43,489 nt of DNA, taken from NCBI GenBank assembly GCA_945897335.1, contig CAMDFP010000006.1, positions 1-43,489 of the forward strand, given 5' to 3'. The notes under the pieces are model-generated. The model worked only from the letters and a program-made list of their open reading frames with translations. It did no database searches and was not told the DNA's origin. A program made the position numbers and the translations under genes. This DNA comes from Asaia bogorensis. Lineage in GTDB: Bacteria > Pseudomonadota > Alphaproteobacteria > SHVZ01. Below, piece by piece: positions 1 through 43,489 of the stretch (its first letter is position 1; each line of letters starts with the position of its first letter).

Positions 1-1
1 C

Positions 2-598
2 CTGTCCGCCGCCGACCTGACCGGTGCCAGCGTTCGCAGCCCCGACTCGCTGTCCCCGGACGTAAAGCAGATCCTGACCAGCCACTTCGACTGGATCCGC
101 TCCGACGGCCGGCGCGGATCGCGGGCGAAGCTGGTGAAAGCCGACCTCAGCTACATCAATCTCGCCGGCGCCGACCTGTCGGGCGCCGATCTTCATGATT
201 CCAACCTGACCGGCGCCAATCTCAGCAAGACCAGCTTCGTCATGTCCGATCTCTCGGGCACCAACCTGGTCGGTGCGGATCTGTCACAATCCAAGCTGGA
301 CGGCATCAACCTCGCCAAGGCGGACCTTTCGAACGCCTGCCTCGCCGGAGCCCAGCTGGGCCCGGTCGACATCAAGGATGCCTCCGGCAAGCCGACCGGG
401 CGCCGGTGGCCGTCAAACCTCGCCTCGGCCAAGCTCGCCGGCGCCGACCTGACGGCCGCCAATCTGCAATACGCCAATCTCGGCCATGTCGACTTCAGCG
501 GCGCCAACATGACCAAGGCCGACATGAGCAAGGCCAACCTGACCGAAGCCAAGATGGACGGCGCCGTCCTCGATGGCGCCTCTTTCGACAAGGTCTGA
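2..598 (+). CDS. Pentapeptide-repeat protein, 5' end missing
   Basis: The frame is open from the first complete codon at position 2, so the gene starts outside the window. The GTG at 134 is inside the protein, because the upstream codons already read LSAADLTGAS, a pentapeptide-repeat pattern. About 198 residues are visible, mostly A(D/N)LSxA-type five-residue repeats in two blocks. They are interrupted near the middle by a non-repeat segment containing KPTGRRWPSN. Such repeats form a right-handed beta helix. Known members include DNA mimics such as Qnr/MfpA and many proteins of unknown role. No enzymatic motif is visible and no function is assigned. It ends 134 bases before typA on the same strand. 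Confidence 0.85.
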   Translation: MSAADLTGASVRSPDSLSPDVKQILTSHFDWIRSDGRRGSRAKLVKADLSYINLAGADLSGADLHDSNLTGANLSKTSFVMSDLSGTNLVGADLSQSKLDGINLAKADLSNACLAGAQLGPVDIKDASGKPTGRRWPSNLASAKLAGADLTAANLQYANLGHVDFSGANMTKADMSKANLTEAKMDGAVLDGASFDKV

Positions 599-732
599 AC
601 CGGGCTCCTAGCCAACCCGTCACACAGATCCCATATAAGCTAAGTCCCTCAACCAGCGACTATTCGCCCTTCCCCCTGGCGCTTCTTGCTGCGCTGCGGT
701 AAAGGACGCGCCCTGCGCACGGCCGGAATCCC

Positions 733-2553
733 ATGGAAATTCGAAACATCGCGATCATCGCCCACGTCGACCACGGCAAGACGACCCTGGTCGACACCCT
801 GTTGCAGCAGAGCGGCACCTTCCGCGCCAACCAGCAGGTGGCGGAGCGGGCCCTCGACCGCAACGACCTGGAACGCGAGCGCGGGATCACTATCCTCGCC
901 AAGTGCACCTCGGTCGCCTGGAAGGGCGTGCGGGTCAACATCGTCGATACGCCGGGCCATGCCGACTTCGGCGGCGAGGTCGAGCGCATCCTCTCCATGG
1001 TCGACGGCGTGCTCGTCCTGGTCGATGCCGCCGAGGGCGTGCTGCCGCAGACCAAGTTCGTCACCGGCAAGGCGCTGCAGCTCGGCCTTCGCCCGATCGT
1101 CGTCATCAACAAGATCGACCGTCCGGACGCGCGCCCGAACGAAGTCCTGAACGAAGTCTTCGACCTTTTCGCGGCGCTTGGCGCCACCGACGAGCAGCTC
1201 GACTTCCCGACCCTCTACGCCTCGGGCCGTGACGGCTGGGCGGCCGAGTCACTGGAAGCGCCGCGCGACAGCCTGTCGCCGCTCTTCGACCTGGTCGTGG
1301 CCCATGTCCCGGCCGCCGTCGGCGACAATACAGCCCCCTTCGCCATGCTGGCGACGACGCTCGAATACGATCCCTATCTCGGCCGCATCCTCACCGGCCG
1401 CATCCATACCGGCGTCGCCAAGCCGAACATGACGATCAAGTCGATGAGCCGCGACGGCAAGCTCATCGAGCAGGGCCGCATGTCGAAGCTGCTGGGCTTC
1501 CGCGGCCTCGAGCGGGTGCCGCTGGATCAGGCCGAAGCCGGCGACATCATCGCCATCGCCGGGCTGACCAAGACCACCGTTGCCGACACCATCTGCGACC
1601 TCCTGGTCGTCGAGCCGATCCGCGCCAACCCGATCGACCCGCCGACCCTGGCGATGACCTTCTCGGTCAACGACTCGCCTCTCGCCGGGCGCGAAGGCGA
1701 CAAGGTCACCACCCGGATGATCCGCGACCGGCTGCTCCGGGAATCCGAAGGCAACGTCGCCATCATCGTCACCGAAAGCGAAGAGAAGGACGCCCTCGAG
1801 GTCGCCGGCCGCGGCGAGCTCCAGCTCGGCGTCCTGATCGAGCAGATGCGCCGCGAGGGCTTCGAGCTGTCGATCAGCCGGCCTCGCGTGCTGATGAAGT
1901 CCGACCCGATCACCGGCCAGCGCCAGGAGCCGATCGAGGAAGTCGTCATCGACGTCGACGAGGCCTATTCGGGCGTGGTCGTCGAGAAGCTCTCCGAGCG
2001 CAAGGCCGAGCTGACCGAGATGCGTCCGGCCGGCGCCGGCAAGCAGCGGCTGGTCTTCCTCTGCCCGTCACGCGGCCTGATCGGCTACCACGGACAGTTC
2101 CTCACCGACACCCGCGGCACCGGCGTCATGAACCGGATCTTCCACGGCTACGGCCCGTGGCGCGGCAACATCCCCGGCCGCCGCCAGGGCGTGCTGATCT
2201 CGACCGAGCCGGGCGAAGCCGTCGCCTTCGCGCTCTGGAACCTGGAGGCGCGCGGCACGCTGTTCGCCGAGCCCGGCGTCAAGGTCTACCAGGGCATGAT
2301 CATCGGCGAGAACAGCCGCGCGCATGATCTCGACGTCAACCCGGTGAAGACCAAGAAGCTCACCAACATCCGCGCTGCCGGCAAGGACGACGCCATACTG
2401 CTGACGCCGCCCCGGCGGATGTCGCTGGAAGACGCGCTGGCCTACATCGAGGACGACGAGTTGGTGGAAGTGACGCCCAAGGCGATCCGGCTCAGGAAGC
2501 GCGCCCTCGATCCGAACCAGCGCAAGCGCGAAGCGAAGGCGGCCGAGGCTTAA
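733..2553 (+). CDS. typA: Ribosome-binding translational GTPase TypA/BipA
   Basis: A 606-residue protein, the normal length of TypA/BipA, the EF-G-like GTPase that binds 70S ribosomes and helps 50S assembly and stress or cold adaptation. GTPase motifs are all present: HVDHGKTT at residues 11-18 (G1), RERGITI (G2), DTPGHADF (G3) and NKIDRP (G4). A beta-barrel domain II, EF-G-like domains III and V ([18 protein letters not shown], then [11 protein letters not shown]) and the TypA-specific C-terminal domain ([24 protein letters not shown]) follow. The ATG at 733 begins [16 protein letters not shown], as in homologues, with a modest GGAA Shine-Dalgarno sequence. It appears to be a stand-alone cytoplasmic housekeeping gene. 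Confidence 0.97.
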
Positions 2554-2636
2554 GCCCCTCGGACCGGCGGCAACGCCAGAAGGTGCCCCGTTGTCGCGAC
2601 GAGCGCCACGGCGGCGGTGCAAAGCACCTTCAGCAT
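2550..2636 (-). CDS. Possible 28-residue signal-peptide-like small protein
   Basis: A short minus-strand frame encodes MLKVLCTAAVALVATTGH followed by [10 protein letters not shown]. It starts at ATG 2636 behind a GGGGGG stretch about four bases upstream that could act as a ribosome-binding site, and it stops inside the last codons of typA. The product has a Lys near the N-terminus followed by a hydrophobic stretch, so it would resemble a signal peptide or a tiny membrane protein. Chance frames of this length are common in GC-rich DNA, and there is no conservation evidence. The call is weak. Confidence 0.18.
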   Translation of the reverse strand: MLKVLCTAAVALVATTGHLLALPPVRGA

Positions 2637-2656
2637 CGGTCGCCCCCCTTATCCAT

Positions 2657-2692
2657 GATCCGGGAGCCACCCATTGACGGCGGCTCCGGATC
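2657..2692 (+). terminator. Imperfect hairpin after typA, possible terminator
   Basis: GATCCGGGAGCC (2657-2668) pairs with GGCTCCGGATC (2682-2692) to give an 11-base-pair stem with one bulged G and a 13-base loop. It lies about 100 bases past the typA stop. There is no T-tract after it, so intrinsic termination would be weak. It could also protect the 3' end of the mRNA. Confidence 0.3.
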
Positions 2693-2704
2693 TGAGAGGT
2701 CTTC

Positions 2705-2747
2705 CAGTCTTAGATAATAACGCTTCGCAATATAATTCTTAAGACTG
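2705..2747. promoter_or_regulatory. AT-rich dyad with TATAAT, likely operator/promoter of the TRAP operon
   Basis: CAGTCTTA (2705-2712) and TAAGACTG (2740-2747) form a perfect 8-base inverted repeat with a 27-base AT-rich spacer. The spacer contains a perfect TATAAT at 2731-2736. The arms are 35 bases apart centre to centre, more like two binding half-sites than a terminator stem. A regulator of the TRAP transporter could bind here. No good -35 TTGACA is seen at the matching distance. Confidence 0.4.
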
Positions 2748-2913
2748 ACGGCGAGGTCCGGTACCCGCCGGCGCGGCAGAATGGCCGTTCGACCAAGATC
2801 TGATTGTCAATTTCCCCATTCGCGGTTACCTAGCCGACAAGTCTTTGCGTATAAAAAATGTATTGGCCGGCGAAGCTGGCCGACAGAGACGTCGTGCAGG
2901 GGAGGTCGGCAGG

Positions 2914-3453
2914 GTGTTAACACTCCTACGCCTGAGCCAGTTGATCGACGACATGAACGAGCGGTTCGGCCGCATCGCCAACTGGCTGGTGCTGCTGGCT
3001 TGCCTGATCAGCGCCGGCAACGCCATGAGCCGCTATGCCTTCGATCTCAGCTCGAACGCCTGGCTCGAAGTCCAGTGGTACATGTTCGCGCTCGTGGTCA
3101 TGCTGGGTGCCCCCTACACGCTGAAGCGCAACGAGCATGTGCGCGTCGACATCGTCTATCTGAGCCTCTCGGAGCGCGGGCAGCACTGGATCGACATCCT
3201 CGGCGGGTTGCTCTTCCTGATGCCGGCCATGCTGATCCTCGGCTGGCTCTCCTGGCCGTTCTTCCATCAGTCCTATCTGGTCGGCGAATGGTCGGGCAAT
3301 GCCGGCGGACTGATCCGCTGGCCGATCAAGTTCGTGCTGCCGTTCGGCTTCGCGCTGCTGGCGCTGCAGGGCATCTCGGAGATCATCAAGCGCTTCGGCG
3401 CGCTCAACGGCTACGTCCAGGTCGACGCCCGCTACGAGAGGCCGACACAATGA
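2914..3453 (+). CDS. TRAP transporter small permease (DctQ family)
   Basis: A 179-residue membrane protein of the DctQ type, which pairs with the large permease to import organic acids using a sodium gradient. Four hydrophobic segments are visible: around NWLVLLACLISAGNAMSRY, EVQWYMFALVVMLGAPY, the LGGLLFLMPAMLILGWL block and FVLPFGFALLALQG. The motif GAPYTLKRNEHVRVDI after the second helix is typical of the family. I place the start at GTG 2914 because AGGGGAGG (2898-2905) sits eight bases upstream. The longer TTG-2845 frame adds a basic, non-conserved stretch. Its stop overlaps the start of the large permease (ATGA), so the two are probably translationally coupled. Confidence 0.88.
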   Translation: MLTLLRLSQLIDDMNERFGRIANWLVLLACLISAGNAMSRYAFDLSSNAWLEVQWYMFALVVMLGAPYTLKRNEHVRVDIVYLSLSERGQHWIDILGGLLFLMPAMLILGWLSWPFFHQSYLVGEWSGNAGGLIRWPIKFVLPFGFALLALQGISEIIKRFGALNGYVQVDARYERPTQ

Positions 3454-5048
3454 TTCCTCTCGAGATCATGCCGCCGCTGATGTTCGGCGGCCTCGTGCTG
3501 TTCATGCTTTTCGGCTATCCGGTCGCCTTCTCTCTCGCCGCCGTCGGCATGTTCTTCGGCCTGATCGCGATCGAGGAAGGCTTCTTCACCTATCACTTCC
3601 TGCAGGCGATCCCCGAGCGGGTGTTCGGCAGCGTACTCGCCAACGAGCTCCTGCTGGCGATTCCGTTCTTCACCTTCATGGGCGCGATCTTGGAACGCTG
3701 CGGGCTTGCCGAGGACATGCTGGATTCGATGGGCCAGCTGTTCGGCACGTTGCGCGGCGGCCTCGGCTACTCAGTCATCATCGTCGGCTTCATTCTCGGT
3801 GCGATCACCGGCACGGTCGCGGCCCAGGTCATCGCCATGGCGCTGATCTCGCTACCGGTGATGATGCGCTACAAGTACAATGTCCGCTACGCGACCGGCG
3901 TGCTCGCGGCATCGGGAACGATCACCCAGCTGGTGCCTCCGTCGCTGGTCCTCGTCGTGCTGGCAGACCAGCTCGGCAAGTCGGTCGGCGACATGTATCT
4001 CGGCGCCTGGGGACCGTCGCTGATGCAGATCGGCCTGTTCGCCCTCTACACCTTCGCGATCAGCATCATCAAGCCGGAGTGGGTTCCGGCCATCCCCAAG
4101 TCCGACCTGACGCTGGTCGGCTGGGCGCTCTGGAAGAAGTGCCTGTGGGGCATCATTCCTTCGGCCGTCCTCATCTTCCTGGTTCTGGGCACGATGATGA
4201 TGGGCCTGGCGACGCCGACGGAAGCCGGCGCCATGGGCACGGTCGGCGCCATCATCCTCGCGGTCATCCATCACCCGAAGCTCGGACGGGCGAGCCAGAT
4301 CGTCTTCGTCGGCGCGCTCGCCGCGGGCGGCATCGGCGCACTGATCGGCATCACCGCGTTCAAGTCCCTGCCCTTCAAGCTCGCCTTCGCCGCCATGTAT
4401 TTCGGCGTCGCCTGGCTGCTGATCCGCGCCTGGCTGATCCCGGAGTTGCATCAGCTGATCAAGCAGGCCTTCGAGACGACGATGCGGATCACCGCCATGG
4501 TCGTCTTCATCCTGATCGGCTCGACCGCCTTCTCCATCGTCTTCCAGGGGGTGAACGGCGGTCCGTGGGTCGAGCACCTGCTGTCGTCGCTGCCGGGCGG
4601 CGTCTGGGGCTTCCTGATCTTCATCAACATCTTCGTCTTCTTCCTTGCCTTCTTCCTCGACTTCTTCGAGATCGCCTTCATCATCGTGCCGATGCTGGCG
4701 CCGGTCGCGCTGAAGCTGCTGACGCCGGTCGTCGGTGCGGACGCGGCGCTGATCTGGTTCGGCGTCATCCTCTGCGTGAACATGCAGACCTCGTTCATGC
4801 ACCCGCCCTTCGGCTTCGCGCTGTTCTATCTCCGAAGCGTCGCGCCGAAGGAGATCAAGACCTCCGACATCTACTGGGGCGCGATCCCGTTCGTGTTTCT
4901 GCAGGTCTTGATGGTCCTGCTGGTCATCTTCTTCCCGAAGCTGGTGACGACCTTCCTCGACAAGCCGCTGACTGTCGACCCGGCGACGATCCGGATCGAG
5001 GTGCCGCTGGAAAGCCAGGACGAAGCCCCCTCGGAAGACACGCCCTAG
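3450..5048 (+). CDS. TRAP transporter large permease (DctM family), long form
   Basis: A 532-residue multi-spanning membrane protein that forms the transport channel of the TRAP system. Family features include the N-terminal LFGYPVAFSLAAVGM block, IPFFTFMGAILERCGLAEDM, LVPPSLVLVVLADQLG, and GLATPTEAGAMGTVGA before the second half. Ordinary DctM proteins are about 430 residues. This one carries about 65 extra residues after TPTEAGAMGTVGAIILAVIHHP, with two additional hydrophobic segments, before the conserved arm that starts FETTMRITAMVVFILIGST. The ATG at 3450 overlaps the small-permease TGA by four bases. The frame is open further upstream, but that stretch overlaps the small permease and lacks membrane character. 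Confidence 0.93.
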   Translation: MIPLEIMPPLMFGGLVLFMLFGYPVAFSLAAVGMFFGLIAIEEGFFTYHFLQAIPERVFGSVLANELLLAIPFFTFMGAILERCGLAEDMLDSMGQLFGTLRGGLGYSVIIVGFILGAITGTVAAQVIAMALISLPVMMRYKYNVRYATGVLAASGTITQLVPPSLVLVVLADQLGKSVGDMYLGAWGPSLMQIGLFALYTFAISIIKPEWVPAIPKSDLTLVGWALWKKCLWGIIPSAVLIFLVLGTMMMGLATPTEAGAMGTVGAIILAVIHHPKLGRASQIVFVGALAAGGIGALIGITAFKSLPFKLAFAAMYFGVAWLLIRAWLIPELHQLIKQAFETTMRITAMVVFILIGSTAFSIVFQGVNGGPWVEHLLSSLPGGVWGFLIFINIFVFFLAFFLDFFEIAFIIVPMLAPVALKLLTPVVGADAALIWFGVILCVNMQTSFMHPPFGFALFYLRSVAPKEIKTSDIYWGAIPFVFLQVLMVLLVIFFPKLVTTFLDKPLTVDPATIRIEVPLESQDEAPSEDTP

Positions 5049-5070
5049 ACCCTCGAGTGACCTCAAACGA

Positions 5071-5100
5071 GAAAGGGCCCCGCCGAGGCGGGGCCCTTTC
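5071..5100. terminator. Bidirectional intrinsic terminator
   Basis: GAAAGGGCCCCGCC (5071-5084) is perfectly complementary to GGCGGGGCCCTTTC (5087-5100), leaving only GA between the arms, so the loop is effectively CGAG. The stem is very GC-rich with an A-tract on one side and TTTC on the other, so it can terminate transcription from both sides. It lies between the convergent dctM-type and dctP-type genes. Confidence 0.88.
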
Positions 5101-5124
5101 CGTTACAGCCGATGAGAGTGAAGG

Positions 5125-6219
5125 TCAGACCTTACGCTCGCGCGACTTCGCCATCATGTAGGAATCGAAGCTGTTCTCGGTGACACGGAACCATTCGAGC
5201 TGGCTGTTGCGGAAGTCCCGCCAGGCGTCATAGACCTTCTTGAACTTGGCGTTCTTCGCATTGGTTTCCGCATAGAGTTCCTGCGCGGAGTTGTAGCAGG
5301 CCTCCATGATCTCGCGCGGGAAGCCCCGGAGCTGGGTGCCGCCGGCGATCAGCTTGCGCAAGGCCGCCGGATTGACCGCGTCGTACTTGCTCATCATCCA
5401 CATGTTGGCATCGGCGCTGGCGGCTTCGAGGATCGCCTGATAGTGCTTCGGCAGCTTCTGCCACGCACCCAGGTTGAAGATCGCGGTCAGGCCCGCCGAG
5501 CCTTCCCACCAGCCGGGGTAGTAGTAGAACTTGGCGATCTTGTTGAAGCCGAGCTTCTCGTCGTCATAGGGGCCGACCCACTCGGCCGCGTCGACGGTGC
5601 CCTTCTCGAGCGCCGGATAGATGTCGCCGCCGGCGATCTGCTGGGGGACGACGCCGAGCTTGGACACCACCTGGCCGGCGAAGCCGCCGATCCGGTACTT
5701 GAGGCCCTTGAGGTCCTCGAGCGTCTTGATTTCCTTGCGGAACCAGCCGCCCATCTGACCGCAGGTGTTGCCGGCCGGAATGCCGATGACGTTGTAGTCC
5801 TTGTAGAAGTCGTTCATCGCCTGGATGCCGCCGCCGTGATACATCCACGCATTGTGCTGGCGGGTGTTCGGGCCGAACGGAATCGCCGTGGCGAAGGCGA
5901 AAGTCGGGTCCTTGCCGATGTAGTAGTAGCTCGCCGTGTGGCCCGCCTCGACGGTGCCGGCCTGGACCGCGTCCAGCGCCTGCAGCGCCGGCACGATCTC
6001 GCCGCCGGCGAAGACCTGGATCTGGAACTTGTTGTCGGTCGCTTCGGCGACGCGCTTGGCCAGCACTTCGGCGCCGCCGAAGAGCGTGTCCAGGCTCTTC
6101 GGGAAGCTCGAGGTCATGCGCCACTTGATCTCGGGCATGCTCTGCGCGATCGCGGGCGCCGCGACCACGCTGGCCGCGGCACCGATGCCGGCGGCCTTCA
6201 GGAATTTACGTCTCTCCAT
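5125..6219 (-). CDS. TRAP transporter substrate-binding protein (DctP family, TakP-like), Tat signal
   Basis: A 364-residue periplasmic receptor for the TRAP system. It begins MERRKFLKAAGIGAAASVV, a twin-arginine signal (RRKFLK) with a cleavage site after APAIAQ near residue 26, so it is likely exported folded. The DctP carboxylate-binding arginine is in GLKYRI (R176). Gln155, Glu213-Trp214 and Glu239 fall where I recall ligand and sodium contacts in the alpha-keto-acid receptor TakP, so a 2-oxo acid is a reasonable but unproven ligand. The ATG at 6219 is preceded by GGGAG, and the longer frame from 6267 lacks support. It faces the two permease genes across a shared terminator. Confidence 0.93.
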   Translation of the reverse strand: MERRKFLKAAGIGAAASVVAAPAIAQSMPEIKWRMTSSFPKSLDTLFGGAEVLAKRVAEATDNKFQIQVFAGGEIVPALQALDAVQAGTVEAGHTASYYYIGKDPTFAFATAIPFGPNTRQHNAWMYHGGGIQAMNDFYKDYNVIGIPAGNTCGQMGGWFRKEIKTLEDLKGLKYRIGGFAGQVVSKLGVVPQQIAGGDIYPALEKGTVDAAEWVGPYDDEKLGFNKIAKFYYYPGWWEGSAGLTAIFNLGAWQKLPKHYQAILEAASADANMWMMSKYDAVNPAALRKLIAGGTQLRGFPREIMEACYNSAQELYAETNAKNAKFKKVYDAWRDFRNSQLEWFRVTENSFDSYMMAKSRERKV

Positions 6220-6459
6220 GCGTTTTCTCCCGGATATCGAGGTTTCTCTTGCCCCAGGCCCCGGCACCCTTCGGCGCGCATGTCGAGCCTGCCGCGGCGA
6301 TATTACACGGCGGCAAGGAGTTAGGTAGATGGAGAAAAGTCGAGTCGGGAAGCGCGCCCCGCCGGACCGCGCCTGCCCAATGCCCGACTGCCCAATGATT
6401 GTGCACCGGGGCCGAGGGGGACCGCGCGGCGGCTTTCCGCCCGTCCGGACGATCTGCTA

Positions 6460-6475
6460 GAAGGGGCTCCCCTTC
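6460..6475. repeat. Perfect palindrome upstream of the isomerase gene
   Basis: GAAGGGG (6460-6466) and CCCCTTC (6469-6475) are separated by CT, ending 19 bases before the ATG at 6495. The tight two-base spacer suits a protein-binding palindrome better than an RNA hairpin. It could also mask the start region in the mRNA. No regulator can be named. Confidence 0.35.
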
Positions 6476-6494
6476 CATACGAGATGGTTTCGCC

Positions 6495-7046
6495 ATGTCA
6501 CGCAAGACGCTGTCTGCCGCTATCGCCATCGCCGCCGTCCTCGGTCTCGGCTCCACCGCCGACGCCGCCGACAAGGACAACCTCATCTATATGGAGCTGA
6601 AGACCGGCAGGGTCGTCATCGAGACCCGCCCCGACCTCGCCCCCGGCCATGTCGCGCGCATCAAGGAACTGGTGAAGCAGGGTTTCTACGACGGCGTCGT
6701 CTTCCACCGGGTGATCGAGGGCTTCATGGCTCAGACCGGCGATCCGCTCGGCAACGGCACCGGCGGCTCGGGTAAGAAGCTGAAGGCCGAGTTCTCCAAG
6801 GAGCCGCATGTGCGCGGCACCGTGTCGATGGCCCGCGCGCAGGACCCGAACTCGGGCGACAGCCAGTTCTTCATCTGCTTCGCCGACTCCAAGTTCCTCG
6901 ACAACCAGTACACCGTATGGGGCCGCGTCATCGAAGGCATGGACAACATCGACAAGGTCAAGAAGGGCGACAAGAACCGCAACGGTTCGATCAGCGGAGA
7001 GCCCGACAAGATCGTGAAGATGCAGCTGGCCTCAGACGTGAAGTGA
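6495..7046 (+). CDS. Periplasmic cyclophilin-type peptidyl-prolyl cis-trans isomerase
   Basis: A 183-residue cyclophilin that isomerises Xaa-Pro bonds during protein folding. The N-terminus MSRKTLSAAIAIAAVLGLG ending ADAA is a Sec signal peptide, so it should act in the periplasm, like PpiA. Catalytic motifs are present: FHRVI with Arg72, GFMAQTGDP with Gln80, GDSQFFI at residues 121-127, and Trp142 in YTVWGRV, the position tied to cyclosporin binding. The ATG at 6495 gives a standard signal peptide. The frame from 6399 adds a non-conserved Arg-rich stretch. The DUF2817 gene follows 10 bases after the stop, so the two are probably one operon. Confidence 0.92.
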   Translation: MSRKTLSAAIAIAAVLGLGSTADAADKDNLIYMELKTGRVVIETRPDLAPGHVARIKELVKQGFYDGVVFHRVIEGFMAQTGDPLGNGTGGSGKKLKAEFSKEPHVRGTVSMARAQDPNSGDSQFFICFADSKFLDNQYTVWGRVIEGMDNIDKVKKGDKNRNGSISGEPDKIVKMQLASDVK

Positions 7047-7056
7047 GGCAGGAACG

Positions 7057-8151
7057 GTGACCGCGGACAATGTCTGCTTCGCGGCCGACTATGCGGAGGC
7101 GCGCGAGAAGTTTCTCGCCGCCGCCCGCATCGCCGGAGCCGAGACCAAGGCCTATCCGAACCCGCTGAAGGGACCGAAGGGCGAGAGCCTGTCGACCGAC
7201 GTCGCCTTCCTCGGCGACCGCAAGGCGCCGAAGGTCCTGATGCTGCTGTCCGCCACCCACGGCGTCGAGGGCTTCTGCGGCTCCGGCGCGCAGGTGAACC
7301 TGCTTGGCAGCGGGCTCCTCGAAAGCCGCTCCAAGGACACCGCGATCCTGCTGGTCCACGCCGTCAACTGCCACGGCTTCGCCTGGATCCGGCGCACCAC
7401 CGAGGAGAACGTCGACCTCAACCGCAACTGGGTCGACTTCTCGAAAGGCGTGCCCGACAACAAGGCCTATGACGAGATCGCCGACGCCCTGGTGCCGTCC
7501 GCTCTCTCGGGTCCCGCCTTCGACGCCGCCGAGGCGAAGGTGAAGGCCTGGCGCGAGGCCAACGGCGTCGAGGCCTTCGCCAACGCGGTGAGCGAAGGCC
7601 AGTACAAGCACGACAAGGGCCTGTTCTTCGGCGGCACCGGCCCGACCTGGGCCCGGCGCACCCTGGAGACGATCCTAAAGGAGTGGGCCGGCCACGCCTC
7701 GCAGGTGGCGGTGATCGATTACCACACCGGGCTCGGCCCCTTCGGCTATGGCGAGCCGATCTGCGACCACGAGCCGGGTTCGGCGGCGACCAACCGGATG
7801 CGCGCCTGGCTGGGCGACTCCGTGACCGAACCCCGCCTCGGCACCTCGTCGTCCAATGTGAAGGCCGGAACCGGCCCCGCAGGCTTCGAGAAGGCGCTGC
7901 CGAAATCGGCGGTAACCTACATCGCCCTCGAATACGGAACCTATTCGCGCGACCGCGGGCGGAAGGCGCTTCGCGACGACGCCTGGCTGCACGGCTACGG
8001 CGATCCGACCGGCCCGGACGCGCCCCGCATCAAGGCGCAGATCCGAAAGCAGTTCTATCCGGACACCGACGACTGGCGGGAAGCGGTCATCTGGCGCTCG
8101 CGCCAGGTGGTCCGCCAGACCCTGGCCGGCCTTGCCCAGGCGAACGACTAG
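7057..8151 (+). CDS. DUF2817 family, M14-like zinc carboxypeptidase fold
   Basis: A 364-residue cytoplasmic protein (no signal peptide) of the DUF2817 group, distant relatives of M14 carboxypeptidases and succinylglutamate desuccinylases. The zinc motif HxxE is visible as THGVEG (His68, Glu71). The arginine-containing NRNWVDF, the third-ligand-like DYHTGLGPFGYGE and a late LEYGTYSRD glutamate complete the expected active site. The fold predicts hydrolysis of an amide or peptide bond, but the substrate is unknown. It starts at GTG 7057 with AGGCAGGA upstream. It follows the isomerase gene closely and converges with the TPR gene, with only three bases between stops. Confidence 0.85.
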   Translation: MTADNVCFAADYAEAREKFLAAARIAGAETKAYPNPLKGPKGESLSTDVAFLGDRKAPKVLMLLSATHGVEGFCGSGAQVNLLGSGLLESRSKDTAILLVHAVNCHGFAWIRRTTEENVDLNRNWVDFSKGVPDNKAYDEIADALVPSALSGPAFDAAEAKVKAWREANGVEAFANAVSEGQYKHDKGLFFGGTGPTWARRTLETILKEWAGHASQVAVIDYHTGLGPFGYGEPICDHEPGSAATNRMRAWLGDSVTEPRLGTSSSNVKAGTGPAGFEKALPKSAVTYIALEYGTYSRDRGRKALRDDAWLHGYGDPTGPDAPRIKAQIRKQFYPDTDDWREAVIWRSRQVVRQTLAGLAQAND

Positions 8152-8154
8152 GGA

Positions 8155-8814
8155 TCAGTCGCCCCTGGCCCGCTTCGCCCACAACTCGGCGGCAGCGGCA
8201 TCTGGAGCAAGATCGAGCTCGCCGTTGAGATAGGCGTCGGCCAGACGGGCCGCGGCCCCGCCATGCCCGGCCGCGCCGGCCTTCCCGTACCAGGCGACCG
8301 CCGGGGCCGACGCGCGTGCGACTCCGCGGCCGAATTCGAAGACCTCGCCCAGGTCGTTCATCGCCGTCACATCACCCTCGGCCGCCAGGCGTTCGAGTAC
8401 CGGCACCGCCTCGGCATGCCGGCCGCTCATCTGGAGTGCGATCCGCGCGATCTTCAGCGCCGGCACATCGCCCGGATGCAGCCTGAGCGCGGTCAGTGCC
8501 GGCTCAACCGCCTCGCCGTAGCGCATGGCGGCGGTGGTGGCGACGGCGAGGTCGAAGTGGAGGGTCCAGTCGTCGGGATGGCGGGTCAGAAGATCCCGGT
8601 AGGTGAGGATGCTCATGCCGCCGTCGCCGACGGCAAGGAAGGCGCGCCCGAGATTGCGCCGGCTCTCGTCGTCCGCGGGGTTTTCGGCGATCGCGCGCTC
8701 GCAGGCGGCGACGTTGCCTTCGGCCGCCATCGCCGCGCATCGGGCCGCGAGGCTCTGCTGGGCGGAGGCGGGCGACGTGATCACGAGAGCGGCCAGGAAG
8801 GCATGCAGATGCAT
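8155..8814 (-). CDS. Exported TPR/Sel1-repeat protein
   Basis: A 219-residue protein with a short Sec-type signal (MHLHAFLAALVITSPASAQQ) followed by helical repeats. Residues from about 30 to 140 read as tetratricopeptide repeats (for example ESRRNLGRAFLAVGDGGMSI). The C-terminal part carries Sel1-like repeats (AMNDLGEVFEFGRGVA, then AAARLADAYLNGELDLA). Such proteins are scaffolds for protein contacts in the periplasm. No partner is evident. The ribosome-binding site is weak (GGCGG). The next minus-strand gene lies 18 bases upstream of its start, so they may be cotranscribed. Confidence 0.8.
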   Translation of the reverse strand: MHLHAFLAALVITSPASAQQSLAARCAAMAAEGNVAACERAIAENPADDESRRNLGRAFLAVGDGGMSILTYRDLLTRHPDDWTLHFDLAVATTAAMRYGEAVEPALTALRLHPGDVPALKIARIALQMSGRHAEAVPVLERLAAEGDVTAMNDLGEVFEFGRGVARASAPAVAWYGKAGAAGHGGAAARLADAYLNGELDLAPDAAAAELWAKRARGD

Positions 8815-8832
8815 GCCGCCGAGGCTAGCAAA

Positions 8833-9426
8833 TCACTGCTGGCGTAGTCCCGGGACGTTCAGCTCGCCGGACTCGATCGCGCGCTTGAGCGCCTCGATGC
8901 CCTTCTGCATCTCGTCCGACATCTCGCGCATCTTGGCGAGTTCCTTGGTCTCGGCCTCGCCGAAGGGCCGCTTGGTCGCGATCTGGCTCGCATCGAGGAC
9001 GCGGGCGAGGTAGCGGCCGCGGAGACGGGCCGAAAGGTTGATCGCCGCCTCGACCTCGGTCGCGGTCACGGTCAGGACCGCCTTGGCGATCTCGGACTTG
9101 GCCTGGCTGCGGGCGAAGCCGTCGAGCTCACGGAGATACTGGACCGGGTTAACCGCGTGCCTGCCGGGGTCGACCGCCGCGGGCTTGGGCTCCGGCTTGG
9201 GGGTGCCGAGTGCAATGGTCCGGCCCGCCGCCTTCAAGGTCGCCTGGACCCTGGGCGGGATGACCGGGAGCGGTCCGGCCGGCGCTGCCGCCGGGCGGGG
9301 AGCGTGACTCGAATTGGCAGCTTCCGGGTACGGCTCCCAGCCGAGAGCCTCCTTGGCCGCCTCCTTGGTGCGGTTTCCGATCGACGAGGTCGCCTGGCGA
9401 ACCAGGCCGGCAAGTGAAGCGGCCAT
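8833..9426 (-). CDS. Hypothetical helical protein
   Basis: A 197-residue protein that I do not recognise. The N-terminal 30 residues are amphipathic (MAASLAGLVRQATSSIGNRT). Residues about 35-90 are Pro/Ala-rich and probably disordered. The C-terminal half is predicted helical, with charged heptad-like stretches such as AETKELAKMREMSDEMQKGI. No signal peptide or membrane segment is seen. AGGGA lies nine bases before the ATG at 9426. The order amphipathic helix, linker, helical domain is loosely reminiscent of granule- or membrane-associated proteins, but I assign no function. The next gene downstream on the same strand is the TPR protein. Confidence 0.72.
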   Translation of the reverse strand: MAASLAGLVRQATSSIGNRTKEAAKEALGWEPYPEAANSSHAPRPAAAPAGPLPVIPPRVQATLKAAGRTIALGTPKPEPKPAAVDPGRHAVNPVQYLRELDGFARSQAKSEIAKAVLTVTATEVEAAINLSARLRGRYLARVLDASQIATKRPFGEAETKELAKMREMSDEMQKGIEALKRAIESGELNVPGLRQQ

Positions 9427-9596
9427 GCGTCGTCCCTATCACTCTTTGTGGCCAAGGCTCGGCCACGGGGTAGTCCGCCTCCCTTGCTGCAACCCTCGTG
9501 CCGGTCCCGAAGCCCCGTAAGTTCCGCCCTCGCGCCCGGGTCCGGGCAAGTCTTGCCCATCCGCCCCCGACCCGCCGGAAAGACCTGCCGCCCGCA

Positions 9597-9602
9597 TTGA
9601 CA
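9597..9602 (+). promoter_or_regulatory. TTGACA -35 element before the PCuAC-like gene
   Basis: A perfect TTGACA lies 35 bases before the ATG at 9632. The -10 region 17-18 bases on (around 9620-9626, GAGATG) is poor, which is common in alphaproteobacterial promoters. If real, transcription would start at about 9632, making the message leaderless and ruling out the ATG at 9623. A GGGCAA/TTGCCC hairpin (9552-9566) lies just upstream. Confidence 0.4.
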
Positions 9603-9631
9603 GTTGCACCGCGCGACCCGAGATGTGGGTC

Positions 9632-10051
9632 ATGCGCGCTCTCCTCGCTCTCCTGTTCGCCCTTGGCCTCGCCGGCCCGGCCGCCGCCCATTCCTACAAG
9701 GTCGGCGGCATCATGGTCGGCCATGTCTGGGTCAAGCCGACGTCGAACGGCGAGACCGAGGTCTTCGTCACCCTCCTCAACAAGGCGAACGCGGTCGACC
9801 ATCTCACCGCCGTTTTCGTCCCCTCGGCCCAGAAGATCGGGATCTTCGATGCCTCGTCCCGCCGAATCGGCGCGGTCGAGCTGCCGACGAATCGCCCGGT
9901 TTCCCTCAAGCCGGGCGGCACCCGCATCGTGCTGGTGGGCGTCGACAGGCCGCTCCGCGTCGGCGACAGACTCAAGCTGACGCTGGTCTTTGCCAAGGCA
10001 GGGGACGTCGCCGTCGAGGCCATGGTCGAGGCGGGACCGTCCCACGGTTGA
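9632..10051 (+). CDS. PCuAC-fold (DUF461) periplasmic protein lacking copper ligands
   Basis: A 139-residue exported protein. The signal is MRALLALLFALGLAGPAAA, and the mature protein starts at His-Ser-Tyr. The layout matches the PCuAC copper chaperones: IMVGHVWVKPTSNGETEVFV, then PVSLKPGGTRIVLVGVDRPL (usually LKPGGxHLMLMGL), then GDRLKLTLVFAKAG. The methionines and histidines that bind Cu(I) in PCuAC are replaced here: Val in the EVFVTLLN strand, IFD where HEM is usual, and RIVLVG where HLMLMG is usual. It probably does not bind copper the canonical way. I prefer the ATG at 9632 over 9623 because it gives a standard signal peptide and fits the promoter. Eight-base-scale spacing to the PilZ gene suggests cotranscription. 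Confidence 0.75.
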   Translation: MRALLALLFALGLAGPAAAHSYKVGGIMVGHVWVKPTSNGETEVFVTLLNKANAVDHLTAVFVPSAQKIGIFDASSRRIGAVELPTNRPVSLKPGGTRIVLVGVDRPLRVGDRLKLTLVFAKAGDVAVEAMVEAGPSHG

Positions 10052-10111
10052 GTATCTTGGGTGCCGGTCGCTAAAGTGCGGCCAACCAAGAACGTCGTGG
10101 AGGCTGTCCCC

Positions 10112-10480
10112 GTGTCGACCACCAAACCGCCGCCCGCAGAGCCGGGCTGGCTAAAGCGCCTGGCCGGTCTCGGCCAGGCACTGCTCGGCTCGAGTTCGGC
10201 CAACCGCCGCCGCTACCGACGCTACCCGGTGGCCGAGTTGGCTCAGGTGACTTCAGGGGACAAGACCTTCGAGTGCGAGGTCGCCAACGTCTCGACCGGC
10301 GGCGCGCTGCTGGTGCCGGCCTTGCCCCTGATCGCCGGTGCCACCTTCACGCTGACCCATCCCTCCTCGACCATCAGCCTGACCGGCCGCGTGATCGCCC
10401 AGGCTGACGACGGCACCCGCATCGAATTCGACCAGCCCACCGCCGGAGCCATCGTTTCTGCCTGGATGCGGTCGAGCTGA
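10112..10480 (+). CDS. PilZ domain protein, probable cyclic di-GMP receptor
   Basis: A 122-residue single-domain protein. The PilZ cyclic di-GMP motifs are both present: the arginine cluster RRRYRRYPV (residues 32-40, RxxxR) and NVSTGG (59-64, matching D/NxSxxG). After a disordered, basic N-terminus (TTKPPPAEPGWLKRL), the rest is a beta barrel. I choose GTG 10112 because GGAGG (10099-10103) is eight bases upstream. A longer version from GTG 10061 is possible but has no ribosome-binding site. Its stop is eight bases before the ABC permease gene, so it may be the first gene of the amine-uptake operon or cotranscribed with it. Confidence 0.85.
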   Translation: MSTTKPPPAEPGWLKRLAGLGQALLGSSSANRRRYRRYPVAELAQVTSGDKTFECEVANVSTGGALLVPALPLIAGATFTLTHPSSTISLTGRVIAQADDGTRIEFDQPTAGAIVSAWMRSS

Positions 10481-10488
10481 CGCCGCTC

Positions 10489-11310
10489 ATGACTGCGGCG
10501 CTCACTCGCATGCGGCCGGGTCGCTGGGCGCTGCCGGCGGCGGTCGTGCTCGTCTATCTCTACATACTGTCGCCGGTGGTGTTCGTCGCCTGGATCGCCT
10601 TCTTCGACCAGGACATCATCGTCTTCCCGCCCGAGCACTACACGCTGCGCTGGTTCACCCAGGTCTGGGAGCGCCGCGCCTTCCAGCGGGGCTTCATGAC
10701 CTCGTTCCAGGTGGCGGCGGTCGCCATGGTCTGCGGCGTGGCGCTGGGCACGCTGGCCTCGATCGCGCTGGTCCGCTACCGCTTCCCCGGCCGGGAAGCC
10801 CTGAACACGCTGCTGCTCTCGCCGCTGATCGTTCCCGGCATCGTCGCCGGCGTCGCCATCTACGTCTTCTTCGTCCAGCTCGACAACCTGTTCGAATGGG
10901 AGCTGAAGGGCACGCTGCCCGGCTTGGTCGCGGCCCATGTCATGCTGACCCTCCCTTGGACCGTGCGCCTGATCTCCGCCAGCCTTCAGGGGATCGACCG
11001 CTCGGTCGAGGAGGCGGCGATGAATCTCGGTGCCAATTCCTGGACCGTCTTCCGCCGCATCACCTTCCCGATGATGCGCGCCGGCATCGTCGCCGCGGCG
11101 CTGTTCAGCTTCATCACCTCATTCGAGAACCTGGAGCTGACCCTGTTCCTGGTCGGCCCCGGGCGGACCACGCTGCCGGTGGCGGTGCTCGCATATCTAG
11201 AATTCAAGGTCGATCCGCTCATCGCCGCGGTCGCCTTCGTCCAGATCGTCATCATCGGCGCGCTGATGCTGATCACCGACCGCTACGTCAAGCTCTCGAG
11301 GATCGTCTGA
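10489..11310 (+). CDS. ABC transporter permease, polyamine/PotC type
   Basis: A 273-residue inner-membrane permease with about six membrane helices. The EAA loop that contacts the ATPase is at residues 175-198 (EEAAMNLGANSWTVFRRITF). The N-terminal HYTLRWF segment and the overall arrangement place it with PotC-like components of spermidine/putrescine (POPT family) importers. It forms the channel with the PotB-like permease encoded at 13467. Starts at ATG 10489 or the in-frame ATG at 10510. It lies eight bases after pilZ and one base before the ATPase gene, within a long operon. The gene order permease-ATPase-binding protein-permease is uncommon. Confidence 0.92.
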   Translation: MTAALTRMRPGRWALPAAVVLVYLYILSPVVFVAWIAFFDQDIIVFPPEHYTLRWFTQVWERRAFQRGFMTSFQVAAVAMVCGVALGTLASIALVRYRFPGREALNTLLLSPLIVPGIVAGVAIYVFFVQLDNLFEWELKGTLPGLVAAHVMLTLPWTVRLISASLQGIDRSVEEAAMNLGANSWTVFRRITFPMMRAGIVAAALFSFITSFENLELTLFLVGPGRTTLPVAVLAYLEFKVDPLIAAVAFVQIVIIGALMLITDRYVKLSRIV

Positions 11311-11311
11311 C

Positions 11312-12376
11312 ATGGCCAGGGTAACACTCGACCATCTGGTCAAGGTCTACGGCACCAACCGCGTGGTCGACGACGTCTCGCTGAGCGTCGAGCAGGGCGA
11401 GCTGGTGGCCCTGCTGGGACCCTCCGGCTGCGGCAAAACGACGACGCTCCGCATGATCGCGGGCTTCGTCGAGGCGACCTCGGGACGCGTCCTCATCGGC
11501 GATGAGGACGTGACCGAGCTTCCGCCCTTCCGTCGCAACACCGGCATGGTGTTCCAGGGCTATGCTCTCTTCCCGCACATGACGGTGGCCGGCAACGTCG
11601 CCTTCGGTCTCGAGATGCGGAAGGTCGGCAAGGCCGAGACCGAGGCCCGGGTCGCGCGGGCGCTGGAACTGGTGCGCCTCGGCCATCTCGGCGAGCGCTA
11701 TCCGCGCCAGCTCTCCGGCGGCCAGCAGCAACGTGTGGCGCTCGCCCGCGCGCTGGTGATCGAGCCCGAAGTGTTCCTGCTGGACGAGCCGCTCTCCAAC
11801 CTGGATGCCAAGCTCCGCCACGAGGTGCGGGTCGAGATCCGCCAGCTGCAGCAGAGCCTCGGCCTCACCACCGTCTTCGTCACCCACGACCAGGAAGAGG
11901 CGCTGACGCTGGCCGACCGCCTGGTGGTGATGAGCCAGGGCGTGATCCAGCAGATCGGCACGCCGACCGAACTCTACGAGCGTCCGGCCAATGCCTTCGT
12001 CGCCGACTTCATCGGCAAGTCGAACTTCCTGAAGGGCCGACTCGCCTCGCCTGGAAGCTTCGTCACCGAAGGCGGGCTCGAGATCAAGGTGCCGGCCGAC
12101 GGATCCCCCGCTTCGCTGCTGGCGATCCGGCCGGAGAAGATCGCTCTCGGCGCGCCGGCCATGGGCCTCGACAACCGCATCCAGGGCACCGTCGAGCTGG
12201 TGACTTATCTTGGGTCCCTCACCGAATACCGGGTCCGTCTTTCGCCGGCGGAGACGCTCACGATCTCGCGGCCCAACACCGACCGGGCGGAGGCCAGCGT
12301 CACGCAGGGCCAGACCGTGGTGCTCGGCTGGCGCGCCGAGGCCGGGCTGTTGCTGGCCGAGCCGGCGGCTCGGTAG
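11312..12376 (+). CDS. ABC transporter ATP-binding protein, polyamine/PotA type
   Basis: A 354-residue ATPase that powers the importer on the cytoplasmic face. Walker A is GPSGCGKTT at residues 36-44, the Q-loop is in MVFQGYALFPHMTV, the signature LSGGQQQ begins at residue 134, Walker B is VFLLDEP (154-160), and the switch histidine is in VTHDQEEA. The C-terminal third (from about residue 235) is a TOBE-type regulatory domain (LAIRPEKI), as in PotA and FbpC. It starts one base after the permease stop. The binding-protein gene follows after 32 bases that carry a direct repeat and strong Shine-Dalgarno sequence. Confidence 0.95.
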   Translation: MARVTLDHLVKVYGTNRVVDDVSLSVEQGELVALLGPSGCGKTTTLRMIAGFVEATSGRVLIGDEDVTELPPFRRNTGMVFQGYALFPHMTVAGNVAFGLEMRKVGKAETEARVARALELVRLGHLGERYPRQLSGGQQQRVALARALVIEPEVFLLDEPLSNLDAKLRHEVRVEIRQLQQSLGLTTVFVTHDQEEALTLADRLVVMSQGVIQQIGTPTELYERPANAFVADFIGKSNFLKGRLASPGSFVTEGGLEIKVPADGSPASLLAIRPEKIALGAPAMGLDNRIQGTVELVTYLGSLTEYRVRLSPAETLTISRPNTDRAEASVTQGQTVVLGWRAEAGLLLAEPAAR

Positions 12377-12377
12377 T

Positions 12378-12398
12378 ATCGAACAATAAAATCGAACA
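12378..12398 (+). repeat. Short direct repeat before the binding-protein gene
   Basis: ATCGAACA occurs at 12378-12385 and again at 12391-12398, separated by ATAAA, directly before the ribosome-binding site AGGAGG (12398-12403). The unpaired A-rich sequence may enhance translation, since binding proteins must outnumber the other transporter parts. A protein-binding role is also possible. Confidence 0.35.
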
Positions 12399-12408
12399 GG
12401 AGGACTTC

Positions 12409-13461
12409 ATGCGTCACTCACTCACCCGCCGGCAGTTGCTGGCCTCCACCGGCCTCGCCGCCGGCGGACTCGCGCTCACGGCCTCGGGCGTCAGCGCCCA
12501 GTCGCTCTCCTGCAGCGACGTCAATGTCGGCACCTGGGGCGGCGACTACCAGGACCTGCTTATCGCCAATTTCGAAAAGCGCGTGCTCGGCGGCCTCAAG
12601 GTCGAGGTTGCCCATGACGTCGCCAACGCGCCGCCGCGCAAGACCAAGCTGGTGACCGAGCGCACGGCGCGGAAGGGCACCATGGACGTGGCTCTCCTCT
12701 CCGAGAGCGACATGTACGAGGTCTACAAGGCCGGCGTTTTCGAGGAGCTCGACTACTCCAAGCTCAAGAACGGCGCCAACATCATACCGGCGCTCCGCCG
12801 CAGCTATTCGATCCCGCATATCTATTCGGGCAAGATCATCCTCTACAATCCGAACAAGGTCAGCCCGGCGCCGACCTCCTATGCCGACCTCTGGGACCCG
12901 AAATACAAGGGCCGCGTCGGCTTCGCCGACGGCCTCTACATCCAGATCATCGAGGCGGCGGCGATCATCAACGGCGGCTCGGTGACCAACCTCGAACCCG
13001 GCAAGGCCAAGCTGGCCGAGCTGAAGAAGCTCGATGCCAAGGTGTACCCCTCTAACGAGGCGCTGGCGGCGGCGCTGAAGAGCGAGGAGGTCTGGTTCAC
13101 CATCATGTGGCGCGCCCGCGGCGTGCAGTGGCGGAACTCGGGCATCCCGGTCGCACTCGCGGTGCCGAAGGAAGGCGCGACGCCGATCATCTTCGAGGCG
13201 GCGATCCCCAAGAACGCCCCCAACAAGGACTGCGCCTACGCCTATCTCGACGCCATGCTCGACCCGCAGGGCCAAGCCGGCTTCGCCGCCAAGATGGGCT
13301 ATGTGCCGACGGTGACCAACGCGACACTCGACGCCAAGCTCACCGCCGACTTGTCGTTCACCGCCGACGAACAGAAAAAGTTCATCCTCCCGGACCTCGA
13401 ATACGTCGCCAAGAACAACGCGAGCCTGCTCGACTGGTGGAACCGCGAGTTCAAAGGCTGA
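12409..13461 (+). CDS. ABC transporter substrate-binding protein, PotD/POPT type, Tat signal
   Basis: A 350-residue periplasmic receptor. The signal MRHSLTRRQLLASTGLAAGG contains the twin-arginine motif TRRQLL and cleaves near SGVSAQ (residue 31). The mature part starts VNVGTWGGDYQDLL, typical of PotD-like extracellular solute-binding proteins that bind polyamines, opines or related amines. Other family marks are SYSIPHIYSGKIILYNP, YADLWDPKYKGRVGF and MLDPQGQAGFAAKMGYVPT. The acidic residues used by PotD to bind amines cannot be aligned by eye, so the ligand is open. AGGAGG precedes the ATG at 12409. It precedes the second permease by five bases. Confidence 0.92.
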   Translation: MRHSLTRRQLLASTGLAAGGLALTASGVSAQSLSCSDVNVGTWGGDYQDLLIANFEKRVLGGLKVEVAHDVANAPPRKTKLVTERTARKGTMDVALLSESDMYEVYKAGVFEELDYSKLKNGANIIPALRRSYSIPHIYSGKIILYNPNKVSPAPTSYADLWDPKYKGRVGFADGLYIQIIEAAAIINGGSVTNLEPGKAKLAELKKLDAKVYPSNEALAAALKSEEVWFTIMWRARGVQWRNSGIPVALAVPKEGATPIIFEAAIPKNAPNKDCAYAYLDAMLDPQGQAGFAAKMGYVPTVTNATLDAKLTADLSFTADEQKKFILPDLEYVAKNNASLLDWWNREFKG

Positions 13462-13466
13462 CCTGA

Positions 13467-14336
13467 ATGACGGCGCTGGCAGCAGGCGACCGGAGGCGGT
13501 CGCTCGCCCCTCTTCTCCTGCTGCCGGCCGCCGTGCTCGTGCTGGCGGTCCTCGGCATGCCGCTGCTGACGCTGTTCCGCTACAGCTTCAACCGATTTGT
13601 CCCGGGCCAGCTCATGGTCGAGGCGATGACGTGGGACAACTACGCCCGCTTCTTCCAGGACCCCTACTTCCTCAACGTGCTCTGGACCACAGTCCAGGTG
13701 GCGATCCTCTGTACCGTGCTCAGCGTGATCCTGGCGTTCCCGGTCGCCTATTTCCTCGCCAGGACCCAGAGCCGCTTCAAGAGCCTCCTGATCATCCTGA
13801 CCGTGTTCCCGCTGTTGGTCGGCAATGTCGTGCGCGCCGCCGGCTGGATGGCGCTGCTCGGCAACCAGGGCTTCGTCAACGCGGTGTTGATCTGGCTCGG
13901 CCTCGTCCAGCAGCCGGTCAAGATCCTCTACACACCGGTCGCCGTGGTCGTCGGCATCATCGCCGTCGTGCTGCCCTACATGATCCTGACTTTGCAGAGC
14001 GTCATCGAGAGCATCGACCGCTCGGTCGAGGAGGCCGCGGCCAATCTCGGCGCGCGGCCGATCACGGTCTTCCGCCGCATCATCCTGCCCCTGTCGCTGC
14101 CGGGCGTGCTGGCCGGCACCGTGTTGGTCGGCATCCTCTGCATGAATGCCTATGCGACGCCGGTGCTGCTCGGGGGATCTCAGTTCAAGATGATGGCCCC
14201 TGCCCTCTACGACCAGGTCGCCCGCGCCAGCAACTGGCCGTTCGGCGCGGCGCTGGCCTTCGTCCTGATGGTGGCGACGGTCCTCCTCACCCTCGCCTCG
14301 ACCCTGGTGCTGAAGCGCCGAACGACAAGAGACTGA
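13467..14336 (+). CDS. ABC transporter permease, polyamine/PotB type
   Basis: A 289-residue membrane protein with six predicted helices. The EAA loop at residues 189-213 (EEAAANLGARPITVFRRIIL) docks on the ATPase. The N-terminal half, with RYSFNRF and WDNYARFFQDPYFLN, is typical of PotB-like permeases. With the PotC-like gene at 10489 it forms the heterodimeric channel. The start at ATG 13467 lies five bases after the binding-protein stop, so translation is probably coupled. The next gene, for the glutamine synthetase homologue, begins 16 bases after its stop. Confidence 0.92.
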   Translation: MTALAAGDRRRSLAPLLLLPAAVLVLAVLGMPLLTLFRYSFNRFVPGQLMVEAMTWDNYARFFQDPYFLNVLWTTVQVAILCTVLSVILAFPVAYFLARTQSRFKSLLIILTVFPLLVGNVVRAAGWMALLGNQGFVNAVLIWLGLVQQPVKILYTPVAVVVGIIAVVLPYMILTLQSVIESIDRSVEEAAANLGARPITVFRRIILPLSLPGVLAGTVLVGILCMNAYATPVLLGGSQFKMMAPALYDQVARASNWPFGAALAFVLMVATVLLTLASTLVLKRRTTRD

Positions 14337-14352
14337 ATAGGAACAGCCGCCG

Positions 14353-15726
14353 ATGCCGATCACGCCCGATCAGGTCAAGACCGCCGCCGATGCCAAGAAG
14401 ATCGTCCAGGAACGCGGCCTGACCCATGTGAAGGTCGGCGTCTTCGACATGGACGGCATCCTCCGCGGCAAATACATGGGCCGCGACAAGTTCTTCTCGG
14501 CGCTGGAAAGCGGCTTCGGCTTCTGCGACGTGGTGCTGGGATGGGACTCGAACGACCAGCTCTACGACAATGTCAGCTACACCGGCTGGCACACGGCATA
14601 TCCCGACGCCTTCGTCCGCGTCGTGCCCGAAAGCTGCCGCGAGCTTCCGGAAGAGGACAACGCGCTCTTCTTCCTCTCCGAGTTCGTCGGCAAGGCCGAG
14701 GAGATCTGCCCCCGCGGCGTGCTCCGGCGTACGATCGAAAAAGCCAACAAGATGGGCTTCGACCCCTTGAGCGCGGTCGAGTTCGAGTTCTTCGTCTTCG
14801 ACGAGACGCCGGAGTCGGTGCGCGAGAAGAACTACCGGAACCTGAAGCCGCTCACCCCCGGCTTCTTCGGCTATTCGGTACTGCGCAACTCGGTGCACGG
14901 CGATCTCTACAACGAGCTCTTGGCATTCTGCGAGACGATGAATTTCGGCATCGAGGGCCTCCACACCGAGACCGGCGCCGGCGTGCTCGAAGCCGCGATC
15001 CGCGTCGACTCAACGCTGGCATCCGCCGACAAGGCGGCCCTGTTCAAGACCTTCGCCAAGGTCTTCTTCCAGCGCCGCGGCCTGATGGCGACCTTCATGG
15101 CGAAGTGGTCGAAGGACTGGCCGGGCCAGTCCGGCCACATCCACGTCTCGCTGAAGGACGGCAAGGGCAAGGGCGCCTTCCACGACCCCAAGGGCCGCTT
15201 CTCCATGAGCCCGCTGATGGAGAGCTTCGTCGCCGGCCAGCAGGCGCTGATGCCGGAGCTGCTGGCGATGGTGTCGCCGACGGTGAATTCCTACACCCGG
15301 CTGATCCCGGGATTCTGGGCGCCGACCAACGCCACCTGGGGCGTCGAGAACCGGACGACCGCGCTCCGCGTCATCCCGGGATCGCCGAAGTCGCAGCGGG
15401 TCGAGTACCGCATCGCCGCCGCCGACCAGAATCCCTACCTGGCGCTCTCGGTCGCCCTCGGCTCCGGCCTCTGGGGCATCGAGAACAAGCTGAAGCTGGG
15501 CGATCCGATCAGCGGCAACTCCTACGACCAGAAGCACCCGGCCAAGCTCACGTTGCCCTCGACGCTCTGGGACGCGGCGCAGCGGCTGAAGGCCTCGAAG
15601 GCGGCACGCTCCCTGTTCGGCGACGCCTTCGTCGAGCACTATGCCGCGACCCGCGAATGGGAAGAGCGCGAGAACCGCAAGCACATCTCCGACTGGCAGC
15701 TCGGCCGCTACTTCGAGATCATCTGA
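14353..15726 (+). CDS. Glutamine synthetase-like gamma-glutamyl-amine ligase (PuuA/IpuC type)
   Basis: A 457-residue type I-like glutamine synthetase homologue. The GS catalytic residues are conserved: metal ligands E143 and E145 (VEFEFFVF), E206 and E213 (TETGAGVLE), H262 (SGHIH), R339 (NRTTALR) and the RVEYR block with E351. The N-terminus VGVFDMDGILRGKYM and the position in an amine-transport operon point to ATP-dependent joining of glutamate to an amine, as in PuuA (putrescine) or IpuC (isopropylamine), rather than ammonia assimilation. No adenylylation-site region typical of GlnA is apparent. The aldehyde dehydrogenase start follows two bases after the stop. The amine substrate is unknown. 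Confidence 0.88.
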   Translation: MPITPDQVKTAADAKKIVQERGLTHVKVGVFDMDGILRGKYMGRDKFFSALESGFGFCDVVLGWDSNDQLYDNVSYTGWHTAYPDAFVRVVPESCRELPEEDNALFFLSEFVGKAEEICPRGVLRRTIEKANKMGFDPLSAVEFEFFVFDETPESVREKNYRNLKPLTPGFFGYSVLRNSVHGDLYNELLAFCETMNFGIEGLHTETGAGVLEAAIRVDSTLASADKAALFKTFAKVFFQRRGLMATFMAKWSKDWPGQSGHIHVSLKDGKGKGAFHDPKGRFSMSPLMESFVAGQQALMPELLAMVSPTVNSYTRLIPGFWAPTNATWGVENRTTALRVIPGSPKSQRVEYRIAAADQNPYLALSVALGSGLWGIENKLKLGDPISGNSYDQKHPAKLTLPSTLWDAAQRLKASKAARSLFGDAFVEHYAATREWEERENRKHISDWQLGRYFEII

Positions 15727-15728
15727 CC

Positions 15729-17117
15729 ATGGCAACTCTCAAGACCGTTTCGCCCGGCGACGGCCGGGTCTATGTCGAGCGCCCGCTCGCAACCGAGGCT
15801 GACGTCGCCAAGGCACTCGCCGCCGCCCGCGGCGCGCAGAAGGGCTGGCGGGCGACGCCGGTGGCCGAGCGTGCGGCGATGGTCGAACGCTTCGTGAAGC
15901 ATTTCGAGGCGAATGCGCCCGCGATCGCCGAGGAGCTGACCCGCCAGATGGGCCGGCCGATCCGCTACACACCGGGCGAAGTGAAGGGCTTGGCCGAGCG
16001 GGCTCGCTATATGGCGGGCGTGGCAGGAGAGTCGCTGGCCGACGTCAAGATCGAGCCCAAGGACAACTTCACCCGCTTCATCCGGAAGGAGCCGGTGGGG
16101 GTCGTCTTCGTCATCGCGCCCTGGAACTATCCCTATCTGACCGCGGTGAACGCCATCGTGCCGGCGCTGCTCGCCGGCAATGCGGTGATCCTGAAGCACT
16201 CGCACCAGACGCCGCTCTGCGCCGAGCGCTTCGCCGAGGGCTTCAAGACGGCCGGGCTTCCCGCCGGCGTCTTCCAGCACCTGCACATGGACCATGCGCT
16301 GACCGAAAGGCTGGTGGCCTCGCCCGAAATCGACTTCGTCGCCTTCACCGGATCGGTCGCCGGCGGCCATGCCGTCAGCCGCGCCGCCGCCGGCCGCTTC
16401 ATCGGGCTCGGCCTCGAGCTCGGCGGCAAGGACCCGGCCTATGTCCGCGCCGACGCCAATTTCGACCATGCGGTCGAGAACCTCGTCGACGGCGCCTTCT
16501 TCAACTCCGGCCAGTCCTGCTGCGGCATCGAGCGCGTCTACGTTCATGCCGATCTCTACGACCGCTTCGCCGACGCCTATGCCGACCTCACGCGCAAATA
16601 CGTGCTGGACGATCCGATGTCGGCAGATTCGACATTGGGACCGATGGTGCGGGCCCAGGCGGCCGATTTCGTCCGCGGCCAGGTCGCCGACGCGCTCAAG
16701 GCTGGCGCCAAGGCACTGATCGACGAGACGGCGTTCAGCCGCGCCAAGCCGGGATCGCCCTATTGCGCGCCACAGGTCCTGGTCGGCGTCGATCACTCCA
16801 TGCGCGTCATGTCGGAAGAGAGCTTCGGGCCGGTGATCGGCCTGATGAAGGTCACGTCCGACGAAGAGGCCATCCGGTTGATGAACGACAGCCAGTACGG
16901 CCTCACCGCCGCGATCTGGACCATGGATGAGGATGCCGCCATCCGCATCGGCGATGCCATCGAGACCGGCACCTGGTTCATGAACCGCTGCGATTATCTC
17001 GATCCCGCGCTGGCCTGGACCGGCGTCAAGGACTCGGGCCGTGGCTGCACGCTGTCGCGCCTGGGTTTCGACGCCTTCACCCGGCCCAAATCCTTTCACC
17101 TCCGCACCCGTCTCTGA
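15729..17117 (+). CDS. NAD(P)-dependent aldehyde dehydrogenase
   Basis: A 462-residue soluble aldehyde dehydrogenase that oxidises an aldehyde to its acid. Active-site residues are in place: Asn133 in PWNYP, Lys156 in ILKHS, the nucleotide loop FTGSVAGG, general base Glu230 (LELGGKD) and catalytic Cys264 (NSGQSCCG), exactly 34 residues after the glutamate as usual. ESFGPV and the final NRCDYLDPALAWTGVKDSGRG complete the fold. The ATG at 15729 lies two bases after the synthetase stop. The frame open further upstream overlaps that gene and is spurious. Context suggests a gamma-glutamyl aldehyde or amino aldehyde as substrate. Confidence 0.94.
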   Translation: MATLKTVSPGDGRVYVERPLATEADVAKALAAARGAQKGWRATPVAERAAMVERFVKHFEANAPAIAEELTRQMGRPIRYTPGEVKGLAERARYMAGVAGESLADVKIEPKDNFTRFIRKEPVGVVFVIAPWNYPYLTAVNAIVPALLAGNAVILKHSHQTPLCAERFAEGFKTAGLPAGVFQHLHMDHALTERLVASPEIDFVAFTGSVAGGHAVSRAAAGRFIGLGLELGGKDPAYVRADANFDHAVENLVDGAFFNSGQSCCGIERVYVHADLYDRFADAYADLTRKYVLDDPMSADSTLGPMVRAQAADFVRGQVADALKAGAKALIDETAFSRAKPGSPYCAPQVLVGVDHSMRVMSEESFGPVIGLMKVTSDEEAIRLMNDSQYGLTAAIWTMDEDAAIRIGDAIETGTWFMNRCDYLDPALAWTGVKDSGRGCTLSRLGFDAFTRPKSFHLRTRL

Positions 17118-17124
17118 GAGTCAC

Positions 17125-18303
17125 ATGCCCCTCACCGTCGATTTCATGCGTGGCAACTGGTCGTTCCCGACATCCGTCCGCTTCGGCGTCGGCCGCATTT
17201 CCGAACTTTCGGATGCCTGCAAGGCATCGGGCCTCAAGCGCCCGCTGCTGGTCACCGATCCCGGCCTCGCCAGGCTGCCGATGGTGAAGGACGCTATCGC
17301 CGCCAACGAGGCGGCCGGCGTTCCGACCGGCCTCTTCTTCGACATCAAGCCGAACCCGGTCGCCAGCAACGTCGACGCCGGCCTGAAGGCCTTCCGCGCC
17401 GGCAACCACGACGGCGTCATCGCCTGGGGCGGCGGCAGCGCCTTGGATGCCGGCAAGGTCATCGCCTTCATGACCGGGCAGACCCGCCCGATGTGGGACT
17501 TCGAGGACATCGGCGACTGGTACACCCGCGCCAATCCCGACGGCATCGCCAAGGTGATCGCGGTGCCGACCACTGCCGGCACCGGATCGGAGGTCGGCCG
17601 CGCCGGCGTCATCGCCGACGAGACCACGCACACCAAGAAAGTCATCTTCCATCCGAAGATGCTGCCGGTCGTGGTCATCTGCGACCCGGCGCTGACCGTG
17701 GGATTGCCGGCGCACATCACGGCGGCGACCGGCATGGACGCGCTGGCGCATTGCCTGGAGGCCTTCTGTGCCCCCTTCCATCACCCCTATGCCGACGGAA
17801 TCGCGGTCGAGGGCATGCGGCTGGTGCGCGAGTGGCTGCCGATCGCGGTGGCCGAGCCAGGCAACCTGGTCGCCCGCGGCCAGATGATGGCGGCGGCCAG
17901 CATGGGCGCGATCTCGTTCCAGAAGGGCCTCGGCGCCATCCATTCGCTGAGCCATCCGGTCGGCGCCCTCTACGACACCCATCACGGCCTCACCAACGCC
18001 GTGTTCATGCCCTATGTGCTGGCGTTCAACCGCAGCGCCATCGCCGAGAAGATGGCCTATCTCTCGCGCGTGCTCGACCTGAAGACTCCCGGTGTCGACG
18101 GCGTCATCGAGTGGTCGCTGGATCTCCGCCAGCGCTTCGGCATGCCGCACGACCTGAAGGGCCTCAAGGTGGGACCCGAGCGCTTCGAGGAGATGTCGGA
18201 GATGGCCGCGGTCGATCCGACCGCCGGCGGCAATCCGGTGAAGCTCGATCCCGCGATCCTCAAGCGCCTCTACGAGAACGCTCTCGAGGGCAAGGTGCTC
18301 TAG
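17125..18303 (+). CDS. Iron-containing (group III) alcohol dehydrogenase
   Basis: A 392-residue Fe-ADH that interconverts alcohols and aldehydes with NAD(P). The nucleotide motif is GGGSALD (102-108), and PTTAGTGSE (148-156) follows. The metal ligands fall on D205 and H209 (GMDALAH), H273 (AIHSLSH) and H287 (DTHHG), with the spacing seen in FucO. The ATG at 17125 follows the aldehyde dehydrogenase stop by seven bases, and the PhyH gene starts four bases after its own stop. In this operon it would logically oxidise the alcohol made by the dioxygenase and pass an aldehyde to the neighbouring dehydrogenase. Confidence 0.93.
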   Translation: MPLTVDFMRGNWSFPTSVRFGVGRISELSDACKASGLKRPLLVTDPGLARLPMVKDAIAANEAAGVPTGLFFDIKPNPVASNVDAGLKAFRAGNHDGVIAWGGGSALDAGKVIAFMTGQTRPMWDFEDIGDWYTRANPDGIAKVIAVPTTAGTGSEVGRAGVIADETTHTKKVIFHPKMLPVVVICDPALTVGLPAHITAATGMDALAHCLEAFCAPFHHPYADGIAVEGMRLVREWLPIAVAEPGNLVARGQMMAAASMGAISFQKGLGAIHSLSHPVGALYDTHHGLTNAVFMPYVLAFNRSAIAEKMAYLSRVLDLKTPGVDGVIEWSLDLRQRFGMPHDLKGLKVGPERFEEMSEMAAVDPTAGGNPVKLDPAILKRLYENALEGKVL

Positions 18304-18307
18304 CGCC

Positions 18308-19063
18308 ATGCCGACGACGTTGAGCAGCGCCGAGGTCGCGCGCTACGACGCCGAGGGCTACCACTTCCCGGTCCGCGTCCTGACCACGGCGGAAGCGGCG
18401 TCGTACCGTTCCCGCCTCGACGCGTTCATCGCCGGCGCCGGGGGGCAGAAGGCCGCAGGGCCGCTGCTGCGCCACAAGGCGCATCTCAACTGCCCGCCGC
18501 TGCGCGAGCTCACGGTGCATCCGAAGATCCTGGATGCCGTATCCGACGTGCTCGGCCCCGATCTCCTCTGCTGGGCGTCGGGCGTCTTCTACAAGCCGGC
18601 GCGCGATCCCTCCTTCGTCTCCTGGCACCAGGATGCGATGTATTGGGGGCTCGATCCCGTCGACATCGCCACCGCCTGGGTGGCGCTCACCGACAGCCAT
18701 GCCGGAAACGGCGCCATGCAGGTGCTGCCGGAGAGCCATCGCGATGAGCTGCTGCCGCATACCGAGACCTACGGCGCCGACAACATGCTCTCGCGCGGGC
18801 AGGAGATCGCCATCGACGTCGATCTCGGGAGGACGGTCATGCTGACGCTGGCCGCCGGCGAGATGTCGCTGCATCACGTCAAGCTGGCGCATGGCTCGGA
18901 GGCGAACCGCTCCGACCATGCCCGCATCGGCTATGCGATCCGCTACGTGGCCCCGCATGTGCGCCCGGTGACGGCCGAGAGCGGCGCCGCGACGCTGGTC
19001 CATGGCCAGGACCGGTTCGGGCACTTCAAGCCGGACCGGGCTCCCGAACTGCAAGCCACCTAA
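18308..19063 (+). CDS. Phytanoyl-CoA dioxygenase (PhyH) family Fe(II)/2-oxoglutarate oxygenase
   Basis: A 251-residue soluble protein of the PhyH/EctD family, which hydroxylates unactivated carbons using Fe(II), O2 and 2-oxoglutarate. The facial triad is visible: H107 and D109 in SWHQDAMYW, and H195 in LAHGSEANRS. R206 (ARIGYAIRY), 11 residues later, is placed to bind the 2-oxoglutarate carboxylate. NGAMQVLPESH (134-144) is a family hallmark. It lies four bases after the Fe-ADH gene and nine before the LacI gene. Given the operon, I infer hydroxylation of an amine or gamma-glutamyl-amine to an alcohol. The substrate is not shown by the sequence. Confidence 0.9.
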   Translation: MPTTLSSAEVARYDAEGYHFPVRVLTTAEAASYRSRLDAFIAGAGGQKAAGPLLRHKAHLNCPPLRELTVHPKILDAVSDVLGPDLLCWASGVFYKPARDPSFVSWHQDAMYWGLDPVDIATAWVALTDSHAGNGAMQVLPESHRDELLPHTETYGADNMLSRGQEIAIDVDLGRTVMLTLAAGEMSLHHVKLAHGSEANRSDHARIGYAIRYVAPHVRPVTAESGAATLVHGQDRFGHFKPDRAPELQAT

Positions 19064-19072
19064 CGGCGAAGG

Positions 19073-20101
19073 ATGGCCCGCAAGCCTTCTCAGGAACCGC
19101 GGCGGGCACGCGCGGGCATCCACGACGTGGCGTCCGCCGCCGGCGTCTCGGTCGTCACCGTCTCCCGCGCCTTCAACACGCCGGACAAGGTCTCGGCCAA
19201 GACCCGCCAGCACATCGACGAGGCGATCCGCCGGATCGGCTATGTCCCCGACCTCGTCGCCCGCAGCCTGGTGTCCAGGAAGAGCCGGGTGATCGCCGCC
19301 TGCGTGCCGACATTCGTGCTCTCCGACATTCCGAGCTGCATGCAGGGCCTGTCGGACGTCATCACCCGCGAAGGCTTCCAGCTCCTGCTGGGTAGCAGCT
19401 CCTTCTCCGCCGAGCAGGAAGCAGCGATGGTCGCGGCCATGCTGGGTCGCCGTCCGGACGGTGTCGTGCTCACCGGCACCGACCACGCGCCCGAGGTCCG
19501 CACCATGCTGCGCCAGGCCGGCGTGCCGGTGGTCGAGCTGCTAAACGCCAGCGCGACGCCGATCGACATGGCCGTCGGCATCCACAATGCGCGCGCCGTC
19601 CAGTCGATGACTCAGCATCTCTGCAGCCTGGGCTACCGCCGGATCGCCTTCGGCTCGCGCTCTCCTCTCGGCAATGACCGCGCCCGCGACCGCCGCCAGG
19701 GCTATCTCCGTGCCCTCGCCAAGGCCGGCCTCAAGCCCGATCCGGAGCTGATCTTCGAGATCGACGGCTCGGCGACCTCGGGCGCCGAGGTGGTGACCCA
19801 GATCACCTCCCGAGGACTGAAGGTGGACGCCATCGTCTTCACCGGCGACGCGCCGGCGGTCGGGGCCTATCTCCGCTGCCAGACATTCGGGCTCAAGGTG
19901 CCGGGAGACCTGGCGCTGGCAGGGCTCGGCAACAACGAGCTGTCGCGCCTGATCCCCGGCGGTCTCACCACCATCGGCACGGACATGTATACCCTCGGTC
20001 GCCGCGCCGGCGAGCTGCTGTGCGAGCGCCTGCTGACCGGCAAGGTCAAGAGCCGGTCGATCGACATCGGCTTCGAGCTGATCCTCCGCGGCAGCTGCTG
20101 A
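19073..20101 (+). CDS. LacI-family transcriptional regulator
   Basis: A 342-residue repressor-type protein. The N-terminal helix-turn-helix spans about residues 16-65 (IHDVASAAGVSVVTVSRAFN, then a hinge around GYVPDLVARSL). The rest is a periplasmic-binding-protein-like sensor domain with typical RRPDGVVLTG and SLGYRRIAFGSR motifs. Its gene follows the PhyH gene by nine bases, so it is probably the last gene of the amine operon. It is immediately upstream of the promoter for the enolase-superfamily gene, which carries a central-CG quasi-palindrome. It could control either or both units. The inducer is unknown. Confidence 0.92.
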   Translation: MARKPSQEPRRARAGIHDVASAAGVSVVTVSRAFNTPDKVSAKTRQHIDEAIRRIGYVPDLVARSLVSRKSRVIAACVPTFVLSDIPSCMQGLSDVITREGFQLLLGSSSFSAEQEAAMVAAMLGRRPDGVVLTGTDHAPEVRTMLRQAGVPVVELLNASATPIDMAVGIHNARAVQSMTQHLCSLGYRRIAFGSRSPLGNDRARDRRQGYLRALAKAGLKPDPELIFEIDGSATSGAEVVTQITSRGLKVDAIVFTGDAPAVGAYLRCQTFGLKVPGDLALAGLGNNELSRLIPGGLTTIGTDMYTLGRRAGELLCERLLTGKVKSRSIDIGFELILRGSC

Positions 20102-20123
20102 TTTCGTCGCCGTCGGGGCCACG

Positions 20124-20153
20124 TTGACCCCTCCGATGATAGACGTTTAGCAT
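20124..20153 (+). promoter_or_regulatory. Promoter with LacI-like operator before the enolase-family gene
   Basis: TTGACC (20124-20129) and TAGCAT (20148-20153) are separated by 18 bases and match sigma-70-type boxes at five and four of six positions. A quasi-palindrome TAGACGTTTA with central CG (20140-20149) overlaps the -10, the arrangement expected for a LacI-family operator. Transcription would begin at about 20160, right at the ATG (20161), and no Shine-Dalgarno sequence is visible, so the message may be leaderless. Confidence 0.45.
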
Positions 20154-20160
20154 TGCCGCC

Positions 20161-21279
20161 ATGAGGATCACCAAGGCGAGCTCCGGCCTCTTCGTCCGTC
20201 GCTACGACGGCAAGATCCGCAACAGCCGCCAGAAGTGGAACGACAAGCAGCACGTCCTGGTCTTCATCGACACGGACGAGGGCGTCTCGGGCGTCGGCGA
20301 GGCCTGGTGCCCGATGGCCTCGCCGAAAACCCTGGCCGCCGTCCTCGAGAACGACCTGATGCGCTTCGTCCTCGGCGAGGACCCGCTGGCGCGCGAGCGC
20401 ATCAGCCGGCGGATCGAGGAGTTCGCCGTGGTCGGCACCATGGGCGGGGTCGTCTATGCCATGGCCAGCGCCATCGACATGGCACTCTGGGACCTGCTCG
20501 GCCGCCTCACCGGCCGGCCTCTCTACCAGTTGCTCGGCGGCCATTCGAACCGGGTCGCCGTCTACGGCAGCGGCGGCATGTACGGCCCCGACATCACGCC
20601 CGAGAGCCTGGGGCGCGAGATGGCGGCCTCGGTCGCGAGCGGCACCATGGGCGTCAAGATCAAGGCGGCCGGCGCGAGCCTCGCCGAGGACGTGGCGCGC
20701 ATCCGCGCCGTCCGCGACGCGATCGGGCCCGAGGCCAAGCTGATGATCGACGCGCTCTTCGTTCCGACCGTGCCCGAGGCGATCCGCCTCGCCCAGGCGA
20801 TCGAGCCCTTCGACATCCACTTCCTCGAGGCGCCCAGCGGCCTCACCGACATCGCCGGCTGGCGCGAAGTGCGCGACAAGACCTCGATCCCGCTCGCCGG
20901 CACCGAGATCCAGTACGGGCTCGACCTGCATCGCGACCTCGTGCTCTCGGGCGCGATCCACTTCATCGAGTTCGACCTGACGCTCTGCGGCGGCATCACC
21001 ACCGGGCAGAAGATCGCCGCGGTCGCCCAGGCCTTCCACAAGCCGGTGTCTCTGCACAGCGCAGTCAGCGCCGTCGGCCTCGCGGCATCCGCCCATCTCG
21101 GCGCGGCACTCCCCAATTGCGATTCCATCGAGCTCCACCTGCTGCACCAGGCGCTATTCGAGCATCTGTGGGCGGCGGGCTACACCGTGGCCGACGGGCA
21201 CATGAGCGTTCCCGAAACGCCGGGCCTCGGTCTCGACATCGAGGCCTTGAGGCAGGCTGCGCCGCCGATCGCCGCATGA
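20161..21279 (+). CDS. Mandelate racemase/muconate lactonizing enzyme family (enolase superfamily)
   Basis: A 372-residue TIM-barrel enzyme that abstracts a proton next to a carboxylate. Magnesium ligands are D197 (LMIDALF), E223 (HFLEAP) and E249 (AGTEI). The general bases K166 and K168 form a KxK motif (GVKIKAAG), and D272 with H299 (FIEFDLTLCGG, SLHSAVS) looks like the Asp-His dyad of the mandelate racemase subgroup. That subgroup includes many sugar-acid dehydratases. LacI control would fit a sugar acid, but the substrate is open. The ATG at 20161 lies directly at the predicted transcription start. The binding-protein gene follows after 24 bases. Confidence 0.92.
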   Translation: MRITKASSGLFVRRYDGKIRNSRQKWNDKQHVLVFIDTDEGVSGVGEAWCPMASPKTLAAVLENDLMRFVLGEDPLARERISRRIEEFAVVGTMGGVVYAMASAIDMALWDLLGRLTGRPLYQLLGGHSNRVAVYGSGGMYGPDITPESLGREMAASVASGTMGVKIKAAGASLAEDVARIRAVRDAIGPEAKLMIDALFVPTVPEAIRLAQAIEPFDIHFLEAPSGLTDIAGWREVRDKTSIPLAGTEIQYGLDLHRDLVLSGAIHFIEFDLTLCGGITTGQKIAAVAQAFHKPVSLHSAVSAVGLAASAHLGAALPNCDSIELHLLHQALFEHLWAAGYTVADGHMSVPETPGLGLDIEALRQAAPPIAA

Positions 21280-21303
21280 ATCCGAACTAGAACGGAGGAC
21301 CCG

Positions 21304-22899
21304 ATGTCCCGCACCCCGCTTCGCTGCCTCGCCCTCGCCGCCGCGACCGCGCTCGCCCTCGCGGCCGCTCCGGCATCTGCCCAGTCCGTCGCGAGGATGG
21401 CCTCAGACGGCGATCTCAAGATCCTGGATCCGATCTGGACCACGCAGTTCCTGACGGTCGGTCACGGCTACATGATCTACGACGTGCCCTACGCCTACGA
21501 CGAGTCGGGACTGGCGAAGCCGCAGATGATCGGCGAGGACTCCGTCAGCGCCGACGGTCTGACCTGGACCTTCAAGCTCCGCCCGGGCCTCAAGTTCCAG
21601 GACGGCACGCCGGTCACCGCGAAGGACGTCTCCGCCTCGATCCAGCGCTGGGGGGCCCGCGCCACCGCCGGCCGGCTGATCATGAGCGTCGCAGCCGGCT
21701 TCGACATCGTCGACGACCGCACCTTCGTCATCCGCTTCAAGGAGAAGATCGGGCCGTTCCGCGAGATGGTCTCGAACCCGATCAACCCGCTTTTCGTCAT
21801 GCGCGAGGCCGATGCCAAGACCGACCCGAACACGCAGGTGACGAACACCGTCGGCTCCGGGCCCTTCATCTTCGTCAAGGAGGAATGGGTCCCGGGATCC
21901 AAGGTCGTCTACCGGAAGAACCCGGACTACGTGCCGCGCTCGGATGCGCCGAGCAGCATGGCCGGCGCCAAGATCCCGAAACTCGACCGGGTCGAGTGGA
22001 TGTATCTGCCGGACTCTAGCACCGCGGTGCAGGCGCTGATCCGCGCCGAGATCGACATCATCGAGAACCCGCCCGCCGACCTCGTGCCGGTGATGCAGAA
22101 GGCCGGCGGCATCGACATCAGAGTCTTGAGCAAGACCGGCAACCAGATGCTGATGCGGCCGAACCACGCGATCCCGCCCTTCAACAACGTCAAGGCCCGC
22201 CAGGCGCTGCTCTACGCCGTCGACCAGGAGGCCTATCTCGCCGCCGGCATCGGCAATCTCGACTACGGCCAGGTGTGCTGGGCGGTGTTCATGTGCAACA
22301 CGCCGCTCGAATCCAATGCCGGCGTGAAGGACTGGGCCAACACCAAGGACCCGAACCGCAAGGCGAAGGCCAAGGCGCTGCTGGCCGAGAGCGGCTACAA
22401 CGGCGAGCCGATCGTCGTCTTCAAGGTGACCGACAGCCCGATCATCGCCGCCATGGGCGAGGTCACGGCACAGCTACTGACCGAAGTCGGCTTCAAGGTC
22501 GACCTGCAGAGCGTCGACACCTCCACCTTCGGCACGCGGCGCGTGATCAAGGACCCGCCCTCGCAGAACCGTGCCGGCTGGCACATTGCGCAGAGCTGGG
22601 CCGCCGGCCCGGTTTCGGGCGATCCGCTCTCCAACAACTTCACCCCGACGCCGTGCACGGGGACCGGCTTCTTCGGCTGGCCGTGCGATGAGAACCTGGA
22701 GAAGATCCGCCGCCGCTTCCTCACCGCCGCGACGCTGGAGGAGCGGAAGGCCCTGGTCGCCGAGTTCCAGGCGCCGATGTACGAGCACGTCCCGTACATC
22801 CCGCTCGGCCAGTTCCGCACGCCGTCGGCCTTCCGCAGCACCATTTCCGGCGTGCTCCCGGGGCCGCGCCTGGTGATGTGGAACATCAGCAAGCAGTAG
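21304..22899 (+). CDS. ABC transporter substrate-binding protein, peptide/nickel (SBP_bac_5) family
   Basis: A 531-residue periplasmic receptor of the DppA/OppA type. The signal is MSRTPLRCLALAAATALALA ending PASAQ, cleaving near residue 28. Family landmarks include DGLTWTFKLRPGLKFQDGTP, KDVSASIQRW, TNTVGSGPFIF and NVKARQALLYAVDQ. GGAGG sits before the ATG at 21304. Permease and ATPase genes usually flank such a receptor, but none are present here, so it either uses permeases encoded elsewhere or delivers ligand differently. Linked to the enolase-family gene (24-base gap), it may bind the same substrate or its precursor. Confidence 0.93.
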   Translation: MSRTPLRCLALAAATALALAAAPASAQSVARMASDGDLKILDPIWTTQFLTVGHGYMIYDVPYAYDESGLAKPQMIGEDSVSADGLTWTFKLRPGLKFQDGTPVTAKDVSASIQRWGARATAGRLIMSVAAGFDIVDDRTFVIRFKEKIGPFREMVSNPINPLFVMREADAKTDPNTQVTNTVGSGPFIFVKEEWVPGSKVVYRKNPDYVPRSDAPSSMAGAKIPKLDRVEWMYLPDSSTAVQALIRAEIDIIENPPADLVPVMQKAGGIDIRVLSKTGNQMLMRPNHAIPPFNNVKARQALLYAVDQEAYLAAGIGNLDYGQVCWAVFMCNTPLESNAGVKDWANTKDPNRKAKAKALLAESGYNGEPIVVFKVTDSPIIAAMGEVTAQLLTEVGFKVDLQSVDTSTFGTRRVIKDPPSQNRAGWHIAQSWAAGPVSGDPLSNNFTPTPCTGTGFFGWPCDENLEKIRRRFLTAATLEERKALVAEFQAPMYEHVPYIPLGQFRTPSAFRSTISGVLPGPRLVMWNISKQ

Positions 22900-22995
22900 G
22901 GAGTGGCGCTCCGCCGGACCCGACAGTTCGTTTAGGACTTGCTCACCCGGATACCGTTTCAAGCCTGCGACCTTTGGGATGTCACAGACGGGCGA

Positions 22996-23014
22996 GTATT
23001 TATCCTGTATTTAT
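22996..23014 (+). repeat. Direct repeat phased by one helical turn upstream of the sensor cyclase
   Basis: GTATTTAT occurs at 22996-23003 and 23007-23014, separated by CCT, giving an 11-base period. It sits in an AT-rich patch 32 bases before the GTG at 23046. Repeats on one face of the helix can bind a tandem or dimeric regulator. The second copy, TATTTATAG, could also supply a -10 element. Confidence 0.4.
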
Positions 23015-23045
23015 AGCGAACTGTTGTTTTCGCCTGGGATCCCAC

Positions 23046-24710
23046 GTGGCCCGACGTTCGTTCATCCTGCCGCTGCTCGCGCTTCTATTGGCGGCCGTCG
23101 GCGCATGGCCAGCCCAGGCGCAGGACAATTTCTGGCGCGTGCGCCTCCAGCTCAAATGGCTGCATCAGTTCCAGTTTGCCGGCTACTACGCCGCGATCGA
23201 GAAGGGCTACTACCGCGACGTCGGCCTGGACGTGCAGCTCATCGAGGCGACCCCGAACGAGGAGCCGGCCCAGGCCGTGCTGCGCGGCGCCGCCGAATAC
23301 GGCATCGCGACATCCGACCTCGTGCTCTATCGCAGCCGTGGGGAGCCGGTGGTGGCGCTGGCGGCCATCTTCCAGCACTCGCCCTATGCGCTCGTCACCT
23401 CGGACAAGATCGATCACCTGCACGATCTGATCGGCCGGCGGATCATGATCGAGCCGCATGCCGACGAGCTGATGGCGTATTTCAAGTATGAGGGCATCGC
23501 GAAGGAACGCCTGAGACTGCAGGCGCACAATTTCGACGTCTCCGCGCTGATCAAGGGCGAGGTCGACGCGATGTCGGCCTACTCGACCGACGAGGTCTTC
23601 CTCCTCAAGCAGGCGGGCTTCCCTTATCGGGCGTTCTCGCCGCGGTCGGGCGGCATCGACTTCTACGGCGACACGTTGTTCACCACCGAGTCCGAACTCC
23701 GCCAGAACCCGACCCGTGTCCAGGCCTTCGTCGATGCCTCGCTCAAGGGCTGGGCCTATGCCCTCAACAACCCGGAAGAGATCATCGATCTGATCTTCAC
23801 GCGCTACAGCCAGCGCCACAGCCGCGAGCACCTCCGGTTCGAGGCCGAACAGACCAAGCGCCTGGTCCGCCACGACATCGTCGAGCTGGGATACATGAAT
23901 CCCGGGCGCTGGCGGCATATCGCCGAGGTCTACGGCATGCTCGGCATGATGCCGAAGACCTTCAGCCTCGAGGGCTTTCTCCGCCGGGCACCGGAACCGG
24001 TGGACGTCGCCAAGCTCTACTTCATCATCGCGGTCTCGATCGCCACCTTGCTCGTCGTCGGCGGTATCTCGGTCCGCTTCTTCCAGATGAACATCCAGCT
24101 CAGGCGACAGATTGCCGAGCGCGTCACGGTCGAGGCCCGGCTGCGAGAGAGCGAGGAAGAGCTCCGCCGGATCGCCAATGTCGACTCGCTGACCGGCGTC
24201 TCCTCTCGGCGCAACTTCCTTCACCGCTTCGCCAACGAGCTCGAACGGGCGCGGCGCTACAATCGCGACCTGGCGCTGCTCATCTTCGATGTCGACCGCT
24301 TCAAGGCGATCAACGACAGCTTCGGGCATCTTGCGGGCGACGAGGCGCTGCGCTGCCTCTGCGAGGCGGCGACCGGCGCCGTCCGCCAGACCGACCTGAT
24401 CGGCCGGGTCGGCGGCGAGGAGTTCGGCGTGCTGCTTCCCGAGACCTCGATCGACGGTGCGCTCCGGACGGCGGAGCGGATCAGGCATGCGGCCGAGATC
24501 CTCGACGTCATCGCCGGCCCCCACCGGATCCGGCTGACGGTCAGCGTCGGCGGCACCATGGTCAGGCCCCACGACACCGTCGGCAGCGCCATCGCCCGGA
24601 CCGATGGCGCGCTCTACGAGGCCAAGCGTGCCGGCCGGAACCGCACCGTCCTCTACGCCTACGGCCAGGAACCGGAGAAGACGGTCGCGGACGAGCAGCG
24701 AGCGACCTGA
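23046..24710 (+). CDS. Membrane diguanylate cyclase with NMT1/THI5-like periplasmic sensor
   Basis: A 554-residue fusion. Residues 1-26 are a signal peptide. Residues about 33-260 match NMT1/THI5-like (ThiY-type) binding domains, with LQLKWLHQFQFAGYYAA and EKGYYRDVGLDVQLIEA. A membrane helix follows at 324-346, then a short coiled linker, then a GGDEF domain (377-540). The active site is GGEEF (456-460), and the inhibitory I-site RQTD (447-450) lies five residues before it. It should make cyclic di-GMP in response to a periplasmic ligand, perhaps a pyrimidine related to thiamine. GTG 23046 gives the signal peptide, and the frame open from 22878 overlaps the previous gene. Confidence 0.9.
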   Translation: MARRSFILPLLALLLAAVGAWPAQAQDNFWRVRLQLKWLHQFQFAGYYAAIEKGYYRDVGLDVQLIEATPNEEPAQAVLRGAAEYGIATSDLVLYRSRGEPVVALAAIFQHSPYALVTSDKIDHLHDLIGRRIMIEPHADELMAYFKYEGIAKERLRLQAHNFDVSALIKGEVDAMSAYSTDEVFLLKQAGFPYRAFSPRSGGIDFYGDTLFTTESELRQNPTRVQAFVDASLKGWAYALNNPEEIIDLIFTRYSQRHSREHLRFEAEQTKRLVRHDIVELGYMNPGRWRHIAEVYGMLGMMPKTFSLEGFLRRAPEPVDVAKLYFIIAVSIATLLVVGGISVRFFQMNIQLRRQIAERVTVEARLRESEEELRRIANVDSLTGVSSRRNFLHRFANELERARRYNRDLALLIFDVDRFKAINDSFGHLAGDEALRCLCEAATGAVRQTDLIGRVGGEEFGVLLPETSIDGALRTAERIRHAAEILDVIAGPHRIRLTVSVGGTMVRPHDTVGSAIARTDGALYEAKRAGRNRTVLYAYGQEPEKTVADEQRAT

Positions 24711-24719
24711 GGTCCCCCG

Positions 24720-26132
24720 TCAGGGACAGACCGGCGGACGCCCGAGGCGCTGGCGGATGTCACCGAGCGCCTTCTCGATCGCGAGCGCGGCAGCCAGCAG
24801 CGCCTCTTCGGTTCTCTTGGCCGTGACGAGTTGAAGCCCGACCGGCAGCCGGTCGGGATCGAAGGCGACCGGCATCGACAAAGCGCACATGTCCCAGACG
24901 TTGAAGGGAGAGACGTTGCGCCCGATGCGGAGCGTGGTCAGGCGGAAGGCGTCGCGGTCTTGGACCTGGTCCATGCGCGGCGCCGTCACCGCCGTGGTCG
25001 GGAGCGCAAGCACGTCGATGCCTTCCAGCCGTGCATGCGCGCGGGCCGACATCGCCGGACGGGCGCGCTGGCGCGAGAGATACTCCGCCGCCGGAATGTC
25101 GCCGAAAGTCTTCAGCCTCGCCCAGACATTGGCGTCGAGCTCAGGCACCCAGTCCTTGAACTCGGTCGAGACGATGGCGAAACCTTCCGGCACGCCGACG
25201 CTGCCATTGGCCATGTACTTGACCGCTTCCTCGACCTCGGGCATCGGCACCGGAACGAGGATCGCGCCCTTGGCCTCCAGCTCCTTCAGCGTCGCCTCGA
25301 TGGCTTCGGCGATGCCGGGGCCGCAGTCATCGAAGAAGTAGCGGTCGGCAACACCGATGCGGAGCCCCGCCAAGGGCCGCGCATCCAGCTTTCGCCAGAG
25401 GTCCGGCCAGGCATGGCCGGCCGGGTCGATGGCGGCGAATCCAAATGCCGTGTCGGCGACCGAGAGCGCCAGCACGCCCGGGCAGTCGAGCGACGGGCTC
25501 AAGGGCGGCGCGCCCGCTCCAGACCAACGGCCGATCGAGGTCTTGAGGCCGACCACGCCGGCGAGCGAGGCCGGCATGCGGATCGACCCGCCGGCATCGC
25601 TGCCGACGCTGACCACCGCCGATCCCTCCCACAGGCTGCCGCCGGCGCCGGAGGTGGAGCCGCCGGTGCCGCGGTGATGGACGGCATCCCACGGATTCCA
25701 GGGCGCACCCCAATGGGCATTTCCGCCGATGCCGCCGAAGGCGAAGGGCACCGTATGGGTCTTGCCCGGGAAGACGGCGAGCTGGCGGCGGAGCCCCGCG
25801 ACGATCGGCCCCTCCTCCTCGTATTTCGCCGGCAGGCGCCGTGCGGTGCCGGCATAGGTGGGCGTGCCGCGGATGCCGTAGACGTCCTTGATCGAGATCG
25901 GCAGGCCCTGCATGGGTCCGAGGTCGGCGCCGACTCCGAAGGCAGCCTCGGCAGCGCGCGCCTGAGTCTCGGCGGCCTCGCCGAGCCAGAGCTTGTAGGC
26001 GTTCAGCTTCTCGCCGGTCCGTGCGTGCCGCTCGGCGGCCTCCCGCCAGAGCGCGAGCGGCGTGACCTCTCCCGCGCGGAGGGCCGCCCACAGGCGATGG
26101 GCGGGCGTATCGGCGAGTGTAAAGCGGCTCAT
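24720..26132 (-). CDS. Amidase signature family hydrolase
   Basis: A 470-residue cytoplasmic amidase. The Ser-cisSer-Lys triad is visible: K82 in PISIKDVYG, S159 in TGGSTSG, and S183 in GSDAGGSIRMPAS. Such enzymes hydrolyse amide bonds in small molecules, and related proteins include GatA. This one is shorter at the C-terminus than typical GatA and has no GatB/GatC neighbours, so it is probably catabolic. It converges with the cyclase gene (nine bases between stops) and lies 12 bases downstream of the EamA gene, so the two are probably cotranscribed. It is the nearest candidate for cleaving a gamma-glutamyl amide, but nothing in the sequence shows this. Confidence 0.9.
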   Translation of the reverse strand: MSRFTLADTPAHRLWAALRAGEVTPLALWREAAERHARTGEKLNAYKLWLGEAAETQARAAEAAFGVGADLGPMQGLPISIKDVYGIRGTPTYAGTARRLPAKYEEEGPIVAGLRRQLAVFPGKTHTVPFAFGGIGGNAHWGAPWNPWDAVHHRGTGGSTSGAGGSLWEGSAVVSVGSDAGGSIRMPASLAGVVGLKTSIGRWSGAGAPPLSPSLDCPGVLALSVADTAFGFAAIDPAGHAWPDLWRKLDARPLAGLRIGVADRYFFDDCGPGIAEAIEATLKELEAKGAILVPVPMPEVEEAVKYMANGSVGVPEGFAIVSTEFKDWVPELDANVWARLKTFGDIPAAEYLSRQRARPAMSARAHARLEGIDVLALPTTAVTAPRMDQVQDRDAFRLTTLRIGRNVSPFNVWDMCALSMPVAFDPDRLPVGLQLVTAKRTEEALLAAALAIEKALGDIRQRLGRPPVCP

Positions 26133-26144
26133 CTCAGGAATTTC

Positions 26145-27071
26145 CTATCGTCGCAAGGGGGATCCGACGGCGCGCCAGAGACCGGCGAGGATCAGCGCGC
26201 CGCCGAGCCAATGATATGAGCGGATCGGTTCGCCGATGACGACGAAGGCGATCAACGCCACATAGATCGGCCCGAGATACATGCCGAGGCTGGTCGGGCC
26301 GGGCCCCAGCACGCGCTGGGCATAACCGTAGGCCTGGTAGGCGCCGACCGCCGGCACCAGGGCCAGAAACAGAACGACCGAGACGGTCCGCTGGTCGAGG
26401 CTGAGCGTCGGGCCAGTCGATGCTTCCCAGGCATAGAACGGCAGCAGCGCCAGCGTACCGAGGATGCATATCGCGGTGAAGCGCGCCGGCGCACCGAGCT
26501 GGCTCCGCTTGTGCTGCAGGATCAGCACGTAGATCGACCAGCCGGCGACGGCAAAGGCGACCCAGAGATCGCCCGGCACGAAGGCGAGCCGTGCAAACAT
26601 GCCGGGATCGCCTTTGAAGACGACGATCAGGACGCCGGCGATGGCGAGCGCAATGCCGAGAGCGCGACCGAGAGTCAGCCGCTCGCGGAACAGAACCGCC
26701 GACACCAGGACGATCAGGATCGGCGAAACGGCATAGATCAGCGCGATGTTGGTCGCGGCCGTGGTGGCACCGGCGATGTAGACCGGCGGCCCGCAGACGA
26801 CGACACCGAGGAAACCCAGGGTCGCCAGCACCGGCAGCTCGTCGAGGATTGCCCGGCGGCCGGCCCAGAGCTCGCGCCACGTCAACGCCGCCATGATCAG
26901 AGCCGCGATCGCCCAGCGCCAGAACGCCAGTGCATTGGCCGGGATGCCGCCTTCCAGCGCGCGCGCCGTCACCTGGTTGCCGGCGAACATGGCGGGGGCG
27001 GTGAGAAGCAGGACATAGGCCCAGCGCCGCCTCAGCTCCGCGCCGCGTCCGGCGGTGGTCGATGCATCCAT
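26145..27071 (-). CDS. EamA/DMT-family metabolite exporter
   Basis: A 308-residue inner-membrane protein with about ten predicted helices formed by two EamA repeats. The first repeat contains RWAIAALIMAAL and AATTAATNIALIYAVSPILI, and the second contains AVGAYQAYGYAQRVLGPG and YVALIAFVVIGEPIRSYH. Family members usually export amino acids, nucleobases or other small metabolites. The short cytoplasmic ends and the YVLLLTAPAMFAGNQVTAR start are typical. It lies upstream of the amidase gene on the same strand. The substrate is unknown. Confidence 0.9.
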   Translation of the reverse strand: MDASTTAGRGAELRRRWAYVLLLTAPAMFAGNQVTARALEGGIPANALAFWRWAIAALIMAALTWRELWAGRRAILDELPVLATLGFLGVVVCGPPVYIAGATTAATNIALIYAVSPILIVLVSAVLFRERLTLGRALGIALAIAGVLIVVFKGDPGMFARLAFVPGDLWVAFAVAGWSIYVLILQHKRSQLGAPARFTAICILGTLALLPFYAWEASTGPTLSLDQRTVSVVLFLALVPAVGAYQAYGYAQRVLGPGPTSLGMYLGPIYVALIAFVVIGEPIRSYHWLGGALILAGLWRAVGSPLRR

Positions 27072-27097
27072 CGACGATCCTTAGCCCTTCGGCGCGC

Positions 27098-27259
27098 TCA
27101 GTAGAACAGCGCGGCGTAAATCACGAAAAGCCATGACAGCAGGCCGTGGAGAATGGCCCAGAGAATCGACTGGTTATGCGTGTAGGAGATCGCCATCGCG
27201 AGCGCCGTGCCGAAGCCGATGCCCGCCCTGATCCCATCCGTCCGTGCGTAGATCCACAT
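27098..27259 (-). CDS. Small two-helix membrane protein
   Basis: A 53-residue protein with two hydrophobic segments. The first is GIGFGTALAMAISYT and the second LLSWLFVIYAALFY, joined by HNQSILWAILHG. The core pattern NxSIxWAxxHGxxSWxxVIY recalls a family of very small conserved bacterial membrane proteins of unknown function. The ATG at 27259 is preceded by GGGGAG with seven-base spacing, which supports it over the longer frame starting at 27364. It lies just upstream of the EamA gene (26-base gap). Confidence 0.7.
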   Translation of the reverse strand: MWIYARTDGIRAGIGFGTALAMAISYTHNQSILWAILHGLLSWLFVIYAALFY

Positions 27260-27400
27260 CACCACTCTCCCCGCAAAGCGGCCCACCCTACTCCTGATCG
27301 CGCCGCCCCACTGATCGAGAAGATAAACGCCTCGCCGGCGATCATGCGCCGGCCTGACCTGCACCCAGGGGCAAAGGGCCCGAGAGGATAGGATTATCCT

Positions 27401-27429
27401 TGAAAAACAATGAGATGAATAGTTTTTCA
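27401..27429. repeat. Inverted repeat in an AT-rich divergent promoter region
   Basis: TGAAAAAC (27401-27408) and GTTTTTCA (27422-27429) are perfect complements with a 13-base spacer. They lie between two divergent genes (starts at 27259 and 27506), in one of the most AT-rich stretches of the window. The geometry (21 bases between arm centres, two helical turns) suits a dimeric regulator. GGATTATCC (27390-27398) just upstream is a second small palindrome. Confidence 0.4.
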
Positions 27430-27505
27430 GGCAGGTGATAGAATTTAGTTGAGATTTTATGTTTGTTTAATTAGATATTCCGGAGAAATTTGGAGACGGC
27501 AGAGA

Positions 27506-27994
27506 ATGTCGGCGAGCCTGGACCGGATCGAACTGACGACGGCCACCCTCTTCGAGGCGCTGCAGCGGCTTGCCTCCACCATCCGCGAGGACATGGAGCG
27601 GATCGACCGCATCGGCGGCGTCCCCTCCGATCGCCAGCTCAACGTCATCCGCAACCAGATCATGGAGTTCCAGTCGCTGATGGCCGTGCTCGACCGCGCC
27701 CTCTCCCAAACCCGGGAGGGCGGCGCCTTCGTCCGCGAGATCGTCGGCACCATATCCGCCAAGCTACTCACTCGCGCGCTCGCCTATGAAGCCGCCCACG
27801 CCGCCCGTCTTGAGGCTCAGCATAGCCTCCCGTTGTTCGGCGCGGTGACCTTCGCCCGCGACCTTCGCCAGCTCGAGCGCCTGGCCGAGCAGGTCCCGGT
27901 GCGGCCGGCGGACCTCGAGGCGCAGGTGATCGCAGCCCGCAACACGCTCCAGGCCCTGATCGGCCGCTGCCCGGTGATCGCCGACTTCGCCTGA
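27506..27994 (+). CDS. Hypothetical helical protein
   Basis: A 162-residue protein that I do not recognise. It is predicted to be almost entirely helical and soluble, with heptad-like stretches (LDRIELTTATLFEALQRLAS, then REDMERIDRI, then QNQIMEF-type). It has no signal peptide, membrane segment, cysteines in pairs or catalytic motif. GGAGA lies about nine bases before the ATG at 27506. A start at TTG 27449 would add a non-conserved stretch. It is preceded by an unusually AT-rich, dyad-containing promoter region, hinting at specific regulation, and is followed by two small hairpins. A coiled-coil adapter role is conceivable but unproven. Confidence 0.7.
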   Translation: MSASLDRIELTTATLFEALQRLASTIREDMERIDRIGGVPSDRQLNVIRNQIMEFQSLMAVLDRALSQTREGGAFVREIVGTISAKLLTRALAYEAAHAARLEAQHSLPLFGAVTFARDLRQLERLAEQVPVRPADLEAQVIAARNTLQALIGRCPVIADFA

Positions 27995-28021
27995 TCGGCT
28001 GCCGTCCTCCGGCCTGACTGC

Positions 28022-28067
28022 CGAGGCTCTTGCCTCGCGTTGCCGATGCTGTATTCGCTGGCATCGG
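28022..28067 (+). repeat. Two adjacent hairpins between the helical protein and acetyltransferase genes
   Basis: CGAGGC (28022-28027) pairs with GCCTCG (28032-28037) around a TCTT loop, and CCGATGC (28043-28049) pairs with GCATCGG (28061-28067) around 11 bases. No T-tract follows either, so they would be weak terminators, or mRNA structures upstream of the acetyltransferase start at 28091. Confidence 0.3.
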
Positions 28068-28090
28068 TCCCCTCCCTGCCGGAGTCCTCC

Positions 28091-28579
28091 ATGCCTTCCG
28101 ACCTCGTGCGAGCGGCGACTCCCGCCGACGCCGCAATCATCGTCACGCTGATACAGGAACTCGCCATCTACGAGAACGAGCCGCTGTCGTCGGTGAAGAT
28201 CACCGAGGCGGACGTGCTTCGCGACGGCTTCGGCGAGCGGCCGCGCTTCGAGGCGCTGCTCGCCGGCAAGGACGGCCGCACCGACGGGCTGGCACTCTTC
28301 TTCCACAACTATTCGACCTGGGAAGGGCGGTCGGGGATCTTTCTTGAGGATCTCTTCGTCCGCGAGAGCGCTCGCGGCCAGGGGCTGGGGCGGGCGCTGG
28401 TGAAGCGGCTGGCCGAGATCGCGCTCGAGCGCGGCTGCCGGCGCCTCGACTTCTGGGTGCTGCACTGGAATCCGACGCGCGAGTTCTATCACCGCTTCGG
28501 CTTCCGCCAAATGGACAAGTGGCTTCCCTACCGCATGGACCAGGCCGGCATCGCCCGCCTCGCGGCCGAGCAGGAGTGA
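28091..28579 (+). CDS. GNAT acetyltransferase resembling spermidine/thialysine N-acetyltransferases
   Basis: A 162-residue cytoplasmic GNAT enzyme that transfers acetyl from acetyl-CoA to an amine. The acetyl-CoA loop is RGQGLG (95-100). The surrounding pattern FFHNYSTWEGR, then IFLEDLFV, and FWVLHWNPTREFYHRFGF closely follows the SSAT group (diamine and thialysine acetyltransferases). A polyamine or lysine-like amine is therefore a reasonable substrate class, but this is inference. ATG 28091 has GGAG seven bases upstream. The DUF486 gene follows after four bases, so both are likely expressed together. Confidence 0.88.
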   Translation: MPSDLVRAATPADAAIIVTLIQELAIYENEPLSSVKITEADVLRDGFGERPRFEALLAGKDGRTDGLALFFHNYSTWEGRSGIFLEDLFVRESARGQGLGRALVKRLAEIALERGCRRLDFWVLHWNPTREFYHRFGFRQMDKWLPYRMDQAGIARLAAEQE

Positions 28580-28583
28580 CCCG

Positions 28584-28928
28584 ATGTTCGGCACCACAGG
28601 CCTGACGACGATCCTTCTTCTCGTCGGATCCAACGTCTTCATGACCTTCGCCTGGTACGGGCATCTGAAATTCACCGACCGGCCGCTCTGGATCGTCATC
28701 CTGGCGAGCTGGGGCATCGCCTTCTTCGAATACTGCCTGCAGGTACCGGCCAACCGCTGGGGCTACGGCACCTTCTCAGCGGTCGAGTTGAAGACCATGC
28801 AGGAGGTGATCACGCTCCTGGTCTTCGCAGTCTTCTCCATCGCCTATCTCGGCGAGGGCATCCGCTGGAACCACCTGGCCGGCTTCGGCTGCCTGGTGGC
28901 TGCGACCTTCTTCATCTTCAAGGCCTGA
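28584..28928 (+). CDS. DUF486 family small membrane protein
   Basis: A 114-residue protein with four hydrophobic helices, of the DUF486 family related to half-size DMT transporters. Landmarks are VFMTFAWYGHLKF, then IAFFEYCLQVPANRWGY, then QEVITLLVFAVFS and a C-terminal helix ending FFIFKA. Proteins of this kind would need to dimerise to form a channel. The transported substrate is unknown. It starts four bases after the acetyltransferase stop, and the combination could couple acetylation to export. That pairing is conjecture. Confidence 0.88.
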   Translation: MFGTTGLTTILLLVGSNVFMTFAWYGHLKFTDRPLWIVILASWGIAFFEYCLQVPANRWGYGTFSAVELKTMQEVITLLVFAVFSIAYLGEGIRWNHLAGFGCLVAATFFIFKA

Positions 28929-28999
28929 GCACCGTTCGCCCCGCCCCTTGAGCTTCTGTATGCTCGGTGGCGCGGCAGGCATGCAGGAGGAGTTCGGAC

Positions 29000-30316
29000 A
29001 TGCGGAGACTGCTTCGTACCATCGTCGCCCTGGCGGCCGTTGCCGGCGCACCGGCTCTCGCCGACGGCCTCAGCCGATTCGAAAAGGAGATCAAGCCGAA
29101 CCTGGGGAAGATCGACCTCACCTACCGCAGCGCCACGGCGCTCGGGCAGAGCGGCTTCGCTCTCGAGGACGTGCGCGCGGTCCTTCCCGGCGACACGCCG
29201 GATGCCAAGCCCACGCCGGTCGCCGCCAAGCGGATCGTCGTCGAGGACATCGACCTCGACCCCATCGGCAAGGACGAAGCCCCTCACTTCCTCAGGATGC
29301 GCGTCGAAGGGGCGACGGCGGCCGGACAGGCCGACGACTGGCGCCGCCAGTACGGCATTCCCGATGTCCCCCTCGACTTCGCGATCGACTACCGCCTGGA
29401 TGCCGCACGCAAGGTCTTCACGCTCAATCGCCTGGAACTGGCGCAGCCTGGACTTCTCAGGATCGAGCTCGGCTTCATCCTCGACGGCGTCACGCCCGCC
29501 AGCTTCAAGGATGCTGACACGTCCAAGGACGACATCTCGCTCCGTACGGCGACGCTGGTCTACGAGGACAGCTCGTTCCTCGCCAGGCTGGTGCCGGCCC
29601 TCGCCGCCGAGCAGAAGAAGACCGCCGAGGCATTCGTCGCCGAAGGCCTGGCTATTCTCGGCGTCATTGCGATGACCCAGAGCCCGAAGGCCGTCGAGGT
29701 GTTCGACGTGATCGCCTCGTTCATGAGCGACTTCCGCCAGCTCAAGGGCCCGCTTCGCCTGACCGTGAGCCCGCCCCGGAACCTGTCGACGGCGGACATG
29801 GACAAGATCGAAGTGGCGAACGCCATCATCGACGTCTTCGGTCTTTCGGCGACATATGCCGGTACCCGGCCGGGCGCCGCCCTCGCCGCGGTCAAGCCTG
29901 CCGACCGCGCAGGCAACGCCTCCGCCGCACCGTCGTCGGGGGGCGTCGCCTGCAAGCCCGGCCAGCGCCTGTTCGCCCATTCCGACGGCGGCTGGTGGTC
30001 GGCCACCGTCCGCGAGGCGACGCAGTCGAGCCAGCGCTGCGTGGTGCGCCTCGAAGGCTCCGACAGCGACGACGACGTGGTGATCGCCGCCGGCGACATG
30101 ATGGCCTGGTCGATCGATGGCCCCGGCGAGGCAGCCAAGGGCTGCCGCAAGGGTGACCGCGTCTGGATCAAGTCGGAGGGCGGCTGGTTCCCTGCGCTGG
30201 TTCGGCAGACCGCGCGGCCCGGGGCCGCCTGCGTCGTCCGCCTCGAGGACGACGAGTACGCCGAGGACGAGACGGTGGAGCTGCGCCGCGTCCGGGTGAT
30301 CAAGCCCGCAGGCTGA
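29000..30316 (+). CDS. Exported protein with two C-terminal Tudor/SH3-like repeats
   Basis: A 438-residue protein with a signal peptide (MRRLLRTIVALAAVAGAPALA). Residues about 22-300 form an unrecognised, mixed alpha/beta region. It is followed by a Pro/Ala-rich linker and two tandem repeats of about 50 residues. The first runs from CKPGQRLFAHSDGGWWSATV to about residue 375. The second begins CRKGDRVWIKSEGGWFPALV. Each has Cys-x-x-Gly start, GGWW/GGWF, a CVVRLE strand and an acidic loop (SDSDDD, DDEYAEDE). The pattern matches small Tudor/Agenet-like or SH3 barrels. AGGAGG (28985-28990) precedes ATG 29000. Function unknown. Confidence 0.85.
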   Translation: MRRLLRTIVALAAVAGAPALADGLSRFEKEIKPNLGKIDLTYRSATALGQSGFALEDVRAVLPGDTPDAKPTPVAAKRIVVEDIDLDPIGKDEAPHFLRMRVEGATAAGQADDWRRQYGIPDVPLDFAIDYRLDAARKVFTLNRLELAQPGLLRIELGFILDGVTPASFKDADTSKDDISLRTATLVYEDSSFLARLVPALAAEQKKTAEAFVAEGLAILGVIAMTQSPKAVEVFDVIASFMSDFRQLKGPLRLTVSPPRNLSTADMDKIEVANAIIDVFGLSATYAGTRPGAALAAVKPADRAGNASAAPSSGGVACKPGQRLFAHSDGGWWSATVREATQSSQRCVVRLEGSDSDDDVVIAAGDMMAWSIDGPGEAAKGCRKGDRVWIKSEGGWFPALVRQTARPGAACVVRLEDDEYAEDETVELRRVRVIKPAG

Positions 30317-30331
30317 CCCGGTCGCGGGCGG

Positions 30332-30761
30332 TCATTCGACCGCCGCCCCTCTGGCCGCGATCCGCAAGGCGAGCGCCTGGAAGTCCGGCGGCGGCAGTCC
30401 GGCCGCGGCGCGCAGGGCCATCAGCAGCGCATGGTTTCGGGATCACGTCGACGGCGCCGGGCTGCCTCGCCTTGAGAGCGACCTCGGTACCGAGCTGGGC
30501 CCCGGTCGACAGCACGACGACGCGCGAGGTGCTCAGCAGCTTGAGCCGCTTCAGCACCTCGATTCCGTCCATCTTCGGCATCTCGATGTCGAGTACGACG
30601 ACATCGGGCTGGACCTTCATCGCGCGAAGCAGCGCCGACGCCCCGTCGTCGGCTTCGTCGACGACCACGAAGTCGGGATCGACCTCGATGATCTCCCTGA
30701 CCAGGCCGCGGATCAGCGGCGAGTCGTCGACGACCAGCACCTGCTTCGGCCTATCGGCCAC
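30332..30761 (-). CDS. CheY/CheB-like response-regulator receiver, apparently frameshifted
   Basis: The receiver domain is clear: VLVVDDSPLIRG, the phospho-acceptor in VVVLDIEMPKMDG, the Thr/Ser in VVVLST and the lysine in AVDVIPKP. After PKP the natural frame runs on to 30300 with basic, low-complexity residues, overlapping the neighbouring gene. A shift near 30432-30438 instead reads LLMALRAAAGLPPPDFQALA and so on to a TGA at 30332, just clear of the neighbour. That tail fits a CheY-like protein, so one extra base or two missing bases at the GG/CC run (30433-30434) is likely. The GTG at 30761 is the first plausible start. A stronger ribosome-binding site and ATG (30774) is out of frame with it. 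Possibly decayed or a sequence error. Confidence 0.7.
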
Positions 30762-30909
30762 GTGCCGTGTCCATACGGGTCCCCTCCCAACGACGAGGCC
30801 AAGCGTCCGCCCCGGCGACGCACGTGTCAATTGCACGGCAACCGCGCTCCGGTGGCGCGTGCGCGCCGAATCCGCTCTACTCTCGCTTCCCATCGGAGAG
30901 AGGGCGCTC

Positions 30910-30957
30910 ATGTTCAAGGCTTTGATCGACACGGACGAGACCGGGCGATGTGCCTGA
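30910..30957 (+). pseudogene. Possible 5' remnant of an acuI/yhdH-type oxidoreductase gene
   Basis: A 15-codon frame, MFKALIDTDETGRCA then stop, follows GGAGAGAGGG (30895-30904) with good spacing. The first 13 residues resemble the start of AcuI/YhdH acryloyl-CoA reductases (MFKAL followed by an acidic DE-G stretch). Nothing like the rest of the enzyme follows in any frame, so it may be a truncated relic or a chance short frame. The next gene begins 37 bases later. Confidence 0.25.
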
Positions 30958-30993
30958 TCGCCGGCGCCTCCTCCTTGTCCTAGGCAGGCACGC

Positions 30994-32187
30994 TTGGCGT
31001 CCCCAGTACAGGCGAACCCGTTCCGCGAAATCCGGCGGCATCTCTATGCGCTAGTCGAGACCGGCTATCAGGGCTATCCGCCCGGCCGCGCCTTCGACAT
31101 CGCGTTGGTCGCGGTGATCCTCGTCAGTATCACCGCCACCGCCATGGCCACAGTGCCAGAGACGAGCGAAGCCTGGCTCAGGGTTTACCGGGCGGTCGAG
31201 TGGACGGCCGTCGCCATCTTCACCGTCGAATACCTGGTTCGGGCGTGGGTCGCGGTCGAGGATCCGCACGCACCGGCCGAGCGACCCTGGGCCTGGCGGC
31301 TCCGCTATCTGGTGACGCCGCTGGCGCTGGTCGACCTCGTCGCCATCCTGCCGAGCTACCTCGAGCTGATCTTTGGAACCGCTTGGGAGTTCACCCTGGT
31401 CCTCCGAGTCCTCCGCCTGTTCAAGCTGCTGCGCTTCACCGGCGAGTTCGACACCATCTTCGCCGTCCTCCGTTCCGAGCGACGGCCTCTGATCGCCACA
31501 TTCTGTGTCATCGCCGTGATCCTTCTGCTGATCTCGACCATGGCCTATGTCGCCGAGCACGACGCCCAGCCGGACAAGTTCGGCAGCATCCCCGCCGCCT
31601 TCTACTGGGGGATCGTCACGCTGGCGACCGTCGGCTACGGCGACATCGCGCCGGTCACCCCTCTCGGCCGTGCCACCGGCGCGCTCGGCGCCGTGCTCGG
31701 AATCCTCACCTTCGCCATGCCGGCCGGCATCATCGCCTCCGGGTTCATCGAGGAGCTGCGGCGGCGCGACTTCATCGTCACCTGGCAGCTGGTCGCCAAG
31801 GTGCCGCTGTTCCGGCACCTGACGGCCCCGCGGATCGCCAGCGTCGCGCTCGTGCTCAGGCCGATGCGGTTCGAGGCCGGCGCCACCGTCTCCCGCAAGG
31901 GTGCGGAAGCCGATGGCATGTACTTCGTCGTCTCGGGCGAGCTTGTGGTCGAGATCCCGAGTCACCCGGTGACGCTCCGGAGCGGCGCCTTCTTCGGCGA
32001 GATGTCGCTGCTCGACGGCGGCAAGCGATCGAACACCGTGCGCGCCATCACCTCCTGCGACCTGCTGCATCTGGGAGCCGCGGAGTTCCGGCAGCTCCTC
32101 GCCGCCACGCCGCACCTGGAGGCCGAGATCCGCCAGGTCGCGGGCGCGCGCCGGCGGGACAACGAGGCGCACGACCAGCCTTCCTAG
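30994..32187 (+). CDS. Cyclic-nucleotide-gated potassium channel (MlotiK1-like)
   Basis: A 397-residue membrane protein. There are six membrane segments, with an S4-like helix holding R138, R141 and R147 (LRVLRLFKLLR). The potassium selectivity filter TVGYGD is at 212-217, with an inner helix behind it. A cyclic-nucleotide-binding domain occupies 283-380. Its phosphate-binding cassette is FFGEMSLLDGGKRSNTV (333-349) with the expected arginine at 345. The sequence AEHDAQPDKFGSIPAAFYWG before the filter and FIEELRRRDF after the inner helix match the well-studied MlotiK1 family. It starts at TTG 30994 with a weak AGG site. Its stop overlaps the convergent kinase gene by four bases. Confidence 0.9.
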   Translation: MASPVQANPFREIRRHLYALVETGYQGYPPGRAFDIALVAVILVSITATAMATVPETSEAWLRVYRAVEWTAVAIFTVEYLVRAWVAVEDPHAPAERPWAWRLRYLVTPLALVDLVAILPSYLELIFGTAWEFTLVLRVLRLFKLLRFTGEFDTIFAVLRSERRPLIATFCVIAVILLLISTMAYVAEHDAQPDKFGSIPAAFYWGIVTLATVGYGDIAPVTPLGRATGALGAVLGILTFAMPAGIIASGFIEELRRRDFIVTWQLVAKVPLFRHLTAPRIASVALVLRPMRFEAGATVSRKGAEADGMYFVVSGELVVEIPSHPVTLRSGAFFGEMSLLDGGKRSNTVRAITSCDLLHLGAAEFRQLLAATPHLEAEIRQVAGARRRDNEAHDQPS

Positions 32188-33758
32188 ACTCGGCGCAGGC
32201 CGAGATGGCGGAGGATGCGCCCCCCGGGCTCGGGCGCGGCGGCATCGAGCCGGGTCCAGCCGACCGTGCCCGTCCGGTAGGCCGCCATCTTGTCGAGCAC
32301 GGCCGGAGTCGCATCCGACGCATCGCCGGTGCGGCCGGCGAGCCGGCGGCGAAGCTCGCCTTCCGGTGCCTCCAGCCAGAAGCCCTCGAACGCGGCCCCG
32401 GCCGACCGCGCCATCGCCTCGACGGCGTCGCGCTCCTCAGCCGCCATGAAGGTGGCGTCGAGCACGACCGGATGCCCGGCGGCCAGCGTCTCGCCGGCGC
32501 GGCGGAGCATCTCCCCGTAGACGCGATCGCTGGCTTCCCTGGTATAGGTGACGGGCGGAAGCCGCGTCAGCTCGTCCACTTCGGCCAGCTGCTTTCGGAT
32601 GACATCGCTGCGCCAGTGAAGCGCCCCGACGACCCCGCCCAGTGACGGCGCGATCGACCGGGCGACAGTCGTCTTCCCCGTGCCCGGGAGACCGCCGATC
32701 GCCACCACCAGAGGCGGCGACCATGTCAGCAGCCGGCGCGCCAGGTCGAGATAGGCTGCGATCTCCACAGCCCCCGCCGCCTTCGCCGCGCCACCGACGG
32801 CCATGGCGGAACCGGCAACCTTGGCCCGGACCGTGGCGCGCGTCGCCATGAACAGAGGCAGCAATGCCAGCCCGTCCAGGTTCCGGCCGTCCTTCGCGTA
32901 TTCATTGCCGACGACATTGGCGAGGTCGGTGTGTTCCCGATGGATCAGGTCCATGAGCAGGAAGGCGAGATCGTAGAGCACGTCTATGCGGGCGAAGGCG
33001 TCGTTGAACTCGATGCAGTCGAACAGGGTCGGCTCACCCTCGACGAGGCAGATGTTCCGCAGGTGAAGGTCGCCATGACATTGGCGAACCAGACCCGCCT
33101 CGCGCCTCCGGTCGATGAGGCCGGCGGTTGCGGCGAAGGCGTTCCCGCTTCGCGCCTCCAGTTCCTCGACCGTCGCCAGATCGAACAGCTCCGGCTGGCT
33201 CCGCAACTCCTCGAAGTTCTCGGCGATCACCGCCCGCATCGCCTCGCTGCCGGCACCGTCGGGTGCCACCTCCGCGTCGCGGTGGAACGTGGCGATCGCG
33301 GCGGCGGCGCGGCGCATCAGCTCCGGCGTCAGCAAGCCCTTCCGGGCGCGGTCGTCGAGCAGGTCGCCGGCATCGAAGCGCCGCATGACCACCAGCCAGT
33401 CGACCGGCTCCCCCACCCTCGCCCCATGGGGATCGAGAAAGAGCCTGCCGCCGGGATCCCGCCGCACGGCGGCGACGCCGAGATAGAGCGACGGCGCGGT
33501 GCGACGGTTGAGCGCTACCTCGCGCTCACAGGCCCATTTCCGGCGGCCGGCGGTGCCATAGTCGAGATAGGGATAGCGCAGCGCCCGCTTCATCTTGTAG
33601 ACGCGGTCGCCGGCAAGGAAGATGTGGCTCGCATGGGTATCGACCCGAGTCACCGCCTCGCCTGCCGCTAGGCCATAGCTGCCAGGGTCCGCGAGGAGAG
33701 CAAGGGTCGGGCCCTGATCTTCCGTCACCGCGACGATCAAGCCCTGCTCCCTGAACAT
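32184..33758 (-). CDS. Bifunctional aminoglycoside-phosphotransferase-like kinase/AAA ATPase
   Basis: A 524-residue fusion. The N-terminal half is an APH-type kinase: HGDLHLRN (228-235) is the catalytic Brenner motif and DCIEF (247-251) the metal-binding motif. The C-terminal half is a P-loop kinase, with Walker A GLPGTGKTT (356-364), then VVLDATFMAAEERDAV. Such two-kinase proteins are frequent in proteobacteria and their substrates are unknown. The ATG at 33758 is my choice. TTG 33740 has a better site (GGGAG) and cannot be excluded, and the frame upstream of 33758 adds a non-conserved segment. It shares a 160-base divergent region with the M81 gene. Confidence 0.88.
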   Translation of the reverse strand: MFREQGLIVAVTEDQGPTLALLADPGSYGLAAGEAVTRVDTHASHIFLAGDRVYKMKRALRYPYLDYGTAGRRKWACEREVALNRRTAPSLYLGVAAVRRDPGGRLFLDPHGARVGEPVDWLVVMRRFDAGDLLDDRARKGLLTPELMRRAAAAIATFHRDAEVAPDGAGSEAMRAVIAENFEELRSQPELFDLATVEELEARSGNAFAATAGLIDRRREAGLVRQCHGDLHLRNICLVEGEPTLFDCIEFNDAFARIDVLYDLAFLLMDLIHREHTDLANVVGNEYAKDGRNLDGLALLPLFMATRATVRAKVAGSAMAVGGAAKAAGAVEIAAYLDLARRLLTWSPPLVVAIGGLPGTGKTTVARSIAPSLGGVVGALHWRSDVIRKQLAEVDELTRLPPVTYTREASDRVYGEMLRRAGETLAAGHPVVLDATFMAAEERDAVEAMARSAGAAFEGFWLEAPEGELRRRLAGRTGDASDATPAVLDKMAAYRTGTVGWTRLDAAAPEPGGRILRHLGLRRV

Positions 33759-33918
33759 CCGACTACGGTTCGCCCACTTGCAGTCGGGCTGCACCAAGGA
33801 TACCACATGCCTCCACTGCAAGAGGCCCGTCCCGATCTCGGAACGGACCCAGCCATCCCCCTCGGCCCAGCCAACTGCTAGTCTCGCGGCCAGTCCGCAG
33901 AACACCCCGGAGCCTTCG

Positions 33919-35409
33919 ATGACCCAGCGCGTGCTCACCGCCTATTTCATGCACGAGACCAATACCTTCTCGATCGTGCCGACGCCGCTCGAAGCCTTCC
34001 AGAAGCGCGCCTTCTATCGCGAGAACGAGATCCCGGAGGTCTACAAGGGCACCCGCTCGGCGCTCGGCGCCATGTTCGAGGCGACAGAGAAGTACGGCTG
34101 GACGCTGGTGCATCCGGTGAGCGCCTCGGCCAATCCCTCGGGCCTCGTCACCGACGGCGCCTTCGATGCCGTCGCCAACATGATCCTGGGCGCTCTCGAC
34201 GGCCCGAAGATCGACGGCATCGTGCTGCACCTGCACGGCGCCATGGTGGTCGACAGCTACGAGGACGGCGAGGGCGAGCTCCTGAAGCGGATCCGCGCCA
34301 AGATCGGCAGCGAGACCCCGATCATGGTGACCCTCGACCTCCACGCCAACGTCACCCAGGACATGGCGACACATGCGAACGCCCTGATCGCGTTTCGCAC
34401 ATACCCGCACATCGACGCCTACGAGCGCGCCTGGCAGGCCTGTGATCTGTTGCAGAAGACGATGACCGGCAAGGCCAGGCCCAAAACCTTCATCGCCACC
34501 CGCCCGATGCTCCACGGCCTCGACATGGGCCGCACGCAGAAGGGCCCGATGCGGGTGCTCCTCGACCGGGCGGACGCGATCGAAGCCAAGGGCAAGATCC
34601 ACCTGATCTCGATCTGCTCCGGCTTCCAGCATTCCGATATCAAGGATGTCGGCCCCACGGTCACCGTCACCGTCGACGGCAACGACCCCGAGGGCCAGAA
34701 GGTCGCCGAAGAGTTCATGGACTACGCCTGGGAGCAGCGGGACTACGTCGGCATCGAACTGCTGTCGGTCGCCAAGGTCGTCCAGATGGCAAAGTCCGGC
34801 GAAGGCTCGAAGAAGCCGCTGGTGATCGCCGACTACACCGACAATCCGGGCGGCGGCGGCTATGGCGACTCGACCGCGGTGCTGAAGGGACTGATCGACG
34901 CCGGCTGCAAGAACGTCGGCTTCCACGCGATCTGCGATCCGGAAGCCGTGCAGCAGGGCATCAAGGCGGGTGTCGGCAAGGCGATCAAGCTCAAGCTCGG
35001 CGGCAAGACCGATCCGAAGTTCGGCGGCGGACCGATCGACGTCGAGGCCGAAGTCGCGGCGCTGACCGACGGCAAGTTCATCGCCTGGGGCCCGATGGGC
35101 GGCGGCGTGCGCCGCGACTACGGCCCCTGCATGGTGCTCCGCATCGGCGGACTCAACGGCATCGAGGTCGTCGTCATCACCAACAACGGCCAGGGCAACG
35201 ACCTCGGCAACTTCACCTCGATGGGCATCGACCCGACGCGGAAGGACACGGTCGTCGTCAAGTCGATGCACCATTTCCGTGCCGCCTTCGAGCCGATCGC
35301 GCGCGAGGTCGTGCTGGTCGATTCCAAGTCGCTGTGCTCCGAGAACTTCACGCCGGAGATGTTCAAGAAGGTGCGCCGTCCGGTCTGGCCGTTCGACCAG
35401 ATCGCCTGA
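33919..35409 (+). CDS. M81 family metallopeptidase (microcystinase MlrC-like)
   Basis: A 496-residue protein of the M81 (MlrC) family. The N-terminal block [18 protein letters not shown] carries His12, and a later [10 protein letters not shown] supplies the Asp-x-His zinc-ligand pair. The C-terminal domain starts near [11 protein letters not shown] and contains a conserved [14 protein letters not shown]. MlrC itself degrades linearised microcystin products, but most homologues have unknown substrates. Nothing here shows microcystin use. GGAG lies six bases before the ATG at 33919, and the longer frame adds an unconserved stretch. Its stop overlaps the queA start (TGATG), so it heads the queuosine gene set. 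Confidence 0.9.
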
Positions 35410-36431
35410 TGCGGGTCGAGGCCTTCGACTTCGACCTGCCGCAGGACCTGATCGCCGATCACCCGGCAAGGCCGCGCGATGCGGCACGCCTGCTGGTGGT
35501 CGGCGACACGCTCGAGGATCGCATCGTGCGCGAGCTTCCGACGCTGCTCGGGCCCAAGGACGTGCTGGTGGTGAACGACACCAAGGTCATCCCGGCCCGG
35601 CTGTTCGCGCGCCGGGGCGAAGCGAAGATCGAGACTCTGCTGCACAAGCGGCTGGCGCCCGGGCGCTGGCTCGCCTTCGCGCGCCCGGCGAAGAAGCTCA
35701 GGACGGGAGACCGGCTGGCCGTCGGCGACGCCACCGTCCTGGTCGCCGAGAAGCGCGAGAACGGCGAGGTCATGCTGGATTTCCAGGCGGACGACGCCGA
35801 GGTCATGGCGCTGCTGGGGCAGCATGGCCACGTGCCGCTGCCGCCCTACATCAGGCGTGGCGACACCGCCTTGGATGTCGCCGACTACCAGACACTCTTC
35901 GCCCGGAACGAAGGCGCCATCGCCGCCCCGACCGCGGGCCTGCACTTCACCCCGGATCTCAAGAGCGCCCTCGCCGCCCGCGGCGTCGAGATCCTGACCC
36001 TCACCCTCCATGTCGGCGCCGGCACCTTCCTGCCGGTGAAGGCCGAGGACACCGACGACCACGCGATGCATGCCGAGTGGGGCGAGGTCACCGCCGACGT
36101 GGCCGAGCGGGTGAACGCCGCCCGCGCCGCCGGCGGCCGCCTGCTTGCGGTCGGCACCACCAGCGTCCGCCTTCTGGAATCGGCGGCCGGCGAGGATGGC
36201 CGGCTTCGACCCTTCACCGGTGACACCGACATCTTCATCATTCCGGGCTACCGCTTCAAAATCGTGGACCTGATGCTCACCAACTTCCATCTGCCGCGCT
36301 CGACGCTGTTCATGCTGGTCTCCGCCTTCGCCGGCCTCGAGCGCATGAAGACCGCCTACGCGCATGCGATCCAGGAGCGCTATCGCTTCTACTCCTATGG
36401 CGATGCCTGTCTGCTCAAGAGGGCCGCATGA
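35409..36431 (+). CDS. queA: tRNA preQ1(34) S-adenosylmethionine ribosyltransferase-isomerase
   Basis: A 340-residue enzyme, the usual QueA length. It transfers and rearranges the ribose of S-adenosylmethionine onto preQ1 in tRNA to give epoxyqueuosine. Hallmarks are [17 protein letters not shown] at the N-terminus, [43 protein letters not shown], and at the C-terminus [20 protein letters not shown] followed by [15 protein letters not shown] 35409 overlaps the mlrC stop by one base, and tgt starts four bases inside its end (ATGA). It is the first of four consecutive queuosine genes. Confidence 0.98.
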
Positions 36432-37549
36432 GCGTCGGCTTCGAGGTCCTGGCGACCGATGGTGCCGCCCGGCGCGGGCGGATCGAGACGGCGCATGCGC
36501 CGATCGACACACCCGCCTTCATGCCGGTCGGAACCGCCGGCACGGTCAAGGGCATGCATCCGGAGTCGGTCGCGGCGACCGGCGCCCAGATCATCCTCGG
36601 CAACACCTATCACCTGATGCTCCGCCCCGGCGCCGAGCAGGTCGCGGCGCTTGGCGGCCTGCACCGCTTCATGAACTGGCCGGGTCCGATCCTGACCGAC
36701 TCCGGCGGCTTCCAGGTGATGTCCTTGGCGGGATTGCGGACCATCGACGAGCAGGGCGTCGTTTTCAAGTCGCACCTGGACGGGACCAAATACGCGCTCA
36801 CGCCCGAGCGCTCGATCGAGATCCAGCATCTGCTGGATGCCACCATCACAATGGTGCTGGACGAGTGCACGCCGTTCCCGGCGACCGAGGACGAAGCCGA
36901 CCACTCGATGATGCGCTCGATGCGCTGGGCCGAGCGCTGCCGCAAATCCTTCGTCGAGCGCCCGGGCTACGGCCTCTTCGGCATCGTCCAGGGCAGCATC
37001 TATCCGAAGCTCCGCGCCCGCTCGGTTACCGCGCTCGCCACTGTCGGCTTCGACGGCTACGCCATCGGCGGGCTCGCGGTCGGCGAGGGCCAGGCGATGA
37101 TGTTCGACGTCCTGGACGCAACCGTGCCGAGCCTGCCCAAGGACCGCCCGCGCTACCTGATGGGCGTCGGCCGGCCGGACGACATCGTCGGCGCGGTCCG
37201 CCGCGGCGTCGACATGTTCGACTGCGTCATGCCCACGCGCTCGGGCCGCACCGGCCAGGCCTTCACCCGCGGCGGCACGCTGAACATCCGGAACGCCGAG
37301 CACGCCGTCTCCGACCGGCCGCTCGACGGGCTCTGCCGCTGCCCGGCCTGCCGCGGCTATTCACGCGGGTATCTGCATCATCTGTTCAAGGCCAACGAGA
37401 TGCTCGGCCCCATGCTGTTGACCTGGCATAACCTCCAGCACTATCAGGATCTGATGGTGGAGCTGCGCTGGGCCATCGAGGCAGGAACCTTCGAGGAGGT
37501 CGCCCGGCGCTGGGAAGCCGCCCCGCAACGGCCGGACGAACCGGAATGA
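36428..37549 (+). CDS. tgt: tRNA-guanine(34) transglycosylase
   Basis: A 373-residue bacterial Tgt that swaps guanine for preQ1 at position 34 of tRNAs with GUN anticodons. Catalytic Asp91 is in DSGGFQ (91-96), and the nucleophile Asp265 is in MFDCVMPTR. Zinc ligands C303, C305, C308 and H334 (CRCPAC, then LTWHN) keep the spacing of the Zymomonas enzyme. GIVQGSIYP and [10 protein letters not shown] are also diagnostic. It overlaps queA by four bases and queF by four bases, so all three should be translated in series. Confidence 0.98.
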
Positions 37550-37998
37550 CCAAGTCGCTGACCTATCTCGGCCGGCCGACCGCGCCGCCGACGTCTCCCG
37601 ACCAGGCCGTGCTGGACCGCGTGCCCAACGCGCATCCGCGCGATCGCTACCTCGTCCGCTTCGCCGCACCCGAGTTCACCTGCCTCTGCCCGATCACCGG
37701 CCAGCCGGACTTCGCACATCTGGTGATCGACTATGTGCCGAAGGCGTGGCTGATCGAGAGCAAGGCGCTGAAGCTCTATCTGGCCTCATATCGCAATCAC
37801 AACGGCTTTCACGAGTCGACCACTGTCGAGATCGCCAAGCGGCTTCGCGAGGTGCTGAAGCCCGTCTGGCTTCGCATCGGCGGCTACTGGTACCCGCGGG
37901 GCGGCATGCCGATCGACGTCTTCTACCAGTCGGGGCCGGAGCCCAAGGGCCTGTGGATCCCGCCGCAGGAGGTCCAGCCCTACCGAGGCCGCGGATAG
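37546..37998 (+). CDS. queF: preQ0 reductase (NADPH-dependent 7-cyano-7-deazaguanine reductase)
   Basis: A 150-residue single-domain QueF of the YkvM type that reduces the nitrile of preQ0 to the amine of preQ1 with NADPH. The catalytic Cys48 and Asp55 are in [14 protein letters not shown], the substrate-binding [15 protein letters not shown] follows, and Glu90 in NGFHE is conserved. [10 protein letters not shown] near the end is typical. The protein is complete although short compared with the two-domain E. coli type. It overlaps tgt (ATGA) and is three bases ahead of queG. Confidence 0.97.
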
Positions 37999-38000
37999 CG

Positions 38001-39128
38001 ATGGAAGACCCGAAGGCCGCGATCCGGGAAAAGGCGCTGGCCCTCGGTTTCGACGCCGTCGGCTTCGCCCCCGCCGCGCTGTCCGGTGAGGCCCGCGAAA
38101 ACCTCGCGCAATATCTCGGCCAGGGCCTGCATGGCGACATGGGCTGGCTCGCCGCCAAGGCCGACCGCCGCGGCGATCCGAAGACGCTGTGGCCTGATGC
38201 CCGGAGCGTCATCGTGCTGGGCATGAACTACGGCTCGCCCGAGGTGCCGAACGCCCACCTCGGCGAGGCCGGGGCGGGCGTCGTCTCCGTCTACGCCCGC
38301 GGCCGCGACTATCACGACGTGATCAAGAGCCGCCTGAAGACGCTGGCGCGCTGGCTCGCCGAGAGCCGGGACTGCCAGGTGAAGGTCTTCGTCGACACCG
38401 CGCCGGTGATGGAGAAGCCGCTGGCCGAGGCCGCCGGCATCGGCTGGCAGGGCAAGCACACCAACCTGGTCTCCCGCGACTTCGGCTCCTGGCTCTTCCT
38501 CGGCGAGGTCTTCACCGACCTCGCTCTGGAGCCCGATGCGCCCCACGCCGACAATTGCGGCGCCTGCCGCGCCTGCCTGGATGCCTGCCCGACCGCGGCC
38601 TTCCCCGCGCCCTATCGCCTGGATGCCCGGCGCTGCGTCTCCTACCTGACGATCGAGCACAAGGGGCCGATCCCGCGGGATCTCAGGCGCCTGCTCGGCA
38701 ACCGCATCTATGGCTGCGACGATTGCCTGGCAGCCTGTCCCTGGAACAAGTTCGCGACCCGCACATCTGAGGCCGCCCTACTGCCCCGCGCCGAGCTGAC
38801 GGCGCCGCGCCTCGCCGAGCTGGCCGGCCTCGACGACGCTGCTTTCCGCCGCCTTTTCTCAGGTTCCGCGGTCAAGCGCCTCGGACGTGACCGCTTCGTC
38901 CGCAACGTGCTGATCGCCATTGCCAACAGCGGCGCGCCCGAACTGGCGACGGTGGCCGTACGCCTCCTCGACGATCCGGCACCACTGGTCCGCGGCGCTG
39001 CCGCCTGGGCGCTCCACAACCTGGCGCCTGACGCTGCGGCCGAACGTCGTAGCGACAGGGACCGGACCGAGACGGACGCGGACGTGCGGGCGGAGTGGCG
39101 CCTCACCCCGGAGGCAGCACGCCCGTGA
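38001..39128 (+). CDS. queG: Epoxyqueuosine reductase
   Basis: A 375-residue QueG that reduces epoxyqueuosine in tRNA to queuosine using cobalamin and two [4Fe-4S] clusters. Cluster ligands are in [13 protein letters not shown] and [10 protein letters not shown]. The N-terminal GDMGWLA, the [20 protein letters not shown] block and [10 protein letters not shown] are conserved, and the C-terminal 80 residues carry HEAT-like helical repeats, as in characterised QueG. ATG 38001 follows the queF stop after two bases. Its 3' end overlaps the convergent hypothetical gene by 26 bases. Confidence 0.97.
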
Positions 39129-39660
39129 TGCCGAGGCCGTTGACCATGCGCGTGGCATCCGCCGGGCTCAGCTCCGCCGTTCCCGGCACGCACATGAAGC
39201 CGGTCAGCCGTTCCGTCCCCGCCTTGATGTCATAGGCGACGCAGGCCATCCCCTCGCCGCCGTCCTGCATGCTGAACAGGGTGAGGCGCCCATCCGCAGC
39301 GCCACGCGCGTAGGGCGTCGTGGCGCCGATCTTCTTCTCGAGCGGATTGTCGGGGTTGACGGTCGCGATGTACTTGGCGAGATCGATCTCCGGCCATTTC
39401 GCGCTGGCCGCCGCCCATTGATGGTTGATCACGGCGACCCGGGTCTCATCGGAGAAGACGAGATATTCGAGCCCGGTCGCGCCCGGCGTCGATGGCAGCG
39501 GCCGGCGCTTGGCAATGCGGGCGGCGAGGCCTGAATATTCCTGGGTGGTCAGCACCACGTTGGAAGACCGGGCATCGAAATCGACGAGTTCGTCCGCCAT
39601 CGCGGCAGCTCCTCCAATAAAGACCAAAATCGTAACAGCGACGCGCCATAGCAACGTCAT
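39103..39660 (-). CDS. Hypothetical exported protein
   Basis: A 185-residue protein I do not recognise. [21 protein letters not shown] is a signal peptide or N-terminal anchor, and the rest looks globular with two cysteines (MACVAYD and GFMCVPG) that could form a disulfide in the periplasm. No catalytic motif is seen. Codon use is like its neighbours and the third-position GC bias supports coding. The gene lies between the GST gene on the same strand and queG, overlapping the queG end by 26 bases. Confidence 0.7.
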
Positions 39661-39706
39661 GCAGACCTCTGCAAGCGATGATGTTCCGGCGTGGACGGAG
39701 CGGCGA

Positions 39707-40330
39707 TCAACCGAGCCCCTGGGCTTTCATCATGCGCTGGACCGCCGGCCGGGCGAGCACCAGGTCGACGCACCGCTTGATGTTCGGATATGTGGCCGCC
39801 GGCTTCGCCATGTTCCGGCTCCAGCGCGCCATCATCATGAGGAAGATGTCGGCCCCGCTGAAACGCTCGCCGAGGAGGTAAGGCCCCGTCTCCAGCGCCT
39901 TGTCGAGGACGGCGAACAGCGGCTGCAGGCGTGCCTCGGAGGTCGCCTTGACCTCGGCGATGGCGGCATCGCTCTTGGCGTAATAGTCCGGGTGGAAGTA
40001 GCTCATATAGGCTTCCTGCACCGTGTTGGTCATGTAGACCATCCACTGGTAGTAGCGGGCGCGCTCGGGCGTTCCCGGCGCCGGAGCCAGGCCCGAATTG
40101 GGGTGCTTGTCGGCCAGGTGCAGCATGATCGCCGCCGACTCGTAGATGACGGTGTCGCCGTCGGCCAGGGTCGGCACCCGGCCGTTCGGGTTGAGCTTCA
40201 GATAGTCCGGCGCCTTATGGGCGTTCGACTTCATGTCGACCAGCACAAGCTCATGCGGCGCGCCGGTCTCCTCCAGCGCCGCATGGGGCGCCATCGCCGC
40301 CGACCCCGGCGAATAGAACAGCTTGTACAT
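39707..40330 (-). CDS. Glutathione S-transferase
   Basis: A 207-residue cytosolic GST-type protein. The thioredoxin-like N-terminal domain starts YKLFYSPGSAAMAPHAAL. The cis-proline is in NPNGRVPTL (about residue 58) and the glutathione-binding Glu-Ser is in VIYESAAIMLHLAD. The helical C-terminal domain includes YLLGERFSGADIFLM, with the usual aspartate cap. It likely conjugates or reduces small electrophiles with glutathione. ATG 40330 has GGAGG seven bases upstream, better than the frame start at 40351. A divergent pair with the DUF3750 gene leaves a 100-base shared region. Confidence 0.93.
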   Translation of the reverse strand: MYKLFYSPGSAAMAPHAALEETGAPHELVLVDMKSNAHKAPDYLKLNPNGRVPTLADGDTVIYESAAIMLHLADKHPNSGLAPAPGTPERARYYQWMVYMTNTVQEAYMSYFHPDYYAKSDAAIAEVKATSEARLQPLFAVLDKALETGPYLLGERFSGADIFLMMMARWSRNMAKPAATYPNIKRCVDLVLARPAVQRMMKAQGLG

Positions 40331-40430
40331 TTGGTCCCTCCAGGCTTTCACGTTGCCGCATTTATAACCACTTCGTGAGGTAGCGTCGCCGTCGTGATTG
40401 CCCGAATCCCTATGCTATGATCCCGCCCCG

Positions 40431-41162
40431 ATGAAGGTCTTCCTCGTCGCGCTCGCCTCCATGTTCCTGCTCCCGATCGCCTTCGCTGCCGGCCAGCAGG
40501 ACCGGGCGGAGGGCGTGCCTTGGTATGCCGCGAGACGGGATGCCTCCGGCCTGGCGCCCGACCCCAAGACCACGCAGGAAGCGGTGATCCAGGCCTATGC
40601 CGCCCGTGCCGTGGGCTGGCGGCGGCCCCTTGCCGTCCATACCTGGATCGCGGTCAAGCCGGCCGGCGCCGACCGCTATACACGCTACGAGGTCATGGGC
40701 TGGGGTGTCGGCCAGGGCGCCCCGTCGATCCGTGTCGACCGGACCGGACCGGACAACTACTGGTTCGGGGCAGAGCCAGAGCTGCTGCTCGACCGGCGGG
40801 GACCGGGCGTCGACGCCCTGATCGACAAGGTCAGGGCCGCGGTCACGGCGTATCCCTACCCGCAGAGCTACACGACCTGGCCCGGGCCCAACAGCAACAC
40901 CTTCACCGCCTTCGTCGCCCGCGAGGTGCCCGAGCTCGGCCTGTCGCTGCCGCCGACCGCGATCGGCAAGGACTACCTTGCCGGCGGCGCCCTCATCGGC
41001 AAGGCGCCCAGCGGCACCGGGCTGCAGCTCTCCCTGCTCGGGGTCGCCGGCGTGACTCTGGCCAAGAACGAGGGCATCGAGATCAACTTCCTCGGCCTCA
41101 CCATCGGCATCTCCGCCTTCCCCTTTGCGATCAAGCTGCCGGGGATCGGGTCACTCGGATGA
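40431..41162 (+). CDS. DUF3750 family exported protein
   Basis: A 243-residue protein with a signal peptide (MKVFLVALASMFLLPIAFAA) and a DUF3750 domain. Diagnostic segments are VHTWIAVKPAGA, YEVMGWGVG, then YPQSYTTWPGPNSNTFTAFVAREVPEL, after the signature His. The fold may be a papain-like or NlpC-related cysteine-histidine protein, but no role is established. A TATGAT box at 40416-40421 lies only 10 bases before ATG 40431, without a Shine-Dalgarno site, so the message may be nearly leaderless. The stop overlaps the ChaC gene (ATGA). Confidence 0.85.
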   Translation: MKVFLVALASMFLLPIAFAAGQQDRAEGVPWYAARRDASGLAPDPKTTQEAVIQAYAARAVGWRRPLAVHTWIAVKPAGADRYTRYEVMGWGVGQGAPSIRVDRTGPDNYWFGAEPELLLDRRGPGVDALIDKVRAAVTAYPYPQSYTTWPGPNSNTFTAFVAREVPELGLSLPPTAIGKDYLAGGALIGKAPSGTGLQLSLLGVAGVTLAKNEGIEINFLGLTIGISAFPFAIKLPGIGSLG

Positions 41163-41827
41163 GCCTGACCCGCGAGCAGATCCAGAACGGCTGGGTCCAG
41201 CAGATGGCACGCGAGGCCGGCCATGGGTTCAAGATGCTCTCGGACGAGGAGCTGGCTAAGTCGCGGCTCGACATGCTGGCCCGCGCCCCTTCGAAGGATG
41301 TCTGGGTCTTCGGCTACGGCTCGCTGATCTGGAACCCGGCCTTCCACTTCGTCCAGCGGCGCATCGGCACCATCCACGGCTTCCACCGCCGCTTCTGCCT
41401 GTGGACGACGCTCGGGCGGGGCTCGCCCGACTGTCCCGGCCTGATGCTGGGCCTCGACCGCGGCGGCTCGTGCCGGGGCGTCGTGCTGCGGATCGCGCCC
41501 GAGCTGGTCGAGAGCGAGACCGATGTGCTCTGGCGGCGCGAGATGGTCAGCAACGCCTACGTTCCCACCTGGGTCCGCGTCGCCACCGACGAAGGCGACG
41601 CCTGGGCGATCGCCTTCACTATCAATCGCGGCCACGACCGCTACGCCCAGAAGATGAGCGAAGAGCAGGCGGCGGACATCATCGCCCGCGCGGTCGGGCG
41701 CATCGGCCACTGCCGCGACTATCTGCTGAACACCGTCGATCACCTGGAGCAGCTCGGCATCCACGACCGCGCCATGGCGCGCCTAGCCGACAAGGTCCGG
41801 CGCCAGGTAGCCGAGGCGACCCCCTGA
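41159..41827 (+). CDS. ChaC-type gamma-glutamylcyclotransferase
   Basis: A 222-residue cytosolic protein that cleaves the gamma-glutamyl bond of glutathione to give 5-oxoproline and Cys-Gly. VFGYGSLIWNPAF is the substrate loop, and the family's catalytic glutamate lies downstream in ETDVLWRREM. Other ChaC marks are GFHRRFCLWTTLGRG and INRGHDRYAQKMSEEQ. It overlaps DUF3750 by four bases and is followed, in a CTGA overlap, by the phytase-like gene. The nearby GST gene also relates to glutathione. Confidence 0.92.
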   Translation: MSLTREQIQNGWVQQMAREAGHGFKMLSDEELAKSRLDMLARAPSKDVWVFGYGSLIWNPAFHFVQRRIGTIHGFHRRFCLWTTLGRGSPDCPGLMLGLDRGGSCRGVVLRIAPELVESETDVLWRREMVSNAYVPTWVRVATDEGDAWAIAFTINRGHDRYAQKMSEEQAADIIARAVGRIGHCRDYLLNTVDHLEQLGIHDRAMARLADKVRRQVAEATP

Positions 41828-42786
41828 CGCTCGGCCGCGTCCTCGTCCTCGCGCTGCTTCTGGCGGTCCCGGCAGCGGCGGAGCCTCTCCGCCTCACCAC
41901 CCGGGCGGTCGATCTCGACTCGCGCGACCCCCGGACCATCCGCGCCGGCCAGCTCGAATTCGTCGGCGGCTTCGAACTCAGCAGCCGGCACTCGCGGTTC
42001 GGCGGCTATTCCGGACTGGTGATCGACGAGGGCGGCCGGCGGCTGATCGCCATTTCCGACCTCGGCTACTGGCTGGTCGCCCGCCTTGCGCGCGACGAGG
42101 CCGGTCGAGTCCGCGACGTCGTCGAGGCCGAGATGCATCCGATCCTCGACCGGAACGGGCAACCCTTCGCGGTGAAGCGGGCCGGCGATGCCGAGGCGCT
42201 GGAACGTCTTACCGACGGCAGCTTCCTGGTCGCCTTCGAGCAGGTCCACCGGGTCGCGCGCTATGCCGGCCCTCAGCCCTGGCTCTCGCGGGCGGAAGCG
42301 CAGATCCTGCCGGCGGAGGTGTCGCGGCAGCCGTCGAACGGCGGCATCGAGTCCATGGCCCGGCTCGCCGACGGACGCATCGTCTTGTTCAGCGAGACCG
42401 ACGAGCGGACCCCGGGCACGCTGAAAGCCTGGATCGGTGCCGGCGGCACGTGGCGCGACGCCGGATACCGGCGCCGAGGCGACTACCGGCCGGTCGACGC
42501 CAAGGCTCTCGCCAACGGCGATCTGCTGGTGCTGGAGCGTGCCTTCACGCTGCTGGGCGGCTTCTCCTCGCGGCTCGTCCGGGTGCCCGCGGCCGAACTC
42601 CGACCGGGCGCGACCCTGGAAGGCCGCGATCTGGCAGAGTTCGCCTCGCCGCTCCTGGCCGACAACTTCGAAGGCCTCGCGATCGAGGCGACAGCCAACG
42701 GGGGCACTTTCGTCTTCCTCATCTCCGACGATAATCGGGTCGCCCTGCAGCGAACGCTGCTCCTGCAGTTCCGGCTAATACAGTAA
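41824..42786 (+). CDS. Esterase-like phytase family exported protein, CTG start
   Basis: A roughly 320-residue protein of the esterase-like phytase beta-propeller group. It has repeated blade motifs such as GYSGLVIDEGGRRLIAISDLG and SMARLADGRIVLFSETDE, and a final DNFEGLAIE. The signal peptide (LGRVLVLALLLAVPAAAEPLR) begins just downstream of CTG 41824. No ATG, GTG or TTG lies near it in frame, and the CTGA overlap with the ChaC stop makes CTG the likely start. A GTG at 41401 would overlap ChaC by over 400 bases. The substrate is unknown; phytate cleavage is not shown. Confidence 0.82.
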   Translation: MTLGRVLVLALLLAVPAAAEPLRLTTRAVDLDSRDPRTIRAGQLEFVGGFELSSRHSRFGGYSGLVIDEGGRRLIAISDLGYWLVARLARDEAGRVRDVVEAEMHPILDRNGQPFAVKRAGDAEALERLTDGSFLVAFEQVHRVARYAGPQPWLSRAEAQILPAEVSRQPSNGGIESMARLADGRIVLFSETDERTPGTLKAWIGAGGTWRDAGYRRRGDYRPVDAKALANGDLLVLERAFTLLGGFSSRLVRVPAAELRPGATLEGRDLAEFASPLLADNFEGLAIEATANGGTFVFLISDDNRVALQRTLLLQFRLIQ

Positions 42787-42800
42787 TTTTATTGCGCATT

Positions 42801-42818
42801 TTATCCACCGCGGGATAA
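42801..42818. repeat. Short inverted repeat before the patatin gene
   Basis: TTATCC (42801-42806) and GGATAA (42813-42818) flank ACCGCG. The arrangement follows an AT-rich tract (TTTTATTGCGCATTTT) and may be an operator in the promoter of the patatin gene or a weak terminator hairpin for the gene upstream. Confidence 0.35.
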
Positions 42819-42845
42819 GTTGCCGCTGGTGGAGGTCGAGGCTGA

Positions 42846-43489
42846 ATGGCCAAGGCGAAGACGGCGGTAGCGGGCGCGGAGCCCTGGAACGCGGACAGGC
42901 CGCCGCCGTCGGACTACCGCGTCATCAACCTTGCTCTCCAGGGCGGCGGCGCCCATGGCGCCTTCACCTGGGGCGTGCTCGACCGCCTGCTCGCCGACAA
43001 GCGCGTCTTCATCGAAGGCATCAGCGGCACCTCCGCCGGCGCCATGAACGGCGCCCTGCTCGCCTTCGGCATGATGCATGCCGGCCGCGAGGGCGCCCGC
43101 AAGATCCTCCGCGAGTTCTGGGAACGCACCAGCGAGGCCAGCCGCTACTCGCCCTTCCAGCCGTCGATCTTCGACAAGTGGGCCGGCAGCCAGAACCTCG
43201 ACTACTCGCCGGCCTATCAGGCCTTCGACTTCATCACCCGCCTGCTCTCCCCCTACCAGCTCAACCCGACCGGCTATCATCCGGTTCGCGACCTGCTCGA
43301 CGACCTCATCGATTTCGAGGCGCTGCGCAAGGTCAAGCACGTGCGCCTGTTCATCTCGACCACCAATGTGCGCTCGGGAAAGATCCGGGTGTTCCCGATC
43401 CAGGAGATCACGGCCGAGGTGCTGCTGGCGTCGGCCTGCCTGCCGCATCTCTTCCAGGCGGTCGAGATCGAAGGCGAGCACTACTGGGA
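42846..43489 (+). CDS. Patatin-like phospholipase, 3' end missing
   Basis: The first 214 codons of a patatin-type lipid acyl hydrolase run off the end of the window. The oxyanion-hole motif GGGAHG is at residues 33-38 and the nucleophile elbow GTSAG at 61-65, with Ser63 as nucleophile. VRLFISTTNVRSGKIRVF and ASACLPHLFQA are the usual following elements. The catalytic Asp (D-G/A motif) is expected beyond the edge. There is no signal peptide, so it is cytoplasmic or secreted by another route. ATG 42846 has GGAGG about ten bases upstream. Confidence 0.9.
   Translation, partial: MAKAKTAVAGAEPWNADRPPPSDYRVINLALQGGGAHGAFTWGVLDRLLADKRVFIEGISGTSAGAMNGALLAFGMMHAGREGARKILREFWERTSEASRYSPFQPSIFDKWAGSQNLDYSPAYQAFDFITRLLSPYQLNPTGYHPVRDLLDDLIDFEALRKVKHVRLFISTTNVRSGKIRVFPIQEITAEVLLASACLPHLFQAVEIEGEHYW

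Follow-up and report, generated by a model that had tools for sequence, protein, structure and literature searches.

The window (the whole stretch of DNA analysed, 43,489 nucleotides) contains a gene for a protein in which an NMT1-type domain is joined through a membrane helix to a GGDEF domain. The following features were assigned to the gene and its surroundings.

22888 to 24722, no strand: stretch found in the window but missing between the corresponding pair of genes in three congeners (flank alignment)
23046 to 24710, plus strand: sensor-diguanylate cyclase gene, 554 aa, GTG start (ORF, translation and Pfam scan)
23046 to 23123, plus strand: signal peptide region, residues 1-26 (hydropathy; predicted cleavage site AQA/Q)
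23124 to 23990, plus strand: periplasmic NMT1-type two-lobed sensor domain, about residues 27-315 (Pfam match at 41-245, model and fold matches)
23154 to 23189, plus strand: first-lobe motif KWLHQFQFAGYY, residues 37-48 (sensor-family alignments; its invariance comes partly from the search pattern)
23652 to 23672, plus strand: sensor-family-specific second-lobe motif GIDFYGD, residues 203-209 (alignments)
24006 to 24179, plus strand: continuous membrane-plus-stalk helix, residues 321-378 (full-length model)
24018 to 24074, plus strand: membrane helix, residues 325-343 (highest hydropathy window)
24174 to 24644, plus strand: GGDEF domain, residues 377-533 (Pfam; alignment to 3ign and WspR)
24384 to 24395, plus strand: I-site RQTD, residues 447-450 (sequence)
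24411 to 24425, plus strand: active-site motif GGEEF, residues 456-460 (sequence)

The Pfam scan of the 554-residue protein placed NMT1 (PF09084) at residues 41-245 (E 3.6e-48; 164.8 bits against a curated cut-off of 20.5; positions 1-215 of 216 in the profile covered) and GGDEF at residues 377-533 (E 1.7e-39), and no other family was found at E ≤ 0.001. In a 19-residue scan, hydropathy exceeded 1.4 only at residues 1-25, the signal peptide, and at residues 317-350, which include the membrane helix. Both analyses bore out the sequence-only reading of a signal peptide, an NMT1 domain, a membrane helix and a GGDEF domain in one polypeptide. We take NMT1 to belong to the PBP clan, and a periplasmic PBP-clan domain, a membrane helix and a GGDEF domain in one chain are the layout of the CdgH/RmcA kind. 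In the AlphaFold2 model of the full-length protein (mean pLDDT 87.5, pTM 0.58, 12 sequences), residues 321-378 formed one unbroken helix running from the membrane to the GGDEF domain, and neither a HAMP nor a PAS domain was found between the two in the Pfam scan or the model. The GGDEF domain aligned over its length with solved diguanylate cyclases, the best being 3ign (E 7.7e-35), and its GGEEF, DVDRFK, N, D, GH and AGD motifs aligned with those of 3ign and WspR. The RQTD motif is five residues before GGEEF, the usual I-site spacing, and the earlier description of both motifs as intact stands. Cyclase activity is predicted from these intact-looking motifs and the GGDEF alignment.

On either side of the gene, the window aligned up to position 22887 and from position 24723/24724 with the corresponding loci of three congeners (L110, L111 and L112). 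In genomes G001, G002 and G005, 17-18 bases separate the SBP_bac_5 gene upstream from the amidase gene downstream, compared with a gap of 1,835-1,836 bases in the window. In G003 the SBP_bac_5 gene was followed by other sequence in the aligned part, and G004 gave weaker matches only. No full-length match to the protein was found in the five congeners, the matches listed being cyclase domains or other binding proteins. By the flank alignment, the stretch may be a lone one-gene insert or may have been lost in the three congeners. Since the gene is absent from all five congeners and its kin are scattered, the distribution suggests that the insert was gained rather than lost. Its GC content (0.66) and third-position GC content (0.89) are like those of the neighbouring genes, and a search for mobile-element ends in 22850-24780 turned up short repeats that look like chance matches, with neither a clear pair of termini nor a duplication at the flanks.

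Two other genes on the plus strand of the window were recorded. One at 30994-32187, about 6 kb downstream of the cyclase gene, codes for an ion-channel protein with Ion_trans and cNMP_binding domains. The other, at 28967-30316, codes for a secreted-looking protein of 449 residues with a sub-threshold Agenet match in its C-terminal half and no clear family.

Fold, spread and outputs of the sensor family

The model of the sensor domain alone (residues 27-330; mean pLDDT 94.0, pTM 0.89, 81 sequences) has the predicted fold of a type II binding protein and matched binding proteins over its whole length. The leading solved folds were ThiY (3ix1, Z 33.1), the thiamin-binding protein 4nmy (Z 31.5) and THI5 (Z 28.5), followed at lower scores by the Bordetella protein 3qsl (Z 25.4), PqqT (Z 24.6) and SsuA (Z 23.6), and Foldseek gave the same leaders. 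The best PDB match by sequence was likewise ThiY (E 1.2e-18). Taken alone, the ranking of modelled folds favours a thiamine-type ligand. The fold group of the sensor also takes in SsuA, CmpA, NrtA, TauA and PqqT, and no solved protein with a nucleobase-binding name was among the 50 fold matches listed.

In trees of 69 and 49 rows, the 27 sensor rows (21 in the second tree) formed one clade with a support of 100/99; the smaller tree was made without 20 of the 69 rows (THI5, SsuA and 18 near-copies or others), which removed the long branches. Eighty relatives were collected with peptide patterns including KWLHQFQF, so that the invariance of this motif is partly built in; a profile search recovered the first-lobe variants KWRHQFQF, QWHHQFQF and KWTHQFQGAGFY. 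Residues Q110, Y207, D209, T213, G235 and W236 were unchanged in 81 of 81 sensor rows. The relatives come from Geobacteraceae, Verrucomicrobiota, Riflebacteria, Methylococcales, Massilia, Duganella, Polaromonas, Bradyrhizobium, Zetaproteobacteria and others, and the closest full-length relative of the protein in the window is the cyclase L161 (61% identity). Across the phylum, the sensor was present at E ≤ 1e-65 in 67 of 398 sampled genomes and at up to five places in one genome. In the family f188, small genomes (about 1.4-3.1 Mb) without PreA carry up to five sensor copies fused to large proteins, an expansion that may point to a ligand.

The C-terminal parts of the 80 relatives, four of which run off their contig, contained HATPase_c in 51 cases, HisKA in 49, GGDEF in 12 and Guanylate_cyc in 6. 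Guanylate_cyc is the output of L052 and L060, L012 has only a PAS domain, and the outputs of L162 and L166 are histidine kinases although their tree names read 'SENSORdgc'. The GGDEF row L014 was sister to the histidine kinase L166 with a support of 100/100. Five changes between kinase and cyclase outputs were counted on the tree, compared with a shuffled mean of 6.84, and the clustering of sensors by output is weak. Judged by these alignments and trees, the sensors make up a family of their own, whose members are attached to histidine kinase, diguanylate cyclase and nucleotide cyclase outputs. Pfam binding-protein profiles are described as also picking up the sensor domains of receptors in the accessible part of the binding-protein survey PMC9602780. 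No study of the NMT1-type sensor family was found in the open-licence PMC literature, and the family is not mentioned in the accessible parts of PMC9870897 and PMC8789113.

It is rather probable that the sensor binds a small solute that is neither of thiamine type nor of nucleobase type, such as a sulfonate, bicarbonate or nitrate, an organic acid or a PQQ-like cofactor, the NMT1 name carrying no information on the ligand. The breadth of the fold group is consistent with this, as is the occurrence of the sensor several times per genome in many unrelated groups. In the part of PMC7373994 available to us, which is work on a xanthine riboswitch, the Breaker-group authors discuss genes associated with the breakdown of purines and describe the NMT1/THI5 label given to them as 'most misleading'. 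However, the folds of SsuA, CmpA, NrtA, TauA and PqqT scored below ThiY, and no positive evidence singles out any one ligand. Among 23 proteins encoded around six close relatives (four cyclases and two histidine kinases), none of the 25 Pfam families listed, out of 37, recurred from one relative to another.

Comparison with pyrimidine-locus and thiamine-type binding proteins

When 385 genomes of the class were searched with a profile, ten sensor fusions scored at least 250 bits, five with GGDEF (by motif) and five histidine kinases. Below these came 46 further places, which to judge by their length are mostly free binding proteins. Eighteen of the 46 were taken with their flanks (L167-L184). 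At 14 of these 18 loci there was at least one gene for dihydropyrimidinase, carbamoylase, PreT, PreA or cytosine deaminase, the queries for these enzymes having come from L181 and L174, which are themselves among the 18; PreA and dihydropyrimidinase were also named by NCBIfam above curated cut-offs. As a control, 16 ThiY-like loci were collected from the same class with ThiY as the query, and none of them held pyrimidine-breakdown genes. Since a TPP riboswitch was present in 12 of these 16 loci, they make a fair thiamine-type reference. No riboswitch reached the threshold in the eight of the 18 binding-protein loci that were scanned. Two free binding proteins of the wider group (L183:5586-8711 and L178:8104-11040) are encoded directly beside dCache-HAMP histidine kinases, an arrangement that resembles a two-gene version of the fused sensor.

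The sensor shares the first-lobe motif KW..Q.QFAGYY with the pyrimidine-locus binding proteins, and K37, W38, Q41, Q43, F44, Y48, G235 and W236 are common to 17-19 of 19 binding-protein rows. The second lobe differs, with GIDFYGD in the sensors versus GVATLEDG in the binding proteins; neither GVATLEDG nor the DWMP of the latter occurs in the sensor. Identity between the sensor in the window and these proteins is 23-31%. A paralog in the same genome (L120:1098-7305, contig 65) is a free NMT1 binding protein that carries KW..Q.QFAGYY, and genes for a GntR regulator and for hydantoinase A and B lie in the same locus. In the window itself, five queries found no breakdown enzyme at E ≤ 1e-10, the ATPase query matching one ABC ATPase. 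PreA was not found over the cut-off in the genome, and one dihydropyrimidinase-type gene lies elsewhere in it (C24).

Eighty-nine sensor loci of about 4-22 kb (the 80 found by pattern, and six and three from two further collections) were checked for breakdown genes. A pyrimidine-breakdown set was near the sensor at one of them, and a weak PreT match was seen at one more. The former is L230:6971-19338 (G330, contig 29), in which a sensor histidine kinase is one gene, a short-chain dehydrogenase, away from a convergent set of PreT, PreA, permeases, a binding protein and dihydropyrimidinase. A general partnership of the sensor with PreA was rejected: at E ≤ 1e-90, 72 of the 76 sensor-bearing genomes, including that of the window, were without it.

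Sensors and pyrimidine-locus binding proteins grouped together with supports of 86/74 and 88/73 in the two trees. A tree that joined the sensors to ThiY was 6.1 log units worse and was not rejected by the AU test (p-AU 0.212). Since this tree was not rejected and the grouping with the binding proteins had only these supports, descent of the sensor from nucleobase-type transporters is the better guess and not a result. That the sensor reads a pyrimidine nucleobase, a hydantoin or a similar ureide, as its transporter cousins may, is a tentative reading that we place on the unlikely side. The eight shared residues, the contrast between the cousin loci and the ThiY-like loci, the kinase L230 beside its PreT-PreA set and the hydantoinase genes of the paralog all point to it. 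Against it are the divergent second lobe, the rarity of breakdown genes and of PreA where the sensor occurs, the tree support of only 88/73, and the assignment of the transporters' own ligand from their neighbour genes. The fuller proposal, that a widespread NMT1-type family was recruited from nucleobase-type transport proteins, was shuffled among outputs and senses a nucleobase, a hydantoin or a related ring compound outside the cell, appears decidedly improbable. If such a sensor were confirmed, the cyclase would tie a nutrient derived from nucleic acids to the decision to attach or swim.

The sequence-only reading had linked the sensor to a vitamin precursor or other small nutrient, citing the motifs QFAGYYAA and GYYRDVGLDV as typical of thiamine-pyrimidine binders. 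Both motifs are present, but only the latter resembles ThiY (GYFAEEGLDV). The former did not hold as a mark of thiamine-pyrimidine binders: all 17 ThiY-type rows have His at the Phe of QFAGYY, and the motif also occurs in the binding proteins beside pyrimidine-breakdown genes. With the ligand-contact residues assigned by alignment rather than from coordinates, the 17 ThiY-type rows have Asp (16) or Glu (1) at site 37, Asn (17) at site 41, Asp (16) at site 43, His (17) at site 44 and Gln-Pro (17) at sites 89-90. The 27 sensor rows have Lys (26) at site 37, Gln (27) at sites 41 and 43 and Phe (25) at site 44, and Gln-Pro at sites 89-90 is absent from all of them. In the alignment, the ThiY signature [D]W..N.DH, QP, YDEL is thus not seen in the sensor, W38 and Y207 being the only residues in common. 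Lys62 and His66 of THI5, which take part in the HMP-P synthase reaction according to the accessible part of PMC10848271, align with A88 and D91 of the sensor. The likeness to ThiY and THI5 stood at the level of the fold and failed at the aligned site residues; as far as the alignment can tell, the pocket residues were not conserved with the NMT1 proteins that bind thiamine pyrimidines, which undermines the proposed thiamine-precursor pocket. The sequence is, on this alignment, evidence against a pocket of the ThiY type for thiamine pyrimidines.

The thiamine supply of the genus was considered as well. ThiC was absent from six of six genomes, including that of the window, whereas the same search found it in 13 of 14 control genomes. 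Since ThiC is absent from all six, they may need the pyrimidine from outside. The only TPP riboswitch of the genome (L127:5448-8981, contig 28) precedes genes for YkoF, an ABC_cobalt permease, an ATPase and CbiQ, which we take to be a known layout for thiamine or HMP uptake, and it is not before an NMT1 gene. In the window, no Rfam family, TPP included, reached the threshold, and no thiamine family was found among the 19 proteins scanned. This leaves a need for HMP, with its predicted uptake placed away from the sensor gene.

Taken together, it is very unlikely that the sensor binds a thiamine precursor (HMP or FAMP) and couples cyclic di-GMP to the supply of the vitamin. The leading folds, the ThiY sequence match, the missing ThiC, the AU test and the shared W38 and Y207 are in its favour. 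They are opposed by the missing ThiY-type and THI5 residues, the position of the riboswitch and the content of the window; moreover, the five congeners that also lack ThiC have no full-length match to the gene. Loss of binding, leaving a constitutive or decaying cyclase, would fit a lone insert without conserved partners, but is scarcely credible given the open frame, the sensor residues conserved in 81 of 81 rows and the intact GGEEF and RQTD.

Proposed mechanism and relation to known systems

We propose, with a probability of roughly 0.7, that the gene encodes a single-pass inner-membrane diguanylate cyclase whose Venus-flytrap sensor belongs to a distinct family with multiple outputs, that it is a lone insert, and that its sequence argues against a ThiY-type pocket. 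The periplasmic NMT1-type domain would close on a small solute. By analogy with CdgH, closure in a dimer may shift the membrane helix together with the stalk helix that continues it, and this shift would set the two GGDEF domains to make cyclic di-GMP. Product inhibition through RQTD is predicted from its sequence. A nucleobase-like or ureide-like nutrient would be only one candidate ligand.

The sensors of cyclic di-GMP enzymes are mostly without assigned ligands. Since one profile finds the sensor in 67 of 398 sampled genomes, a ligand assigned to this one family would carry over to hundreds of kinases and cyclases. The NMT1/THI5 label should be read as a fold and not as thiamine.

Diguanylate cyclases with binding-protein sensors are already known, and the sensor family of this one is uncharacterised. 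For CdgH of Vibrio cholerae, ligand-driven closure and dimer compaction are reported in the accessible part of PMC5431781. CdgH also combines periplasmic binding-protein-like domains, a membrane segment and a GGDEF output; from the part of the work available, however, L-arginine and other amino acids are bound by its two PBPb domains, which are arranged in tandem, compared with one NMT1-type domain here. RmcA of Pseudomonas aeruginosa is likewise a cyclic di-GMP protein with a PBP-clan domain, but its SBP_bac_3 domain senses L-arginine, as stated in the accessible part of a 2022 review (PMC8846402). The same part describes PBP-clan domains as prevalent in cyclic di-GMP proteins, only SBP_bac_3 of 27 families having been studied.

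The FAMP-binding ThiY of Bacillus halodurans (3ix1) superimposes on the sensor model with an rmsd of 2.4 over 289 aligned residues at 20% identity (Z 33.1), but the sensor lacks the D, N, D/V, H and QP site residues of ThiY, and ThiY is a free binding protein. The THI5 HMP-P synthase has the same fold (Z 28.5 for 4esx and 25.8 for 4h65), whereas its Lys62 and His66 are replaced in the alignment. The binding proteins L167-L184 and L120 share the first-lobe motif and the KGW.YA helix with the sensor, but they are free proteins with GVATLEDG and DWMP of their own. The NMT1-domain kinases and cyclases (L009-L088, L162, L166 and L230-L232) have a sensor of the same family and differ in their output, which is a histidine kinase or a Guanylate_cyc domain.
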